Origin: Cellulomonas sp. WB94
GTDB taxonomy: Bacteria > Actinomycetota > Actinomycetes > Actinomycetales > Cellulomonadaceae
Reading direction: 5' to 3'
Length of the DNA: 64,000 nucleotides
Assembly (NCBI RefSeq): GCF_003115775.1
Contig: NZ_QEES01000002.1
Location: 682,001 to 746,000 of the forward strand
The notes under the pieces are model-generated. The model was not told the origin of the DNA, ran no database searches, and saw only the letters and a program-made list of their open reading frames with translations. Below, piece after piece: positions 1 through 64,000 of the stretch. The translations under genes and the position numbers were made by a program. Within the stretch, counting starts at the first letter, position 1. Every line of letters begins with the position of its first letter.

Positions 1-1
1 G

Positions 2-202
2 GGCACCCCCGTCACCGCTGACGTCCAGGTCGGCGTCGGCGACATCACCTGGGACATCGGCGGGAACCAGACCACGTCCAGCGGCGTCGGCCAGGGCCCG
101 CGGCGCTTCGAGAGCACCGAGGTCACGGACGGCACCGACGCCCAGCTCGCCCTCGACGTCAACGTCGGTGCAGGCGACGTCACGATCAAGGAGTCACGAT
201 GA
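2..202 (+). CDS. LiaF/PspC-type envelope stress protein, C-terminal end only
   Basis: The reading frame is open at the left window edge and yields the last 66 residues of a larger protein. The fragment alternates Val/Gly/Asp-rich beta strands, such as VGVGDITWDI and VNVGAGDVTI, the pattern of the C-terminal toast-rack (LiaF / DUF4097-like) fold that often follows an actinobacterial PspC membrane domain. Its stop codon overlaps the next start as ATGA, so the two genes are translationally coupled. The N-terminal domain lies outside the window, so the family call rests on the beta-repeat pattern and on the small membrane protein that follows. Confidence 0.55.
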   Translation, partial: GTPVTADVQVGVGDITWDIGGNQTTSSGVGQGPRRFESTEVTDGTDAQLALDVNVGAGDVTIKESR

Positions 203-585
203 CCACCGACGACACGACCCAGCAGCTCCCCACCAGCGGCGACGAGCCGCAGCAGTCCCCGACCGGAGCGACTGCCGAGATCCCGGGCCTCTTCCCGGAG
301 TCCTCTGCGCCGACCAGCCCGGGTCCCGCCCCGGCCGGCACCGCGCCGAGCGCCTGGTCCGGTGCCCCCGTCGATGCGCCGGCCACCAGCCCCGAGCGGC
401 CACGGCTGCGGGTCTCCACGGCGGTCTGGGGACTCGTCATCGCGGCGATCGGTGTGGGCGTCGTCGCCCTGGCGGCCGGCGCGGTGTTCGACCTCCAGCT
501 CGCGCTCATCGCCGTGCTTGCGGTCGCCGGCGCGGCGATGCTCGGCGGATCCATCGCGGCTGCCGCCCGGCACCGCGGTCCCTGA
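199..585 (+). CDS. small two-helix membrane protein of unknown function
   Basis: This 128-residue protein starts inside the stop codon of the preceding gene. Residues 1-70 are a disordered stretch rich in Pro, Thr, Gly and Ala. Two hydrophobic helices follow at about residues 74-95 and 100-120, then a short basic tail (AAARHRGP). Proteins of this shape commonly follow PspC/LiaF-like genes in actinobacteria, so it probably belongs to the same envelope-stress unit. No enzyme motif is visible and I assign no function. The gene ends about 45 bp before a strong bidirectional terminator. Confidence 0.65.
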   Translation: MTTDDTTQQLPTSGDEPQQSPTGATAEIPGLFPESSAPTSPGPAPAGTAPSAWSGAPVDAPATSPERPRLRVSTAVWGLVIAAIGVGVVALAAGAVFDLQLALIAVLAVAGAAMLGGSIAAAARHRGP

Positions 586-629
586 GCGGGACGGGGTGCG
601 GCGCAGCAACGGCCGTCATGCGCAGAGAT

Positions 630-671
630 GCCTCGGGCCGAGGTCGGCAGCTGCCGACCTCGGCCCGAGGC
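630..671. terminator. perfect 42-bp palindrome between convergent genes, bidirectional terminator
   Basis: Two 21-bp arms are perfectly complementary with their centre between 650 and 651. In RNA a small loop around GCAGCTGC would form on a very stable stem. It lies between the ends of two convergent genes (stops at 585 and 689). There is no T-tract, as is usual for hairpin-only terminators in high-GC actinobacteria. It should stop transcription from both sides. Confidence 0.85.
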
Positions 672-688
672 GTGTGGTGCGGGGTGGA

Positions 689-1255
689 TCAGACCTGCGT
701 GGCGACCGCGACCGGCGCGACGACCGTCTCCTGCTTGACGGCGAGCACGCGGATCGCGTAGCCGACGAGGATGAAGAGGATGCCGAGGCCGATCACGAGG
801 GCCGCGATGCCGAACGCGACGACCGAGGTGAACAGCGACGCCCGGAGGAAGGAGCCGTTCATGATCGTGGTGCGCTGGCCCTGGAGCTTGAGGACGTCAG
901 CGTCCTTGGCGATGTCCGCGTCCGACGTGCCGGCGGTCTTGAGCTCGGCCTTCTTGGCGGTGATGTCGTCACCGAGCTCGGCGTAGGTACGGCCGCCGGT
1001 GGCGGTGAGCGCGTGGTGGTTGATGGCGTTCGCCTGGGCGAAGGCGGTGAACGGGTCCTGGACGACCTTGCCGGCGAGCGAACCCGGCTCCTCGGGCGTG
1101 ACCGCGGCGACCTCGATCTTCTCGTCCTTGAGCTGAGAGGCCACAGCGCCCCAGGTGATGCCACCGGCGACGATGAGGACGACGCCGGCGATGATGGTGA
1201 GGAGCGCGATGATGCGCGCGCCCTTGAAGCGGTCCGTGACTGTGACGTTCGACAT
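689..1255 (-). CDS. conserved membrane protein of unknown function, two TM helices
   Basis: The protein has 188 residues. I chose the ATG at 1255 because GAAAGGGA sits just upstream, although the frame stays open for 43 more codons. A hydrophobic helix at about residues 13-35 ends in GGITWGAVASQL, a polar extracytoplasmic segment follows (with the phrase TGGRTYAEL), and a second helix lies near residues 145-172. The same layout recurs across actinobacteria, where I recall it carrying the doubtful label 'aromatic ring-opening dioxygenase LigA'. I see no metal-binding or catalytic motif to support that label. Confidence 0.75.
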   Translation of the reverse strand: MSNVTVTDRFKGARIIALLTIIAGVVLIVAGGITWGAVASQLKDEKIEVAAVTPEEPGSLAGKVVQDPFTAFAQANAINHHALTATGGRTYAELGDDITAKKAELKTAGTSDADIAKDADVLKLQGQRTTIMNGSFLRASLFTSVVAFGIAALVIGLGILFILVGYAIRVLAVKQETVVAPVAVATQV

Positions 1256-1401
1256 GATCGTCCGATCCCTTTCGAGTAACCCCCGGGGTTCGGGCCCTGG
1301 TGGATTCGGGACCCGGTGAACCTTCTGCGGTTCACATGAGAAGCGTGGTGCACGCCCACAGTACTGAAGCGGGACGTTAGTCACGGTTCGGCTCGTGCAT
1401 T

Positions 1402-1430
1402 CCGGCGCGTCGAGACAGCGTCGGCGCCGG
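1402..1430 (-). terminator. weak hairpin after the glycosyltransferase gene
   Basis: CCGGCGC and GCGCCGG form a 7-bp stem around a 15-nt loop about 15 bp past the stop codon of the leftward glycosyltransferase. The stem is GC-only and the loop is large, so this is a modest candidate. Confidence 0.35.
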
Positions 1431-1444
1431 CGTCATGACCTGGG

Positions 1445-2575
1445 CTATCGGCTTGCGAGGGTGCCGGCCCGGCGGTACTCCGACTCGGCGGCACGCAGGA
1501 CCCGGTCCCATCCGAACGCCGGTCTGACCGCATTGTTGTGCGCGCAGATGCCCGCGAGAAGACGTTCGTCCCGCACGAGATGCACGATCGCCTCGGTCAT
1601 CTCGGCGTCGTCGGCCACCAGGAGGCCGTCCGTGCCGTCCACGACGAACTCCTCGATCCCGGTGCCGCTCCGCGCCACGATCGCGAGCCCGGCGGTGCGG
1701 GCCTCGAGGGCCGCGATGCCGAACGCCTCGAGCTCGGCAGGCGCGAGGAACACGTCCGCATCGGCGTATGCGGCCCGGACCTCCTCGCGCGAGAGGCGGC
1801 CGGTCAGGTGCACGACGGCCTGGAGACCGTGCGACACGACGGTCTGCTCGACCCGCCGGCGGGTCGGTCCGTCGCCGATGACCGTCAGCCGGAGCGCACC
1901 CGGGGGCACGCGACGAGCGGCCGCAGCGACGAGCTCGACGAGCGGGACCGCCCGCTTGCGCGGCGCGAGGCGCATCGTCGCGACGAGGTGGACCGGGCTG
2001 CCCCCGGCGCGCACGCCGGCGTCGGCCGACGGCGCCCACGCCTCCAGGTCCATGCCGTTCGGCACGACTTCGACCGGCGCATCGAACACCTGGCCGACCC
2101 GCTGCGCGGCCGCACGGCTCACCGCGCTCAACGCCGCTGCGGTCGACCGCCAGCTCGTGGCCCGGACAGCGGCGCGCAAGGGCGGCACCACGCCGTCGAG
2201 CATGCAGTGCCAGGTGATCGCCGTCGGCAGACCCCGCGCGACCGCGAGGCGTGCGCCGTCGAACGCGAACGGCGAGACGACGCCGGCGTGCACGTGCACG
2301 ACGTCGGGCGCCAGGGAGTCGAGCGCCGAGCCCAGCAGCCGCGCCTGCACCGGGTTCACCGGCAGGTCGAACGGCAGGCGGGTGCCGAGCCGGTGGACAG
2401 CCACACCCCGCACGTGCTCGACGACGCCCCCGCGCTCGCCGTGCGCACCGAGCGTCGCGGTGAGGACGTGGACCTCGTGCCCCACCGCGGCCTGCTGCGC
2501 CGCGAGGTCGCTGACCTGGGACTCGATCCCGCCCGTCCGGGGCGGGAAGCAGTCGGAGACATGGACGATGCGCAC
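1445..2575 (-). CDS. family 4 glycosyltransferase (GT-B fold)
   Basis: This 376-residue protein is predicted to transfer a sugar from an activated donor to a lipid or glycan acceptor on the cytoplasmic side of the membrane. The N-terminal half opens with MRIVHVSDCFPPRTGGIE, the usual glycine-rich acceptor loop of GT4 enzymes. The C-terminal half holds the donor-binding signature EAFGIAALEARTAGLAIVA followed by TGIEEFV. Length is normal for the family. The GTG start has no Shine-Dalgarno but has a TAGCCT -10 box 6 nt upstream, so the mRNA is probably leaderless. Donor and acceptor cannot be read from the sequence. Confidence 0.88.
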   Translation of the reverse strand: MRIVHVSDCFPPRTGGIESQVSDLAAQQAAVGHEVHVLTATLGAHGERGGVVEHVRGVAVHRLGTRLPFDLPVNPVQARLLGSALDSLAPDVVHVHAGVVSPFAFDGARLAVARGLPTAITWHCMLDGVVPPLRAAVRATSWRSTAAALSAVSRAAAQRVGQVFDAPVEVVPNGMDLEAWAPSADAGVRAGGSPVHLVATMRLAPRKRAVPLVELVAAAARRVPPGALRLTVIGDGPTRRRVEQTVVSHGLQAVVHLTGRLSREEVRAAYADADVFLAPAELEAFGIAALEARTAGLAIVARSGTGIEEFVVDGTDGLLVADDAEMTEAIVHLVRDERLLAGICAHNNAVRPAFGWDRVLRAAESEYRRAGTLASR

Positions 2576-2581
2576 GCGCCC

Positions 2582-2587
2582 AGGCTA
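2582..2587 (-). promoter_or_regulatory. -10 box of a leaderless promoter for the glycosyltransferase
   Basis: TAGCCT ends 6 nt before the GTG start, with no ribosome-binding site between. This spacing recurs at many genes in the window. Confidence 0.5.
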
Positions 2588-2644
2588 ACCGGCGCAGGCT
2601 CACCCGCTCGCCTTCCTCGATCCTTGGCGCTCCCGGCCGATCGG

Positions 2645-3727
2645 GTGGCCGTGGCCCACCTCCGTTCGCTGCCGACGCACGCGCGTCTGGTCGCGCTCGG
2701 GCTCGGCCTGTGCGCGGTGTACGCAGCGACCAACGGTCTGGCGCACGGTGGTGCGCTCGTGCTCGCGATCGCGATCCCGGCCGTCGTCGTGCTGCGACGC
2801 CTCGCCTCGGGGTAGGTCCGCCGGTCCGCCCCCTGGTGGCTGCTGGCCGCGGCGCTGGTCACCCTGACCGTCGACGCGGCCGTCTGGTACGTCGGTGTGG
2901 GCGACCGAGGCCACGTCAGTGCCGACGGGCTCGCCTCGAAGGTCACGCTGCCGCTCGGGTACGCGCTCCTGCTCGCCGCGGCGATCGGCATCCTGTCGCC
3001 GTTCGTGCGCCGCGACCTCAGCGGCCTCATCGACGCGGCCGTGATGTGGCTCGCGTCCGCCAGCGTCCTGTGGGCGGTCGTCCTGCACCCGACCCTCGTG
3101 CGCAGCGACGTCGGCCCCGGCGATCGCGCCTACACGCTGCTCCTGGTGCTGCTCGTGAGCGGTCTCGCGGGCATGGTCCTGCAGGCCGCGGTCGGCAACC
3201 GGGCGGCGCGGCCCGCGCTCCTGTACCTGTCGGTCGCCGTGATCCTCACGCTCGCCGGCAACATCGCGCGTGCCATGACGTTCGACCCGGCGACACGGAC
3301 CTCCGCGACGTGGATCGGGCTCGTGCGGATCGCGCACCTCGCGCAGCGGCAGGCCGCGGCCGAGCGGGCGCTCCTGCTCCTCGCCACGCGGGACGAGCTC
3401 GGCCACAACGCGGGCGACGAGGTGCTCGTGGGCGTCGCCGGACGGCTCGTCGGGTCCGTCGGGCCGGACGCGCTCGCGTCACGCTTCGGCGGCGACGAGT
3501 TCATCGTCATCGACGACGGCCCGCCCGACGGCGCCGCCGGCCGCATCGACGACGTCCGCCGCGCCCTCGACCTGCCGCTGCTGATCGGGGGCGCTCCGGT
3601 CCAGGTCGGCGCGTCCATCGGCGTCCACGAGATCGGACCGGGCAGCTCGGTCACGGCCGCGCAGGTCATCGCCGAGGCCGACCGGCGGATGTACGCGGAC
3701 AAGCGACTGCGGGCACGCACCACCTGA
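2645..3727 (+). pseudogene. decayed membrane-anchored diguanylate cyclase (GGDEF), amber stop and internal deletion
   Basis: One reading frame runs from about 2645 to 3727 and encodes several N-terminal hydrophobic helices followed by a GGDEF domain. It is interrupted by an in-frame TAG at 2813-2815. The GGDEF motif itself survives (RFGGDEFIVI), but the domain's first part is missing: ATRDEL is joined directly to GHNAGDEV, where intact cyclases have about 40 residues containing TGLxNR and the DxDxFKxxND metal/nucleotide site. The junction lies at a repeated DEL, as expected for deletion between short repeats. The helix just before (VRIAHLAQRQ) may also be shortened. A GTG at 2897 could start a 276-residue remnant, but that would be catalytically dead. 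Confidence 0.7.
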
Positions 3728-3787
3728 CGCGGTCCACGCGTCGGAACCGGTCGCAGCGCGGCTGCGCAGCTCACGTGCCCGGCGGGG

Positions 3788-5398
3788 TCACTCCCACTCG
3801 ATGGTGCCCGGCGGCTTGCTCGTGACGTCGAGCACGACGCGGTTGACCTCGGGGACCTCGTTGGTGATGCGTGTCGAGATGATCGCGAGCACGTCGTAGG
3901 GCAGACGCGTCCAGTCGGCAGTCATCGCGTCCTCCGACGAGACCGGCCGCAGCACGATCGGGTGGCCGTACGTCCGGCCGTCCCCCTGCACCCCGACCGA
4001 GCGCACGTCGGCCAGGAGGACGACGGGGCACTGCCAGATCTCCCGGTCGAGGCCGGCCTTGGTCAGCTCCTCGCGCGCGATCGCGTCGGCCGCGCGCAGC
4101 AGGTCGAGACGCTCGGCCGTGACCTCGCCGACGATGCGGATGCCGAGCCCGGGTCCGGGGAACGGCTGGCGCCACACGATCGCCTCGGGCACCCCGAGCT
4201 CGAGCCCGACGGCCCTGACCTCGTCCTTGAACAGCGCGCGCAGCGGCTCGACGAGCGAGAACTGCAGGTCGTCGGGCAGCCCGCCGACGTTGTGGTGGCT
4301 CTTGATGTTCGCGGCACCCTCACCCCCGCCGGACTCGACGACGTCCGGGTAGAGCGTGCCCTGCACGAGGAACTTGACCTCCGTGCCGTGCTCGCCGGCG
4401 TCCGCCACGACCTCCCGGGCCGCCTGCTCGAACACGCGGATGAACTCGCGGCCGATGATCTTCCGCTTGGTCTCCGGGTCGCTCACCCCCGCGAGGGCGC
4501 TGAGGAAGCGCTCGCGCGCGTCGACGACCTTGAGCTGCACCCCCGTCGCGGCCACGAAGTCGTTCTCGACCTGCTCGGCCTCACCCGTGCGCAGCAGGCC
4601 GTGGTCGACGAACACGCAGGTGAGCTGGTCGCCGACGGCCTTCTGCACGAGCGCCGCGGCGACCGAGGAGTCGACGCCGCCGGAGAGCCCGCAGATGACG
4701 CGCGCGTCGCCGACCTGCGCACGGATCGCTGCGACCTGCTCGGCGATGACGTTGCCGGGGTTCCAGTCGGGGGCAAGTCCCGCGCCCCGGTACAGGAAGT
4801 TCTCCAGCGCCTGCTGGCCGAGCGCGGAGTGCTTGACCTCGGGGTGCCACTGCATCCCGTACAGGTGCCGGGTGCGGTCCTCGAACGCGGCGACCGGCGA
4901 ACCGGTCGAGGTCGCGAGCACCTCGAAACCCTCCGGGGCCGCATGGACGGCGTCGCCGTGGCTCATCCACACGGTCTGGGCGTCAGGGCTGCCGGCGAGG
5001 ACAGTGCCGGCGTCGTGCACCGAGACCGCCGTCCCGCCGTACTCGCGCGCACCGGTCTGCGCGACCGTCCCGCCGAGGGCCGCCGCCATGGCCTGGAAGC
5101 CGTAGCAGATGCCGAGCACCGGCACGCCGGCCTCGAACAGCGCGGGGTCCACGGACGGTGCGCCGTCGGCGTACACGCTCGCCGGCCCGCCCGACAGGAT
5201 GATCGCCACCGGGTCCTTCGCCAGCATCTGCTCGACCGTCGCGGTGTGCGGGACGATCTCGGAGTACACGTGCGCCTCGCGCACGCGACGCGCGATGAGC
5301 TGCGCGTACTGCGCCCCGAAGTCCACGACCAGCACCGGTCGGTGCGACGGTGGGCGACGAGCGCTCGCGGGCGGTGTGGTCTGCGCGGCTGAGGTCAC
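3788..5398 (-). CDS. guaA: GMP synthase (glutamine-hydrolysing)
   Basis: This 536-residue enzyme converts XMP to GMP with ATP and glutamine, the last step of guanine nucleotide synthesis. The N-terminal class I amidotransferase domain starts at [18 protein letters not shown] and has the nucleophile in GICYGFQAM and the His/Glu pair in [10 protein letters not shown]. The ATP-pyrophosphatase domain has the P-loop [12 protein letters not shown]. The C-terminal dimerisation domain ends in the family's PPGTIEWE. I chose the GTG at 5398 because it overlaps the upstream stop as GTGA and gives normal length. The IMP dehydrogenase genes it works with are about 32 kb away. Confidence 0.97.
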
Positions 5399-5841
5399 GG
5401 GGTCAAGGATAGGCGGCCGCTGGCGATCAGCAGGATCACCGGGGCCATCGCGGCAGCCACGAGCGGGGCATAGACGGTCAGCGAGGACGGCTCGAGATCC
5501 GGCCGGTCCACGAACAGCCGGTAGCGGTCGCGCGGGTGCTGGACGACCTCGACCGTCTGACCGACGACGTACTGGCCCGCAGGCAGCTTCTGCGAGGCCT
5601 CGATGCCGCGCGGCACCGCGGCGGTCGCCAGGGTCACGACGTCGGTCGGCGCCTCCAGCAGCGCCTTGCGCTGGTACACGGCGGCACGACGCACCCCGAT
5701 GACCACCGCGGTGCCGCGCAGACCGCGCGTGAAGACGCGGTGCCGGCTGACCCGCCACGCGAAGACAGCCAGGTTGGCGACGACGAACACCACCACGACG
5801 CCGCTGACGAGGACGAGCTGAAGACCGCTCACCTGGACCAC
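5395..5841 (-). CDS. small membrane protein, DUF3592-like
   Basis: The protein has 148 residues with a hydrophobic helix at about residues 8-30 and another near the C-terminus (about 122-142). Between them is a soluble segment with [20 protein letters not shown] and later [16 protein letters not shown], which resembles the small OB-like domain between the helices of DUF3592 proteins. Its stop overlaps the guaA start, so guaA may be partly translated by coupling to it. No catalytic motif is visible and the function is unknown. It begins 45 bp after the end of the pilus locus. Confidence 0.65.
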
Positions 5842-5886
5842 CTCTCGACGTGCCTGCCGGTGACGTGCTGCGATGCCCGCACGCGA

Positions 5887-6981
5887 CTACCCCGTCAGCA
5901 CGGTGTCGACGCGGAAACCGCCGAGGCCGCCGGGGACGCTGAAGGGCGGCGCCGGCTCGGGCGTCACGGGCGCCGGCGTCTCCCCGGGGCTGGGGGTCGG
6001 GGTGGGTGTCGGGGTCGGGGTGGGCAGCACGTCCGGGACCGTGCGGCACGCCCCCCCGATCAGGTAGCCGAGCCGCACGCCGGACCGGCACAGCCCGCTC
6101 CTGAACTCGAGGCCTGCGGTCGCCGTCGACTCGACCCGCTTGCTGGACTGCGGAACCGTGTCGTTGTTGCGGACGCGGACGAAGACCTGGGCCGTCGTGA
6201 AGTCCACGGCGAAGTCGACGAGCTCGGCGTCGTTGCGTGCCGCGTAGCTCGATGCGCTCGCCTGCATCGCGGACTGCGACGTCACGTCCTGCAGGCGGGT
6301 TCCCGCGAGCGCCCAGAAGTCGGCGTGCTCGCTCGCGCCCGCATGGTGGTCGAAGTAGGCCTCGAGCGAGCCCTGCCACTGGTCGGCCGCGGCGAGCGCC
6401 GCCGCGTCGGCCGCGGTGGTGGACTCACGCCGGTCGTTCGTCGCCGAGCCGATGACAGCGATGGCCAGGAACGTGACGAAGAGGAGCGCGACCGTCGCGG
6501 GGACGAGGAACAGGCTCACGCTGCCCCGGTCCGAGGCCTCGACGCGGAACCGGAACGGCATCGTGTCGGCATCGCCTCGCGCGACGAACATCGCGCCGAG
6601 CAGCCCGAAGGCCACCCACTCGACGAGGGCGAGCAGGATCGACCACGAGAACGCAGGCATCCCGACGATGAGCAGCGCAGCCACGCCGAGCACCGACTGG
6701 AGCAACCACGCGACGACCGCGGCGACGACGACCGTCGGGACGGCGTCGGTCCGCGCCACGAGCCCCCGTCGACTCCGGACCGACCGTGTGACGATCGCCC
6801 CGATGAACGTCAGCCGGACTGCCGTCAGCACGTGCCCCGTCGCGACGAGGGTCGTCGTGTCGAGCGTCGCGAGGACCTGGTCGAGCGCGGGCAGCAGGAG
6901 CCAGTACACCGCCGCGAACGTCATGAGGTCGAGCACCACGAACAGCCGCACGCCACGCACGTCGACCCGCCGCCGGAACAT
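5887..6981 (-). CDS. TadG-like pilus-assembly protein fused to an N-terminal multi-helix membrane domain
   Basis: The 364-residue protein has two parts. Residues 1-145 form about four hydrophobic helices with no recognised family. From residue 149 a TadE/TadG-type N-terminus begins (ASDRG followed by [15 protein letters not shown]), with the prepilin-like glycine at residue 153, and continues into the TadG hallmark [11 protein letters not shown]. The tail is a (Pro-Thr)n linker and a proline-rich end. Ordinary TadG proteins begin at the prepilin-like segment, so the membrane domain is an addition. It is the last gene of the leftward pilus locus, 11 bp after a lipoprotein gene. It probably anchors or regulates the surface-exposed part of the pilus machine; that role is inferred. 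Confidence 0.72.
5992..6024 (+). repeat. G-rich microrepeat encoding a Pro-Thr linker, potential G-quadruplex
   Basis: The plus strand holds six runs of three to five G separated by 1-4 nt. On the coding (minus) strand the same tract encodes alternating Pro and Thr near the C-terminus of the TadG-like protein. The repeat could slip and change linker length in frame, and the G-rich strand could fold into a quadruplex. Confidence 0.6.
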
Positions 6982-6992
6982 CGTCGGGCTCC

Positions 6993-7622
6993 TCAGCCCT
7001 TCAGGCGCAGGGTGCGCAGCGCGTCGTACGCGACCGACGAGGTCAGCCCACCGGCGGGGGCCTCGGCCGAGATCGACACGAGGTACGTCCTCGCCTCGTT
7101 GCGGGTCGTGACGAGAATCCCGTCCAGCACCTGCGCCGTGCCGTTGGCGTCGAGGTTCAGCGTGAACGTCATCTGGACCGCGTAGGCGAACCCTTCCCAC
7201 GTCGCCGCGCTGCGGACGATGTCGGTGGCAAGTCCGCTCCCGCCCAGCTGGGCGGCGGCCACGACCGACGCGGCGTTCACGGCATCGTCGTTCGCGCCCT
7301 TCTGCGGCGTGACGTTGACGATGACCGACGCACGCGCTGCGCCGTCCGCACGGAGGTCGACCGACATCCCCGCCGCGCCGCGATCGGTCTTCGTCGCGGT
7401 CATCCCTGACGGCACCTCGATGCTGAACACGTCGGTCTCGTACTCTGCGGAGCCGTCGAGCCCGCTCGTCGGCTCGATCGTGACCGTGCCGCCGGACGGC
7501 GCGACCTCGTAGCGGGGCGTCGAGGCGCCTCCGGTCGGGTTGCCGGTTCCGCCGGCGCAGCCCCCGAGGGCCACGATGCCGGTCAGTGCCACCGCGGCGG
7601 CCACCCTTGTCATGCTGCGCAT
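6993..7622 (-). CDS. secreted lipoprotein of the pilus locus
   Basis: This 209-residue protein begins with basic residues, a hydrophobic stretch and the lipobox ALGGC (Cys about 21), so it should be lipidated and anchored on the outer face of the membrane. The mature part is beta-rich with no family I recognise; it shares the general look of LpqN/LpqT-type lipoproteins (for example the phrase FSIEVPSGMTATKTDRG). I chose the ATG at 7622 because AGGAG lies 8 nt upstream. The ATG at 7613, which overlaps the previous stop as ATGA, is an alternative. It sits between two pilus surface proteins and probably works with them. Confidence 0.7.
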   Translation of the reverse strand: MRSMTRVAAAVALTGIVALGGCAGGTGNPTGGASTPRYEVAPSGGTVTIEPTSGLDGSAEYETDVFSIEVPSGMTATKTDRGAAGMSVDLRADGAARASVIVNVTPQKGANDDAVNAASVVAAAQLGGSGLATDIVRSAATWEGFAYAVQMTFTLNLDANGTAQVLDGILVTTRNEARTYLVSISAEAPAGGLTSSVAYDALRTLRLKG

Positions 7623-9019
7623 GCTGCCCACTCCTGCCATCCGTTGTCTCCGAGGTAGTACGCACCGGTCGAGGTCTCGCTGGACGTCGAGGCGCCGAGG
7701 GCGAACGAGAGCCCCCCGATCGCCGGCGCCTCGAGACCGAGCGCGGCGTCCACGAGGTTGGACGAGTTCACGTCCAGGAACTGCGCGGTGACCTCGCCGT
7801 TCGCCCTGGCCTGCTGGAAGATCAGCGGAACCGCTGTCGCCTGCGCCATCGACGAGCCACCGGGGACGACCGCGAGCACGCCGATGCCCTGGAGCGCCGC
7901 GGTGACCTGCGACCGGTTGGCGGCGGTCACGTCGAACGAGGCGGAGACCTGCACCCCCTTGCCGCCGCCACCCTGGAGCGGGATGCCTGCCAGAGCCGTC
8001 AGCGACCCCGCGCCCTCAGCGGTCGCCGCACCGTCGTATGAGACCCCGGTGATGGTGTAGCTCTCGTCCATGGTCGTCGCGACGACCATCTCGATGCCCG
8101 CGGAGCCCTCCCCGCCGGCGCCCCAGCTGCCGTCGGTCGACGACAGCCCGAGCTGAACGGCCGCCTCGGCGTCGAGCGTGACCTTGTTGTAGACCGTCGT
8201 GGACCCGGTGACGTGGTCGAACTTCACACCGAGCGCGCTCTGGTAGTCGGCCGAGGCGCTCCCGCCCGCGGTGATCCCACCGACCGCCGCGCTTCCGTTC
8301 GCCGAGACACCACCCTCGTAGTACGACGCGTCAGGTGCGGGCGGCGTGTAGTCGTGGCCCGCGACCTTGTCCCAGAGCCAGCTGAGGACCTCGACGCCCA
8401 CCCCGGCGCCCGGCACGAGGGCGCTCGCCACGGACGTGGTGCCCTCCTTCGCGACGGTCCGCTCGACCCAGCCCGTGAACTCGTCCGCCTCGGCCTTCGA
8501 GTCGAAGGTGTACTCGACTCCCGTGCCGACGAAGGCCCCGGCGGACACCGATGCCTCGGCACCGAGCTCACCGCCGTACTCGCCGATGAAGAGCTTGCCC
8601 TGCGCCTCGCCGGCGCTCAGCGACGCGTCCGCGCCGAGCTCGCCGCCGACCGTGACCTTGTACGTCCCGTCGCTCCGCTGCTCGACCGACATGTCACCGC
8701 TCGAGCCGAGCGAGATGAACGACACGCTCACGCCGGCCTCGAGATGCGTGCCGTCCTTCTGCACCGTGCACGGGCCCTCGGGTGGCCCGTCCGGGACGGC
8801 GGGCCCCGCCGTGTCGGAGCCGCACGTCGTGCCGAACGCCGAGCAGAGCTTCGCGGCGATCTGGTTGCCCAGCGGGGTCGCCAGCATGAGGAGCGACATG
8901 ATGATCACGGCCACGAACATGGTCGCGCCGAGGTACTCGACGCTGCCGGCACCCTCGTCACGCGAGGCCGCCGCGCGCCGCCAGAACGAGGCCGGCGTCC
9001 TGCGGTCGGTGGTGCGCAT
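7610..9019 (-). CDS. large Flp-pilin-like surface protein with long beta-rich ectodomain
   Basis: The 469-residue protein has the N-terminus of a Flp/TadE pilin: a charged leader, Gly23, then AGSVEY with Glu at +5 after the predicted TadV cleavage site, and a hydrophobic helix at residues 31-50. Normal Flp pilins stop there, but this one continues for about 420 residues. The ectodomain is rich in Gly, Ser, Ala and Thr and has two near-identical segments, GGELGADASLSAG (125-137) and GGELGAEASVSAG (149-161). It also has cysteines near residues 59, 66 and 84 and one near the C-terminus. I recognise no family for the ectodomain. Position and N-terminus suggest a minor pilin, adhesin or tip protein. 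Confidence 0.7.
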   Translation of the reverse strand: MRTTDRRTPASFWRRAAASRDEGAGSVEYLGATMFVAVIIMSLLMLATPLGNQIAAKLCSAFGTTCGSDTAGPAVPDGPPEGPCTVQKDGTHLEAGVSVSFISLGSSGDMSVEQRSDGTYKVTVGGELGADASLSAGEAQGKLFIGEYGGELGAEASVSAGAFVGTGVEYTFDSKAEADEFTGWVERTVAKEGTTSVASALVPGAGVGVEVLSWLWDKVAGHDYTPPAPDASYYEGGVSANGSAAVGGITAGGSASADYQSALGVKFDHVTGSTTVYNKVTLDAEAAVQLGLSSTDGSWGAGGEGSAGIEMVVATTMDESYTITGVSYDGAATAEGAGSLTALAGIPLQGGGGKGVQVSASFDVTAANRSQVTAALQGIGVLAVVPGGSSMAQATAVPLIFQQARANGEVTAQFLDVNSSNLVDAALGLEAPAIGGLSFALGASTSSETSTGAYYLGDNGWQEWAACAA

Positions 9020-9043
9020 GCGGGACCTCCGGCGAGTCGTGGG

Positions 9044-10582
9044 TCAGGGTGCCTGGACGGGGACGTCGGCGAGGCGGAAGCGCTCGGGGACGTCGATGGT
9101 GACGGTCGAGCCGCCCGGGTCCGGCCACAGCACGGTCGCCGTCACGGACTCGCCCTGCTTCATGGCCGCGACGAACCACTCGTCGGCGACGATCGCCCGC
9201 AGGTCCTTGTCCGTGCTCGACGCGCCGCGGACGTAGTCCGAGGGGTAGTACCGGGCCGCGGCACCGAGGAGGGTCACGTTGTGTGCGCCCGCGCCCATCG
9301 CGTAGGCGCTCAGGCCGCGTGAGATCGCCCGGCCCTGGACGAAGTCCCCGAAGATCCCGGTCGGCTGACCGGTCCCGGAGGCGGTGCGCTTCACCTCGAG
9401 GCTGCCCACCAGGTAGGCGCCGACGCGCCGGACCGACGCCGCACGCACCGTGAACCCCGGCACCGCGGTCACCTCGACCGCGGTGGGCCCGCTCGCGCTG
9501 GGGCCCGTGGCATCCGGGACCGCCACGGCGGCACCGGCGACCTCGACGGTCGCGCCCGCCGACTTGGCGGTGAAGCGGATCTCGACGCGCCGGTTGGCCG
9601 CACGGGCCTCCGGCGTCGTCCCGGCCACGGCCGGCTCGCTCTCCCCGCGCCCCTCACCGGTCACGGCGAAGCCCCCGCCGAGCGCGGGGACCAGGCGGTC
9701 GACGACCGACTGGGCGCGACGCACCGACAGGTCCTGGTTGTACGCGTCCGAGGCCACGTCGTCGGTGTGCCCGGTGACGTGCACCTCACCCTCGGCACCC
9801 TTGGCCTTGATCGCGGCCGCTGCGGAGTCGACGACGGCCTGTGCCGCGGGGGTGAGGTCGGCCTGGTCGACGGCGAACAGGACGTCCGACGCGAGCGACA
9901 CGGTGACCTCCTCCTGCGTGACACGGGTCGACGAGGAGTCGTCGAACGCGACCGAGAAGGCGTCGATCGGCGCGCTCACGTAGGTGATCTGCCCCGTGCG
10001 CCCGAGCTCGACGGGAGTCGTCGCCAGCTCCTCCGACGCGCTCAGCCTGACCACCGGGACGTCCGCCACGAGACCGAGGTACGGGAAGAGGACCCCGACC
10101 GTGTCGCCTGCGGGCGCGCCGTAGAAGCCCTGGCTCGTCGACGGCTTCCCCGCGGTCGCCGCGAGGTAGTCCCGAGTCACCGCAGGCTGCTCCTTGTCGT
10201 CCGTCCCCGGGGGGTACACGGTCGCGGACGAGAGATCGACCAGCCTGACCGCGTTCGGTCCGACCGGCCCTGTCGTCGTCTTGAGCGCCTGCCCCACGCT
10301 GAAGCTCGCGCCTGCCGGGGCACCTGCCGCGATGCGGTACTCGACCGTGAGGAGTGCGACGCCGTCCTTGACCTGGACCGGCGCGACCTGGACCTCCACC
10401 GGGACCGAGAGATAGGTCCCCTGAGCCGTCACGGGCTGCGGGCCGGAGGTCGGCTCGACGCTCGCGCTCGCGGTGCCGCTCGGAGCTGCGGTCAGGGACG
10501 CGGTCGGGTTCGGCTCGGTGCCCGCGGTGCAGGCGGTGAGCAGCACGAGGCACGCGACCAGACCGGTGAGGGCACGACGCAC
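9044..10582 (-). CDS. lipoprotein with OmpA-like peptidoglycan-binding domain
   Basis: The protein has 512 residues. The GTG start follows GGAAGGA at good spacing and gives a lipoprotein signal with lipobox LLTAC (Cys18). A Ser/Thr/Pro-rich linker and an unassigned beta domain (about 55-215) lead to an OmpA-like domain (about 225-340). That domain has the binding motif TGHTDDVASDAYNQDLS plus RRAQSVVDRL and ANRRVEI. A further 170-residue domain of unknown type follows. OmpA domains grip the peptide stem of peptidoglycan. In a Gram-positive this would tie the pilus machine to the wall. It lies between the Flp pilin and the large pilin-like protein and is probably co-transcribed with them. Confidence 0.8.
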   Translation of the reverse strand: MRRALTGLVACLVLLTACTAGTEPNPTASLTAAPSGTASASVEPTSGPQPVTAQGTYLSVPVEVQVAPVQVKDGVALLTVEYRIAAGAPAGASFSVGQALKTTTGPVGPNAVRLVDLSSATVYPPGTDDKEQPAVTRDYLAATAGKPSTSQGFYGAPAGDTVGVLFPYLGLVADVPVVRLSASEELATTPVELGRTGQITYVSAPIDAFSVAFDDSSSTRVTQEEVTVSLASDVLFAVDQADLTPAAQAVVDSAAAAIKAKGAEGEVHVTGHTDDVASDAYNQDLSVRRAQSVVDRLVPALGGGFAVTGEGRGESEPAVAGTTPEARAANRRVEIRFTAKSAGATVEVAGAAVAVPDATGPSASGPTAVEVTAVPGFTVRAASVRRVGAYLVGSLEVKRTASGTGQPTGIFGDFVQGRAISRGLSAYAMGAGAHNVTLLGAAARYYPSDYVRGASSTDKDLRAIVADEWFVAAMKQGESVTATVLWPDPGGSTVTIDVPERFRLADVPVQAP

Positions 10583-10653
10583 GAAGGTTCCTTCCAGAGG
10601 AGGACAGGGCGAGGGCCGGGCGCCGACCTCGGACGCCCGGCCCCGACCGTATG

Positions 10654-10875
10654 TCAGAAGCTGTCGATCGCCGACTGGATCTTGGTGCCGATCGCCGCAC
10701 CGAGCGTCGGGCCGAGAGCCACGAGGGCGATGATGATCGCCGCGACGACGAGGATGATGCCGACGTACTCGACGGCGCCCTGACCGCTGTCGTCGCTGCG
10801 GTGGAGCCGCCCGCGCACTGCGCCCACAACGGCGAGGCGAGCGGCAGCGACCTTGCGGACGAGGTTCTCCATCAT
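10654..10875 (-). CDS. flp: Flp/Tad type IVb major pilin
   Basis: This 73-residue prepilin has a 31-residue basic leader ending in DDSG, then QGAVEYVGIILV with Glu at +5, the standard site for TadV-type prepilin peptidase cleavage and methylation. The mature peptide is about 42 residues, almost all of it the hydrophobic assembly helix (IILVVAAIIIALVALG). Two ATG codons are adjacent; AAGGAG lies 6 nt before the first. A terminator separates it from the regulator gene upstream, so it may have its own promoter and be made in larger amounts than the assembly proteins. Confidence 0.92.
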   Translation of the reverse strand: MMENLVRKVAAARLAVVGAVRGRLHRSDDSGQGAVEYVGIILVVAAIIIALVALGPTLGAAIGTKIQSAIDSF

Positions 10876-11004
10876 GACGATCTCCTTCACGTTGACCACG
10901 GGACCCTCGAGGGGCCACCTGCGGAGCTGAGCCGCTCTGCCACCTGCAACGCTAGGGAAGCGGACAGATCGGGACGACCTGCCCAGGGCCCACCGCGGGC
11001 CCAA

Positions 11005-11032
11005 TCATCGTGGGCCCACAGGCCCACGATGA
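11005..11032 (-). terminator. hairpin ending the pilus assembly/two-component transcript
   Basis: Arms of 12 nt (TCATCGTGGGCC and its complement) surround the 4-nt loop CACA. The hairpin coincides with the last codons of the response-regulator reading frame, whose stop is its first three bases. It separates the assembly and regulatory genes from the downstream flp unit. Confidence 0.7.
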
Positions 11033-11633
11033 CCCTGGTGCCACAGCGCCATGGCCTGGCCGCGCGACGCGACGCCGAGCTTGGCGAAGATCGAGTTGAT
11101 GTGGTTCTTGACGGTCTTCTCGCTGAGGAACAGCTCGCCGGCGATCTCCGGGTTCGCCAGCCCGGCGGCGGCGAGCTCCATGATCTCGCTCTCGCGGACC
11201 GACAGGACCGACGGCGCCGACGGGCCGCGCGGCGACTCACGCCTGCTCCCCCACGGCGCCAGGCCCGCGGTGAACGTGCCCCGAGCAGGCATGCCTGGAG
11301 GGCCGCCAGGATGCCCTCGGGCGGCAGCGAGCCGTGGATGATGTAGCCGGACGCACCGAGCCTCATCGCGTCGGCGACCACGTCGGAGTCGTCGGTGTTC
11401 GTGAGCATGACGACCTTGCAGCGTTCGAGGAGGCCAGGCAACGCGCCGATCCCGTCCAGCACCGGCATCCGCACGTCGAGCAGCGCGATGTCGACGTCGA
11501 ACGTCTGCGCGGCCTCGAGCGCCTCCAGACCGTTCGCCGCCTCACGCACCTCCTCGACGCCGGCGAGCCCGGCGAGCGATGCCCGCAGACCCAGCCGGAT
11601 CAGCGCGTTGTCGTCGACGACGAGGATCTTCAC
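11005..11633 (-). pseudogene. NarL/LuxR-family response regulator, split by a 1-nt frameshift
   Basis: The receiver domain is read in one frame: MKILVVDDNALIRLGL, phospho-acceptor Asp53 in LLDVRMP, then GASGYIIHG up to [10 protein letters not shown]. The DNA-binding domain is in another frame: [15 protein letters not shown], then [19 protein letters not shown]. Restoring one base in the GGGG run at 11279-11282 joins them as [13 protein letters not shown] and gives a normal protein of about 208 residues. As the sequence stands, translation from the receiver passes into an Arg/Ser-rich wrong frame to 10887. It overlaps the kinase gene by 4 nt and is its obvious partner. A sequencing error in the homopolymer is an equally good explanation. 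Confidence 0.8.
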
Positions 11634-12853
11634 CGCACGGCCTCCTTCTCCTGCTGCAGGCGGACGTCGACCGACGTCCCCCGACCCGGCCGACCGGTGA
11701 CCCGGACGTCGCCGCCGTGCAGCGCAGCGCGTTCACGGATGCCGAGCAGCCCGAAGTGCTCCTGGCCGTCCTGCGGGACGAGGAGCTCCAGCTCCGTGCC
11801 GGGGTCCGCCATGAGCCCGCGGCCGTCGTCGGTCACCACGAGCCGGACGACGTCGTCGTCGTCGTCCCAGGTCGCTCGCACCGTGACGAGTCCCGCCCCC
11901 GCATGCCGGCGGACGTTCTCGAGCGCCTCGAGCAGGATCGACCGCAGGTCGTCCGCGGCCGCGGCGGCCAGACTCGCGAGGCCGTCGTCGATCTCGGCGT
12001 CGACGGCGATCTCGGTGCGCTCGGACCACTGCCGGCACAGCGTCGCGAGCATCAGGTGCGGCGGCTCCGAGGCCCGGCGGAGCTCGCCGAGCGCGAACCG
12101 CGTCGCGGTGTGCGCGGCCCCGCACGCCGACTCGAGCTGAGCGGCGAGGTCCTGGACCGAGTCCTGCGCCGAGGTGTCGCGCAGCTGCCGCGTCAGCGCC
12201 TGGGTGAGCATCACGATCCCCGCGAGGTCGCCGGCCACGGTGTCATGGAGGTCGCGGGCCATCCTGACCCGCTCGAGGGTCGCCGCCCGGTCCGCCTGCA
12301 CGTGTCGCAGCTCGTGGGCGATCGACGCCTGGGCCCGCAGACCGGCACCGATCCGTGAGCCCGCCCAGGCCATCGCGACGACGACCACGGGTGCACCCGT
12401 CACGAGCGCCCAGTGCGGCTCGTCCGGCGCCTCGTTGATCGACACGAGCACGAGCAGCGCGATCGGGGCGGCCATGACGACCGCGAGCTGGAAGCCGACG
12501 GCCGCACCAAACAGCGCGACCGTCGCTGCTGCGTACATCACCATCGGCTCGAACTCGGGCGTCACCCAGACGACGATCGCGGTGATCACCAGGTCGGCGG
12601 CGAGCAGCACGCCCGACCGGCTCAGCTGGTCGCCGCGCCGCTGCCACGTCCGCGCCGGGACGTAGGAGAACGGGACAGCCAGGACGGAGAACGTCAGGGC
12701 CACGCCCGTGAGCGTGCCGGAGACCACGGCGTCAAGGACGCCGAGTGCCAGGACGGCGAGCCGGACATGGCACAGGAGCCGCACGACGCTCCCGATGGCC
12801 TCGACGTCGACCGCCGGCTCCCTGCCTGTCAGCCGTACGTCAGAAGATGTCAC
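11630..12853 (-). CDS. NarX/DesK-type sensor histidine kinase
   Basis: The 407-residue kinase has about five or six hydrophobic helices in residues 25-165, a short coiled linker, then a HisKA_3 dimerisation domain with the phospho-acceptor His203 in MARDLHDTVAGDL. The C-terminal ATPase domain shows ENVRRHA (N box), DDGRGL (G1) and GHFGLLGI-like EHFGLLGIRERA. There is no large extracellular domain, so the stimulus is probably sensed in or at the membrane. The GTG start overlaps the end of tadC by 14 nt, and the regulator gene overlaps its stop, so it is embedded in the pilus operon and probably controls it. Confidence 0.93.
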   Translation of the reverse strand: MTSSDVRLTGREPAVDVEAIGSVVRLLCHVRLAVLALGVLDAVVSGTLTGVALTFSVLAVPFSYVPARTWQRRGDQLSRSGVLLAADLVITAIVVWVTPEFEPMVMYAAATVALFGAAVGFQLAVVMAAPIALLVLVSINEAPDEPHWALVTGAPVVVVAMAWAGSRIGAGLRAQASIAHELRHVQADRAATLERVRMARDLHDTVAGDLAGIVMLTQALTRQLRDTSAQDSVQDLAAQLESACGAAHTATRFALGELRRASEPPHLMLATLCRQWSERTEIAVDAEIDDGLASLAAAAADDLRSILLEALENVRRHAGAGLVTVRATWDDDDDVVRLVVTDDGRGLMADPGTELELLVPQDGQEHFGLLGIRERAALHGGDVRVTGRPGRGTSVDVRLQQEKEAVR

Positions 12854-13724
12854 GGAACGAGTCCATGTTGGCCAGCAGCACGGCCGCGACCATGAGCAGC
12901 AGCGCGCCCGGCACGATCGTCGTGGTGATCACGAGCGACACCTTGGGTGCCGCCTTGGCAGCCTGCTGACGGACACGCTGCCCGTACTCCTGCCGCACGT
13001 CCGCGGCGATGCCCGTCAGCGCGTCGGACAGCGGGACACCGAGCTCCTCGGCCTGCAGCATCGCCGTCACGAACGTCCCGACGGCCTCCGACCGGGTCCG
13101 GTCCCGCAGACCGAGGAACGCCTGCCGGCGCGAGACGCCGACCGACATCTCCCGCAGCGCCGTCGTCATCTCCTGGGCCAACGGCCCCTCGTGGAACTCG
13201 CAGACCCGCTCGACCGCCTGGCGGAACGCCAGACCCGCGGCGACCGTCACCCCGAGGACGTCGAGGAAGTCCGGCAGCTCGGTCTCGATCTGGGCCTGGC
13301 GCCGCCGACCCGTCGTCACGAGCCATACCCGCATCCACGAGCACAGGACGGCCCCGAGGAGGAAGCCGACGGAGGTCTGGCCGAGCACGGCGAAGATCAC
13401 CACGAGGATCCCGGACAGGACGAGGAACCCCATCTGGCGTCGGACGTACACCGTCACGGTGATGCCGTCGGGACGTCCGGCACGGCGGATGGTCTCGTCC
13501 AGGCGGCCGAGCCGCGCGCTTCCGTACGTCCGCATCGCGGTGCCGACCAGCCGCTTGCCCAGCAGGTCGAGCAGGGGGACGAGACCGCGGACCTGACGCA
13601 CGTCGCCGTGCGCGGAGCGCATCGATGCCTCGACGTCCTCCAGGCCCGTCGTGCGCATCATCTGCGCCCCGACGATGCCGACGACGGTCAGCGCAGCGGC
13701 GAACAGCGGGATCAGGAGCACCAC
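12840..13724 (-). CDS. tadC: Tad pilus inner-membrane platform protein TadC
   Basis: This 294-residue protein belongs to the type II secretion F (GspF) family and with TadB forms the membrane platform on which Flp pilins assemble. It starts with a hydrophobic helix, has two more near residues 95-135, a cytoplasmic helical domain (including LPDFLDVLGVTVAAGLAFRQAVERV split around the GspF core), and a final helix before NMDSFRDIF. Its start is 1 nt after the tadB stop, with no room for an independent promoter, and its end overlaps the kinase start. Confidence 0.9.
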   Translation of the reverse strand: MVLLIPLFAAALTVVGIVGAQMMRTTGLEDVEASMRSAHGDVRQVRGLVPLLDLLGKRLVGTAMRTYGSARLGRLDETIRRAGRPDGITVTVYVRRQMGFLVLSGILVVIFAVLGQTSVGFLLGAVLCSWMRVWLVTTGRRRQAQIETELPDFLDVLGVTVAAGLAFRQAVERVCEFHEGPLAQEMTTALREMSVGVSRRQAFLGLRDRTRSEAVGTFVTAMLQAEELGVPLSDALTGIAADVRQEYGQRVRQQAAKAAPKVSLVITTTIVPGALLLMVAAVLLANMDSFRDIF

Positions 13725-13725
13725 G

Positions 13726-14645
13726 TCAGATGTCCACCTTCGTGAGCCGCTGGATCGCGATGAACCCGACGGCGAACAGGCTCGTCGCGACCACGACGAC
13801 GATCTGCCCGACGAGCGTGCCGAGCATCAGGTCGAGCGATCCGGGCGAGATCACGTTCATCAGGAACATCGACCCGACCCCGATGAGGATCACGGCGTAC
13901 CCGGAGAACGCCGCGCCGACGGTCGCCGTCTTGATCTCCCGACGCAGCTGACGGCGCTCCTCGAGCGTCGAGGCGATGTTCGACAGCGCCGAGACGAGCG
14001 CACCGCCGGCCTTCCCCTGGATGATCAGCGTCTGCACGAGCACGAGCAGCTCGCGCGACGGGAGTCGCGCCGACAGGTGCTGGAGCGCGGACGCCAACGA
14101 CTGCCCGACCGCGAGCTCGGCGCTGACCTGGGCGAGCTCGGCCGACGCAGGGTCGTCCATCTCGCGCGCGGCCAGCTCGATCGACCGGGACACACCGAGA
14201 CCCGCCGAGGCCCCGTTGGCGAGCAGCCGAGCCAGCTCGGGGAGCTGAGTCACGAACTTCTCGATGCGCGCCTGGCGACGGCGGTCGAGCCACTTCTTGA
14301 ACGACATCACCACGGCGATCCCGGCGGCGAACGAACCGTACCGACCCACCAGCGGCTGCGTCCCGAGCACCCCGACGGTCGTCGCCGCCGCGACACCGAG
14401 CAGGACGCCCGTCGGCGACCAGCCCACGAGCCCCGATCCGGCGAGGAGCGCCGAGAGCCGCGCGCCCCACGTCGTGCGCCGGACCTGCTCGTCGAGCGTC
14501 GCCAGCACGTGGTTGCGCCACGCCGGCCGAGAGTCGACGGCGGCGAGCAGCCGTCGCCGGTACGCACGGTTCTCCTGGAGGACCGAGGTCGTGACGACGG
14601 CCAGGACGAGCGTGGCGAACAGGATGGTCAGGATCGGGCCGACGG

Positions 14646-14649
<4 letters not shown>
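13726..14649 (-). CDS. tadB: Tad pilus inner-membrane platform protein TadB
   Basis: This 307-residue GspF-family protein begins with an N-terminal helix, a cytoplasmic charged linker, two helices near residues 75-110, a GspF domain with FVTQLPELARLLANGASAG and MDDPASAELAQVSAELAVG, and two C-terminal helices. Its start overlaps the tadA stop (ATGA), so it is translated with the motor ATPase it must contact. The pair tadB-tadC is the standard heteromeric platform of Tad systems. Confidence 0.92.
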
Positions 14650-15938
<1,289 letters not shown>

Positions 15939-15940
15939 CG

Positions 15941-16318
15941 TCAGCCTTCCGGGAGGTCGGCGTCACGCGTGACAGTGAACGAGCTCGAGGTGATCCCGGG
16001 CAGCACGATCGGGACGCGGACCTCGAGCCGCACGCAACGACCCGCGCAGGACGGCACGGCCGCCGTGCCCGTCGTCAGCGACTCGATGGGGGCCCAGCTC
16101 GGCAGCTGGCGCTCCACCTCGGTCCGCACGTCGTGACCGAGCGTCGCCGCCCGGGCGCCGTCGCGCGCAGCCTTCTCGGTCGCCGCCCCGATCTGGGCCA
16201 GGAACAGCCCCTGCACGCACATCGACGCGACGACGAGCAGGATCGCCACGAGGCCGATGAGCTCGACGGACGCGGCTCCGCGGTCCGACGCGCCGACGGC
16301 CTGCCGCAACGCCCTCAT
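15941..16318 (-). CDS. TadE-family pseudopilin
   Basis: The 125-residue protein has a 14-residue basic leader, then Gly14 and AASVEL with Glu at +5, the TadV cleavage pattern, followed by a hydrophobic helix (IGLVAILLVVASMCVQGLF). The mature C-terminal domain is beta-rich with a cysteine pair (SCAGRC). TadE proteins are minor pseudopilins needed for Flp pilus assembly. Its start overlaps the stop of the CpaE-TadE fusion gene (ATGA), giving two consecutive TadE-type modules in the operon. Confidence 0.88.
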   Translation of the reverse strand: MRALRQAVGASDRGAASVELIGLVAILLVVASMCVQGLFLAQIGAATEKAARDGARAATLGHDVRTEVERQLPSWAPIESLTTGTAAVPSCAGRCVRLEVRVPIVLPGITSSSFTVTRDADLPEG

Positions 16319-17901
16319 CGGGGTTCCGCGAAGACGGCGGCGGTCGCCGCAGAGGTCAGGTGGAGCCCCGGGACCACCGTCGGCGCCACGACCTGGACCT
16401 GGACGGCGCTCGGACCGACGTCGACGCTCGCACCGTCGGCCCACGGACCGCTCAGCTCGCCGAGCGCGTCGGCCCGGGCCTGGTCGACGGACGCCGCGTC
16501 GTAGGACCGTGCGATCCCGATCGTGCGCGCACCCTCCTGGGCGGCGTTGCGGGCGAGGAGGAACCCGGCGCCCCACACGACGCACTGCGCGCACACGAGG
16601 AACACGAGGAGCCCGAAGGCGAACACGAGGGGCAGCTCCACGGCGGACTGCCCGCTGTCGTCGCCCCGCCGAGCGCGCCGTGTGCTCCGCCGATCGCCCG
16701 CAGGTGGTGTCGACGCGACCGCGCCGGCGCCCGCCAGGGCGAACGCGCTCTCGGACGCCCCGTCGTCGCGCGCCTTGTCCAGGATGGTGACGAACCGGGC
16801 CGCTGCGGCGTGCGCGGGCGTCGCGGTCGTGAGGATCGTGGCGGTGTTCATCGCCGACTGGAACGGCGCTCCGCCGTCCGGGATCACGAGCGAGACCGGG
16901 GCGTCGACGATCCGGTGGGCCAGCGACTCCTGGACCTCGGAACGGCTCGAGCGCCGGTTGAGCACGACGTCGACCGTCGTCGGGAGCCGCACCGCGAGCC
17001 GCTCCCACAGGGCGAGGGTGCGCCGCGCGGCCCGCAGCGCCGGCAGGTCCGGAGTCGCGACGAGGAGCGCGACGTCGGCGTACTCGAGGATGAGCGCGGT
17101 CGCGTCGTCGAGGTGCGAGCCGACATCGATCACCGAGACGTCGAACTGGTAGCGCAGAGCGTTGACGACCGCTCGGGCCGCGTCGGCCGTCATCTCCTCG
17201 GCGCGTTCGCCGTCGTTCGGTGCGGGCAGCAGCCTGAGCCCGCTCTCGAGGTCGTACGAGGTCTCGCGGAGCACGCGACCCGACATCTCGCCGGCGATGT
17301 CGACGAGGTCGACGATCGACCGCCGGGTGTGGACCCCGGCGTAGGCAGCCAGGTCCCCCGACTGCAGGTCGAAGTCGATGAGCGAGACCGTGCGCGTCGC
17401 CGTGAGCGACTGCGCGACGAGCATGGCCACCGACGTCGCGCCGACCCCGCCCTTGGCGCCCGCGACAGCCACGACGCGACCGCCCCGACCGCCCGTGAGC
17501 TCGGAGGTGACCGCCGATCGCGCCGCGACCGCCCACTGGGCGACCGCCTCGATGCGCGAGACGATCTCGTTGAGGCTCGACGACTCGGAGATGACCGAGC
17601 GCGCGCCCGACTCCATCGCGGCAGCGAACTGCTCGGGTCCCGCGCTCTCGACGAGCAGCACGACGCCGACCAGCGGGTGGGAGGCGCCGACCGCGCGCGC
17701 GACGGCGTGACCGCGGCCGCCCTCGAGCGCCTCGTCGATCACGACGACGTTGATCCCGGTGCTGCGGCTGAGCGTGTCCTCGAGGGACGCGCCGTCTGCG
17801 GCGACATGAGCGAGGGTCAGGTTCTCTGCCTCGGCCAGCATGTGCGCGAGGCGCTGCTGGGTCGCGTCGCTCCCGGTGGCGAGGAGGATCTCGATGCTCA
17901 T
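16315..17901 (-). CDS. CpaE/TadZ-type ATPase fused to a TadE-like pseudopilin
   Basis: This 528-residue protein joins two parts that are normally separate. Residues 1-125 resemble the receiver-like domain of CpaE/TadZ. Residues 140-390 are a MinD/ParA-type ATPase with the deviant Walker A AGAKGGVGATSVAMLV and the switch region SLIDFDLQSGDLAAY; this family positions the pilus machine. After a basic linker (GDRRSTRRARRG) comes a complete pseudopilin N-terminus, DDSG then QSAVELPLVFAFGLLVFLV, with Gly417 at the predicted TadV site and Glu at +5, and a 111-residue TadE-like tail. I found no ATG, GTG or TTG in the linker that could start the pilin separately. The orientation, ATPase inside and tail outside, fits prepilin topology. 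Confidence 0.85.
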   Translation of the reverse strand: MSIEILLATGSDATQQRLAHMLAEAENLTLAHVAADGASLEDTLSRSTGINVVVIDEALEGGRGHAVARAVGASHPLVGVVLLVESAGPEQFAAAMESGARSVISESSSLNEIVSRIEAVAQWAVAARSAVTSELTGGRGGRVVAVAGAKGGVGATSVAMLVAQSLTATRTVSLIDFDLQSGDLAAYAGVHTRRSIVDLVDIAGEMSGRVLRETSYDLESGLRLLPAPNDGERAEEMTADAARAVVNALRYQFDVSVIDVGSHLDDATALILEYADVALLVATPDLPALRAARRTLALWERLAVRLPTTVDVVLNRRSSRSEVQESLAHRIVDAPVSLVIPDGGAPFQSAMNTATILTTATPAHAAAARFVTILDKARDDGASESAFALAGAGAVASTPPAGDRRSTRRARRGDDSGQSAVELPLVFAFGLLVFLVCAQCVVWGAGFLLARNAAQEGARTIGIARSYDAASVDQARADALGELSGPWADGASVDVGPSAVQVQVVAPTVVPGLHLTSAATAAVFAEPR

Positions 17902-18608
17902 CAGCCCGCCGCCCTGTCGCCGAGGAAGACCTTGTCGGCCGGCGCCTGCTCCTGGTCGTCGCCGGCACCGCGCAGGGCCAGACGGAGCTTAACCGAGAAG
18001 CTCTCGATGTAGGCGAGCCGCAGTGCATCGGCCGACGTCAGGGCGAAGGTCACCGGGACGCCGCGGGAGGTCGAGAAGTTGCCCGACGAGTCGGAGCCCT
18101 CGACGTCGGCAGGGAGACCCACCTCGAGGACGAGGGCGTTGGACACCCAGATCTCCGAGCGCGCCGGGTTCAGGTCGTCGCCCGCGACGGTCGCGATGAT
18201 GTCCACGTGGTTGCCGGGCGAGACCTTGCCCGCCACCCCGGTCTCGGCGTCGACCACGATGGCCACCTCCCGGTAGCCCGGCTGCACGCCGGGTCGGGGG
18301 ACCAGCATCCCGGTCTGCACCGTCGAGCCGGCCGTGTACCCCGTCGCCGCGACGAGGCCGACGACGTCCTTCTCCGTGTGCAGCGCCGTGGCCGGCACCC
18401 AGCGCTCCGGGACCTCGACGATCGTGACCATGTCCGACTCGATGGGCTCGAGCGCAGCCACGTCGCGCGTGAACTGCAGCACGCCCGTCATCGGGCCCAC
18501 CTTCGAGCTGACGTCACCGACGAACGTGAGGACCGCGAAGAACACCACGATCGCCCCGATCGACGTGAGGACGAGCAAGAGGGCACCACGGCGTTGACGC
18601 GGGTTCAC
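17901..18608 (-). CDS. cpaB: Flp pilus assembly protein CpaB/RcpC
   Basis: The 235-residue protein has one N-terminal membrane helix and an extracytoplasmic SAF-like domain (TGYTAGSTVQTGMLVP) followed by the CpaB/RcpC domain with VAIVVDAETGVAGKVSPG and HVDIIATV. CpaB proteins help assemble or guide the Flp fibre outside the membrane. The GTG start has GGAGGA 5 nt upstream and overlaps the previous stop as GTGA. The end overlaps the next start, so the operon is tightly packed here. Confidence 0.88.
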   Translation of the reverse strand: MNPRQRRGALLLVLTSIGAIVVFFAVLTFVGDVSSKVGPMTGVLQFTRDVAALEPIESDMVTIVEVPERWVPATALHTEKDVVGLVAATGYTAGSTVQTGMLVPRPGVQPGYREVAIVVDAETGVAGKVSPGNHVDIIATVAGDDLNPARSEIWVSNALVLEVGLPADVEGSDSSGNFSTSRGVPVTFALTSADALRLAYIESFSVKLRLALRGAGDDQEQAPADKVFLGDRAAG

Positions 18609-19393
18609 GCAAGTCCTCCAGGGGTCACGGCAGCAGATGAGAGTGCGACGTCGGTCAGCGGAAGCTGGCAGAAGACGCAGACCTGCCCCCAGCCGGCGCG
18701 CCCGCAGGACGGGCAGATCGGGAACGTGCGTGTCACCTCGGGGCGCAGCACGTGGCCGACGATGTCCTCGAGCCACTCGTGCAACGTGGTCACCTCGACC
18801 CATCGGGCGCACCGCCAGGGCGAGGCACCCGGTCCGAGCTCCAGCTCGACCCGCTCGGCCGGCAGGCTCGCGTCGTCGACGCCGGCGAACGCGCTCGCCG
18901 ACCGCGCGATGACGGCGATGTACCCCTCGAGCGGCGGGAGCTCCCGGGCACGGGACACCCGCTGGAGCTCCCAGTCCACGAGGAACCTGCTCGCCGGCCA
19001 CAGGCTCGCCGCGTGGAGACCGAGGTGCGGGTTCGGGCGCTCGAGCGAGCCGACCGACGAGAGCAGCGCGAACGTCGACGACGCGCGGGTCACCATCGCC
19101 GATGCCGCACCCGCGAGCCCGAGCTCGCTGTCCGGGAACATCGCGAGCGCCGACGCCACCACGAACAGCGCGGTGACCGGGACGTCGCAGCGCAGCAGAC
19201 CGATGTCCTCGCGTCCGTAGGCGAGCCGCACCGCGCGCGACTCCCGCCAGCCGACCTCGTCGCTGCTCAGCAGGAGCACCTGCGAACCGCGGGGTGTCGC
19301 GTCGACGGCCTCAGCGATCGCCTGCCGCTCGGCGACAGCCGTGGTGGCACCGCGAGGCGCCACAGCATGGTCGGCCACCACGATGACGGGCAC
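18605..19393 (-). CDS. zinc-ribbon protein of unknown function, first gene of the pilus operon
   Basis: This 262-residue soluble protein opens with an alpha/beta segment (MPVIVVADHAVAPRG) and has a long middle region with no recognised fold. It ends in a treble-type zinc ribbon: CPSCGRAGWGQVCVFC has two CxxC pairs. Similar proteins often accompany actinobacterial Tad loci, but I know no tested function. It overlaps cpaB by 4 nt. A regulator, adaptor or assembly factor is possible; the sequence shows only the metal site and the linkage. Confidence 0.7.
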   Translation of the reverse strand: MPVIVVADHAVAPRGATTAVAERQAIAEAVDATPRGSQVLLLSSDEVGWRESRAVRLAYGREDIGLLRCDVPVTALFVVASALAMFPDSELGLAGAASAMVTRASSTFALLSSVGSLERPNPHLGLHAASLWPASRFLVDWELQRVSRARELPPLEGYIAVIARSASAFAGVDDASLPAERVELELGPGASPWRCARWVEVTTLHEWLEDIVGHVLRPEVTRTFPICPSCGRAGWGQVCVFCQLPLTDVALSSAAVTPGGLA

Positions 19394-19597
19394 TCAGACG
19401 GCTCCCTTCGAGGACGTGGTGGCGCGCGGCACTCCCAGCGAACGTGCAGGTGGGGAGCACAGGCGACAGTACAGACAATGCACCGACGTCGCGACATGTT
19501 CACCCGAACGCGACAAAGTGCACCGAATGGGCGCCCGTAGGGTTGCGACGGCGCCCGACCCTGTCGGCGGGCGCGACGAGCAGAGGTGGGCGGTCCG

Positions 19598-19942
19598 ATG
19601 CGCGCGATGAGACTCACGATCGACGGGCGCGACCTCGCGCCCGTCCTGGTGGCCGACACGTACTGGAGCCGGCTGCGCGGGATGCTGGCCCGCAGGCCGC
19701 TCCCGCCCGCGCTGCTGCTGCGGCCGTCGAGCTCGGTCCACGGCGTCGGCATGCGCGAGCCGCTCGACGTCGCGACGCTCGGCGCCGACGGCACAGTGCT
19801 CGCCGTGCGCGTCCTGAAACCGTTCGGTCTCGTCCCACCGGTGCGCGGCGCGGTCGACGTCCTGGAGGCACCCGTCGGCTCGTTCGACCGGTGGGGTCTC
19901 GTCGTGGGCAGCCGGGTGGCTACGGACGACGACCTGAGCTGA
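19598..19942 (+). CDS. DUF192 family protein
   Basis: The protein has 114 residues from the ATG at 19598. It matches the DUF192 pattern: an early WSRLRGMLARRPLPP segment, the HGVGMREPLDV core and VRVLKPFGLVPPVRGA. Family members are small beta-barrels, often secreted; this one has no obvious signal peptide. The role is unknown. It is divergent from the pilus operon across a 200-bp intergenic region and often sits there in related genomes, so shared regulation is possible. GTG 19586 and ATG 19607 are alternative starts. Confidence 0.78.
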   Translation: MRAMRLTIDGRDLAPVLVADTYWSRLRGMLARRPLPPALLLRPSSSVHGVGMREPLDVATLGADGTVLAVRVLKPFGLVPPVRGAVDVLEAPVGSFDRWGLVVGSRVATDDDLS

Positions 19943-20028
19943 GCACGGCACCGGGCGATCGTGCCCCGGCCACGTCGAGGAGTCCCGGGCCCACGGGCTC
20001 AACCGAGGACCCCGGCTCCCCGCTGCCT

Positions 20029-20048
20029 GCTGGGCCCGGGGGCCCAGC
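20029..20048. terminator. hairpin between convergent DUF192 and DUF3817 genes
   Basis: GCTGGGCCC and GGGCCCAGC form a perfect 9-bp GC-rich stem around GG, located between stops at 19942 and 20055. It is likely to end both transcripts. Confidence 0.7.
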
Positions 20049-20054
20049 GCCGAC

Positions 20055-20405
20055 TCAGCGCGCCGGGGCTGCCTCGAGCCGCGCCACGGCGTCCGCGTGC
20101 ACGCGACGCTCCAGGACGAAGGACATGACCGGCACCACGCCGGCGGCGACCATCGCGGCGAGACGCCCGAAGTCCCAGCGCATCTTCGACCACAGGTCCA
20201 TGACGGTCACGAGGTACACCACGTAGATCCACCCGTGCGCGAACGGCACCCAGCCGATCCAGCTCAGCACGTCGGGGCCGACGCGCACCGCGTACTTGAG
20301 GAGCATCTCGAGGCACAGGATCAGCAGCATCGTGCCGGTGACCCAGGCCATGATGCGGTACCGCTGCAGTGCCTGACGGCCCTTGACCGGGTCCAGCGCA
20401 GCCAT
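20055..20405 (-). CDS. DUF3817 family integral membrane protein
   Basis: This 116-residue protein has three hydrophobic helices and the family's typical phrases RYRIMAWVTGTMLLIL, FAHGWIYVVYLVTVMDLW and KMRWDFGRL. It is a common small membrane protein of actinobacteria, sometimes fused to or near transport functions, with no established biochemical role. I chose the ATG at 20405 because AGGAG lies 7 nt upstream; the frame continues for 26 codons further. Confidence 0.85.
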   Translation of the reverse strand: MAALDPVKGRQALQRYRIMAWVTGTMLLILCLEMLLKYAVRVGPDVLSWIGWVPFAHGWIYVVYLVTVMDLWSKMRWDFGRLAAMVAAGVVPVMSFVLERRVHADAVARLEAAPAR

Positions 20406-20572
20406 GTGACGCTCCTGTTCTGCCCGATCGGTGCGGTGGTCGCCACCGCGACGAGCACCGCCGACGCGGGGCGGGTCCATCATCCCCGACCGCGGCCGCG
20501 CGAGCGGCCGAACAGGAGGCGCACCCGCTCGGGGCCTGCGGAAATGCCTTCGGCGATGTGGGTGCCCGCACC

Positions 20573-20578
20573 TACTGT
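20573..20578 (+). promoter_or_regulatory. -10 box of a leaderless promoter for the first ABC exporter subunit
   Basis: TACTGT ends 6 nt before the GTG chosen as start, with no ribosome-binding site between. This spacing decided the start over the GTG at 20558. Confidence 0.5.
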
Positions 20579-20584
20579 GGCGGA

Positions 20585-22420
20585 GTGCGTCAACTCCCGC
20601 TCCCCCATCCCGGCCCAGCGCCGCTGACGTCCCCTGCCGCCCTCCTGTGGTGGCAGGCGCGACACCAGCAGGGGCTGCTGCTCGCCTCGATCACGTGCGG
20701 CATCGTCGGCAACGTCGCGGCGGCCGCGATGCCGTACGTGCTCGGACGCATCATCGACGGCGGCCTGACGGACGGCCTGAGCCGCACGCTGTGGCTCGGC
20801 TGCGCCGCGTTCGGAGCCGTGGGGCTCGTGCAGGTCGGCGCCAACGTCTGGGGGCACCGTCTCGACGTCGAGAACTGGCTCCGCGCGGCCTACGCGACCT
20901 CGCAGCTCATCGGGCACCACGTCACCCGCACGGGCGACGCCGTGACCGCCGAGCTGCCGACCGGCGAGGTCGTGGCGACCGTCGCGAGCGACGCGCTGCG
21001 GATCGGGGAGGTGTACGCGGTCGCCGCCCGGTTCGTCGGCGGGATCGTCGCCTATGCGGCCGTCGCGGTCGTCCTCATGCGCACCTCCGTCACGCTCGGC
21101 CTGCTCGTGCTGCTCGGCCTCCCGGTCGTGGCGTCGGCGCTCGCTCTCCTCGTCAAGCCGCTGCAGCGCCGCCAGGCCACGCAGCGCGAGGCGTCGGGTC
21201 GGCTGACCACGCTCGGCGCCGACACGGTCTCGGGCCTGCGGATCCTGCGCGGGATCGGCGGCGAGGAGGTCTTCGCGGGGCGCTACCGCGCGCAGTCGGA
21301 GCTCGTGCGCCGCGCGGGGGTCGGGGTCGCGCAGACGCAGTCGCTGCTCGACGCCCTGCAGACGCTCCTGCCCGGGCTGTTCCTCGCGGCGGTCGTCTGG
21401 GTCGGTGCGCACCTCGCGCTGGCGGGCGAGATCAGCCCCGGACAGCTCGTGGCGTTCTACGGGTTCGCTGCCTTCCTCACCCAGCCGCTGTGGACCGCGA
21501 CCGAGGCCATGCGCGTCATGACGCGAGCCGTCGTCGGCTGCCGCAAGATCATCAAGGTCCTGGAGATCCCCGAGGCGGGCGCGGACTCGGCCGACCGTCG
21601 CGCCGCGGCCGCCGCGACGAGCCCCGCACGGACCGAGGCCCTCGTCGACGAGCTGAGCGGGCTCGTCGTGCAGCCGGGGGCGCTGCTCGCGCTCGTGAGC
21701 GCGGATCCTGACGAGTCCGCACGGCTCGCGACGCGGCTGGGTCGCTTCCGGGCGCCCGCAGGCAGCGCGGCCGACGACGACGAGTCGCTCGGTGAGGTGC
21801 GGTGGGGAGCGGTACTCCTGCGCGAGCTGCACCTGCGCGAGGTGCGCGACCGCATCGTCGTCGCCGAGTCGACACCGCACCTCTTCACCGGTGTCCTCGC
21901 CGAAGAGCTCGACGTCCGCGGCCGGGCCACCGAGTCCGACCTGCTGGCGGCCATGCACGTCGCGGACGCGGCGGACGTCCTGGACTCGGTCCCCGGCGGT
22001 CTCGCCGGAGCGGTCGAGGAGAAGGGGCGCTCGCTGTCCGGTGGCCAGCGCCAGCGCGTCGCGCTCGCACGGGCCCTGCTCACCGAGGCCGAGGTGCTCG
22101 TGCTCGTCGAGCCGACGAGCGCCGTCGACGCCCACACCGAGGCGCGGATCGCGCGGCGGCTGGCCGAGGCCCGACGCGGCCGGACGACCGTCCTGGTCAC
22201 CGCGTCCCCGCTCGTGCTCGACGTGGTCGAGGAGGTCGTGCTCATCGAGGGCGGCCGGGTGGTGGCGCGCGGGAGCCACCGCCAGCTCCTCGCCGCGGCC
22301 GACGCGGCCGGGCGCGCCTACCGCGCGGTCGTGTCCCGCGGCCACGAGACCGTACCCACCGAGACCCGCCCCACCGACGACGCCCGAGAGGAGGACCGCC
22401 GTGAAGCTGCCCGTCGCTGA
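20585..22420 (+). CDS. ABC exporter subunit with degenerate Walker A and B (TM-NBD half transporter)
   Basis: The 611-residue protein has a six-helix type IV exporter membrane domain (about residues 25-305) and a C-terminal ATPase domain. The ATPase lacks a P-loop: where GxxGxGKS/T should be, near residue 370, it reads LVSADPDESARLATRLG. Walker B is VLVLVEPTSAVD, with Val in place of the Asp. The signature LSGGQRQRVALARAL (484-498) is intact. Alone it cannot bind and hydrolyse ATP at its own site, but its signature can complete the partner's site. It overlaps the partner gene by 20 nt. Substrate unknown; such pairs export peptides, lipids, siderophores or drugs. Confidence 0.88.
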   Translation: MRQLPLPHPGPAPLTSPAALLWWQARHQQGLLLASITCGIVGNVAAAAMPYVLGRIIDGGLTDGLSRTLWLGCAAFGAVGLVQVGANVWGHRLDVENWLRAAYATSQLIGHHVTRTGDAVTAELPTGEVVATVASDALRIGEVYAVAARFVGGIVAYAAVAVVLMRTSVTLGLLVLLGLPVVASALALLVKPLQRRQATQREASGRLTTLGADTVSGLRILRGIGGEEVFAGRYRAQSELVRRAGVGVAQTQSLLDALQTLLPGLFLAAVVWVGAHLALAGEISPGQLVAFYGFAAFLTQPLWTATEAMRVMTRAVVGCRKIIKVLEIPEAGADSADRRAAAAATSPARTEALVDELSGLVVQPGALLALVSADPDESARLATRLGRFRAPAGSAADDDESLGEVRWGAVLLRELHLREVRDRIVVAESTPHLFTGVLAEELDVRGRATESDLLAAMHVADAADVLDSVPGGLAGAVEEKGRSLSGGQRQRVALARALLTEAEVLVLVEPTSAVDAHTEARIARRLAEARRGRTTVLVTASPLVLDVVEEVVLIEGGRVVARGSHRQLLAAADAAGRAYRAVVSRGHETVPTETRPTDDAREEDRREAARR

Positions 22421-24134
22421 CGGCCCCGCGCTGCGGCGCGAGACCCGCACGCTCGTGCGCCGCCACCGCGGCGCACTGACCGTGGTCGTCGCGCTGCACG
22501 CTGCAGCGGCGTGCGCCGGCCTGGCCGGTCCGTGGCTGCTCGGCCACCTCATCGACGCCGTCGCTGTCGGGACGACGTCGTCGTACGTCGACCGGACCGT
22601 CGCCGTCCTCGTGGTCGCCGTGCTCGCGCAGACGGTCCTCATCCGCTACGCGCAGCGCTCCGCGATGGTGCTCGGCGAGTCCGTCTTCGCCGAGCTGCGC
22701 GAGGAGTTCCTCTCGACCGTCACGCGGCTGCCGCTGTCCGTCGTCGAGCGCGCCGGGACCGGCGACCTGATCGCCCGCACCACGACCGACATCGACCGGG
22801 TGCAGTACACGGTCCGCTTCGGGGTACCGCGCCTGCTCGTGAGCGGCGCGACGATCGCACTGACCGCGGTCGCCGCTGCCCTGACGAGCCCCCTGGTCGC
22901 GCTCGGGCTGCTCGCCGGGCTGCCGCTGCTGCTGCCGGTCGCGCGCTGGTACCTGCGGCGCGCGGCGCCCGCGTACCTGCGCGAGTCGGCGGCGTACGCG
23001 ACGCTCAACGGCACGATCACCGAGAGCGTCGAGGGTGCCCGCACGGTCGACGCGCTCAACCTCGGCGCCCGCCGCCGGGCACGCGTCGACGACGACCTCC
23101 GCGAGGCGTTCGCGGCCGAGTCGAAGACCCTCTGGCTGCGCTCGATCCTCTTCCCGGGCATCGACGCGTCCTTCCTGCTGCCCGTGGTCGCCGTGCTCGC
23201 GTGGGGCGCCTACCTCATCTCGACGGGCGGGGCGACGATCGGCGCGGTCACGACGATCGCGCTGTACGCGACGCAGATCATCCACCCGATCTGGGAGCTC
23301 ATCTTCTGGCTCGACGAGATCCAGGTCGGCGCGACGTCGCTCGCCCGGATCCTCGGCGTCGCGAACGTGCTGCCCGACCGGACAGCAGGCTCGGCGCAGC
23401 CGTCCGACGAGCACGTCGTGGCCACCGAGGTGCGCTACGCCTACCGCGAGGGGCACGACGTGCTGCACGGCATCGACCTCGACCTCGTGGTCGGAGAGCG
23501 GCTCGCCGTCGTCGGCCCGTCGGGCACCGGCAAGTCGACGCTCGGGCGGATGCTCGCCGGCATCCACCCGCCGAGCGGTGGGGCCGTGACCGTCGGCGGC
23601 GTCCCGCTCGTCGAGCTGCCGCTCGGGGACCTGCGCGGGCACGTCGCGCTCGTGACGCAGGAGCACCACGTCTTCGTCGGCTCGGTCGCGGACAACCTCC
23701 GGCTCGCCCGGGTCGAGGCGGACGACGCCGAGCTCGAGCGCGCCCTGCGAGCCGTGGACGCCTGGGGGTGGGTGGAGGCGCTGCCCGACGGGCTCGGCAC
23801 CGGCGTCGGTTCGGGTGGCGCGGCCCTCACCCCCGCGCAGGCCCAGCAGCTCGCGCTCGCCCGGCTCGTGCTCCTCGACCCGCACACCCTCGTGCTCGAC
23901 GAGGCGACGAGCCTGCTCGACCCGCGTGCGGCCCGGCACCTCGAGCGCTCGCTCTCGGCGGTCCTCGCGGGGCGCACGGTGGTGGCGATCGCGCACCGGC
24001 TGCACACCGCGCACGACGCCGACCGCGTGGCCGTCGTGGACGGCGGGCGGATCGTCGAGATCGGCTCGCACGACGAGCTCGTCGCGGCGGGCGGCGACTA
24101 CGCGGCGCTGTGGCACTCCTGGCAGCAGGAGTAG
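22401..24134 (+). CDS. ABC exporter subunit with functional Walker motifs and degenerate signature
   Basis: This 577-residue half transporter has six membrane helices (about 20-310) and an ATPase domain with intact Walker A GPSGTGKST (372-380), Walker B LVLDEATSLLD and switch His (AIAHRL). Its ABC signature is replaced by LTPAQAQQLALARL (476 onward). It therefore supplies the nucleotide-binding half of the single working site and needs the LSGGQ of the first subunit. The GTG start follows AGGAGG at good spacing inside the end of the upstream gene, which supports equal production of the two subunits. Confidence 0.92.
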   Translation: MKLPVADGPALRRETRTLVRRHRGALTVVVALHAAAACAGLAGPWLLGHLIDAVAVGTTSSYVDRTVAVLVVAVLAQTVLIRYAQRSAMVLGESVFAELREEFLSTVTRLPLSVVERAGTGDLIARTTTDIDRVQYTVRFGVPRLLVSGATIALTAVAAALTSPLVALGLLAGLPLLLPVARWYLRRAAPAYLRESAAYATLNGTITESVEGARTVDALNLGARRRARVDDDLREAFAAESKTLWLRSILFPGIDASFLLPVVAVLAWGAYLISTGGATIGAVTTIALYATQIIHPIWELIFWLDEIQVGATSLARILGVANVLPDRTAGSAQPSDEHVVATEVRYAYREGHDVLHGIDLDLVVGERLAVVGPSGTGKSTLGRMLAGIHPPSGGAVTVGGVPLVELPLGDLRGHVALVTQEHHVFVGSVADNLRLARVEADDAELERALRAVDAWGWVEALPDGLGTGVGSGGAALTPAQAQQLALARLVLLDPHTLVLDEATSLLDPRAARHLERSLSAVLAGRTVVAIAHRLHTAHDADRVAVVDGGRIVEIGSHDELVAAGGDYAALWHSWQQE

Positions 24135-24153
24135 CAGCAGGAGCAGCGGCCGG

Positions 24154-24762
24154 TCACACGTCTGCGTCGCTCGCGATCCCGAAGAACGTCACACCGGGCT
24201 CGGACACCGGCAGCTCGTGGAACCCGAGCCGGTCGTAGAACGCCCGGGCCCGCACGTTCGAGCTCGCCATGCCGAGGTGCACCGCGGGGACGCCTCGGTC
24301 CGCGAGCGCCGCGAGGAAGGTCCGCACCAGCGCGCGCCCGTGGCCGTGGCCCTGGTGCTCGGGCAGCAGGTCGATGTGCAGGTGCGCGGGATAGTCCGCG
24401 AGCCCCTCGTGCACGGCCTGCTCGGGGTGGTGGAGCGTGTCGACGAGGCGCTCCTGCCGGGTGCCGGGCGCGTCGCCCCTCGGGTAGCGGGGCGCCACGA
24501 CAGGGAGCCACCTGCGCCGGTACTCCTCGGCCCAGCGGCGCGTGTCGGCGGTCCCGAGGACGTAGCCGACCGCGCGGTTCCCGTCGTCCAGCACGAAGGC
24601 AAGCTCGGGCTCGAGGTGCAGGTACGGGCCCGCGTAGACGTCCGGCATCAGGTGGTCGTCGCTGTACTGGCCCCGGGCGTCACCACCGCCGTCCGCTGTG
24701 CGCACGCAGACGTCGTAGACGTCGGCGCGGTCGAAGTCCTCGTACGGTCGGACGAACGCCAC
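24154..24762 (-). CDS. GNAT-family N-acetyltransferase
   Basis: This 202-residue protein has the GNAT fold: a variable N-terminal part with EPELAFVLDD and AVGYVLGTADTRRW, then the acetyl-CoA loop in HIDLLPEHQGHGHGRALV (the Q/RxxGxG/A signature) and the C-terminal SSNVRARAFYDRLGF. The layout with a long middle helical segment (AEEYRRRWLP) recalls the acetyltransferase-like domain found with O-GlcNAcase homologues. Substrate unknown. The GTG start is supported by AAAGGAG 5 nt upstream. It converges on the ABC exporter with only 19 bp between stops. Confidence 0.85.
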   Translation of the reverse strand: MAFVRPYEDFDRADVYDVCVRTADGGGDARGQYSDDHLMPDVYAGPYLHLEPELAFVLDDGNRAVGYVLGTADTRRWAEEYRRRWLPVVAPRYPRGDAPGTRQERLVDTLHHPEQAVHEGLADYPAHLHIDLLPEHQGHGHGRALVRTFLAALADRGVPAVHLGMASSNVRARAFYDRLGFHELPVSEPGVTFFGIASDADV

Positions 24763-24856
24763 ATCGGCTCCTTTGCGAGAGCGGCAGCCGGTCATCGGGA
24801 CGGCCGAGGTGAGTATCCACGCGACAGGGGTGGACGCGATAGTCGATCCTGGACAC

Positions 24857-25360
24857 ATGTTCGGTCCGGTGGTGCTGCGTGACGGCTCGGTCGTGCCCGA
24901 GGACGCTCTCACGTGGCGGTTCTCGCGGTCGAGCGGACCGGGCGGGCAGTCCGTCAACACGGCGGACTCCCGCGTCGAGCTCGCTGTCGACCTCTCCGCG
25001 ATCACGTGGGCGACTCCGGCCGACCGGGACCGCGTGCTCGCGCGGCTCGCCCCCCGGTTGGCGCTCGCCGACCGTCGCGAGGTCGCGGCGCGTCGCGACG
25101 AGGCCGTCGAGGGCGAGCGCGCCGAGGCGGACGAGCCGGTCGGCACCGTCCTGACGGTGGCGGCGTCCGAGTTCCGCTCGCAGCTGCGCAACCGCGAGGC
25201 GGCGCTCGCGCGCGTCACCGAGCTGCTCGACGACGCGCTGCGCCCGCCTCCCCCGCCGCGCCGTGCGACCCGCCCGAGCCGAGCCTCGCGTGCTCGTCGG
25301 GTGCAGGCGGAGAGCCGTCGCCGGTCCGTCAAGGAGATGCGTCGCCGGCCCCAGGCCTGA
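24857..25360 (+). CDS. arfB: ArfB/YaeJ-type ribosome-rescue peptidyl-tRNA hydrolase
   Basis: This 167-residue protein frees ribosomes stalled on mRNAs without a stop codon. It keeps the release-factor domain 3 with the catalytic GGQ (29-31) in SRSSGPGGQSVNT and ends in a long basic tail (RRVQAESRRRSVKEMRRR) that would thread into the empty mRNA channel. It has no stop-codon recognition domain. The start is an ATG with no clear Shine-Dalgarno; GATCCT lies 6 nt upstream. Its stop codon falls inside a hairpin loop (see the terminator entry). Confidence 0.88.
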   Translation: MFGPVVLRDGSVVPEDALTWRFSRSSGPGGQSVNTADSRVELAVDLSAITWATPADRDRVLARLAPRLALADRREVAARRDEAVEGERAEADEPVGTVLTVAASEFRSQLRNREAALARVTELLDDALRPPPPPRRATRPSRASRARRVQAESRRRSVKEMRRRPQA

Positions 25361-25369
25361 GCGGCCTGG
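25351..25369. terminator. hairpin spanning the arfB stop codon, between convergent genes
   Basis: CCAGGCC and GGCCTGG form a 7-bp stem whose 5-nt loop TGAGC contains the arfB TGA stop. It sits between arfB and the convergent SURF1 gene (stop at 25389). It could terminate transcription or expose the message to processing right at the stop codon. Confidence 0.6.
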
Positions 25370-25388
25370 ACGCCCGACCTGCCGGCGC

Positions 25389-26312
25389 TCAGACCGCCCG
25401 GTCCCCGGTCGCCTCGTCGCGGACCATGCGCAGCCACAGGAAGATCGCGAACCCGCCGAAGATCCACCACTGCGCGGCGTAGGCGAGGTTCTGCACGTTG
25501 AGCCCGGTGCCCGACCGCGCCGGCATCGGCAGGAGAGTCAGGGCGTCGCCCTGGCTCGGGTCCGAGGCGCTGAGCACGCCGTACCCGGTCCAGATCGGTC
25601 CGCCCCACCTGTTGAGCAGCTGCGCCGAGCTGATCGCGTCGACCTGCCCGGCGGGCAGGTCGGTCCGTCCCGACGCCTCGGAGCTCTGCAGCCAGACGGT
25701 CACGGTGACCTCGCCGGTCGGCACGGCCAGTGCGGCGGCGTCGTCGGGCGTCTCGACCCAGCCCCGGACGACCGGGAGCACGGGCGCGGAGACAGGGACC
25801 TCGACGGCGTCGCTCGCAGCGCCGGCCGTCGAGGCTCCGCCGGCCAAGCGCTCGGGCCGGTCGTCGGTCACCCGCAGCGGCGTCAGGACAAGGTAGCCCG
25901 TGCGTCCCTCGAGCGCGCGGTCCACGACGAGCACCTGTCCCGCGGCGTCGTACACGCCCCGGGCGACGACCGACCGCCCGACGAGCCCGCCCCGGAACGC
26001 GGTCTGCGGCGCGAGCGCGTCACCCAGTCCGACCGGTGGGAGAGCCTGCTGCGCGGCGAGCTGTTGCGAGGCCGCCGACGCCCCGCGGATCTCGGCGCGG
26101 TCGAGCTGCCAGGCCCCCAGCCGCCCGCACACCGCCGCGGCACCGAGCAGGAGCAGAAGGAGCACCAGCATGCGCGGCCGGACCGCTGCACGGAGCATCG
26201 TCGTCGGCTCGTGGGAGCCCTCGGCACGGTCCGGAGCACCGTCCACGGGACCGGCCGGGTCACCGTCCACGACCGCGGGCACCGGGTCCGTCGAGGCGTC
26301 GGTGTGTGGCAC
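25389..26312 (-). CDS. SURF1-family cytochrome oxidase assembly protein
   Basis: The 307-residue protein has the SURF1 layout: a membrane helix near residues 48-66, immediately followed by the conserved [12 protein letters not shown], a large extracytoplasmic domain (with the [19 protein letters not shown]-type core split over residues 120-140 and a WVETP segment), and a second helix in [23 protein letters not shown]1 helps insert haem into aa3-type oxidase. The first 40 residues are acidic and disordered. The GTG start has a TACCGT -10 box 5 nt upstream; a later start near residue 39 is possible. Confidence 0.9.
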
Positions 26313-26607
26313 GTCTCACGGTAACCCGTCAGCGTCGCGGGACACTCGTCCTACTCGCGTCGCGGGCCGGTCCGCCTGCCTGCTCAGCACCCCGTTTGTG
26401 CCGTCTGACCTGCGCATGTGCACGGCGGGGCGGTCTGGACCCGATGCGCTCGGGCGCGCGATGCGGTTGTATTGCGGGTGGAGCAGTGCGTGCAACGGCG
26501 CGCGCCCTGGGTCGGACGTCCTGCCAGGCGCCCGCGATCCACGTCAGGCTGGAGTCATCCCCGGTGCGGCCAGCGCGGGGTGGGGTACGAGGCACCTGGA
26601 GAAGGCA
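26313..26607. other. 295-bp divergent intergenic region upstream of the phosphoketolase operon
   Basis: This region separates the leftward SURF1 gene from the rightward phosphoketolase gene. Apart from the SURF1 -10 box at its left end I see no repeat, RNA gene or convincing reading frame. A long open frame crosses it, but it has no start and unusual composition compared with phosphoketolases. A GGAGAAGG ribosome-binding site lies at the right end. I could not place the operon promoter with confidence. Confidence 0.5.
26318..26323 (-). promoter_or_regulatory. -10 box of a leaderless promoter for SURF1
   Basis: TACCGT ends 5 nt before the GTG start; no ribosome-binding site is visible. Confidence 0.4.
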
Positions 26608-29088
26608 ATGACTACGACTGCTTCGCGGACGACCTCCTGGCACGCGGGAACCGGAGAGTCGGTGAGCGCCGAGACGCTCCAGCGCATCGACGCCTGGTGG
26701 CGCGCGGCGAACTACCTGTCGGTCGCACAGATCTACCTGCTGGACAACCCGCTCCTGCGCGAGCCGCTGATCCGCGACAACGTCAAGCCGCGTCTCCTCG
26801 GGCACTGGGGCACGACGCCGGGCCTCAACTTCCTGTACGCGCACCTGAACCGCGTGATCGGCGAGCGCCAGCAGTCGACGATCTACATCACCGGGCCTGG
26901 TCACGGTGGCCCCGGCCTGGTCGCGAACGCCTACCTCGACGGCACGTACTCCGAGGTGTACTCCGACATCACGCAGGACGACGAGGGCCTGCGCCGTCTC
27001 GTCCGCCAGTTCTCCTTCCCGGGCGGCATCCCCAGCCACGTCGCCCCGGAGACCCCGGGATCGATCCATGAGGGCGGCGAGCTCGGCTACGCCCTGTCGC
27101 ACGCCTACGGCGCGGCGTTCGACAACCCCGACCTGCTGGTCGCGACGGTCATCGGCGACGGCGAGGCCGAGACCGGCCCCCTCGCGACGAGCTGGCACTC
27201 GAACAAGTTCATCCACCCGCTGAAGGACGGCGTCGTCCTGCCGATCCTGCACCTCAACGGGTACAAGATCGCCAACCCGACGGTCCTGGCCCGCATCCCC
27301 GAGTCCGAGCTGCTCGATCTCATGCGCGGCTACGGCCACAAGCCCCACATGTTCGTCGGCGGGTTCGACGGCGAGGACCACGCGGCCGTGCACGCGCGCT
27401 TCGCCGCGGTGCTCGACGAGGTCATGGACGAGATCGCCGCGATCAAGGCGCGCGCCGCGGCCGGCGACGACTCCCGTCCGCAGTGGCCGATGATCATCTT
27501 CAAGACGCCCAAGGGCTGGACGTGCCCGCCGGTCATCGACGGCAAGCAGGTCGAGGCCTCCTGGCGTTCGCACCAGGTCCCGCTCGCGAGCGCGCGCGAC
27601 ACCGCCGAGCACCTCGACGTCCTCGAGGGGTGGCTGCGCTCGTACCGCGCCGAGGAGCTGTTCGACGCGACCGGGCGCCTCGAGCCGGACATCGCCTCCC
27701 TCGCGCCCGTCGGGCAGCTACGGATGAGCGACAACCCGCACACCAACGGCGGCCTTCTCCTCAAGGACCTCCGGCTGCCGGACTTCCGCGACTTCGCCGT
27801 CGACGTCCCGGTGCCGGGCGGCTCGATCTCGGAGGCGACCCGGGTCCTGGGCGACTGGCTGACCGAGGTCATCAAGCTCAACCCGGACAACTTCCGGATC
27901 TTCGGCCCGGACGAGACGGCGTCGAACCGGCTGCAGTCGGTCTTCGGTGTGACGGACAAGGTCTGGGACGCCGAGTACATCGGCCCGGAGGTCGACGAGC
28001 ACCTCGCCCGCGCGGGCCGGGTCGTCGAGATGCTCTCGGAGCACCAGTGCCAGGGATGGCTCGAGGGCTACCTCCTGACCGGGCGCCACGGCCTGTTCAA
28101 CTGCTACGAGGCGTTCATCCACATCATCGACGCGATGTTCAACCAGCACGCCAAGTGGCTCAAGGTCACCAACGAGATCCCGTGGCGCCGGCCGGTCGCG
28201 AGCCTGAACTACCTGCTGTCCAGCCACGTCTGGCGCCAGGACCACAACGGCTTCAGCCACCAGGACCCCGGGTTCATCGACCACGTCGTCAACAAGAAGG
28301 CCGAGATCGTCCGCGTCTACCTGCCGCCGGACGCCAACACCCTCCTCGCGACGTACGACCACTGCCTGCGCAGCCGGCAGTACGTCAACGTCGTCGTCGC
28401 GGGCAAGCAGCCGGCGCCGAACTTCCTGACCATGGACCAGGCCGTGGCGCACTGCGAGCGCGGCCTCGGCATCTGGGAGTGGGCCGGGACCGAGACCGTC
28501 GGCCACGACCCGGACGTCGTGCTCGGGTGCGCGGGCGACGTGCCGACGCTCGAGGTGCTCGCAGCGGCGGACATCCTGCGCCGCGAGCTGCCCCAGCTCA
28601 AGGTCCGCGTGGTCAACGTCGTCGACCTCATGCGCCTCCAGGACGAGCACGAGCACCCGCACGGCCTGTCCGACCGCGACTTCGACACGCTCTTCACGAC
28701 CGACAAGCCCGTGATCTTCGCGTACCACGGCTACCCGTGGCTCATCCACCGCCTCACGTACCGCCGCAAGGGTCACTCGAACATCCACGTGCGCGGCTAC
28801 AAGGAGGAGGGCACGACGACGACGCCGTTCGACATGGTCATGCTCAACGACCTCGACCGGTTCCACCTCGTGATGGACGTCATCGACCGCACCAAGGGCC
28901 TCGGCTCCAAGGCCGCGGGCCTGCGACAGCGCATGTCGGACGCACGCCTGGCCGCCCGCCAGTACACCCGGGACTTCGGCGAGGACCAGCCGGAGGTCCG
29001 CGACTGGGTGTGGCCCGACGCGGGCGACACGGCCGACGCCGACCAGGTGTCTGCCGCGATCCGGAGCACGGGCGGGGACAACGACTGA
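26608..29088 (+). CDS. xfp: xylulose-5-phosphate/fructose-6-phosphate phosphoketolase
   Basis: This 826-residue thiamine-diphosphate enzyme splits xylulose-5-P or fructose-6-P with phosphate into acetyl phosphate and glyceraldehyde-3-P or erythrose-4-P. Diagnostic motifs are [47 protein letters not shown], and the ThDP/Mg site [19 protein letters not shown]. Length is normal. The ATG follows GGAGAAGG closely. It heads a rightward unit with pta and ackA, which take the acetyl phosphate to acetyl-CoA or to acetate plus ATP, so this is a working phosphoketolase bypass. Substrate preference cannot be read from the sequence. Confidence 0.97.
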
Positions 29089-29181
29089 CCCGTCCCGACA
29101 CCCGCAGCACACGACACACCTGACCGACAGCACGACCCGGACGACGACGCGCGGACACTCGCGCACGAAGAAGGCAGCTCA

Positions 29182-31266
29182 GTGGCACGCAGCATCTATC
29201 TCACCTCCCCGGAGGGGGAGACCAACAAGTCGACGGTCGCGCTCGGTCTGGTGGACCTCCTGACCCGCACCGTGCAGCGGGTCGGGGTCTTCCGGCCGAT
29301 CGCCCGGTCGAGCGACAGCCGCGACTACGTGCTCGAGCTCCTGCTCGAGCACGACGGCGTGGACCTCTCCTACGAGGACTGCCTCGGTGTCACGTACGAG
29401 CAGGTGCACGCAGACCCGGAGGCGGCTCTCGCTGAGATCGTGCAGCGGTATCACGCGGTCGCCCGTCAGTGCGATGCGGTCGTCGTCGTCGGTACGGACT
29501 ACACCGACGTCTCCGGGCCGACCGAGCTCGCCTACAACGCGCGCATCGCCGCGAACCTGGGCGCGCCCGTCCTGCTCGTCGTGAGCGGGAACGGGCGTAC
29601 CCCGGACGAGGTGCGTCAGGCGGCCGAGGTCTCGATCTCCGAGCTCGAGGCCAACTACGCCCACGTCGTCGCGGTGATCGCCAACCGGTGCGCCGAGGGC
29701 GCCGTCGAGGAGATCCGGGCGGCCCTGAGCAGCACGGTCCCCGCCTGGGCGATCCCCGAGGACCCGTACCTGTCCGCACCGACGGTCCGCCAGCTCATGG
29801 AGGCCGTCGGCGGGACCCTCGTCGTCGGGGACGAGCAGCTCCTGTCCCGCGAGGTCGTCGACGTGCTCGTCGGCGCCATGTCGATCGAGCACCTGCTCGA
29901 CCGGCTGCACGACGGTGTCGTCGTCATCACGCCCGGCGACCGCTCGGACATCCTGCTCGGGCTGCTCACGGCGCACACCGCCGAGGGCTTCCCGTCGCTC
30001 GCCGGCATCATCCTCAACGGCGGGTTCTTCCCGCCGCCCACCGTCGCGCGCCTCGTCGAGGGCATCGGGACGCGGCTGCCGATCATCCGCACCGACCTCG
30101 GGACGTTCCGCAGCGCGGGCGCCGCCGCACGCACCCGCGGCCGGCTCAGCGCCGACTCCCAGCGCAAGGTCGACACGGCCCTCGCCCTGTTCGAGAAGCA
30201 CACCGACAGCGCGGCGCTCGTCGCGGCGCTCGAGGTCCCGCACCCCGAGGTCGTCACGCCGCTCATGTTCGAGTGGACGCTGCTGGACCGCGCGCGGTCC
30301 CGCCGCAAGCACATCGTGCTTCCCGAGGGCAACGACGACCGGATCCTGCGGGCCGCCTCGACGCTGCTCCAGCGCGGCGTCGCGGAGCTCACGCTGCTCG
30401 GCGACGAGGGCGCGATCCGCACCCGCGCCACCGAGCTCGGGCTGCAGATCGCCGACGCTCACGTCATCGACCCGAAGCAGGGCGACCTGTTCGAGCGGTT
30501 CGCGAGCGAGTACACGGCGCTGCGGGCGCACAAGGGCATGACGCTCGACCGCGCCCGCGAGATCGTCTCGTCGGTGTCGTACTTCGGCACGATGATGGTC
30601 CACGACGGGCTCGCCGACGGCATGGTGTCGGGCGCCCTGCACACGACGGCGCACACCATCAAGCCGTCGTTCGAGATCATCAAGACGGTCCCGGGCGTCT
30701 CGATCGTCTCGAGCGTGTTCCTCATGTGCCTCGAGGACCGGGTGCTCGTCTACGGCGACTGCGCGGTCAACCCCGACCCGACGGCCGAGCAGCTCGCGGA
30801 CATCGCGATCTCGTCGGCCGCGACGGCTGCCCAGTTCGGCGTCGAGCCGCGCATCGCGATGCTGTCGTACTCGACCGGCGAGTCCGGGACGGGCGCGGAC
30901 GTCGACAAGGTCCGGCTCGCCACGGAGCTCGTCCGCGAGCGGCGTCCCGACCTGTCGGTCGAGGGTCCGATCCAGTACGACGCCGCCGTCGACGCGTCGG
31001 TCGCGCACACCAAGATGCCCGAGTCGGCGGTCGCCGGGCGCGCGACGGTCTTCGTGTTCCCTGACCTCAACACCGGCAACAACACCTACAAGGCAGTGCA
31101 GCGCTCCGCCGGGGCCATCGCCATCGGACCGGTGCTGCAGGGCCTGCGCAAGCCCGTCAACGACCTGTCCCGCGGGGCGCTCGTCCAGGACATCGTCAAC
31201 ACTGTCGCGATCACCGCCATCCAGGCACAGGCCCTGGACGCGACCACCACGGAAGGCCAGCTGTGA
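29182..31266 (+). CDS. pta: phosphate acetyltransferase (long, three-domain form)
   Basis: The 694-residue enzyme interconverts acetyl phosphate and acetyl-CoA. The N-terminal BioD-like P-loop domain starts with YLTSPEGETNKSTVALGL, the DRTGG domain lies at about 215-320, and the catalytic PTA_PTB domain occupies residues 365-690 with VLPEGNDDRILRAA and the late motifs SYSTGESGTG and FPDLNTGNNTYKAVQ. The long form is usually subject to allosteric control through the N-terminal part. The GTG start is preceded by AAGAAGG. It overlaps ackA by 4 nt. Confidence 0.96.
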   Translation: MARSIYLTSPEGETNKSTVALGLVDLLTRTVQRVGVFRPIARSSDSRDYVLELLLEHDGVDLSYEDCLGVTYEQVHADPEAALAEIVQRYHAVARQCDAVVVVGTDYTDVSGPTELAYNARIAANLGAPVLLVVSGNGRTPDEVRQAAEVSISELEANYAHVVAVIANRCAEGAVEEIRAALSSTVPAWAIPEDPYLSAPTVRQLMEAVGGTLVVGDEQLLSREVVDVLVGAMSIEHLLDRLHDGVVVITPGDRSDILLGLLTAHTAEGFPSLAGIILNGGFFPPPTVARLVEGIGTRLPIIRTDLGTFRSAGAAARTRGRLSADSQRKVDTALALFEKHTDSAALVAALEVPHPEVVTPLMFEWTLLDRARSRRKHIVLPEGNDDRILRAASTLLQRGVAELTLLGDEGAIRTRATELGLQIADAHVIDPKQGDLFERFASEYTALRAHKGMTLDRAREIVSSVSYFGTMMVHDGLADGMVSGALHTTAHTIKPSFEIIKTVPGVSIVSSVFLMCLEDRVLVYGDCAVNPDPTAEQLADIAISSAATAAQFGVEPRIAMLSYSTGESGTGADVDKVRLATELVRERRPDLSVEGPIQYDAAVDASVAHTKMPESAVAGRATVFVFPDLNTGNNTYKAVQRSAGAIAIGPVLQGLRKPVNDLSRGALVQDIVNTVAITAIQAQALDATTTEGQL

Positions 31267-32459
31267 ACTCCCTCGTCCTCGTCATCAACTCCGGCTCGTC
31301 GTCGATCAAGTACCAGCTGCTCGACGTCGCGGCCAAGGAGGTCCTCGCGAACGGCATCGTCGAGCGCATCGGGCTCGAGATGGGCAAGGTCAAGCACACC
31401 GGCCCGAACGGGGACACCGTCCTCGAGCAGCCCGTCGCCGACCACGAGGCGGGCATGAAGCTCGTGCTCGGGCTCTTCAACACGCAGGGTCCGCAGATCG
31501 ACGAGACGGCACTGGTCGCGATCGGCCACCGGATCGTGCAGGGCGGCAGCGTGTTCAAGGGACCGGCCCTGATCGACGACGCGGTCCTGCAGCAGATCTC
31601 CGACCTGTCCCCGCTCGCTCCGCTGCACAACCCCGCGCACGTCGCGGGGATCGTGGCGGCCCGGCACGCCTTCCCGACGGTGCCCCACGTCGCCGTGTTC
31701 GACACGTCGTTCCACCAGACACTCCCCCCGGCGGCCTACACGTACGCGATCGACCGCGAGCTGGCCGCGACGTACTCCATCCGCCGGTACGGCGCCCACG
31801 GCACGTCGCACAAGTTCGTCTCGCGCGCAGCGGCGGAGTTCCTCGGCAAGGACCCCGCCGAGATCAACGTCATCGTGCTGCACCTCGGCAACGGGGCGTC
31901 CGCGTCGGCCGTCCGCGGCGGGGTGTCCGTCGAGACATCGATGGGGCTGACCCCGCTCGAGGGCCTGGTCATGGGCACGCGTTCCGGCGACATCGACCCC
32001 GCGGTGCTGTTCCACCTCGCCCGCCAGGGGCACATGTCGATCGACGACCTCGACGACCTGCTCAACCGCCGGTCGGGCATGCTCGGGCTGTCGGGCTACA
32101 CGGACATGCGCGACGTGCACGACGCGGTGGCCGCGGGCGACGAGAACGCGCGCACGGCCCTCGAGGTCTACTTCCACCGGATCAAGGGCTACGTGGGCAA
32201 CTACTACGCCCAGCTGGGCCACGTCGACGCGATCGTCTTCACGGCCGGCATCGGCGAGAACGACGACATCGTGCGGATCGGCTCGCTGACGGGCCTCGAG
32301 CGCCTCGGCATCGCCGTGGACCCCGACCGCAACGCCGGCCGGATCAAGGTGCCGACGATCATCTCGCCCGACGGCAGCGAGGTCACGGTCCTGGTGTACC
32401 CCACGAACGAGGAGCTCGAGATCGCGCGCGAGTCGGTCGAGCTGGTGCGCAGCCGCTGA
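31263..32459 (+). CDS. ackA: acetate kinase
   Basis: This 398-residue ASKHA-fold kinase converts acetyl phosphate and ADP to acetate and ATP. It has the N-terminal signature VLVINSGSSSIKYQL, the catalytic-region RRYGAHGTSHKFV, HLGNGASASA, GLTPLEGLVMGTRSGDIDP and the C-terminal FTAGIGEND. All expected residues are present and the length is normal. The GTG start overlaps the pta stop as GTGA. A hairpin about 65 bp downstream ends the operon. Confidence 0.97.
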   Translation: MNSLVLVINSGSSSIKYQLLDVAAKEVLANGIVERIGLEMGKVKHTGPNGDTVLEQPVADHEAGMKLVLGLFNTQGPQIDETALVAIGHRIVQGGSVFKGPALIDDAVLQQISDLSPLAPLHNPAHVAGIVAARHAFPTVPHVAVFDTSFHQTLPPAAYTYAIDRELAATYSIRRYGAHGTSHKFVSRAAAEFLGKDPAEINVIVLHLGNGASASAVRGGVSVETSMGLTPLEGLVMGTRSGDIDPAVLFHLARQGHMSIDDLDDLLNRRSGMLGLSGYTDMRDVHDAVAAGDENARTALEVYFHRIKGYVGNYYAQLGHVDAIVFTAGIGENDDIVRIGSLTGLERLGIAVDPDRNAGRIKVPTIISPDGSEVTVLVYPTNEELEIARESVELVRSR

Positions 32460-32522
32460 GGCTGGTAACGGGCCGCTGAGGCCGGCGCGGGCCCGCTGCG
32501 ACCGGTTCGGGGGTGCTGGGGA

Positions 32523-32564
32523 CGGTTCGGAACCGAGGCACGCGTCCACGCCTCGGACGAACCG
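32523..32564 (+). terminator. hairpin terminator after ackA
   Basis: CGGTTCG and CGAACCG form the base of the stem and CCGAGGC/GCCTCGG the upper part, with a small internal bulge and a 10-nt loop. It lies between ackA and the next gene and should separate their transcripts. Confidence 0.65.
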
Positions 32565-32645
32565 CCTCAATCCCTCACGTTGCGCTCGAATGTGCCGATC
32601 AGGGGGCGTGACCCACAGCCAGCTGCGGTGTCCGCCGGGTGCGGA

Positions 32646-34301
32646 ATGAGCGTGCATCCCGAGCGCGCCACCTCGGCGCCACTCGCCGAGCACCACGACC
32701 TCGTGGAGCACGTCCACGTGCTCAGCGACAACGACCCGGCGCAGTGCGTCGTCCAGGGGCTGCTGGGGCTGGGCATCGTCCGCGACGCCGGCGACGAGGT
32801 CGCGGAGATGCACCTGTGCGCCCATCTCGGGTTCGCGTACTACCTGCTGGCGGAGGACGCGCGGGCACTCGAGGTGACCCAGCGGGCGCTCGACCTGGCA
32901 CGAGCCCGCGACGACAGGCAGTGGGAGGCGAAGGCGCTCGCCACCCTGGGGAGCGTGCACAGCGGGTTCGGTGACAACACGTCCGCGATCGACTACCTCG
33001 AGCAGGCGCTCGCGATCCGCCGCGAGCTCGACGACACCTACGGGACGGCGGTCGCGCTCAACAACCTGGCCGACACCTACATCGAGATGCGCCAGTTCTT
33101 CGACCGCGCGCGCGAGCTGCTGACGGAGTCGCACGCCCTGTTCACGTCGATCCCCGGCTCGGCCGAGGCGACGAAGGGCGCATCCGTGTCGCTCGGGACC
33201 CTCGCGGAGCTCGCCATGGCCGAGTCGGAACGTGTGGGCCTCGGGGCTGACGCCTCGGCGACCGCGGCCGCGGAAGCCCTCGTGCGCGCCCGCGAGAGTC
33301 TCGAGGTCGCCCACACCCTCGACGACAACCTCCGCATCCTGGCGATCGCACGACTCGTCGAGGCGCGTGCTCTCGTCGCGTGCGGGCGCCACGACGAGGC
33401 GGAGCAGGCGATCGCTCGGATCCGGGCGATGGGCGGGGTCACCGGAACGCCGTACTTCCAGATCATGGACAGCATGCTGACGGGCCGGATCCAGCGGAGG
33501 CGCGGGTTCCACACGGCGGCTGCCCAGGCGGTCGAGGCCGGTCTCGCCCTGACCGACGACACGCCGCGTATGACCGAGCGCGTCCAGCTGCTCACCGAGC
33601 TGGTCGCAGTCCACGAGGAGCGCGGGGCCTTCGCCGACGCCCTCGGGGCGCACCGGCGACTCTTCGAGGCGACGCTCCGGGCGCGCGACGAGGTCGCCGA
33701 GCGTCGGGGCCGGGTCCTCAACGGCCATCTCGACCTCGAACGCGCGCAGCTCGCCGCCGAGCGTGCGCAGCTGCGGTCCGAGCAGCTCGAGTCGGTCAAC
33801 CGCACCCTGGCCTACGACGCGCTGCACGACGCCCTGACGGGCCTGGCGAACCGCCGCGACTTCGACTCCACGCTGGCCGCCATCACGTCCCGGGCCCACG
33901 CCCCGCTGACGCTGCTCCTGTCCGACCTCGACGAGTTCAAGGCCGTCAACGACGAGTTCTCGCACCTCGTCGGCGACGAGGTGCTCCGTCGCATCGCCCA
34001 GATCATCGGCGGCTGCGTCCGCGGCACCGACCTCGTCGCGCGCGTCGGCGGCGAGGAGATCGCGGTCCTGCTCGCGTCCGACCCGGACCCGTCGTTCGTC
34101 GCCGAGGTGTGCGAACGCATCCGGCGCTCGATCGCGGTCTACCCATGGGAAGACGTCGCCCCCGGCCTGCGGGTGACGATCAGCATCGGCGCGGCGTCGT
34201 GGCGCCCCGGAGAGAGCCCCGTGCACCTGCACGGCCGTGCCGACGCGTTGCTCTACGAGGCCAAGCGGCTGGGCCGCAACCGCATCGTCCGGGACGCCTG
34301 A
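32646..34301 (+). CDS. TPR-repeat protein with C-terminal diguanylate cyclase (GGDEF) domain
   Basis: The protein has 551 residues. Residues about 45-350 are tetratricopeptide repeats (for example AHLGFAYYLLAEDARALEVT and ALATLGSVHSGFGDNTSAI), followed by a coiled coil (about 345-385) rich in Glu, Arg and Gln. The GGDEF domain (about 390-550) has DALTGLANRRDFD, the metal/nucleotide site DLDEFKAVNDEFSH and the active-site loop RVGGEEIAVLL, that is GGEEI instead of GGEEF. No membrane helix or signal peptide is seen, so it is a cytosolic cyclase controlled by a protein-binding TPR region. The start is uncertain; GTG 32580 is the alternative. Confidence 0.88.
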   Translation: MSVHPERATSAPLAEHHDLVEHVHVLSDNDPAQCVVQGLLGLGIVRDAGDEVAEMHLCAHLGFAYYLLAEDARALEVTQRALDLARARDDRQWEAKALATLGSVHSGFGDNTSAIDYLEQALAIRRELDDTYGTAVALNNLADTYIEMRQFFDRARELLTESHALFTSIPGSAEATKGASVSLGTLAELAMAESERVGLGADASATAAAEALVRARESLEVAHTLDDNLRILAIARLVEARALVACGRHDEAEQAIARIRAMGGVTGTPYFQIMDSMLTGRIQRRRGFHTAAAQAVEAGLALTDDTPRMTERVQLLTELVAVHEERGAFADALGAHRRLFEATLRARDEVAERRGRVLNGHLDLERAQLAAERAQLRSEQLESVNRTLAYDALHDALTGLANRRDFDSTLAAITSRAHAPLTLLLSDLDEFKAVNDEFSHLVGDEVLRRIAQIIGGCVRGTDLVARVGGEEIAVLLASDPDPSFVAEVCERIRRSIAVYPWEDVAPGLRVTISIGAASWRPGESPVHLHGRADALLYEAKRLGRNRIVRDA

Positions 34302-34322
34302 GCGGTCGAGACCGACCGTCCC
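34291..34322. terminator. two-tier hairpin between convergent GGDEF and aldehyde dehydrogenase genes
   Basis: GGGACG/CGTCCC form a lower stem and CGGTC/GACCG an upper stem. The structure overlaps the last codons of the rightward gene and ends 1 nt before the stop of the leftward gene. Confidence 0.4.
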
Positions 34323-34323
34323 G

Positions 34324-35955
34324 TCACGGCAGGCGCAGCGCCCGCATCGCGCGCAGCGCATGGGTGAAGACCACGGGCCACCGCTGGGTGCCCAGGTCGA
34401 ACAGGCGCTGGAGCCCGAACGGCGGGCTCCCCAGGACCCCGTGCGTGCCGCGCTGGACAGCGACCGACTGCAGCTCCGTCATCGCCCACAGGCCTTCGCG
34501 ACCGTGCCGGTGCCCGAGGCCCGAGTGCCCGCGCCCACCCTGCGGTGCGCCGGTCGAGCCCCACACCGCGATGTACCCCTCGTTGACGTTGACCGTGCCG
34601 GCCCGGACGCGGGCGGCGATGGCCGCACCCCGTCGACCGCTGCGCGTCCACACGCTCGCGTTGAGCCCGTAGGGGCTGTCGTTCATGGCGGCGACGGCCT
34701 CGTCGTCGGAGGCGACGCGGTACACCGACACGACCGGGCCGAACGTCTCCTCATGGAACACCCGGGCGTCCGACGTCACCCCGTCGAGGATGGTCGGCTC
34801 GTAGAACAGCGGGCCGATGTCGATGCGGTGGACGCCGCCGGCGACGACGACCGCACCGTGCGTGAGCGCGTCCTCGACGTGCTCGACGACCGTCGCGAGC
34901 TGGGCCGCCGACGTGAGCGAGCCGACGTCCGACCGGTAGTCGAGGTCTGCCCCGAGGCGCAGGTCGCGCGTACGGCGCGCGAACGCCTCGAGGAACGCGT
35001 CCGCGACGTGCTCGTGGACGTAGAGGCGTTCGATCGAGATGCAGAGCTGACCCGTGCTCCCGAAGCAGGCCCGGACGGCGCCCGCCGCCGCGACTTCGAC
35101 GTCGACGTCCTCGGCGACGTACATCGGGTTCTTGCCACCGAGCTCGAGGGTCGCGGGGATGAGCCGCTCGCCCGCCCGCGAGGCCACGATGCGCCCGGTC
35201 GTGGTCGAGCCGGTGAAGACCACGTGGTCGACGTGGTCGACGACGGCCGTGCCGAGCGCGACACCGTCGCCCACGACGACCTGGAGCACCCCGGCGGGCA
35301 GTCCGGCGGCCTCGAGCTGCTCGACGGCCCACAGCGCCGTCAGCGCCGTCTGCGGGTCCGGTCGGAGCACGACGGCGTTGCCCGCGACCAGCGCCGGCAG
35401 CGCGTCGCCGACGGTCAGCGTCAGGGGGTAGTTCCAGGGCGCGACGATGCCGACGACCCCGACCGGGTGGCGCAGCACGCGCACGCTCGTGAGACCGGGG
35501 ACGAGCCCGTGGACCCGCCGGTCCGCGAGGTACTCCCGGGCGTGCAGCGCGTAGTGCCGGGCGACGAGGGCGACGTCGGCGACCTCCTCGAACGCGCTCG
35601 CGCGCGACTTGCCGCTCTCGAGCTGGATGAGGTCAAGGACGTCGCTCTGGTTCTCGAGGAGCAGGTCGTGCAGGCGCAGGAGGACGGCGCAGCGGTCGCG
35701 CAGCGGGACGGTCGCCCACGTGCGCTGGGCGCTGCGAGCGGCGGCCGTCGCGCGCTCGACGTCGTCCGGGGTCGACAGCGGGACCGCCGCGATGGGACCG
35801 CCCGTGAACGGCGCGTAGGTCGTAGACGTCGCCGCCCCGGGGGACGTGACGATGCGCGCGACGAGCATGCCGATGTCGTCCGGCTCGAGCACGTAGGTCG
35901 CGCGCGGGTCGGTCTCGGGGTCGATCAGGTGCGCATGCTCCGGTTCGTACGCCAT
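34324..35955 (-). CDS. NAD(P)-dependent succinate-semialdehyde dehydrogenase-type aldehyde dehydrogenase
   Basis: This 543-residue enzyme has the aldehyde dehydrogenase core: VGIVAPWNYPLTLTVGDALP, the Rossmann loop VVFTGSTTTGR, catalytic Glu in ATLELGGKNPMYV and catalytic Cys in GSTGQLCISIER, then HEETFGPVVSVYRV. Layout and the LCISIER phrase fit the actinobacterial succinic-semialdehyde dehydrogenase (GabD2-like) group, about 50 residues longer than the basic family because of N- and C-terminal extensions. Substrate is inferred from family resemblance only. No gabT neighbour is present. The ATG has a TAACCT -10 box 6 nt upstream. Confidence 0.85.
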   Translation of the reverse strand: MAYEPEHAHLIDPETDPRATYVLEPDDIGMLVARIVTSPGAATSTTYAPFTGGPIAAVPLSTPDDVERATAAARSAQRTWATVPLRDRCAVLLRLHDLLLENQSDVLDLIQLESGKSRASAFEEVADVALVARHYALHAREYLADRRVHGLVPGLTSVRVLRHPVGVVGIVAPWNYPLTLTVGDALPALVAGNAVVLRPDPQTALTALWAVEQLEAAGLPAGVLQVVVGDGVALGTAVVDHVDHVVFTGSTTTGRIVASRAGERLIPATLELGGKNPMYVAEDVDVEVAAAGAVRACFGSTGQLCISIERLYVHEHVADAFLEAFARRTRDLRLGADLDYRSDVGSLTSAAQLATVVEHVEDALTHGAVVVAGGVHRIDIGPLFYEPTILDGVTSDARVFHEETFGPVVSVYRVASDDEAVAAMNDSPYGLNASVWTRSGRRGAAIAARVRAGTVNVNEGYIAVWGSTGAPQGGRGHSGLGHRHGREGLWAMTELQSVAVQRGTHGVLGSPPFGLQRLFDLGTQRWPVVFTHALRAMRALRLP

Positions 35956-35961
35956 GCGACG

Positions 35962-35967
35962 AGGTTA
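35962..35967 (-). promoter_or_regulatory. -10 box of a leaderless promoter for the aldehyde dehydrogenase
   Basis: TAACCT ends 6 nt before the ATG; no Shine-Dalgarno is visible. Confidence 0.5.
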
Positions 35968-35989
35968 CGTCGGCGGACCGACGCCTGCG

Positions 35990-37126
35990 TCAGACAGGCC
36001 GGTTGAGCGGCTGGTACGGCGAGACGACGACCTCGACGCGCTGGAACTCCTTGAGGTCGGAGTAGCCGGTCGTGGCCATGGCCCGTCGCAGGGCGCCGAT
36101 GAGGTTGAGCGTGCCGTCGGCCGTCCGGCCCGGGCCGAACAGGATCTCCGAGAGCGTGCCGGCCGTCCCCACGCGCACGCGCTCGCCGCGGGGCAGCTTC
36201 GGGTGGTGCGCCTCGGGGCCCCAGTGCCAGCCCCGCCCCGGCGCCTCGGCAGCGCGCGCGAGCGCCGCACCGAGCATCACGGCGTCCGCGCCGCACGCGA
36301 TCGCCCGCACCAGGTCGCCCGAGCGGCCCACGCCGCCGTCGGCGATCACGTGCACGTACCGGCCGCCGGACTCGTCGAGGTAGTCCCGCCGGGCGGCCGC
36401 GACGTCCGCAACGGCGGTCGCCATCGGCGCGTGGATGCCGAGCGACGTCCGGGTGGTGTGCGCCGCGCCGCCACCGAACCCGACGAGCACACCGGCCGCG
36501 CCGGTCCGCATGAGGTGGAGCGCCGCGGTGTACGTCGACGCGCCCCCGACGACGACGGGAACGTCGAGCTCGTAGATGAACCGCTTGAGGTTGAGCGGCT
36601 CCGCGCGGCCCGACACGTGCTCGGCCGAGACCGTCGTGCCGCGGATGACGAACAGGTCCACCCCGGCGTCCACGACGACCTGCGAGAGCTCCTGGGTGCG
36701 CTGGGGCGAGAGTGCTCCGGCGACGGTGACGCCCGCGGTCCGGATCTCCTTCAGGCGCAGCGTGATGAGCTCCGGGTTGATCGGCGCCGCGTAGATCTCC
36801 TGCATGCGGGCCGTCGCGGCGTCGACGTCGAGCTCCGCGATCTCGGCGAGCAGCGGCTCGGGCGACTCGTAGCGCGTCCACAGACCCTCGAGGTCGAGGA
36901 CCCCGACACCGCCCGCGTGGCCGAGCGCGATCGCGGTCGCCGGGCTCATGACCGAGTCCATGGGTGCGGCCATGACCGGGACCTCGAAGTGGTACGCGTC
37001 GATCTGCCAGCCGACCGAGACCTCCTCCGGGTCACGCGTGCGCCGCGAGGGCACCACGGCGATGTCGTCGAAGGAGTACGCGCGGCGACCGCGCTTTCCG
37101 CGCCCGATCTCGATCTCGTTGCTCAC
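35990..37126 (-). CDS. guaB3: GuaB3-type IMP dehydrogenase-related protein
   Basis: This 378-residue TIM-barrel protein belongs to the IMPDH/GMP reductase superfamily (MAAPMDSVMSP, DGGVGRSGDLVRAIACGADAV, GTAGTLSEILFGP). It has no CBS domains. Where IMPDH has the catalytic cysteine in GPGSICTT, it reads VGFGGGAAHTTRTSLGI, with no Cys, so a covalent IMPDH-type reaction is not possible. Related proteins (Mycobacterium GuaB3) share this and their activity is not settled; GMP reductase-like or regulatory roles have been proposed for the wider group. It lies near guaB as in other actinobacteria. The GTG start has TAGCCT 6 nt upstream. Confidence 0.9.
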   Translation of the reverse strand: MSNEIEIGRGKRGRRAYSFDDIAVVPSRRTRDPEEVSVGWQIDAYHFEVPVMAAPMDSVMSPATAIALGHAGGVGVLDLEGLWTRYESPEPLLAEIAELDVDAATARMQEIYAAPINPELITLRLKEIRTAGVTVAGALSPQRTQELSQVVVDAGVDLFVIRGTTVSAEHVSGRAEPLNLKRFIYELDVPVVVGGASTYTAALHLMRTGAAGVLVGFGGGAAHTTRTSLGIHAPMATAVADVAAARRDYLDESGGRYVHVIADGGVGRSGDLVRAIACGADAVMLGAALARAAEAPGRGWHWGPEAHHPKLPRGERVRVGTAGTLSEILFGPGRTADGTLNLIGALRRAMATTGYSDLKEFQRVEVVVSPYQPLNRPV

Positions 37127-37132
37127 GGGTCC

Positions 37133-37138
37133 AGGCTA
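37133..37138 (-). promoter_or_regulatory. -10 box of a leaderless promoter for guaB3
   Basis: TAGCCT ends 6 nt before the GTG start, identical in sequence and spacing to the box of the glycosyltransferase gene. Confidence 0.5.
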
Positions 37139-37280
37139 CCGGCGCACGGGACAACGTCCCACGCCCGCCCGGAGTGCGGTCCCCGTCGGCGCGGCTCAGC
37201 GGGGGTGTCGGCGCCCGGTGGCATCCTGGCGGTGGTCGGGCCGCGAGGCACCGCACGCGGACGACGACGACGGGACGCCG

Positions 37281-38003
37281 ATGAGCTGGATCGAGGGGCC
37301 GCTGCTCGGCTTCGACACCGAGACCACGGGCGTCGACGTCGACGTCGACCGGATCGTCACGGCCGCCCTGGTCCGACGCGACGCGTCGGGCACGCACATC
37401 CGCACGTGGCTCATCGACCCGGGGGTCGAGATCCCCGCGGCCGCGAGCGCGATCCACGGCATCACCACCGCCCACGCGCACGCGCACGGGGCCCCACCGG
37501 TCGTCGCGCTCGAGGAGATCGCGACGCTGGTCGCGGCCGCCTTCTCCGACGGCATCCCGGTCGTGGCCTTCAACGCGTGCTACGACCTGTCCATCCTCGA
37601 CGCGGAGCTGACCCGGCACAGCCTCGCCACGGTCCCGGACCGCCTCGGCCGGCCCGCCGCGCCGGTCCTGGACCCGCTGGTGCTCGACCGGCACGCGGAC
37701 CGCTACCGCCGCGGCAAGCGCAAGCTCGTCGACCTGTGCGGCGTCTACGAGGTGGGGACGGGGTCGCTGCACTCGGCAGACGTCGATGTCGTGGCCACGC
37801 TCGACGTGCTCGCGCGCCTGGTCGAGCGGTTCCCGGACCTCGCCGAGCTCGACCTCGCGGCGCTGCACGCCCGGCAGGTCGCCGCCCACCGCGCGTGGGC
37901 CGAGGAGTTCAACGTGTGGCGCACCGGTCAGGGTTTCGCCGGACCGGGTGCCGACACCGACTGGCCCACGCGCACCCCGGTCACTGCCGTCGCCACGCTC
38001 TGA
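37281..38003 (+). CDS. DnaQ-like 3'-5' exonuclease (DEDD family)
   Basis: The 240-residue protein carries the exonuclease motifs of the polymerase III epsilon family: ExoI LLGFDTETTGVD, ExoII AFNACYDLSILDAEL and ExoIII HSADVDVVATLDVL, which is DEDDh-like with His and Asp in place. SAIHGITTAHA is also typical. It is a stand-alone exonuclease with a C-terminal tail, probably acting in DNA repair or nucleic-acid turnover. No Shine-Dalgarno is obvious before the ATG (GGGACGCCG). It sits alone between the leftward guaB3 and guaB genes. Confidence 0.88.
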   Translation: MSWIEGPLLGFDTETTGVDVDVDRIVTAALVRRDASGTHIRTWLIDPGVEIPAAASAIHGITTAHAHAHGAPPVVALEEIATLVAAAFSDGIPVVAFNACYDLSILDAELTRHSLATVPDRLGRPAAPVLDPLVLDRHADRYRRGKRKLVDLCGVYEVGTGSLHSADVDVVATLDVLARLVERFPDLAELDLAALHARQVAAHRAWAEEFNVWRTGQGFAGPGADTDWPTRTPVTAVATL

Positions 38004-38073
38004 CCGAGCAGCTCGTGCGCGGCGCAGCCTTTCGAGGGGTGCAGCCGGTCGAAGGGGCCAGCCGGTCGAGCTG

Positions 38074-39633
<1,560 letters not shown>

Positions 39634-40296
39634 TCAGCGGATGAGTCCGCGGCGCAGCGCGATGGCAACGGCCTGCGCGCGGTCGGCCGCACCGAGCTTG
39701 CGGAACAGCCGGCGCGCATGGGTCTTGACGGTGTCCTCGGACAGGAACAGGTCCGCGCCGATCTGGGAGTTCGAGCGCCCGTTGCTCATCCCGACGAGCA
39801 CCTCGACCTCCCGCTTCGTCAGCGCGAGCTCCTCGCGCGCCGGCTGCTGGACCGGCACCTCGACGAGCGGTCGACCGACGACCGGGCCGGGGTCGATGTG
39901 CGACGCGAGGCGCTCGGGGTCGGCGACGACGGGGCTCGCGAGGACGTGCGCCGCGACGGCCGCGAGCTCGGCGCGTCCGACGTCGGGCGCCAGGTAGCCG
40001 CGGGCGCCGAGCGCGACGGCGCGGTCGAGGGCGATCTCGTCGCCCGGGACGGCCAGCATGACGATCGACGCGGTGCTGGTGATCCCCCGCAGGCGGCGGA
40101 TCGCCTCGACGGGACCCTGCCCGGGCAGGTGCGCGTCGAGCAGGACGATCGTCGGCGGGTTGCGCCGGGCGAGCGACATCAGCTCGTCCAGCGACGCGGC
40201 CGCACGGACCGGCGCGAGCGAGGGCACGCCGACAGCCGTCAGGACCAAGCGCTCGCGCACCACGGTCGAGCCGTGACAGATCACGACTCCGGCCAT
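39634..40296 (-). CDS. BldM-like LuxR-family regulator with degenerate receiver
   Basis: This 220-residue protein closely resembles Streptomyces BldM in its DNA-binding domain (LTKREVEVLVGMSNGRSN, then LSEDTVKTHARRLFRKLGA), and like bldM it lies beside guaB and a WhiD-type gene. The receiver keeps the Asp54 position (LLDAHLPG) but lacks the acidic pair needed for Mg2+ (ICHGS where response regulators have DD) and the usual switch Thr and Lys, so it is probably not regulated by phosphorylation. GAGGAGGG precedes the ATG at 40296. It is likely a dimeric transcription factor. Confidence 0.88.
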   Translation of the reverse strand: MAGVVICHGSTVVRERLVLTAVGVPSLAPVRAAASLDELMSLARRNPPTIVLLDAHLPGQGPVEAIRRLRGITSTASIVMLAVPGDEIALDRAVALGARGYLAPDVGRAELAAVAAHVLASPVVADPERLASHIDPGPVVGRPLVEVPVQQPAREELALTKREVEVLVGMSNGRSNSQIGADLFLSEDTVKTHARRLFRKLGAADRAQAVAIALRRGLIR

Positions 40297-40466
40297 CGAA
40301 CCCTCCTCTTGGCTCCGGGTGCCCGTCGCCGTCATCTGTCTATCGACGCACGGAGCCGCAACGTTAGTCCGCCGAACGGGTGATAGGCAGGAGATGTCCC
40401 CACGCGCTGCGGGGTCGGTGCGGGGCCGAGACGGGGCCGGATCGGGCCGGAGGGGCACACGACCGG

Positions 40467-41558
40467 TCAGGTGCTGACCGCGAGGACCTCGTGCAGCAGG
40501 CCCGTGAACGAGCGTGCCCGGTGGACCAGCCGGCCGAGCGGCAGGTCGGCCGCCGCGCCGTCGGGCAGGACGACGAACTGCGGCACGTCCGGCTGGGCCT
40601 GCGCCAGGGCGACGATGACGGTGAGGTCGGCGTCGGCGCGGTCGGTGACGAGGACGATGGCCGCCGGCCTCGTCATGGCGGCGATCTCGACGGTGCGGTG
40701 CGGCTCGACCGGCCCGGCCACGACGCGGGCGTCGACACCACGGACTGCGAGGGCAGCGGCGAGCACGTGGAGCGAGAGCGGCCTCGGCTCGTCGGGCGCA
40801 GCGAGGAGCAGGACCACGCGCCGGCCGGCGACGTGCGTGCGGGCGAGCGGGGTGCTGCGGTTCCGCAGCGCCGCGAGGACGGCCGCCACGACGATCGTGT
40901 CGGCCTCTTCCCCGGACCGGGCGAGGACCGTGCGCGCGGCCAGCCCGGCCCGGACGGGTTCGACCAGCTCGAGCCACCACGTCTCGACGAGCACGTCGGA
41001 CGGCGGCGTCAGCAGGGCCCGGCAGGTGGCCTCGTCGCCCCGCAGCGCGGCGTCGATGACGAGGGTCGGGGTGACCTCCTGCGTGCGGGCGCGCACCAGG
41101 GCTCCGGTCGCCGAGCCCGCGCCTCCGACGGTGCCGTGCCCGTCGTCGTGCGGCGCGCCGCCCGCAGCCTGCCCATGGCCCAGCCCGTCGCCGTGCGTGT
41201 CGCTCTCGCGTGCCAGCCGGGCCGCCTCGGACGGGGCGACCCCGTCGATCGTCAGTCCGCGCATCACGAGCAGCCGGTTGACGTCCTCCGCCGTGTAGCG
41301 GCGGTGCGAGCCGGCAGCGTGCGCCGACGGCCCGAGCCCGTACCGGCGGTCCCAGGTCCGCAGGGTCGCAGGCGCCACGCCGAGGCGGCGCGCGACGGCC
41401 GCCACGGTCAGCGCGGGGACCTGCCGTGGGGTGCGGTTCTGGATGCGCATCGGCGCGAGCTCCGTCACGGTCGCCGCTGCGTCTCCCGGAACGAACCCCG
41501 GGACGAGCCCCGAGGCGGCCGACGGCGCTGCCGCGTCGTCGCCGTCGCGGGGAGCCAT
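40467..41558 (-). CDS. MerR-family regulator with cobalamin-fold-like C-terminal domain
   Basis: The 363-residue protein has a disordered N-terminus, a MerR winged helix (about residues 48-105: LTVAAVARRLGVAPATLRTW, SHRRYTAEDVNRLL), a Gly/His-rich linker, and a C-terminal region resembling the helical bundle plus Rossmann domain of CarH/LitR regulators (TWWLELVEPV, then RRVVLLLAAPDE). The residues that bind B12 in CarH are not conserved: the EH pair reads EE and the DxHxxG-type His is Arg (APDEPRPLSLH). It may sense another ligand or none. It is divergent from whiB. The start has a CAGAAT -10 box 6 nt upstream; ATG 41450 is an alternative. Confidence 0.82.
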   Translation of the reverse strand: MAPRDGDDAAAPSAASGLVPGFVPGDAAATVTELAPMRIQNRTPRQVPALTVAAVARRLGVAPATLRTWDRRYGLGPSAHAAGSHRRYTAEDVNRLLVMRGLTIDGVAPSEAARLARESDTHGDGLGHGQAAGGAPHDDGHGTVGGAGSATGALVRARTQEVTPTLVIDAALRGDEATCRALLTPPSDVLVETWWLELVEPVRAGLAARTVLARSGEEADTIVVAAVLAALRNRSTPLARTHVAGRRVVLLLAAPDEPRPLSLHVLAAALAVRGVDARVVAGPVEPHRTVEIAAMTRPAAIVLVTDRADADLTVIVALAQAQPDVPQFVVLPDGAAADLPLGRLVHRARSFTGLLHEVLAVST

Positions 41559-41564
41559 GGCTCG

Positions 41565-41594
41565 ATTCTGCACAACTTGTGACGCGATCGCCAA
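41565..41594 (-). promoter_or_regulatory. promoter of the MerR-type gene
   Basis: TTGGCG (-35, 41589-41594) and CAGAAT (-10, 41565-41570) are 18 bp apart, and the -10 ends 6 nt before the ATG. The spacer contains the palindrome CACAACTTGTG, where MerR proteins usually bind. Confidence 0.55.
41572..41586. promoter_or_regulatory. 15-bp element, copy 1, in the merR promoter spacer
   Basis: ACAACTTGTGACGCG matches copy 2, 82 bp away, at 14 of 15 positions. It includes most of the 11-bp palindrome CACAACTTGTG and lies between the -35 and -10 boxes of the leftward promoter. It is a candidate MerR-type operator. Confidence 0.55.
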
Positions 41595-41649
41595 CGGCCG
41601 CGTCCCGCGTGGTCGATTCGGTCCGATTGAAGCGGTTGTGACCGGAGAC

Positions 41650-41678
41650 TTGAACAACTTCTGACGCGCTTGTATGGT
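41650..41678 (+). promoter_or_regulatory. promoter of the whiB3/whiD-type gene
   Basis: TTGAAC (-35) and TATGGT (-10, 41673-41678) are exactly 17 bp apart, close to the housekeeping sigma consensus. The leader to the ATG at 41760 is about 75 nt. The spacer holds copy 2 of the 15-bp element. Confidence 0.7.
41654..41668. promoter_or_regulatory. 15-bp element, copy 2, in the whiB promoter spacer
   Basis: ACAACTTCTGACGCG differs from copy 1 by one base. It starts inside the -35 box and fills most of the spacer of the rightward promoter, in the same orientation on the plus strand as copy 1. A third, partial, inverted match (GGTTGTGAC) lies at 41634-41642. Confidence 0.55.
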
Positions 41679-41759
41679 CATCACCACAGGCACGCACGAC
41701 CGACGTTCCGAAGAGTCGCCGATCCCCCTGTGGGCCCGGCGCCAAGTCAAGGAGGACCG

Positions 41760-42050
41760 ATGGCTGAGATCTCGCGACTGCCCGGACCGGTGATGGACCT
41801 GTGGGAGTGGCAGTTCGAGGGTGCGTGCCGCGAGGCCGACCCGACGCTGTTCTTCCACCCCGAGGGCGAACGAGGATCCGCGCGTCGACGCCGCGCCGAG
41901 GCCGCCAAGGCCATCTGCGCGACCTGCCCGGTGCTCAAGCAGTGCCGCGACCAGTCGCTCGCGGTCCGCGAACCCTACGGCGTCTGGGGCGGGCTCTCGG
42001 AGGACGAGCGCGCCGCGATCCTCGCGAAGCCGGTGCGTCGGGCGGTCTGA
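41760..42050 (+). CDS. WhiB-family iron-sulfur regulator, WhiB3/WhiD type
   Basis: This 96-residue protein has the four cluster-binding cysteines (Cys23, Cys53, Cys56, Cys62) and the GVWGG turn (74-78). The N-terminal LPGPVMDLWEWQFEGAC and FFHPEGERGSARRRR match Mycobacterium WhiB3 and Streptomyces WhiD more than other WhiB types. WhiB proteins bind the housekeeping sigma factor and respond to O2/NO and redox. AAGGAGG lies 4 nt before the ATG. It is separated from groES by a strong terminator. Confidence 0.92.
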   Translation: MAEISRLPGPVMDLWEWQFEGACREADPTLFFHPEGERGSARRRRAEAAKAICATCPVLKQCRDQSLAVREPYGVWGGLSEDERAAILAKPVRRAV

Positions 42051-42081
42051 CGCTCAGGACGCCGAGCTCCACAGCTCGTGA

Positions 42082-42126
42082 CATGACGAAGCCCCTCCCG
42101 GCCAGGCCGGGAGGGGCTTCGTCATG
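42082..42126. terminator. 22-bp-arm palindrome between whiB and groES, bidirectional terminator
   Basis: Two perfectly complementary 22-nt arms flank a single A at 42104. It lies between convergent stops at 42050 and 42135. In RNA the centre would open to a small GC-rich loop. It should terminate both transcripts. Confidence 0.88.
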
Positions 42127-42134
42127 AGTTCGCG

Positions 42135-42431
42135 CTACTTGACGACGATCGCCAGGATGTCGCGAGCGGAGAGGATGAGGTACTCCTCGCCGTCGTACTT
42201 GACCTCGGTGCCGCCGTACTTGCTGTAGATGACCTTGTCACCGACGGCGACGTCCAGCGGGACGCGGTTGCCGTTGTCGTCGACGCGGCCGGGTCCGACA
42301 GCCAGGACCTCGCCCTCCTGGGGCTTCTCCTTGGCGCTGTCCGGGATCACGATCCCGGAAGCGGTCGTCTTCTCCGCCTCGAGCGCCTTGACGACGATCC
42401 GGTCCTCGAGCGGCTTGATGGAGACCGACAC
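42135..42431 (-). CDS. groES: co-chaperonin GroES
   Basis: The 98-residue Hsp10 caps the GroEL folding chamber. It shows [16 protein letters not shown], the mobile loop [19 protein letters not shown] and the C-terminal YSKYGGTEV and [10 protein letters not shown]. The GTG start follows GGGGAGG at good spacing. No groEL follows, because the next gene is convergent, so GroEL must be encoded elsewhere. Expression is under a CIRCE operator. Confidence 0.97.
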
Positions 42432-42562
42432 AGCGGACCTCCCCTTCACGTGTGAGTGCTTCAGTGATGTCTGGTGCCGTTCCGTGCAGGCCGACCGCCG
42501 TCGCGGGGGTCGGTGGGCCTCTCGGTTCGGTTGGCACCCTCCAGGGGAGAGCGCCATCGACC

Positions 42563-42591
42563 ACTCTATGAACCGGTTAGCACTCGGTCAA
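42563..42591 (-). promoter_or_regulatory. groES promoter overlapping CIRCE
   Basis: TTGACC (-35, 42586-42591) and TAGAGT (-10, 42563-42568) are exactly 17 bp apart. The -35 box is inside the CIRCE spacer, so bound HrcA would block RNA polymerase directly. Confidence 0.75.
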
Positions 42592-42603
42592 GGCGAGTGC
42601 CAG
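42577..42603. promoter_or_regulatory. CIRCE operator (HrcA binding site) of groES
   Basis: TTAGCACTC, 9 nt, then GAGTGCCAG: the left arm is a perfect match to the CIRCE consensus TTAGCACTC-N9-GAGTGCTAA and the right arm matches 7 of 9. It lies about 146 bp before the groES start and indicates heat-shock control by HrcA. Confidence 0.9.
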
Positions 42604-42689
42604 CGTGAGGACCGTCTGACCGGCCGGGGCCTGGCCCGAACCTGTCGGTGGAGGCGCCCCGCGGCCTGCAGCGTGGAAGGATCGCCCGC

Positions 42690-43880
42690 ATGGACGCCAC
42701 CGGCCTCGCCAAGCTCATGAGCCCGACGGGCTGGGCGCTGCTGAACGCGTTGCCGCCCTACGACGAGCGGGCGACCCTCGCGCTGTCCGAGCGCCTGCAC
42801 CGCGACGGCGTCGACCCTGACCTCGTCGCCGCCGCACTGACCCAGTCACGGCTGCGAGCCAAGGCCCACGTCAAGTTCGGCGACTTCGCCGACGGCATGC
42901 TCTTCACCCCGGCCGGGCTCGAGCAGTCCACCCGCCTCCTCGTCGCCGCGCACCACGCCCGGCGCTACACCGACGCGGGCGTCACGAAGCTCGCCGACCT
43001 CACGTGCGGCATCGGGGCCGACTCGATGGCCTTTGCGAGCATGGGCCTCACGGTGCTGGCAGTCGACACCGACGAGGTCACGGCAGCCGTCGCGACCGTC
43101 AACCTCCGTCACTTCCCCGAGGTCGAGGTCCGCCACGGCGACGGGCTCACGATCGACCTCACGGCCGACGGCGTGGACGGGGTCTACGCGGACCCGGCGC
43201 GACGCACGACGGGCGGCTCGCGCGTGTTCGACCCTGCCGCCTACTCGCCACCCCTGGACACCCTCCTCGGGCTGCGCGCGAGCGTCCCTGCCCTCGGCCT
43301 CAAGCTCGGCCCGGGCCTGCCGCACGCGGCGCTCCCCGACGACGCCGAGGCGCAGTGGGTGTCGGTCGAGGGCGACGTCGTCGAGGTCGGGCTCTGGTTC
43401 GGCCCGCTCGCCCCCGACGGTCCCGGGCGCAGCGCCCTCGTGCTGCGCGCCGGTGGGACCCACGTCGTGCGGGTCGGCCCGCAGGGCCCGTCCGTGCCCG
43501 ACGTCGGACCGGTCGGCGCCTACCTGTACGAGCCGGACGGAGCCGTGATCCGGTCCGGGCTCGTGGGCGAGGTCGCGGCGCAGGTGCAGGGCCGGCTCGT
43601 CGACAGGACGATCGCCTACGTGACGTCCGACGTGCTGCACCCCACCCACCTCGCGACCGCCTACCGGGTCCTGGACACCATGCCGTTCGGGCTCAAGCGC
43701 CTGCGGACCTACCTCCGCGGGCGCGACGTCGGGCGCCTGACGATCAAGAAGCGCGGCACCGCGGTCCTGCCCGAGCAGCTGCGCGCCCAGCTCGACCTGC
43801 ACGGCGACACCGAGGCGACGATCGTCCTCACACGCGTCGCTGGCTCGCAGCAGGTCCTCCTCGTGGAGCCGGTCGCATGA
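42690..43880 (+). CDS. class I SAM-dependent methyltransferase with THUMP-like C-terminus
   Basis: The 396-residue protein has a helical N-terminal domain, a SAM-binding core (LADLTCGIGADSMAFA, VLAVDTDEVTAA) with the motif YADPARRTTGG, and a C-terminal region ending in IKKRGTAVLPEQLRAQL. The Asp-Pro-x-Arg motif and this tail are typical of a conserved actinobacterial THUMP-like methyltransferase whose substrate is probably RNA, but this is not established. GGAAGGA precedes the ATG. It overlaps the next gene by 4 nt. Confidence 0.82.
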   Translation: MDATGLAKLMSPTGWALLNALPPYDERATLALSERLHRDGVDPDLVAAALTQSRLRAKAHVKFGDFADGMLFTPAGLEQSTRLLVAAHHARRYTDAGVTKLADLTCGIGADSMAFASMGLTVLAVDTDEVTAAVATVNLRHFPEVEVRHGDGLTIDLTADGVDGVYADPARRTTGGSRVFDPAAYSPPLDTLLGLRASVPALGLKLGPGLPHAALPDDAEAQWVSVEGDVVEVGLWFGPLAPDGPGRSALVLRAGGTHVVRVGPQGPSVPDVGPVGAYLYEPDGAVIRSGLVGEVAAQVQGRLVDRTIAYVTSDVLHPTHLATAYRVLDTMPFGLKRLRTYLRGRDVGRLTIKKRGTAVLPEQLRAQLDLHGDTEATIVLTRVAGSQQVLLVEPVA

Positions 43881-45022
43881 AGACTCTCGCGCTGCCGTTC
43901 GCGACGTCGGGCCGCTCGTCGGTCGGGCTCGAGTGGGAGCTCGCGCTCGTCGACTCCGACTCGGGCGACCTGCGTCAGGTCGCCCAGACGGTGCTCGACG
44001 CGGTCCGACCCGCGGGCGGTGGCGAGCACCCGGCGATCCGCCAGGAGCTGCTGCTCAACACCGTGGAGGTCGTCTCGGGCGTCTGCCGCACCATCGGCGA
44101 GGCGGGCGCCGACCTGCAGCGAGCCATCGAGGAGGTCCGCGTCGTCACGGACCCCCTGCGGGTCGAGCTCATGTGCGCGGGCACGCACCCGTTCGCCCGC
44201 TGGACCCAGCAGAAGGTCACCGACAAGCAGCGGTACGCGACCCTCATCGACCGCACGCAGTGGTGGGGCCGGCAGATGCTCATCTACGGCGTCCACGTGC
44301 ACGTCGGCATCGAGGACCGCGACAAGGTGCTGCCGATCTCCAACGCGCTGCTGACGTGCTTCGCGCACCTGCAGTCGCTGTCCGCGTCGAGCCCGTTCTG
44401 GGGCGGCCAGGACACCGGGTACGCGTCCAACCGCGCGCTCATGTTCCAGCAGCTGCCCACGGCCGGGCTGCCGTTCCAGTTCGACCGCTGGGACCAGCTC
44501 GAGGGCTACGTCGCCGACATGATGCACACCGGCGTGATCGACCAGTTCGACGAGGTGCGGTGGGACGTGCGCCCCTCGCTGCGGTTCGGCACGATCGAGA
44601 CACGCATCTGCGACGGCTCGTCGAACCTGCTCGAGGTCACCGCGCTCGGCGCGCTCACGCACTGCCTGGTCGAGCACTTCTCGACGATGCTCGACCGCGG
44701 CGAGACCCTGCCGAGGATGCAGCCCTGGTACGTCCAGGAGAACAAGTGGCGCTCGGCGCGCTACGGCATGGACGCGATCATCATCACGAACTCTGCCGGC
44801 GACGAGGAGCACGTGACCGACGCCGTCGAGCGGCTCCTCGTGGAGCTCGCCCCCGTCGCGGAGCGTCTCGGCTGCTCGACCGAGCTCGACAACGTGCGCG
44901 TGATCCTGCGCCGGGGCGCGTCCTACCAGCGGCAGCGGGCTGTCGCCCGGCGCAACGCGGGGGCGCTCGATGCCGTCGTCGCGGCGCTCGTCGCCGAGAT
45001 GCGCGCGGGCCGGCCGCTGTAG
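43877..45022 (+). CDS. carboxylate-amine / glutamate-cysteine ligase (GCS2, YbdK type)
   Basis: This 381-residue protein is a GCS2-family ATP-dependent ligase: SVGLEWELALVD, the IRQELLLNTVEVVSG substrate strand, MLIYGVHVHVGIEDRD, RFGTIETRICDGSS and the C-terminal ENKWRSARYGMDA. Family members join glutamate to cysteine or other amines. Actinobacteria make mycothiol rather than glutathione, so the product is uncertain; a gamma-glutamylcysteine or ergothioneine-type role is possible. The start overlaps the methyltransferase stop (ATGA). Confidence 0.88.
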   Translation: MKTLALPFATSGRSSVGLEWELALVDSDSGDLRQVAQTVLDAVRPAGGGEHPAIRQELLLNTVEVVSGVCRTIGEAGADLQRAIEEVRVVTDPLRVELMCAGTHPFARWTQQKVTDKQRYATLIDRTQWWGRQMLIYGVHVHVGIEDRDKVLPISNALLTCFAHLQSLSASSPFWGGQDTGYASNRALMFQQLPTAGLPFQFDRWDQLEGYVADMMHTGVIDQFDEVRWDVRPSLRFGTIETRICDGSSNLLEVTALGALTHCLVEHFSTMLDRGETLPRMQPWYVQENKWRSARYGMDAIIITNSAGDEEHVTDAVERLLVELAPVAERLGCSTELDNVRVILRRGASYQRQRAVARRNAGALDAVVAALVAEMRAGRPL

Positions 45023-45086
45023 CCGGGCGCTCCATTCGGCCGTTGTTGCCGGCCGCTGCAGCCAGCGCAGACCGACGCCGCCGTCC

Positions 45087-46145
45087 CTAGACCCGCACCG
45101 TCTCGAGCGGCATCGAGGAGTCCACGGGCAGGTCGAGCGAGGACGGCGCGAGCCCGCGGCGCACGACGGCGGCCCCGAGCGCCGCGATCATCGCGCCGTT
45201 GTCGGTGCAGAAGCGGATCGGCGGGATGCGCAGCGCGATGCCCGCCTCGGCGCAGCGGATCGCGGCGAGCTCGCGGAGCTGGGAGTTGGCGGAGAAGCCC
45301 CCGCCGATCACCAGCGTGCGCACGTCGTGGCGTCGGCACGCGGCGATCGTCTTGGCGGTCAGCACGTCGGCGACGGCGGCCGCGAACGAGGCCGCGACGT
45401 CGTTCAGCGGGATCGGCTGCCCGACGTCCGTGCGCGCCTCGACCCAGCGAGCCACGGCGGTCTTGAGCCCGGAGAAGGAGAAGTCGTACGCGTGCTTCTC
45501 CTGGTCCTTGGCGGCCGTCAGCCCGCGCGGGAACCGGATCGCGGTGGGGTCGCCCTCGCGGGCCAGCCGGTCGATGTGCGGGCCGCCCGGGTAGGGCAGA
45601 CCGAGCAGGCGTCCGACCTTGTCGAACGCCTCCCCCGCGGCGTCGTCGAGCGTCGAGCCGAGCTCGGTGACCCCGGTGACGACGTCGTCGACGAGCAGGA
45701 GGCTCGAGTGCCCGCCCGAGACGACGAGTGCCATCAGCCGCTCGGGGAAGAGCCCGTCGACGAGCTCGTCCACCGCGGCGTGCCCGATGACGTGGTTGAC
45801 CCCGAAGAGCGGCTTGCCGAGCCCTAGCGCGAGCGCCTTGGCGGCCGAGGCGCCGACCGTCAGGGGTCCGACGAGCCCGGGCCCCGCGGTGACGGCGATC
45901 GCGTCGACGTCCGCGAGACCGACGCCCGCGGTCGCCAGTGCGCGCTCGATCGTCGGGATCATCGCCTCGAGGTGGGCGCGCGAGGCGATCTCGGGGATGA
46001 TCCCGCCGAACCGCGCGTGCTCGTCCATCGAGCTCGCGACGACGTCGGCGAGCAGCTCGCTGCGGTCCGCGTGCGCGCGGACGAGCGCGACGCCGGTCTC
46101 GTCGCAGGACGTCTCGATCCCGAGCACGAGCGGGGCGGCTGTCAT
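45087..46145 (-). CDS. tsaD: tRNA N6-threonylcarbamoyladenosine synthase subunit TsaD
   Basis: The 352-residue catalytic subunit transfers the threonylcarbamoyl group to A37 of ANN-decoding tRNAs, together with TsaB and TsaE. It has the ASKHA start [16 protein letters not shown], the metal-binding HVIGH motif in [24 protein letters not shown] and the late [12 protein letters not shown] and [12 protein letters not shown]. All key residues are present. The ATG has TATCCT 7 nt upstream. It is separated from the tsaE-tsaB-rimI block by a sulfurtransferase and a rightward gene. Confidence 0.96.
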
Positions 46146-46152
46146 GCCGTCC

Positions 46153-46158
46153 AGGATA
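46153..46158 (-). promoter_or_regulatory. -10 box of a leaderless promoter for tsaD
   Basis: TATCCT ends 7 nt before the ATG with no Shine-Dalgarno, so tsaD appears to have its own promoter apart from tsaE-tsaB-rimI. Confidence 0.5.
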
Positions 46159-46232
46159 GGCGGGCAGGCCCGCGTGACATGCGTCACCAGCGCGGACGGA
46201 ATGGGGCGCGGGGAGTTGACGCTTCAACCACC

Positions 46233-46886
46233 ATGACGATCGAGACCACTGACCTGTCCGAGCTCGACTTCCCGACCGATCTCGAGGCGGCCCCGCTGTC
46301 GATCGGTGACGACGTCGCCGACCTGCTGTTCCGCGAGGCGCGCACCGTGAACACGTTCGCCGACGACGACGTGCCCGACAGCGCCGTCCGCGCGGCCTAC
46401 GACCTGGTCCGGTGGGGCCCGACGGCGATGAACACCGTGCCGCTGCGCCTGCTCCTCGTCCGGACGCCCGAGGCCCGCACGCGTCTCGCCGCGCACATGA
46501 ACGAGGGCAACCGTGACCGGGTCCTCGCCGCGCCCCTGACGATCGTCGCCGCCGCCGACACGAACTTCCACCACCACCTGCCGTTGCTCGCGCCGCACGC
46601 GGTCGGCATGGTCGACAGGTTCGAGGGCGACGCCGGCTCACGCACGGGCCTCGCCCGGCAGTCCGGCCTCATCCAGGTCGGCTACCTCATCACCGGGCTG
46701 CGCGCAGCCGGGCTGCACGTCGGTGCGATGGGCGGGTTCGACGCCGCGGGCATCGACGCCGAGTTCTTCGCCGAGAACGGCTGGCAGTCGCTGCTCGTCC
46801 TCAACGTCGGCCAGCCTGCGGTCGAGGACGCGACCCGCCCGCGCGCGGAGCGCCTCGCGTTCACGGACGTCGCCCGGACCGTCTGA
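46233..46886 (+). CDS. malonic semialdehyde reductase-type nitroreductase (RutE/HadB-like)
   Basis: This 217-residue FMN-dependent nitroreductase-fold protein shows the family pattern FREARTVNTFADDDV, LVRWGPTAMNTVPLRLLLV and the late GAMGGFDAAGIDAEFF. Proteins of this pattern reduce 3-oxopropanoate (malonic semialdehyde) or nitro compounds. No other pyrimidine-degradation genes are nearby, so the physiological substrate is open. It is divergent from tsaD and convergent with the sulfurtransferase, with only 6 bp between stops. Confidence 0.85.
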   Translation: MTIETTDLSELDFPTDLEAAPLSIGDDVADLLFREARTVNTFADDDVPDSAVRAAYDLVRWGPTAMNTVPLRLLLVRTPEARTRLAAHMNEGNRDRVLAAPLTIVAAADTNFHHHLPLLAPHAVGMVDRFEGDAGSRTGLARQSGLIQVGYLITGLRAAGLHVGAMGGFDAAGIDAEFFAENGWQSLLVLNVGQPAVEDATRPRAERLAFTDVARTV

Positions 46887-46892
46887 CCGTCG

Positions 46893-47756
46893 CTAGCGCG
46901 GATCGGGCCCCGTCGTCACCGCACGGTCGGGGTCGGCGGACCACTGCGACCAGGAACCCGGGTACAGCGCCGCCTCGACACCGATCGAGGCGAGCGCCGC
47001 GACCTCGTGCGCTGCCGTGACCCCGGACCCGCAGTACACCCCGACCGGCGCCGGCCCCGGCACACCCAGCGCGGCGAACCGGTCCCGGAGCGCCTGCGCA
47101 CCCAGGAACCGGCCGTCCGCGTCGCGGTTGTCGGACGTCGGCGCCGACACCGCGCCGGCGATGTGCCCCGCCCGGGGGTCGACGGGCTCGACCTCTCCCC
47201 GGTACCGCTCCCCCGCTCGCGCGTCGAGCAGCACCCCGGCCGATGCGAGCCCGGCCGCCTCGTCGGCGTCGAGCGTCGCGAGCGCGCCCGGGACGAGAAC
47301 GACGTCTCCGGCGGGCGGGGTCACCTCGCCCGTCTCGAGCGATCCACCGGCGGAGAGCCAGTCAGCAAGCCCGCCGTCGAGCAGCCGGACTCCCCGCACG
47401 CCGGCCCACCGCAGGAGCCACCAGGCACGCGCCGCGGACATCCCGCCGACCGCGTCGTACGCCACGACCGACCCACCCGCTCCGACTCCCCAGCGCCGGG
47501 CAGCCGCCTCGAGCGCGGCGACGTCCGGCAACGGGTGGCGGCCGTCCGCGGGCGTCGCCGGCGCAGCGAGCTCGGTCTCCAGGTCCACGTACACCGCGCC
47601 CGGCAGGTGACCCGCGAGGTACTGGGCGTGGCCGTCGCTCCGGCCCAGCGCCCAGCGGACGTCGAGCAGGACCGGGACGTCCCCGCTCGCGATCTGCGCG
47701 GCGAGCTGCTGTGCCTCGACGAGGACTGCCGTCCGTGCGGTGTCGCCGGTGCTCAC
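46893..47756 (-). CDS. two-domain rhodanese sulfurtransferase
   Basis: The 287-residue protein has two rhodanese domains, an inactive N-terminal one (about 15-135) and a C-terminal one with the active-site loop VYCGSGVTAAH. This layout fits thiosulfate or 3-mercaptopyruvate sulfurtransferases; the loop alone does not decide between them. The GTG start overlaps the rimI stop as GTGA, so it is the last gene of the alr-tsaE-tsaB-rimI block, in the position where tsaD is often found. Confidence 0.92.
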   Translation of the reverse strand: MSTGDTARTAVLVEAQQLAAQIASGDVPVLLDVRWALGRSDGHAQYLAGHLPGAVYVDLETELAAPATPADGRHPLPDVAALEAAARRWGVGAGGSVVAYDAVGGMSAARAWWLLRWAGVRGVRLLDGGLADWLSAGGSLETGEVTPPAGDVVLVPGALATLDADEAAGLASAGVLLDARAGERYRGEVEPVDPRAGHIAGAVSAPTSDNRDADGRFLGAQALRDRFAALGVPGPAPVGVYCGSGVTAAHEVAALASIGVEAALYPGSWSQWSADPDRAVTTGPDPR

Positions 47757-48280
47757 GAGATCTGCTCCTTGTCGTCGTCGCTCGGTGCGGGCGGTGCTGC
47801 CGGTGCGGGCGGGTTGCTCAGCGCCAGGCTCATCGTCCAGGCGTCGACGTTCTCCGGCTGGTAGTACCCGCGCCGACGCCCCATCCGCACGAAGCCTGCC
47901 CGCTCGTACAGCCGCAGCGCCGGGTCGTTGTCGACCCGGACCTCGAGGTAGACGTTGGCCGCACCGACCTCGCGCGCATGTCCCAGGAGCGCCGCGAGCA
48001 GGGCAGAACCGACGCCGCGCCGCTGGTGCCCGGTGGTCGTACCGATCGTCATGACCTCGGCGTCGACGCCGTCGAACGACAGCCCGGCGTAGCCGACGAG
48101 CTCCCCGGTCGCGACCTCATGCCCACCGACGTACCAGCGCCCCGGTCCTTCGAGCTCCTCCGCGAGCGCTGCGCGCGACCACGCGCCCGCACCGAAGAGC
48201 TCGCGTTCGAAGCGGTCGAGGACGGGCAGGTCCGCGCGGGTGAGCGGGCGCACGACGACGCCCGGGGCCAGCTCGGTCAC
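47753..48280 (-). CDS. rimI: ribosomal protein S18 alanine N-acetyltransferase RimI
   Basis: This 175-residue GNAT enzyme acetylates an N-terminal alanine, classically of ribosomal protein S18. Motifs include VVVRPLTRADLPVLDRFE, the acetyl-CoA loop GHQRRGVGSALL, VYLEVRVDNDPALRLYERAGF and RRGYYQPENVDAWTM. The last 20 residues are a proline/acid-rich tail beyond the usual end. Both ends overlap neighbours by 4 nt, in the conserved tsaB-rimI arrangement. Confidence 0.93.
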   Translation of the reverse strand: MTELAPGVVVRPLTRADLPVLDRFERELFGAGAWSRAALAEELEGPGRWYVGGHEVATGELVGYAGLSFDGVDAEVMTIGTTTGHQRRGVGSALLAALLGHAREVGAANVYLEVRVDNDPALRLYERAGFVRMGRRRGYYQPENVDAWTMSLALSNPPAPAAPPAPSDDDKEQIS

Positions 48281-48981
48281 CCGAGGACGCGCTTGCGCGC
48301 CGTCGGCGGCACGACGTCGGGCCGACGCAGGTACAGCGGCTCGGTCGACAGGGCCGCACCCGGGTCGGACGCGAGCCGGCGCAGGGCGAGGCGAGCGAGC
48401 TCGGTCGGGTCCGGGTCCAGAGGAGCGCCCGCGGTCAGGGGGAGGTCGTCGGGGTAGAGCGTCGCGCCACGGCCGACGACGACGACGCCGGCGACACCGT
48501 CCGCCGCGACGGCCGCCGGGTGGTCGACCCCGGGTCCGGCCACGAGCTCGATCGCGCGCTCAGGATCGGTCGCCGCCCCGGTCACCCGGTACCGGGCCCA
48601 GTACACCTCGCGGCGGCGCGCGTCGGTCACGACCAGCACGTCGGTCCCGACCGCGAGCGCCAGGTCACGCACGGCCTGCGCCGCGATCGCGTCGAGGCTG
48701 CAGACGCCGTGCACCGGCACGCCCAGGGCCAGAGCGAGCGCTCGCGCGGTGACGAGCCCGACGCGCAGCCCGGTGAACGGCGCGGGACCGGTGCCGGCGA
48801 CGACGGCCGTGACCGCCGTCCGGTCCACGCCGGCCTCGGTGAGGACCTCGTCGATCAGGGGAGCGAGCAGCTCCGCATGGCGCCGGTGCTCCTGCACGGA
48901 GCGTGCTGCGAGGGTCCGGCCCGAGCCGTCAGTGAGAGCGACCGCGACCGCAGCGGAGGTGTCGAGTGCGAGAACAGCCAC
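48277..48981 (-). CDS. tsaB: t6A biosynthesis protein TsaB
   Basis: The 234-residue ASKHA-fold partner of TsaD has VLALDTSAAVAVALTDG, then LLAPLIDEVLTEAGVDRTAV and GTGPAPFTGLRVGLVTARALA, all typical of TsaB. It lacks metal-binding residues, as expected for the scaffold subunit. It overlaps rimI by 4 nt and lies 18 bp after tsaE. It likely acts with the separate tsaD gene product. Confidence 0.95.
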   Translation of the reverse strand: MAVLALDTSAAVAVALTDGSGRTLAARSVQEHRRHAELLAPLIDEVLTEAGVDRTAVTAVVAGTGPAPFTGLRVGLVTARALALALGVPVHGVCSLDAIAAQAVRDLALAVGTDVLVVTDARRREVYWARYRVTGAATDPERAIELVAGPGVDHPAAVAADGVAGVVVVGRGATLYPDDLPLTAGAPLDPDPTELARLALRRLASDPGAALSTEPLYLRRPDVVPPTARKRVLG

Positions 48982-48999
48982 GGCCCCAGCATCCCACTG

Positions 49000-49611
49000 T
49001 CAGGAGGGCAGGCGGATCCCTGCCCAGCGGGCCCCGACCGCGCGCACCGTGACGGTGCGCGTGCCACCCGCGGGGTCCTCCTCGGGTGCGTCCCCTCCGT
49101 CGGCCTCGACCAGCGCCGCGCCGCGGGGACGATGGATCGAGAGCTCGAGGCGGTCCGAAGCGAGAGACTCGACCAGCCCCTCACCCCACTCGACGACCGT
49201 GACGGAGTCCTCGAGGCTCGTGTCGAGGTCGAGCGCCTCCACCTCGTCGAGCGAGCCGAGCCGGTACGCGTCGACGTGCACGAGGGCCGGCCCCGCCTCG
49301 CCGGGCGTGCTCGCCTCCCCCGCGGCTCCCGAGGTCGCTGCGACCCCCGGCAGCGGCGGGTGGACGCGCGCGATGATGAACGTGGGCGACGCGACCTGCC
49401 CGCGCACCCCGAGACCCGCACCGATGCCCTGCGTGAGGGTCGTCTTGCCGGCACCGAGGTCACCCGTGAGCACGACGAGGTCGCCCGCCCGGAGCACCGC
49501 CGCGAGCGCACGGCCGTACCCGCGTGTCGCGTCGGCGTCGGCGAGCTCGACGGTGACGGGCGAGGGGTGCCCGGCGGGCAGCTCCTGGTCCGGCCCGGTC
49601 GACGCGGTCAT
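49000..49611 (-). CDS. tsaE: t6A biosynthesis ATPase TsaE
   Basis: This 203-residue P-loop protein has LTGDLGAGKTTLTQGIG (Walker A), SPTFIIARVH (switch I), HVDAYRLGSLDEVEAL and VVEWGEGL (Walker B region), all conserved in TsaE. It drives the TsaB-TsaD cycle. It is longer than the usual 150-170 residues because of a Gly/Ala/Pro insertion near residues 85-105 and a C-terminal extension. Its start overlaps the alr stop as ATGA. Confidence 0.94.
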   Translation of the reverse strand: MTASTGPDQELPAGHPSPVTVELADADATRGYGRALAAVLRAGDLVVLTGDLGAGKTTLTQGIGAGLGVRGQVASPTFIIARVHPPLPGVAATSGAAGEASTPGEAGPALVHVDAYRLGSLDEVEALDLDTSLEDSVTVVEWGEGLVESLASDRLELSIHRPRGAALVEADGGDAPEEDPAGGTRTVTVRAVGARWAGIRLPS

Positions 49612-50819
49612 CGGCCGACCGCCCCGATCGCCGCGGTCGGCGTGGCCACGTCGTCGTCCGTGGCCGGCGTCTCGCTGTCCACGTGGACGCGCGGCACCCG
49701 CGACCCGAGCCGCGTGACGATCTCGTAGCTGATGGTGCCGGCCGCCTCCGCCCAGTCCTCGGCGGTCGGCCCGCCGTCGGCCCCGGTGCCGAACAGCTCC
49801 ACACGGTCGCCCGCGACCTCGCGCGCCCCGGGACCGAGGTCGAGCACGAACTGGTCCATGCACACGCGACCGGCGACCCCGAGCCGCCGCCCGCCGACCT
49901 GGACAGGCGCGCCCAGCTGGCCGGCTGACCCCGACGCGTGCCGCGGGATCCCGTCGGCATATCCGAGCGGCACGACGCCGAGCGTCGTCGCGCCGGGCGT
50001 CACGTAGGCGTGCGCGTAGGACACGCCCTGGCCGCCGCCCACCGTCTTGACCGTCGCGAGCTCGGCCTCGAGCGTCATCGCGGGCACGAGACCGAAGTCC
50101 GCCGGCCCGCCGAGCTGCGGGACGGGCGACAGGCCGTAGACGGCGATGCCGGGTCGCACGAGGTCGTAGTGGACGGCGGGGTTGGTGAGCGTCGCCGCCG
50201 AGTTGGCGAGGTGCCGGACCTCGAGGCGCGCGCCCAGGGACTCTGCGAGCGCGACGGCGCCGGCGAACACCTCGGCCTGGGCGAGCACGGTCGGGTGGCT
50301 CGGCTCGTCGGCGAAGGCGAAGTGCGACCAGATCCCGACAACGTCGAGGACCCCCTCGGCCTGCAGGCGCAGGGCAGCGTCGAGCAGCGCCTCGAGCCGG
50401 TCGGGGGTGACGCCGTTGCGACCGAGCCCGGTGTCGACCTTGACGTGCACGCGGGCGGTGCGCCCGGCGCGGCGGGCACCGTCGGCGACCTCCTCGAGCG
50501 CCCAGGGCGCCGCGACGGACACGTCGATGTCCGCGGCGACGGCCTGCTCGAGGGGGGCGCCCGGTGCGTACAGCCAGGTGAGCACGCGAGCGTCGAACCC
50601 GGCGGCCCGCAGCGCGAGCGCCTCGCCGATCTGCGCCGTGCCGAGCCAGGTGGCGCCACCCTCGAGGGCAGCGCGCGCCGCGGGGACGAGGCCGTGCCCG
50701 TAGGCGTCGGCCTTGACGACGGCCATCACCTGGGCGGTCGGTGCGTGCGCCGCGAGGGCCCGGACGTTGCCGCGGATCGCGGCCAGGTCGACGACGGCAC
50801 GCGCGGGGAAGTTGCTCAC
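49608..50819 (-). CDS. alr: alanine racemase
   Basis: The 403-residue PLP enzyme makes D-alanine for peptidoglycan. The cofactor lysine is in VMAVVKADAYGHG. Other family marks are KVDTGLGRNG, SHFAFADEP, HLANSAATL, the YDLVRPGIAVYGL barrel strand, the C-terminal domain Tyr in VSYAHAYVTPG and RVCMDQFVLDLG. The frame is open for 28 codons upstream, but the GTG at 50819 aligns with the family start and follows a GGGAG element. It heads the alr-tsaE-tsaB-rimI block. Confidence 0.95.
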   Translation of the reverse strand: MSNFPARAVVDLAAIRGNVRALAAHAPTAQVMAVVKADAYGHGLVPAARAALEGGATWLGTAQIGEALALRAAGFDARVLTWLYAPGAPLEQAVAADIDVSVAAPWALEEVADGARRAGRTARVHVKVDTGLGRNGVTPDRLEALLDAALRLQAEGVLDVVGIWSHFAFADEPSHPTVLAQAEVFAGAVALAESLGARLEVRHLANSAATLTNPAVHYDLVRPGIAVYGLSPVPQLGGPADFGLVPAMTLEAELATVKTVGGGQGVSYAHAYVTPGATTLGVVPLGYADGIPRHASGSAGQLGAPVQVGGRRLGVAGRVCMDQFVLDLGPGAREVAGDRVELFGTGADGGPTAEDWAEAAGTISYEIVTRLGSRVPRVHVDSETPATDDDVATPTAAIGAVGR

Positions 50820-50904
50820 GGGTCCAGTCTCCCACCGGCGCCGGACCGGTCCGGTGGCCGTTCCGCGCGCGCCCCCGGACCGCGTCGCGCTCGCCCGCGG
50901 CACC

Positions 50905-51525
50905 TCACGGCACCGGAACGACGACGTCGGCCCTCGCGCGCGTCGCCGCCACGAGCTCGGCGTTGCGCTGGTCGGGGCCGTGCGCCCAGTCGCGCGCGGC
51001 GGCCGGCGCCTTGCCGAACTGCTCGTGCCGGGCGACCAGCCGGGCGAGCCGCTGCACCTCTGGCTGCTCGGCGAACCACACCTCGTCGAGCAGCTCGGCG
51101 ACCGGCCCGAACCCGTGCGAGTCCAGCAGCAGGTAGTTGCCCTCGGTCAGGACGAGCGGCACCTCGGCGGGCACTCCGATCGCCCCCGCGACGGCGTTGT
51201 GCAGCTCACGGTGGTACTCGGGCGCGTAAACGGTCACCTCCGCGACCGGCGCTCGCAGCCGCCGGAGCAGGGCGACGTAGCCCGCGGCGTCGAACGTGTC
51301 GGGGGCACCCTTGCGATCCGCGCGGCCGAGCCGCTCGAGCTCGCTCTGGGCCAGGTGGAACCCGTCCATGGGCACCACGACGCACCGTCCCGGGAAGGCC
51401 GCGGCGACCGCGGCGGCGAGCGTCGACTTGCCTGCTCCGGGCGCCCCGACGATCCCCAGGATCCGGCGCGGGCGGGCGTCCATCAGCGCGGCGACGCGCA
51501 CGGCCAACGAGTCCTCGAGCAGCAC
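50905..51525 (-). CDS. P-loop nucleoside/nucleotide kinase-family protein
   Basis: This 206-residue protein belongs to the uridine kinase/pantothenate kinase-like P-loop group: ILGIVGAPGAGKSTLAAAV, VVPMDGFHLAQSELERLG, KGAPDTFDAAGYVALLRR, VYAPEYHRELH and VVLTEGNYLLL-like LVLTEGNYLLLD. Proteins of this pattern are often annotated as nucleoside or fructose kinases, but the substrate is not established. A pantothenate kinase (coaA) is separately present, so this is not expected to be the essential CoA enzyme. The GTG has CAGACT 6 nt upstream. Confidence 0.85.
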   Translation of the reverse strand: MLLEDSLAVRVAALMDARPRRILGIVGAPGAGKSTLAAAVAAAFPGRCVVVPMDGFHLAQSELERLGRADRKGAPDTFDAAGYVALLRRLRAPVAEVTVYAPEYHRELHNAVAGAIGVPAEVPLVLTEGNYLLLDSHGFGPVAELLDEVWFAEQPEVQRLARLVARHEQFGKAPAAARDWAHGPDQRNAELVAATRARADVVVPVP

Positions 51526-51531
51526 GCGCCC

Positions 51532-51537
51532 AGTCTG
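51532..51537 (-). promoter_or_regulatory. possible -10 box of a leaderless promoter for the P-loop kinase gene
   Basis: CAGACT ends 6 nt before the GTG; it differs from TAnnnT at the first base, so support is moderate. Confidence 0.35.
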
Positions 51538-51587
51538 CCCGGTGCGAGCCCCCTCGCGCGGACGCGTTCAGCCGCGGTCGGTGGAGG

Positions 51588-53222
51588 TCAGTCGAGGTCG
51601 CCGCGCAGGACGGCCGCGATCGTGGCGGGCAGGGCGTCCGCGACCGCGAGCGCCGCGACCGGACCGCCAGGGTTCGCGCGGTCGGCCGCGCGCCCGTGCA
51701 CGAGCGCGGCCGCCGCTGCGAGCGCCGCCACGAGCGTCGGGTCGGCGACGACGTCCTCCGCACGGCCGGCCAGGAGGGCTCCGAGCAGTCCCGTGAGCAC
51801 GTCGCCCGCACCGGCCGTCGCGAGCCACGCGGGAGCCTCCGCCTGGGCGTACACGGCACCCTGCGGTCCGACGACGACGGTCACCGCGCCCTTGAGCAGC
51901 ACCGTCGCGTGCGTGAGCTCGTGCACGCGACGCGCCCAGCGCAGCGGCTCGGCCTCGACCTGGGCGCGGTCGACGTCCTCGCCGCGCGCACTCAGCAGCG
52001 TCGCGAGCTCGCCCGCGTGCGGCGTGAGGACGACCCATGGCGCGAGGCGTTCCGGAAGGAGCGCGAGACCTCCGGCGTCGACGACGGCGGGCAGCTCACG
52101 GGCGAGCGCCTGCGCGAGGCCGTCCCGGACCCGGTCCGCCTGCGCGCTGTCGCCCGGGTCGACGCCTGGCCCGAGGGCCCAGGCCTGCACCCGCCCGTCG
52201 CCCGCGACGACCTCAGGCCGTGCTGCGAGGACCGTGGCCGTGACGCCCGGCGAGCCCAGGAACCTGACCATGCCGGCGCCTGCCCGGACCGCCGCACTGA
52301 CCGTCAGGACCGCCGCGCCGGGATAGGTGGGCGTGCCCGCGACCACGCCCAGGACCCCTCGCGTGTACTTGTGCGAGCTCGCCCTCGGTACAGGCCACAG
52401 CCCGGCGACGTCGTCCGTCTCCAGCCGTGCCACCAGCGGGCGCGCGCCCGTGAGGTCCAGCCCGATGTCGACCACGTCGAGGCGTCCGGCGAGCCCGGCG
52501 GCGGGCGGCAGCAGCAGGCCGGCCTTGGCCGCACCGAACGTCACCGTGACGTCCGCGGGCAGCACCGCACCGAACCCGTCCGGCCCGTCGCCGCGATCGT
52601 CGGCGCCACGGCGGGCGCGACCCTCCACGGCGTCGTCGTCCCGCGGCACGTCGCCGGCGTCGACACCGATCCCGCTGGGCACGTCGACCGCGACGACGAT
52701 CGGTCCGGAACCCCGCCCACCTGCGCTCTCGTCCGCCATCAGCTCCCCGAGCAGCCGCACGACCTCCGCCGCGGGCCCCCGCAGCGCCCCGCGGGCCCCG
52801 ATGCCCAGCAGCCCGTCGAGGACGACGTCAGCGGCGTACGCGTCCGCGATCGCGTCGCCCGCCCACACGCGGGGGCCCGGGCCGCCGTCGGCCACCGACA
52901 CGATCCGCCCCCCGGCCGCGCGCAACGCGGCGAGCCCACCGGGGTGCACGCGGTCCGACGTCGCGACGGCCAGGACGCCGGCACCGCGACGCGCGAGCAG
53001 CGCACCGGCATGCAGGGCGTCGCCGCCGTTGTTCCCGGCACCGACCAGCACGACGACGGAGGCCCCGACGACCCGCCCCCGCCGCGCGCGCAGCTCGGCT
53101 GCGACCCGCACCGCGAGTGCGAACGAGGCGCGGTCCATGAGCGGCGCACCGGCTGCGAGCAGGGGCTCCTCGGCGGCGCGCACGGCGTCCGAGGCGAAGG
53201 CGAGGATCACGTCTCCCATCAT
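51588..53222 (-). CDS. nnr: bifunctional NAD(P)HX epimerase / ADP-dependent dehydratase
   Basis: This 544-residue protein repairs hydrated NADH and NADPH. The N-terminal YjeF-type epimerase domain (1-250) has VVVLVGAGNNGGDALHAG and VVAVDVPSGIGVDAG. The C-terminal ribokinase-like dehydratase (260-540) has SHKYTRGVLGVVAGT, VLTPHAGELATLL and WLATAGAGDVLTGLLGALLAG. Both active-site sets are present. Two adjacent ATG codons (53222, 53219) are possible starts. It often precedes alr in actinobacteria, as here with a kinase gene between. Confidence 0.94.
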   Translation of the reverse strand: MMGDVILAFASDAVRAAEEPLLAAGAPLMDRASFALAVRVAAELRARRGRVVGASVVVLVGAGNNGGDALHAGALLARRGAGVLAVATSDRVHPGGLAALRAAGGRIVSVADGGPGPRVWAGDAIADAYAADVVLDGLLGIGARGALRGPAAEVVRLLGELMADESAGGRGSGPIVVAVDVPSGIGVDAGDVPRDDDAVEGRARRGADDRGDGPDGFGAVLPADVTVTFGAAKAGLLLPPAAGLAGRLDVVDIGLDLTGARPLVARLETDDVAGLWPVPRASSHKYTRGVLGVVAGTPTYPGAAVLTVSAAVRAGAGMVRFLGSPGVTATVLAARPEVVAGDGRVQAWALGPGVDPGDSAQADRVRDGLAQALARELPAVVDAGGLALLPERLAPWVVLTPHAGELATLLSARGEDVDRAQVEAEPLRWARRVHELTHATVLLKGAVTVVVGPQGAVYAQAEAPAWLATAGAGDVLTGLLGALLAGRAEDVVADPTLVAALAAAAALVHGRAADRANPGGPVAALAVADALPATIAAVLRGDLD

Positions 53223-53278
53223 GCCGCCGCCCGGCCCGCGCACGGGCGGCACGCGCGCCGACCCCGCGTGCGGCGAGG

Positions 53279-53284
53279 TACGTT
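53279..53284 (+). promoter_or_regulatory. -10 box of a leaderless promoter for the LLM oxidoreductase
   Basis: TACGTT ends 6 nt before the ATG with no Shine-Dalgarno. Confidence 0.5.
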
Positions 53285-53290
53285 CGGACC

Positions 53291-54277
53291 ATGCGCTTCG
53301 GACTCTTCATCCCCCAGGGTTGGCGTCAGTCCCTCACCGGGATCCCCCCGCAGGACCACTGGAAGGTCATGCACTCGCTCGCGAAGCACGCCGACGACGG
53401 CGACGCCTTCGAGTCGATCTGGGTGTACGACCACTTCCACGCCGTGCCCGAGCCCAACGGCGAGGCCACCCATGAGGCGTGGAGCCTCATCAACGCGTAC
53501 GCCGCCAGCACCACGCGCGTCCGGCTCGGCCAGATGTGCACGTGCATGGCGTACCGGAACCCCGCCTACCTGGCCAAGGTCGCCGCGACGGCCGACATCA
53601 TCTCCGGCGGCCGCGTCGAGATGGGCATCGGGGCCGGCTGGTACGAGCAGGAGTGGCGCGCGTACGGCTACGGGTTCCCGCGCGCGGGCGAGCGGATCGC
53701 GATGCTCGAGGAGGGCGTCCAGATCTTCAAGCAGCTGTGGACGAACGGGACCGCGACGCTCGACGGCGTGCACTACAAGGTCGACGGCGCGCAGCTGTCC
53801 CCGCTGCCCCTGCAGGTCGACGGCCCGCCCCTGTGGATCGCCGGCGGCGGGGAGAAGAAGACCCTGCGCATCGCCGCCGAGCACGCGGCGTACACGAACT
53901 TCGACGGCTCGCCCGAGGGGTTCGCGCACAAGTCGGCGATCCTGCGCGGGCACTGCGACGACATCGGCCGCAGCTTCGACGAGATCACGCGCTCGGCCAA
54001 CTTCAACGTGGTCATCGGCAGCACCCAGGCCGAGGTCGACGACCGCATCGCCTGGATCGAGGAGCACTACAGCCTCACGGTCCCGGACAAGGCGCCCGGC
54101 GTCGCCGAGGAGTTCCGCAAGGGGCCCCTCGTCGGCACCCCGGAGCAGATCGTCGAGAAGCTGCGCGAGCTCGAGACGCTCGGCATGACCTACGCGATCA
54201 CGTACTTCGCCGAGGCCGCCTACGACCGCTCGGGCATCGAGCTGTTCGAGCGCGAGGTCGTCCCGGCGTTTCGCTGA
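53291..54277 (+). CDS. LLM-class F420-dependent oxidoreductase
   Basis: The 328-residue luciferase-like TIM-barrel protein shows RFGLFIPQGW, WVYDHFHAVPEPNGEATHEAW, TRVRLGQMCTCMAYRNPAYLAKVAATADIISGG split by the barrel core, GIGAGWYEQEWRAYG and LWIAGGGEKKTLRIAAEHA. In actinobacteria this group commonly uses coenzyme F420. The substrate is not evident. It is a single gene flanked by leftward genes and followed by a strong terminator. Confidence 0.88.
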   Translation: MRFGLFIPQGWRQSLTGIPPQDHWKVMHSLAKHADDGDAFESIWVYDHFHAVPEPNGEATHEAWSLINAYAASTTRVRLGQMCTCMAYRNPAYLAKVAATADIISGGRVEMGIGAGWYEQEWRAYGYGFPRAGERIAMLEEGVQIFKQLWTNGTATLDGVHYKVDGAQLSPLPLQVDGPPLWIAGGGEKKTLRIAAEHAAYTNFDGSPEGFAHKSAILRGHCDDIGRSFDEITRSANFNVVIGSTQAEVDDRIAWIEEHYSLTVPDKAPGVAEEFRKGPLVGTPEQIVEKLRELETLGMTYAITYFAEAAYDRSGIELFEREVVPAFR

Positions 54278-54280
54278 GGT

Positions 54281-54316
54281 CTGACGGGGCGCGCCACGGC
54301 CGGCGCGCCCCGTCAG
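54281..54316. terminator. 15-bp-stem bidirectional terminator between LLM gene and acpS
   Basis: CTGACGGGGCGCGCC and its exact complement surround the 6-nt loop ACGGCC, starting 4 bp after the rightward stop and ending 35 bp before the leftward acpS stop. Confidence 0.88.
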
Positions 54317-54350
54317 GCTCCGCCGACGCGGGTCACGACCGACGTGCGGC

Positions 54351-54704
54351 TCAGTCGCTCTCGGCGACGACGACCGCCGACGCGATGCCGGCGTCGTGCG
54401 AGATCGACAGGTGGAACCGGGTGACCCCGAGCTCGGCCGCGCGCGCCGCGACCGTGCCTCGCGTCTCGACGACCGCCTGACCGCCCGACACGCGGTGCAC
54501 CGTCGCGTCCTGCCAGCTCATGCCCGCCGGCGCGCCCAGGGACTTCGCGATGGCCTCCTTCGCGGCGAACCTCGCGGCGAGCGACGCGGGCGGAAGGTCA
54601 CGCTCGTCCGCGGTGAACAGGCGCGTCCGCAGCCGCGGCGCGCGCTCGAGCGTCGCGAGGAAGCGCGCGACGTCCACGACGTCGATGCCGACGCCGACGA
54701 TCAC
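54351..54704 (-). CDS. acpS: holo-[acyl-carrier-protein] synthase
   Basis: This 117-residue phosphopantetheinyl transferase activates acyl carrier protein using CoA. It has the two signatures [12 protein letters not shown] and [12 protein letters not shown] with the metal-binding Asp and Glu, plus the C-terminal [16 protein letters not shown]. Length is normal. It starts 11 bp after glmS ends and is probably co-transcribed with it, an arrangement common in actinobacteria. Confidence 0.95.
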
Positions 54705-54714
54705 GCGAGGTCGC

Positions 54715-56574
54715 TCACTCGACCGTGACGGACTTCGCCAGGTTGCGCGGCTGGTCGACGTCGAGCCCGCGGGCCGTCGCGAGCTCGCACGCGAAGAGCT
54801 GCAGCGGCACGACCGTGAGCAGCGGCGCGAGCAGGACCGGCGACTGCGGGACGTAGAACACCTCGTCGGCGAACGGTCGCACGGCCTCGTCGCCGTCCTC
54901 GGCGATCACGAGCGTCCGGGCCCCGCGCGCGCGGATCTCCTGGATGTTCGAGACCACCTTGGAGTGCAGCGAGTCCCGGCCGCGCGGCGACGGGACGATG
55001 ACGAACACGGGCTGTCCGGGTTCGATGAGCGCGATGGGACCGTGCTTGAGCTCCCCCGCCGCGAACCCCTCGGCGTGGATGTACGCGAGCTCCTTGAGCT
55101 TGAGCGCACCCTCCATCGCGACGGGGAACCCGACGTGCCGGCCGAGAAAGAGCACCGACGTCGTGTCGGCCATCCACCGGGCGATCTCGCGGACGCGACC
55201 GGCCCGGTCGAGGACGAGCTGGATCTTGGCGGGCATCAGGCGCAGCTCGTCGAGAATCGCCGAGATCTCGTCGGGGAACTTGTTCCCGCGCAGCTGCGCC
55301 AGGTAGAGCCCCAGGAGGTACGCGGCGGTGATCTGCGCCAGGAACGCCTTGGTGGAGGCGACGGCGATCTCGGGCCCGGCGTGCGTGTAGAGGACGGCGT
55401 CGGACTCGCGCGGGATCGTCGAGCCGTGCGTGTTGACGATCGCCAGGACCTTGGCGCCCTGCTCGCGCGCGTGCCGGACCGCCATCAGGGTGTCCATCGT
55501 CTCGCCGGACTGCGAGATCGCGACGACCAGGGTCTTCTCGTTGACGACCGGGTCGCGGTACCGGAACTCGTGCGCGAGCTCGACCTCGACCGGGATGCGG
55601 CACCAGTGCTCGATCGCGTACTTGGCGACGTGCCCGGCGTAGGCCGCCGTCCCGCACGCGATGACGATGATCTTGTCGATCGAGCGCAGCACGGACTCGT
55701 CGATGCGCAGGTCGTCGAGGACGAGGTGGCCCGCGAGGTCGGTGCGCCCCAGGAGGGTGTCGGCGACCGCCTTCGGCTGGTCGTGGATCTCCTTGTCCAT
55801 GAACGAGCGGAAGCCGCCCTTCTCGGCGGCGGCGGCGTCCCAGTCGACGGTGTAGCGCCGTCCCTGGGCCGGGCCTCCGGCGAAGTCGGTCACGACAACC
55901 GACGTCGGCGTGATCGTCACGACCTGGTCCTGGTCGAGCTCGAGCGCGTCCTTCGTCTGGGCGATGAACGCCGACACGTCGGACCCCAGGAAGTTCTCCC
56001 CGTCGCCGAGCCCGACGACGAGGGGCGAGTCGTGGCGTGCACCGACGACGACGTCGGGGACGTCGGCGTGCACCGCGAGGAGGGTGAACGTGCCCTGCAG
56101 GCGCTGGACGACAGCGGTCAGCGCGGCCGTGAGGTCGCCGTGCACGTCGTACGCGCGAGCGAGCAGGTGCGCCACGACCTCGGTGTCCGTCTCGGACGTG
56201 AACGTCGTGCCGGCGGCGAGGAGCTCCGCCTTGAGCGCGACGAAGTTCTCGACGATGCCGTTGTGGATGACCGCGACCTTGCCGACGACGTGCGGGTGCG
56301 CGTTGACGTCGGTGGGACCGCCGTGCGTCGCCCAGCGCGTGTGGCCGATGGCCGCGGTGGAGGCGGGCAGCGGGTCGAGGTCGAGCGCCTCGATGAGGTT
56401 GACGAGCTTGCCGGCCTTCTTGGTGACGGCGAGCTTCCCGTCGCCGGTCCCGGTCAGCGCGACGCCTGCGGAGTCGTACCCGCGGTACTCGAGGCGCCGC
56501 AGTCCCCCCAGGACGACCTCGAGAGGGCGCCCGTTGGGCTGCTGGCTGCCGACGTATCCGACGATTCCGCACAT
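54715..56574 (-). CDS. glmS: glutamine-fructose-6-phosphate aminotransferase (isomerising)
   Basis: The 619-residue enzyme makes glucosamine-6-P for wall precursors. The N-terminal nucleophile Cys2 follows the start ([15 protein letters not shown]), with [19 protein letters not shown] in the glutaminase domain. Two SIS domains carry [14 protein letters not shown] and [14 protein letters not shown], and the C-terminus ends [12 protein letters not shown] chose the ATG at 56574 because Cys2 must follow the initiator Met. TAGACT lies 7 nt upstream, with no Shine-Dalgarno. Confidence 0.97.
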
Positions 56575-56581
56575 GGCGGGG

Positions 56582-56587
56582 AGTCTA
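56582..56587 (-). promoter_or_regulatory. -10 box of a leaderless promoter for glmS
   Basis: TAGACT ends 7 nt before the ATG. The gene is divergent from coaA across a 124-bp region. I see no glmS ribozyme-like core. Confidence 0.5.
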
Positions 56588-56686
56588 CCGGCGTGACGCG
56601 GCGGGCCAGGCACGTCGCCCCAGCCCGCTGCGCACGCCGCTCACGTGTTCTGTCGGGCCAGCCCGCCCGCCCGCCCGCCGATCGTG

Positions 56687-56692
56687 CACAAT
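56687..56692 (+). promoter_or_regulatory. possible -10 box of a leaderless promoter for coaA
   Basis: CACAAT ends 6 nt before the GTG at 56699, which aligns with the start of CoaA proteins. It matches TAnnnT at the second and sixth bases but not the first. Confidence 0.4.
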
Positions 56693-56698
56693 CGGTGC

Positions 56699-57655
56699 GT
56701 GCCTCACAGTGCCGACTCCGTCCCGTCGACGCCGTACGTCGAGCTCGACCGGCAGGCGTGGACCCGGCTCTCGGCGTCCACCCCCCTGCCGCTGACCGAC
56801 GCCGACGTCACCCGCCTGCGCGGTCTGGGCGACCCGATCGACCTCGCGGAGGTCGACGCGATCTACCGCCCGATCTCCCGTCTCCTGGATCTGTACGTCG
56901 CCGCGACCCGCGGGCTGCACGAGGCGTCGAGCACGTTCCTGCGCGAGGACACCGGGAGCACCCCGTTCGTCATCGGCGTGGCCGGCTCGGTCGCCGTGGG
57001 CAAGTCGACGACGGCGCGCCTGCTGCGCGAGCTCATGGCACGCTGGCCCGCCACCCCCCACGTCGAGCTGCTCACCACGGACGGCTTCCTGTACCCGAAC
57101 GCCGAGCTCGAGCGTCGCGGCCTCATGGACCGCAAGGGCTTCCCCGAGTCGTACGACCGTCGCGCGCTCGTCCGGTTCGTCTCGAGGGTCAAGGCGGGCC
57201 GCCCCGAGGTCCGGGCCCCCGTCTACGACCACCTCACCTACGACATCGTCCCGGGCGCCGAGGTCGTCGTGCGGCGCCCCGACGTGCTCATCGTCGAGGG
57301 GCTCAACGTCCTGCAGCCCGCACGGCCCGCGGCCGAGGGCACGTCGAACCTCGCCGTCAGCGACTTCTTCGACTTCTCGATCTACGTCGACGCCCGCACG
57401 CCGGACGTCCGCCAGTGGTACGTCGACCGCTTCCTGTCGCTGCGGAACACGGCGTTCGCGCGGCCCGAGTCGTTCTTCCACCGGTACGCGTCGTTGTCGG
57501 ACGACGAGGCCGTGGAGCGGGCCGAGGGGATCTGGGACGCGATCAACGCGCCCAACCTCGTGCAGAACATCCTGCCGACCCGCAGCCGCGCGACGCTCGT
57601 GCTCACGAAGGGCGCCGACCACGCGGTCCAGCGGGTGCGCCTGCGCAAGCTCTGA
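56699..57655 (+). CDS. coaA: type I pantothenate kinase
   Basis: This 318-residue enzyme phosphorylates pantothenate, the first step of CoA synthesis. It has [14 protein letters not shown], the P-loop [39 protein letters not shown]-type core split over residues 128-150, [23 protein letters not shown] and the C-terminal [16 protein letters not shown]. Normal length. A longer frame from 56645 would add 18 unlikely residues. CoA supplies acpS, two genes away on the other strand. Confidence 0.95.
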
Positions 57656-57683
57656 CATCCGCACCGCGGCGACGGAGGAGCAG

Positions 57684-57719
57684 GGTCAGCCCGCGGTGGG
57701 CCCGACGGTCGGGCTGACC
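57684..57719. terminator. hairpin at the end of the lipoprotein gene, facing coaA
   Basis: GGTCAGCCCG and CGGGCTGACC form a 10-bp stem with a 16-nt loop. It overlaps the last codons of the leftward lipoprotein gene and lies about 30 bp after the coaA stop. Confidence 0.5.
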
Positions 57720-58288
57720 GTGGCGCGCGACGCCGCGAGATGTACCCGGTAGTGCGCGACCTCGATCTCGGTCAGCGCGGCGACCGCCGTGCGGACCCCC
57801 GCCGTCGGAGCCCCGCACGCGTCGACGGGTGGCGCCGGACGGACCGCCCTGCCGAGCGCGTCCACGAGCCACAGCTCGGACGCCGCGGCGTCGCTCGCCG
57901 GGCACAGCTGGTCGCCGCTCGACGTCGGGCGCGGCGCGGCGAGCGCCGCCAGCAGGGGCGCGAGGTCACCCTCGAGGTGGCGCACCGTGATGGCGTCCCA
58001 CACGCCCTGGGCGTCGGTGAGCCGCTCACCGGCCCTGCACTCCACGACGCCGACGGGCTCGAAGCCCACCGGGACGGCGCCCGGCTCGGGCACGTCGGGG
58101 TGCGAGGTCGCGGACAGCTCTCGTGCGTCCGGACGCAGCCCGAGGTCGTTGATGACCTGCGGTGCCAGGCAGTCGGCAGCCGACGCGATCGTTGCGGGTG
58201 AGGCGTTCGGCGACGTACCGGTGGCGCAGCCCGCCAGCAGCGTCACGGCGGCGACGGTCACGAGGCGCCCAAAAGTCCGGCCACGCAT
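57686..58288 (-). CDS. predicted lipoprotein of unknown function
   Basis: The 200-residue protein has a basic start (MRGRTFGRLV), a hydrophobic stretch and lipobox LLAGC (Cys about 21), so it should be anchored outside the membrane. The mature part has four further cysteines (in SAADCLAP, VVECRAG, QLCPAS and VDACGAP), which could form two disulfides. It resembles no family I recognise. It is a single gene between convergent coaA and a downstream-of-DedA gap. Confidence 0.7.
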   Translation of the reverse strand: MRGRTFGRLVTVAAVTLLAGCATGTSPNASPATIASAADCLAPQVINDLGLRPDARELSATSHPDVPEPGAVPVGFEPVGVVECRAGERLTDAQGVWDAITVRHLEGDLAPLLAALAAPRPTSSGDQLCPASDAAASELWLVDALGRAVRPAPPVDACGAPTAGVRTAVAALTEIEVAHYRVHLAASRATVSPTVGPTAG

Positions 58289-58527
58289 GTCTCACCACCT
58301 CGGTCTCGTCCGTCGGCATGCACCCCACGAGGAGCGGGCTGACGGCCACGACGACGACCTGCGGAGCGGTGCAGGGGACGACCACGTTGTGCCCCCGGCG
58401 TCGAGCGTAGGCACGACTGGTGGCCGCAGACCGCGGCGAGACCAGATCGTTAGCCGCCAGCACGGATCGTTGCGTGGACGTGACCGTCGGCGCCGACCTG
58501 GGCTCGACGCGATGTGACGATCGGGAC

Positions 58528-59235
58528 CTACGTACCGGCCGCCGGACGCGGCTCCGTGGCCGGCGCCACGGTCCCCGCACCTGGGTCCGCGGGCCGGCCG
58601 GGCGCGGGCTGCTCGGCCCGCCTCTGGTCCAGCGCGACCGGCTCGTCCCCCGCGGGCAGGAACCGGCGCAGCGCCCAGTCGATCACCAGGCCGACGACGA
58701 CCCCGACAGCGATCCCGACAGCGATGGCGACGACGGGGTGCCCCTTGAGCCAGGCCCCCGCGCCGATGCCGATCGCGGTGCCGTACGCCGCCCACGTGAG
58801 GCCGGCGAGCGCGGTCAGACCGACGAACCGGCGCCGGGGGAAGCCGAGTGCGCCGGCGGACATGTTGACCGCGACCCGGCCGATCGGGATGTACCGCGCT
58901 GCGAGGATGAACGACGACCCGCGGTGCGCGAGCGCGTTCTCGGCCCACGCGAGCGCCTTGCGCCCGTTGCGTCCCCGGAACAGCCGCAGGCTGTGCAGGT
59001 CGACCTTGGTGCCGATCGTGTACGCGATCTGGTCGCCCGTGAACGCGCCGAGCGCAGCGACCGGGATCAGCAGGGCGATCGCCGGCGCACCGGTCGACGC
59101 CGAGAGCGCCGCGAGCCCGATGACGACCGACTCGCTCGGGATCGGCGGGAAGAACCCGTCGATCGTGGCGAACGCGTACAGCGCGACGAAGACCCACGGC
59201 GAACCGGCGAGCGCAAGGATCCAGTGCTCGAGCAC
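58528..59235 (-). CDS. DedA-family membrane protein
   Basis: This 235-residue protein has the DedA/SNARE-associated layout: an N-terminal re-entrant segment (ATIDGFFPPIPSESVVIGLA), AALGAFTGDQIAYTIG, and the conserved SSFILAARYIPIGRVAVNMSAG, followed by helices around residues 140-200 and a polar tail. DedA proteins help recycle or flip membrane lipid carriers such as undecaprenyl phosphate and support proton-motive force. It stands alone, with about 240 bp of gene-free DNA on each side in which I see nothing specific. Confidence 0.92.
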   Translation of the reverse strand: MLEHWILALAGSPWVFVALYAFATIDGFFPPIPSESVVIGLAALSASTGAPAIALLIPVAALGAFTGDQIAYTIGTKVDLHSLRLFRGRNGRKALAWAENALAHRGSSFILAARYIPIGRVAVNMSAGALGFPRRRFVGLTALAGLTWAAYGTAIGIGAGAWLKGHPVVAIAVGIAVGVVVGLVIDWALRRFLPAGDEPVALDQRRAEQPAPGRPADPGAGTVAPATEPRPAAGT

Positions 59236-59476
59236 CGTGCATCAGCTCCAGGGATCGGGTGGGTGGGGACCGGTCGGGACGTCGATCTCTACGGTAGGGC
59301 GGTGCGGGTCCGCGCGGAACACGGCATGACCCTGAACCGACCCTTGCCTGTCCCTGACCTGACCCTGCCCTGCGGCGGGGCAGCGCGTCGTCCCCCCGGC
59401 GGATGACGTGGGCCGCGGGGCCTGTCCACCGGACGACGGACGCCCGACGCCCGTGGCCTGCGTCAACCCGTGCACG

Positions 59477-60139
59477 TCACGCCAGGTCGAAGCCGAGCTC
59501 TCGCGCCGCCGTGACCGGTCGTGGCTCGCTCGCCCAGTGGGCACCGAGCCGGTCCGAGGCCGCGAGCGACCGCAGCCGCGCCCGGTCGAGGTAGAGCGTC
59601 CCGCCGAGGTGGTCGGTCTCGTGCTGCACGATGCGCGCGGGCCACCCCGTGACGACCTCGTCGAGCGGGGCGCCCGTCTCGTCGGCGCCGGTGAGCCGCA
59701 CGGCCCGCAGGCGCGGCACCACCGCCTGGTAGCCGACGACGCTCAGGCAGCCCTCGTAGAAGTCGACGCGCTCGTCGTTCCCCGCGAGGGGCTCGTACCG
59801 GGGGTTGACGAGCACCCGGAACCCCAGGACGGGCCGCTCCCGCACGCGCTCGATCTCGGCGTCGACCGTCCCCGGGTCCTCGATCACGGCGATCGCGAGC
59901 GGCAGCCCGATCTGCGGGGCGGCGAGACCCACGCCGGGAGCCAGACGCATCGTGCGCTGCATGACGGCCACGAGCTCCGCGAGCGTCGCGTCGTCCAGCT
60001 GCCCGTCGTACAGCTCGGACGTCGCGCGCAGCACGGGGTGCCCGACCTGGACGATGCCGACGGTCCCGGTCGGGGACTGCGCGGCCTCGACCAGCAGCGC
60101 CTCGACGATCCCCCGCACGGCGGAGGCGGGAACGCTCAC
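59477..60139 (-). CDS. def: peptide deformylase
   Basis: The 220-residue metalloenzyme removes the N-formyl group from new proteins. All three motifs are present: [16 protein letters not shown] with the metal-binding Cys, and QHETDHLGG with the two metal His and catalytic Glu. It is slightly longer than average because of N- and C-terminal extensions. The GTG start overlaps the glmM stop as GTGA, so it is translated with glmM, a pairing not functionally obvious. Confidence 0.96.
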
Positions 60140-61485
60140 AGCGCGAGGCGGTCGCGGACGATGTCGGCCAGTCTTCCGGCGATCCGGTCCGCATCGGGCT
60201 GGCTCGCGGCCTCGACCATGACGCGCACGAGCGGCTCGGTGCCCGACGGTCGCAGCAGCACCCGACCTGTCTCGCCGAGCTCGACCTCCGAGGTCCGCAC
60301 CGCCTCGGCGAGGACGTCGTCCGTCGCGGCGCGCGCGCGGTCGACGCCCGAGACGTTGACGAGCGTCTGCGGCAACCGCTGCACGGTGGACACGAGCTTG
60401 GCGAGGTTACGGCCGGTGCCGGCGACGCGCGCGGCGAGCTGGAGAGCCGTGAGAACGCCGTCGCCGGTCGTGGCGTGCTCCGCCATGATGACGTGGCCCG
60501 ACTGCTCACCACCGAGCGAGTAGCCGCCGGCGCGCATCGCCTCGAGGACGTACCGGTCGCCGACACCGGTGACGAGCGTGCGGATGCCCTGGGCCGTCAT
60601 CGCGAGGCGGAGGCCGAGGTTGCTCATGACGGTCGCGACGAGCGTGTCGTCCACCAGCCGACCGCTCTCCCGCATGGCGATCGCGAGGACGCCCATGATC
60701 TGGTCGCCGTCAACGAGCCGGCCCGTGTGGTCGACCGCGAGGCAGCGATCGGCGTCCCCGTCGAACGCGACGCCCAGGTCCGCCTCGGAGGCGACGACGA
60801 CGGCCTGCAGCTGCTCGGGGTGCGTCGAGCCGCACTTCTCGTTGATGTTGCGCCCGTCGGGCGAGGCGTTGATCACGACGACGTCCGCGCCTGCGGCCCG
60901 CAGGGCCTCCGGACCGACCGCGCTCGCGGCTCCGTTCGCGCAGTCCACCGCGATGCGCAGGCCCGTGAGGCCCACGTCGATCGTGGAGACGAGGTGGTTG
61001 ACGTAGGACGTGCCGGCGCTGCCGTTGTCGAGCCGGACCCGCCCGACATCCGCACCGACCGGGTGCGCCCACTCCTGGCCGAGCAGGTCCTCGATCTCGA
61101 TCTCGAGGTCGTCGTCCAGCTTGAGCCCGCCGCGCGCGAGGAACTTGATCCCGTTGTCGGGCATCGCGTTGTGCGAGGCCGAGAGCACCACGCCGAGGTC
61201 GACGCCGAGGGTGGCCGTCAGGTAGGCGACCGCGGGCGTCGGCAGCACGCCGACGTCGAGCACGTCGACGCCCGCGCTGGCCAGGCCGGCCGCCACGGCG
61301 GCGCTGAGGAACTCACCGGACACGCGCGAGTCGCGGCCCACGATGGCCCGCGGGCGGTGCCCGACGAACTGTCCCTGCGCGGCGAGCACCCGCGCGGCCG
61401 CGACCGACAGCCCGAGCGCGAGCTCGGCGGTCACGTCGCGGTTGGCGAGGCCTCGGACCCCATCGGTCCCGAACAGTCGACCCAT
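60136..61485 (-). CDS. glmM: phosphoglucosamine mutase
   Basis: This 449-residue enzyme converts glucosamine-6-P (from GlmS) to glucosamine-1-P. It has [11 protein letters not shown] at the start, the phosphoserine loop [16 protein letters not shown], the Mg-binding [13 protein letters not shown] and the C-terminal [21 protein letters not shown] precedes the ATG. It follows rpsI after a strong terminator, so it needs its own promoter or readthrough. Confidence 0.97.
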
Positions 61486-61595
61486 CAGCAGACTCCTTCG
61501 TCGTTCCCGCGCAGCTGCTCGTGCAGTCGCCCGTGCCCCACCCTCGTCCGTTCCGGCGCCCGACCGCTCGTCACACGGTACGACGCCGTGACATG

Positions 61596-61636
61596 CCGAT
61601 GGCTCCGAAGGTCGAGGTGACCTTCGGAGCCATCGG
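61596..61636 (-). terminator. 18-bp-stem terminator of the rplM-rpsI transcript
   Basis: Two perfectly complementary 18-nt arms around the loop GAGGT lie 16 bp after the rpsI stop. No T-tract follows. It should end the ribosomal-protein transcript before glmM. Confidence 0.88.
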
Positions 61637-61651
61637 GCCCACGCGCAGGGA

Positions 61652-62140
61652 TCAGCGCTTGGAGTACTGCGGTGCCTTGCGGGCCTTCTTCAGGCCGGCC
61701 TTCTTGCGCTCGACGACGCGCGAGTCGCGCATCAGGAAGCCGGCCTTCTTCAGTGCCGGGCGGTTGGCTTCCTCGTCGATCTTGTTCAGCGCACGGGCGA
61801 TGCCGAGACGCAGCGCGCCGGCCTGCCCGCTGACGCCGCCGCCGGTGATGCGGGCGACGATGTCGAAGCGACCCTCGACGTCGACCAGCTTCAGCGGCGA
61901 GTTCACGAGCTGCTGGTGCACCTTGTTCGGGAAGTAGTCCTCGATCGTGCGACCGTTGATCTTCCACTGGCCGGTGCCGGGGACCAGGCGCACGCGTGCG
62001 ATGGCCTCCTTGCGACGGCCGAGCGCCTGGGCGGGCGCCGTGATGCTCTGGCCGCGGCCCGTGGGGGCAACCGTCTCAGAGGTGTAGCTGGTGGGCGTGT
62101 CGTCGCCCTCAAGGTCGATGTCGACCGTGGTCTCGGCCAC
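61652..62140 (-). CDS. rpsI: 30S ribosomal protein S9
   Basis: The 162-residue protein ends with the universal S9 tail ([12 protein letters not shown]), which reaches the P-site tRNA. The core shows [47 protein letters not shown] and [17 protein letters not shown]. The first 35 residues are an acidic, low-complexity extension found in many actinobacterial S9 proteins. It follows rplM in the usual operon. Confidence 0.97.
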
Positions 62141-62189
62141 TGGTGGTGTCCTCGCGTCCTGTGTCGTGAATGCTGGCAGTGGCCGAGGC

Positions 62190-62633
62190 CTACTGCGCTA
62201 CCTGGGTGATGACGAACGGCTTGGGCTGCTGGGCCGCGTGCGGGTGCTCCGAACCGACGTACACCTTGAGCTTCGAGAGCTGGGCACGTGCGAGCGAGCT
62301 CTTCGGGAGCATGCCGCGGACGGCCTTCTCGATCGCGCGCTCGGGGTGCTTCTCGAGGAGCTCGGCGTAGGTGGTCGCACGCAGACCGCCCGGGTAGCCC
62401 GAGTGACGGTAGGCGAGCTTGGTCTCGCGCTTGTTGCCGGTGAGGGCGATCTTCTCCGCGTTGATGACGATGACGAAGTCGCCGCCGTCGACGTGAGGAG
62501 CAAAGGTCGCCTTGTGCTTGCCGCGCAGCAACGTGGCCACGTGGGTGGCCAGGCGACCCAGGACGACATCGTTCGCGTCGATGATGTGCCAGGTCCGCTC
62601 GACGTCGCCGGGCTTCGGGGTGTACGTGCGCAC
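62190..62633 (-). CDS. rplM: 50S ribosomal protein L13
   Basis: This 147-residue protein has the L13 features [49 protein letters not shown] and the late [20 protein letters not shown]. The GTG start follows GAAGG. L13 is made with S9 in nearly all bacteria. A leader of about 215 nt precedes it, longer than needed and containing a strong stem-loop. Confidence 0.97.
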
Positions 62634-62850
62634 GGTCTAAGCCTTCGTTTCGTATAGCTGGATGTGTCCACAGCGATGGCCCGCAGGAGGCGGACCCGCC
62701 GATGAGTGCTGTCGGTGGAGCATCCCTGGGGGCCGGCGAGTGGGAGCACCGAACCTGACCGTCCGTACTGCGGCCTGCGGATCTGCCGGGAGCAGCTGCT
62801 CCTTGCGATCCTCAGAAGCGGCCTCAGTGTGGACGGGAGACGCACAACGA
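62634..62850 (-). promoter_or_regulatory. long 5' leader of the rplM-rpsI mRNA with a two-tier stem-loop
   Basis: This gene-free stretch would be transcribed from the promoter at 62857-62886. At 62779-62811 it contains an outer GGATC/GATCC stem enclosing the perfect palindrome GGAGCAGCTGCTCC. No open frame with a start and ribosome site is convincing. It may be an autoregulatory leader bound by L13; that is inferred from its length and structure. Confidence 0.45.
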
Positions 62851-62856
62851 CACACC

Positions 62857-62886
62857 AGAGTAGCCGCCGCCGTGCCGCAGGGTCAA
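62857..62886 (-). promoter_or_regulatory. promoter of rplM-rpsI
   Basis: TTGACC (-35, 62881-62886) and TACTCT (-10, 62857-62862) are 18 bp apart, a near-consensus housekeeping promoter. It points to rplM with a leader of about 215 nt. Confidence 0.65.
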
Positions 62887-62930
62887 AACGCTCCGCTGCG
62901 GCACTCCCTCGCACCCCGCGGCCCGCGCCC

Positions 62931-64000
62931 TCACCGGGCGCGCTTGACGCGACCGGAGTCCCACACGGCCTCGGGGGTCTCGACGACCTCGCCGTCCGCC
63001 CCGAACACCAGGAACCGGTCGAAGCCGCGCGCGAACCACCGGTCGTGCGTCACGGCCATGACCGTCCCCTCGAACGCCTCGAGACCGGCCTCGAGCGCCT
63101 CGGCGGAGTGCAGGTCGAGGTTGTCGGTCGGCTCGTCGAGCAGGAGCAGCGTCGCGCCGCCGAGCTCGAGCAGCAGGATCTGGAACCGCGCCTGCTGCCC
63201 ACCCGACAGCGTCTCGTACGCCTGCTCGGCCGCCGCGACGAGCTCGTAGCGGTCGAGGGCCTTGCTGGCCGGCTCGCGTCCCATGCCGGCCCGGTGCCCG
63301 TCGCCGCGGTGCAGGATCTCGAGCAGCGTGCGCCCGACGAGCTCGGCGTGGTCGTGGTTCTGCGCGAACCAGCCGGGCCGGACCCGGGACCCGAGCACCA
63401 CCCGGCCCGTGTGGGCGACAGGAGTCACGTCCACGTCGCCCGCAGGCTCGTGCTCGGGCGAGGGGTCGGAGCCGCCGGTCGCGAGCAGCCGGAGGAAGTG
63501 CGACTTGCCCGAGCCGTTCGAGCCCAGGACCGCGATGCGCTCGCCGAACCAGACCTCGAGGTCGAACGGCTCCATGAGCCCCGTGAGCTCGAGGCCGGTC
63601 GCGACGACGGCCCGCTTGGCCGTCCGACCACCGCGCAGCCGGACCCGGACGTTCTGCTCGCGCGCCATGACCTGCGGCGGACCCGCCTCCTCGAACTTCC
63701 GCAGCCGCGTCTGGGCCGCTGAGTAGCGCGACGCGAGCCCGTCGTTGAAGGCAGCCTTGTTCTTGAGCGTGAACACGAGCTCCTTGAGCTTCGCGTGCTC
63801 CTCGTCCCAGCGACGCAGGAGCTCCTCGAGCCGCGAGCGCCGGTCCTCGCGCGCCTGCGGGTAGCTCCTGAAGCCGCCACCGTGCACCCAGATGCTCGAA
63901 CCGGACGCCGTCGGCTCGAGCGTCGCGACCTGGGTGGCGGTGCGCGCGAGCAGCTCGCGGTCGTGGCTCACGTACAGCACGGTCTTGGGCGAGGCCGCGA
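62931..64000 (-). CDS. ABC-F family ATPase, C-terminal part (5' end beyond window)
   Basis: The frame is open at the right edge; about 356 residues are visible. The fragment starts at the end of the first ATPase domain (VLYVSHDRELLARTA), has a charged inter-domain linker (SRLEELLRRWDEEHAKLKEL), then a full second ATPase domain: Walker A LGSNGSGKSHFLRLLA, signature LSGGQQARFQILLLEL and Walker B LLLLDEPTDNLDL. There is no membrane segment, as in ABC-F proteins that act on ribosomes in translation or antibiotic protection. The subfamily cannot be fixed without the N-terminus. Confidence 0.9.
   Translation of the reverse strand, partial: AASPKTVLYVSHDRELLARTATQVATLEPTASGSSIWVHGGGFRSYPQAREDRRSRLEELLRRWDEEHAKLKELVFTLKNKAAFNDGLASRYSAAQTRLRKFEEAGPPQVMAREQNVRVRLRGGRTAKRAVVATGLELTGLMEPFDLEVWFGERIAVLGSNGSGKSHFLRLLATGGSDPSPEHEPAGDVDVTPVAHTGRVVLGSRVRPGWFAQNHDHAELVGRTLLEILHRGDGHRAGMGREPASKALDRYELVAAAEQAYETLSGGQQARFQILLLELGGATLLLLDEPTDNLDLHSAEALEAGLEAFEGTVMAVTHDRWFARGFDRFLVFGADGEVVETPEAVWDSGRVKRAR

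Follow-up and report, generated by a model that had tools for sequence, protein, structure and literature searches.

A CpaE/TadZ ATPase fused in frame to a TadE pseudopilin with a retained prepilin processing site in Actinomycetota

In Cellulomonas sp. WB94 a CpaE/TadZ-type positioning ATPase and a TadE-type pseudopilin are encoded as one protein by a single gene of a tad locus. The cpaE-tadE fusion gene occupies 16315..17901 on the minus strand of the window (the whole stretch of 64,000 nucleotides that was analysed), where a single frame of 528 codons is read from the ATG at 17901 to the TGA at 16315-16317 and gives a product of 528 aa that is conserved over its full length in related genomes. 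The architecture is real, old and widespread. Its parts are known and their arrangement is new relative to the literature searched, in which no description of a CpaE-TadE fusion or of a prepilin-peptidase polyprotein was found, most subscription papers being outside the scope of the search. Judged from the sequence, one chain is translated and cleavage after Gly417 probably yields CpaE and mature TadE from it. The first-pass annotation had described one CpaE/TadZ-TadE frame, possibly a self-separating polyprotein, and the frame is confirmed by its coordinates, its domains and its conservation. The domain identities and the retained processing site of the fusion also stand, and the word self-separating is to be dropped as the cut would be made in trans.

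The fusion gene in its tad operon

The gene belongs to a compact minus-strand tad operon in the order cpaB, fusion, second TadE-like gene, tadA, tadB, tadC, histidine kinase, response regulator and Flp-type pilin. Upstream lies cpaB/rcpC (17901..18608, minus strand), with a likely GTG start at 18608 and 235 aa, which matches TIGR03177 with E=7.2e-29 (over the cut-off) and Pfam RcpC with 7.8e-19. Its stop overlaps the start of the fusion in the sequence TGATG, and the stop of the fusion in turn overlaps the ATG of the second TadE-like gene in the sequence ATGA. This second gene (15941..16318, minus strand) is unfused and matches Pfam TadE with E=0.0035, below gathering. On the same strand follow the secretion ATPase gene tadA/cpaF (14646..15938, T2SSE E=2.2e-70), the platform protein genes tadB (13726..14649, T2SSF E=3.1e-19) and tadC (12840..13724, T2SSF E=1.8e-20), and the gene of a 73-aa flp-type major pilin (10654..10875), for which the Flp_Fap match is weak (E=0.0072) and the motif DDSG^QGAVEY was read from the sequence.

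Further genes on the minus strand flank these. Just upstream of cpaB, at 18605-19393, a protein of 262 aa with CxxC pairs is encoded that gave no Pfam match. Directly 3′ of the flp gene, at 9044-10600, lies a gene whose product has an OmpA-family domain (E=1.3e-15) and begins like a lipoprotein, in a genome of Gram-positive type. The 469-aa protein at 7610-9019 has a Flp-like prepilin start, DEGAGSVEYLG, and then a long Gly/Ser/Ala-rich part without Pfam match, and may be a modular pilin. In the 364-aa protein at 5887-6981 a membrane part of about 150 residues, apparently polytopic, is combined with an in-frame Tad domain (PF13400, TadE/G-like, E=4.4e-06, carrying DRGSVSLF), and the protein is possibly a second unusual fusion within the same cluster. 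Two more TadE matches are located elsewhere in the same genome (L096 and L097, G000 C2 near 273357 and 903471).

Domains and the conserved cleavage site

The AF2 model of the fusion protein, built with 75 sequences, has a mean pLDDT of 91.6 and a pTM of 0.62. Residues 1-135 (17497..17901, minus strand) form a receiver-like (REC) domain with an alpha/beta fold, matched by Pfam Response_reg with E=6.6e-06, below gathering; a Response_reg match is found in 59 of 75 fusions. In this domain Asp56 (17734-17736, minus strand), the position being read by eye, occupies the place of a His in the family consensus VVLVHE, and the domain is therefore probably unphosphorylated in most members. Residues 142-392 (16726..17478, minus strand) are a MinD/ParA-like ATPase domain matched by Pfam AAA_31/CbiA, with the deviant Walker A KGGVGAT at residues 150-156, within the motif AKGGVGATS, and its signature lysine K150; K150, G151, G152 and G154 are invariant in 75 aligned fusions. 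Foldseek matches the fold of the ATPase domain to 3ea0, MinD, FleN and ParA structures, and aligns 3fkq, which we take to be the structure of Eubacterium rectale TadZ, over both the REC and the ATPase domains in 373 columns. PMC13170226 cites Xu et al. 2012 for the E. rectale TadZ structure. Against the Ssd equivalog TIGR03815 (CpaE_hom_Actino) the window protein scores 58.5 bits, below the NCBIfam cut-off of 154.45.

Like Caulobacter CpaE and E. rectale TadZ (3fkq), the fusion thus has a REC-like domain followed by a MinD/ParA-like ATPase with a deviant Walker A, and like other CpaE/TadZ genes it is encoded with tadA, tadB, tadC and cpaB. The known CpaE/TadZ proteins are stand-alone, whereas the C-terminus of CpaE in the window runs into a prepilin. 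It does so through a linker of residues 385-416 (16654..16749, minus strand) that is predicted to be disordered (pLDDT<50 at 385-415) and is rich in Arg/Lys before the Gly417 codon (16651..16653, minus strand), the putative prepilin-peptidase cleavage site G^QSAVE. The mature pseudopilin would be residues 418-528 (16318..16650, minus strand), of which AF2 models 418-463 as a long helix followed by a small alpha/beta domain, and Gly417 is predicted to sit between the disordered linker and the pilin helix. Taken alone the tail of the window protein matches TadE profiles weakly, with E=2.5 for Pfam and E=0.015 for NCBIfam TadE_Rv3655c, neither of which reaches the cut-off, but 36 of 75 orthologous fusions match Pfam TadE, the best with 2.3e-09. 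The junction carries a class III signal with Gly417 (-1), Glu422 (+5) and a hydrophobic helix; these features and the deviant Walker A had already been noted in the first-pass annotation and are all present. With TadE/TadF pseudopilins the fusion shares the GxxxxE signal, the hydrophobic helix, the small alpha/beta domain and the tad locus. A TadE leader is usually short, and many of the unfused sisters have one of about 7-16 aa, whereas here the leader holds a whole ATPase.

Of the 11 columns that are invariant in the alignment of 75 fusions, 26-77% identical to the window protein, Gly417 alone falls outside the CpaE half; the other ten are within it, including four in the Walker A. When the unfused TadE proteins are included the cleavage-site Gly is present in 88/88 fused and 42/42 unfused orthologues. 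At +5 all 42 unfused and 83 of the fused ones have Glu, and the other 5 fused ones have Asp. K/R make up a fraction of 0.30 over the final 20 residues of the linker as opposed to 0.13 over the remainder, and this basic stretch before Gly417 resembles those of ordinary prepilin leaders. Prepilin leader peptides differ in length, with Gly or Ala as their last residue (PMC10191384), and TadV is the enzyme that matures TadE and TadF (Tomich 2006, cited in both PMC4322843 and PMC10191384). Cleavage after Gly417 is the best supported reading because Gly(-1) is known for prepilin-peptidase cleavage and is invariant in all fusions examined; constancy of this residue over such divergence is hard to explain otherwise, so that cleavage is likely retained.

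The first-pass annotation had named TadV as the cutting enzyme, and this does not hold for the window genome. No TadV was found in its tad locus, and the single A24 peptidase found in the genome is a 272-aa PilD-type protein with an A24_N domain, encoded on another contig (C7) where it adjoins PilM- and PilN-like genes of a separate type IV pilus cluster. All of the fused genomes tested (61/61) carry an A24 peptidase, and since 209/222 genomes of the family do so regardless of fusion, the enzyme is required for cleavage but its presence is no evidence of it; as a discriminating correlate of fusion its presence is uninformative. Counted from the listed positions, the distance from the fusion to a peptidase gene is at most 13 kb in 17 of the 61 fused genomes, and in 7 it is at most 3 kb.

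The proposed course of events is that cpaE-tadE would be translated as one chain, with CpaE/TadZ in effect serving a TadE prepilin as its cytoplasmic leader, 417 residues long. The TadE helix would insert the chain N-in/C-out and the prepilin peptidase of the cell, here of PilD type, would cut after Gly417. The ATPase would thereby be freed at the cytoplasmic face and mature TadE would stay in the membrane, the two being produced 1:1. To our knowledge a folded leader of 417 residues would be far longer than any known leader; this length, and the need to assume that a prepilin peptidase would accept it, count against cleavage.

Distribution and switching between fused and unfused genes

Strong CpaE matches in Actinomycetes, with duplicates removed, gave 130 distinct orthologues, of which 88 are fused and 42 unfused, and 9 further fusion loci occur in other families of the phylum (f60, f67, f82 and f98). 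The closest named match, in Cellulomonas cellasea NBRC 3753, is 77% identical across all 528 residues, and full-length fusions at about 31-77% identity extend to several dozen genomes of this family as well as to further families of its order, class and phylum. A search of plasmids gave no match to the fusion. In one genome a second copy of cpaE-tadE (L081, G210 C1 near 3435251-3436836) is split across two frames; it may have decayed, or its sequence may contain an error.

In the 42 unfused orthologues cpaE and tadE are side by side with the same neighbours and often overlap as ATGA or GTGA, the TadE start often being at -4 from the CpaE stop. The f37 and f35 genomes (for example L142 and L153) have an orthologous CpaE, the same gene order and the same TadE, in two commonly overlapping genes as opposed to the one frame of the window. 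Two tad genes in one frame are also known from another actinobacterium, Micrococcus luteus, whose tad-2 encodes a TadB-TadC fusion. Unlike CpaE-TadE it joins two platform proteins, and no processing site between them is described (PMC4322843).

The CpaE tree, which was made by a quick method and has long branches, requires at least 8 changes between fused and unfused, with fused clades nested among unfused f37 rows. Under equal costs a fused ingroup ancestor saves one step over an unfused one, and the answer differs with other cost ratios. Loss of the stop, or of the frame offset, between overlapping cpaE and tadE would create the fused gene. Fusing and splitting of such neighbours would be tolerated and recurrent since the cut would restore the ordinary two-protein state, and the frequent switching fits a near-silent fusion in which the peptidase would restore two proteins. 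In f37 the C-terminus of CpaE often resembles a leader, DRG[AS]V-x-F-RRR (fused L109, L138, L143 and L148; unfused L142 and L153); the four fused proteins retain it and continue into a second and genuine leader, DRG^AVTLEF, as if the stop had been lost later.

Alternative readings and what the fusion would mean

A sequencing or assembly error that removed a stop and a start between cpaE and tadE, which the first-pass annotation had named as a threat to the fusion, has next to no probability. The fusion is conserved at 77% in C. cellasea NBRC 3753 and at 26-61% in many others, in many independent assemblies, and is therefore due neither to chance nor to assembly. In ten pairs of related fusions dN/dS is 0.09-0.65 for the linker, 0.07-0.19 for CpaE and 0.14-0.41 for TadE; the linker values are below 1 and the linker is therefore under coding constraint in the fusion frame, so that error is ruled out as the source of the fusion. 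It is also very improbable that TadE is made mainly from a second, internal start, the full-length protein being a by-product of a lost stop codon. The unfused sisters do use ATGA-type coupling, and 72/88 fusions have at least one in-frame ATG, GTG or TTG in the linker, mostly GTG, which in 24/88 lies within 40 codons of the Gly and is accompanied by an SD-like stretch, so that extra internal initiation may be possible in these relatives. The positions of these codons are not conserved among the fusions, however, and 16/88, the window included, have none. The start-codon scan of the window's linker found no in-frame ATG, GTG or TTG and an internal TadE start there is rejected; the 32 codons earlier seen to be free of starts belong to an even longer start-free stretch, since the closest in-frame start codon on the upstream side, the ATG of Met351, lies 66 codons before Gly417 within the ATPase fold, where no purine-rich SD is evident by eye.

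The fusion could also be left uncut for a functionally important time or in a functionally important fraction, TadE anchoring the positioning ATPase at the assembly site and cutting being late or regulated. Caulobacter CpaE is described, in PMC13170226, at the inner membrane around CpaF, where it is thought to be bound via an amphipathic helix, and CpaE therefore works at the membrane beside the platform; the fusion would supply it with a membrane anchor, and the linker, disordered in the AF2 model, could serve as a tether. In a permanently uncut protein, on the other hand, the invariance of Gly(-1) across such divergence would lack a known reason, and the repeated switching between fused and unfused implies that separate proteins suffice. 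An important uncut stage is unlikely overall; as a permanent state the uncut tether is disfavoured, and as a transient or regulated state it may occur. Unlikely as well, in our estimate, is cleavage as a built-in assembly checkpoint, in which uncut CpaE-TadE would bring the ATPase to the membrane site of TadE insertion and the cut would release CpaE only after correct placement of TadE. If true, localisation, stoichiometry and pilus initiation would be coupled.

If the chain is cut after Gly417, as we favour, a prepilin peptidase would be separating a bacterial polyprotein whose "leader" is a folded ATPase of 417 residues. The range of substrates accepted by prepilin peptidases would then be wider than supposed, and the fusion would offer a natural handle on the CpaE:TadE stoichiometry. 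Should cutting not be immediate, there would be a physical link between a positioning ATPase and a pseudopilin, whose roles are poorly understood. For annotation, pipelines are likely to name cpaE-tadE genes by one half only, and the fusion is widespread in Actinomycetota.
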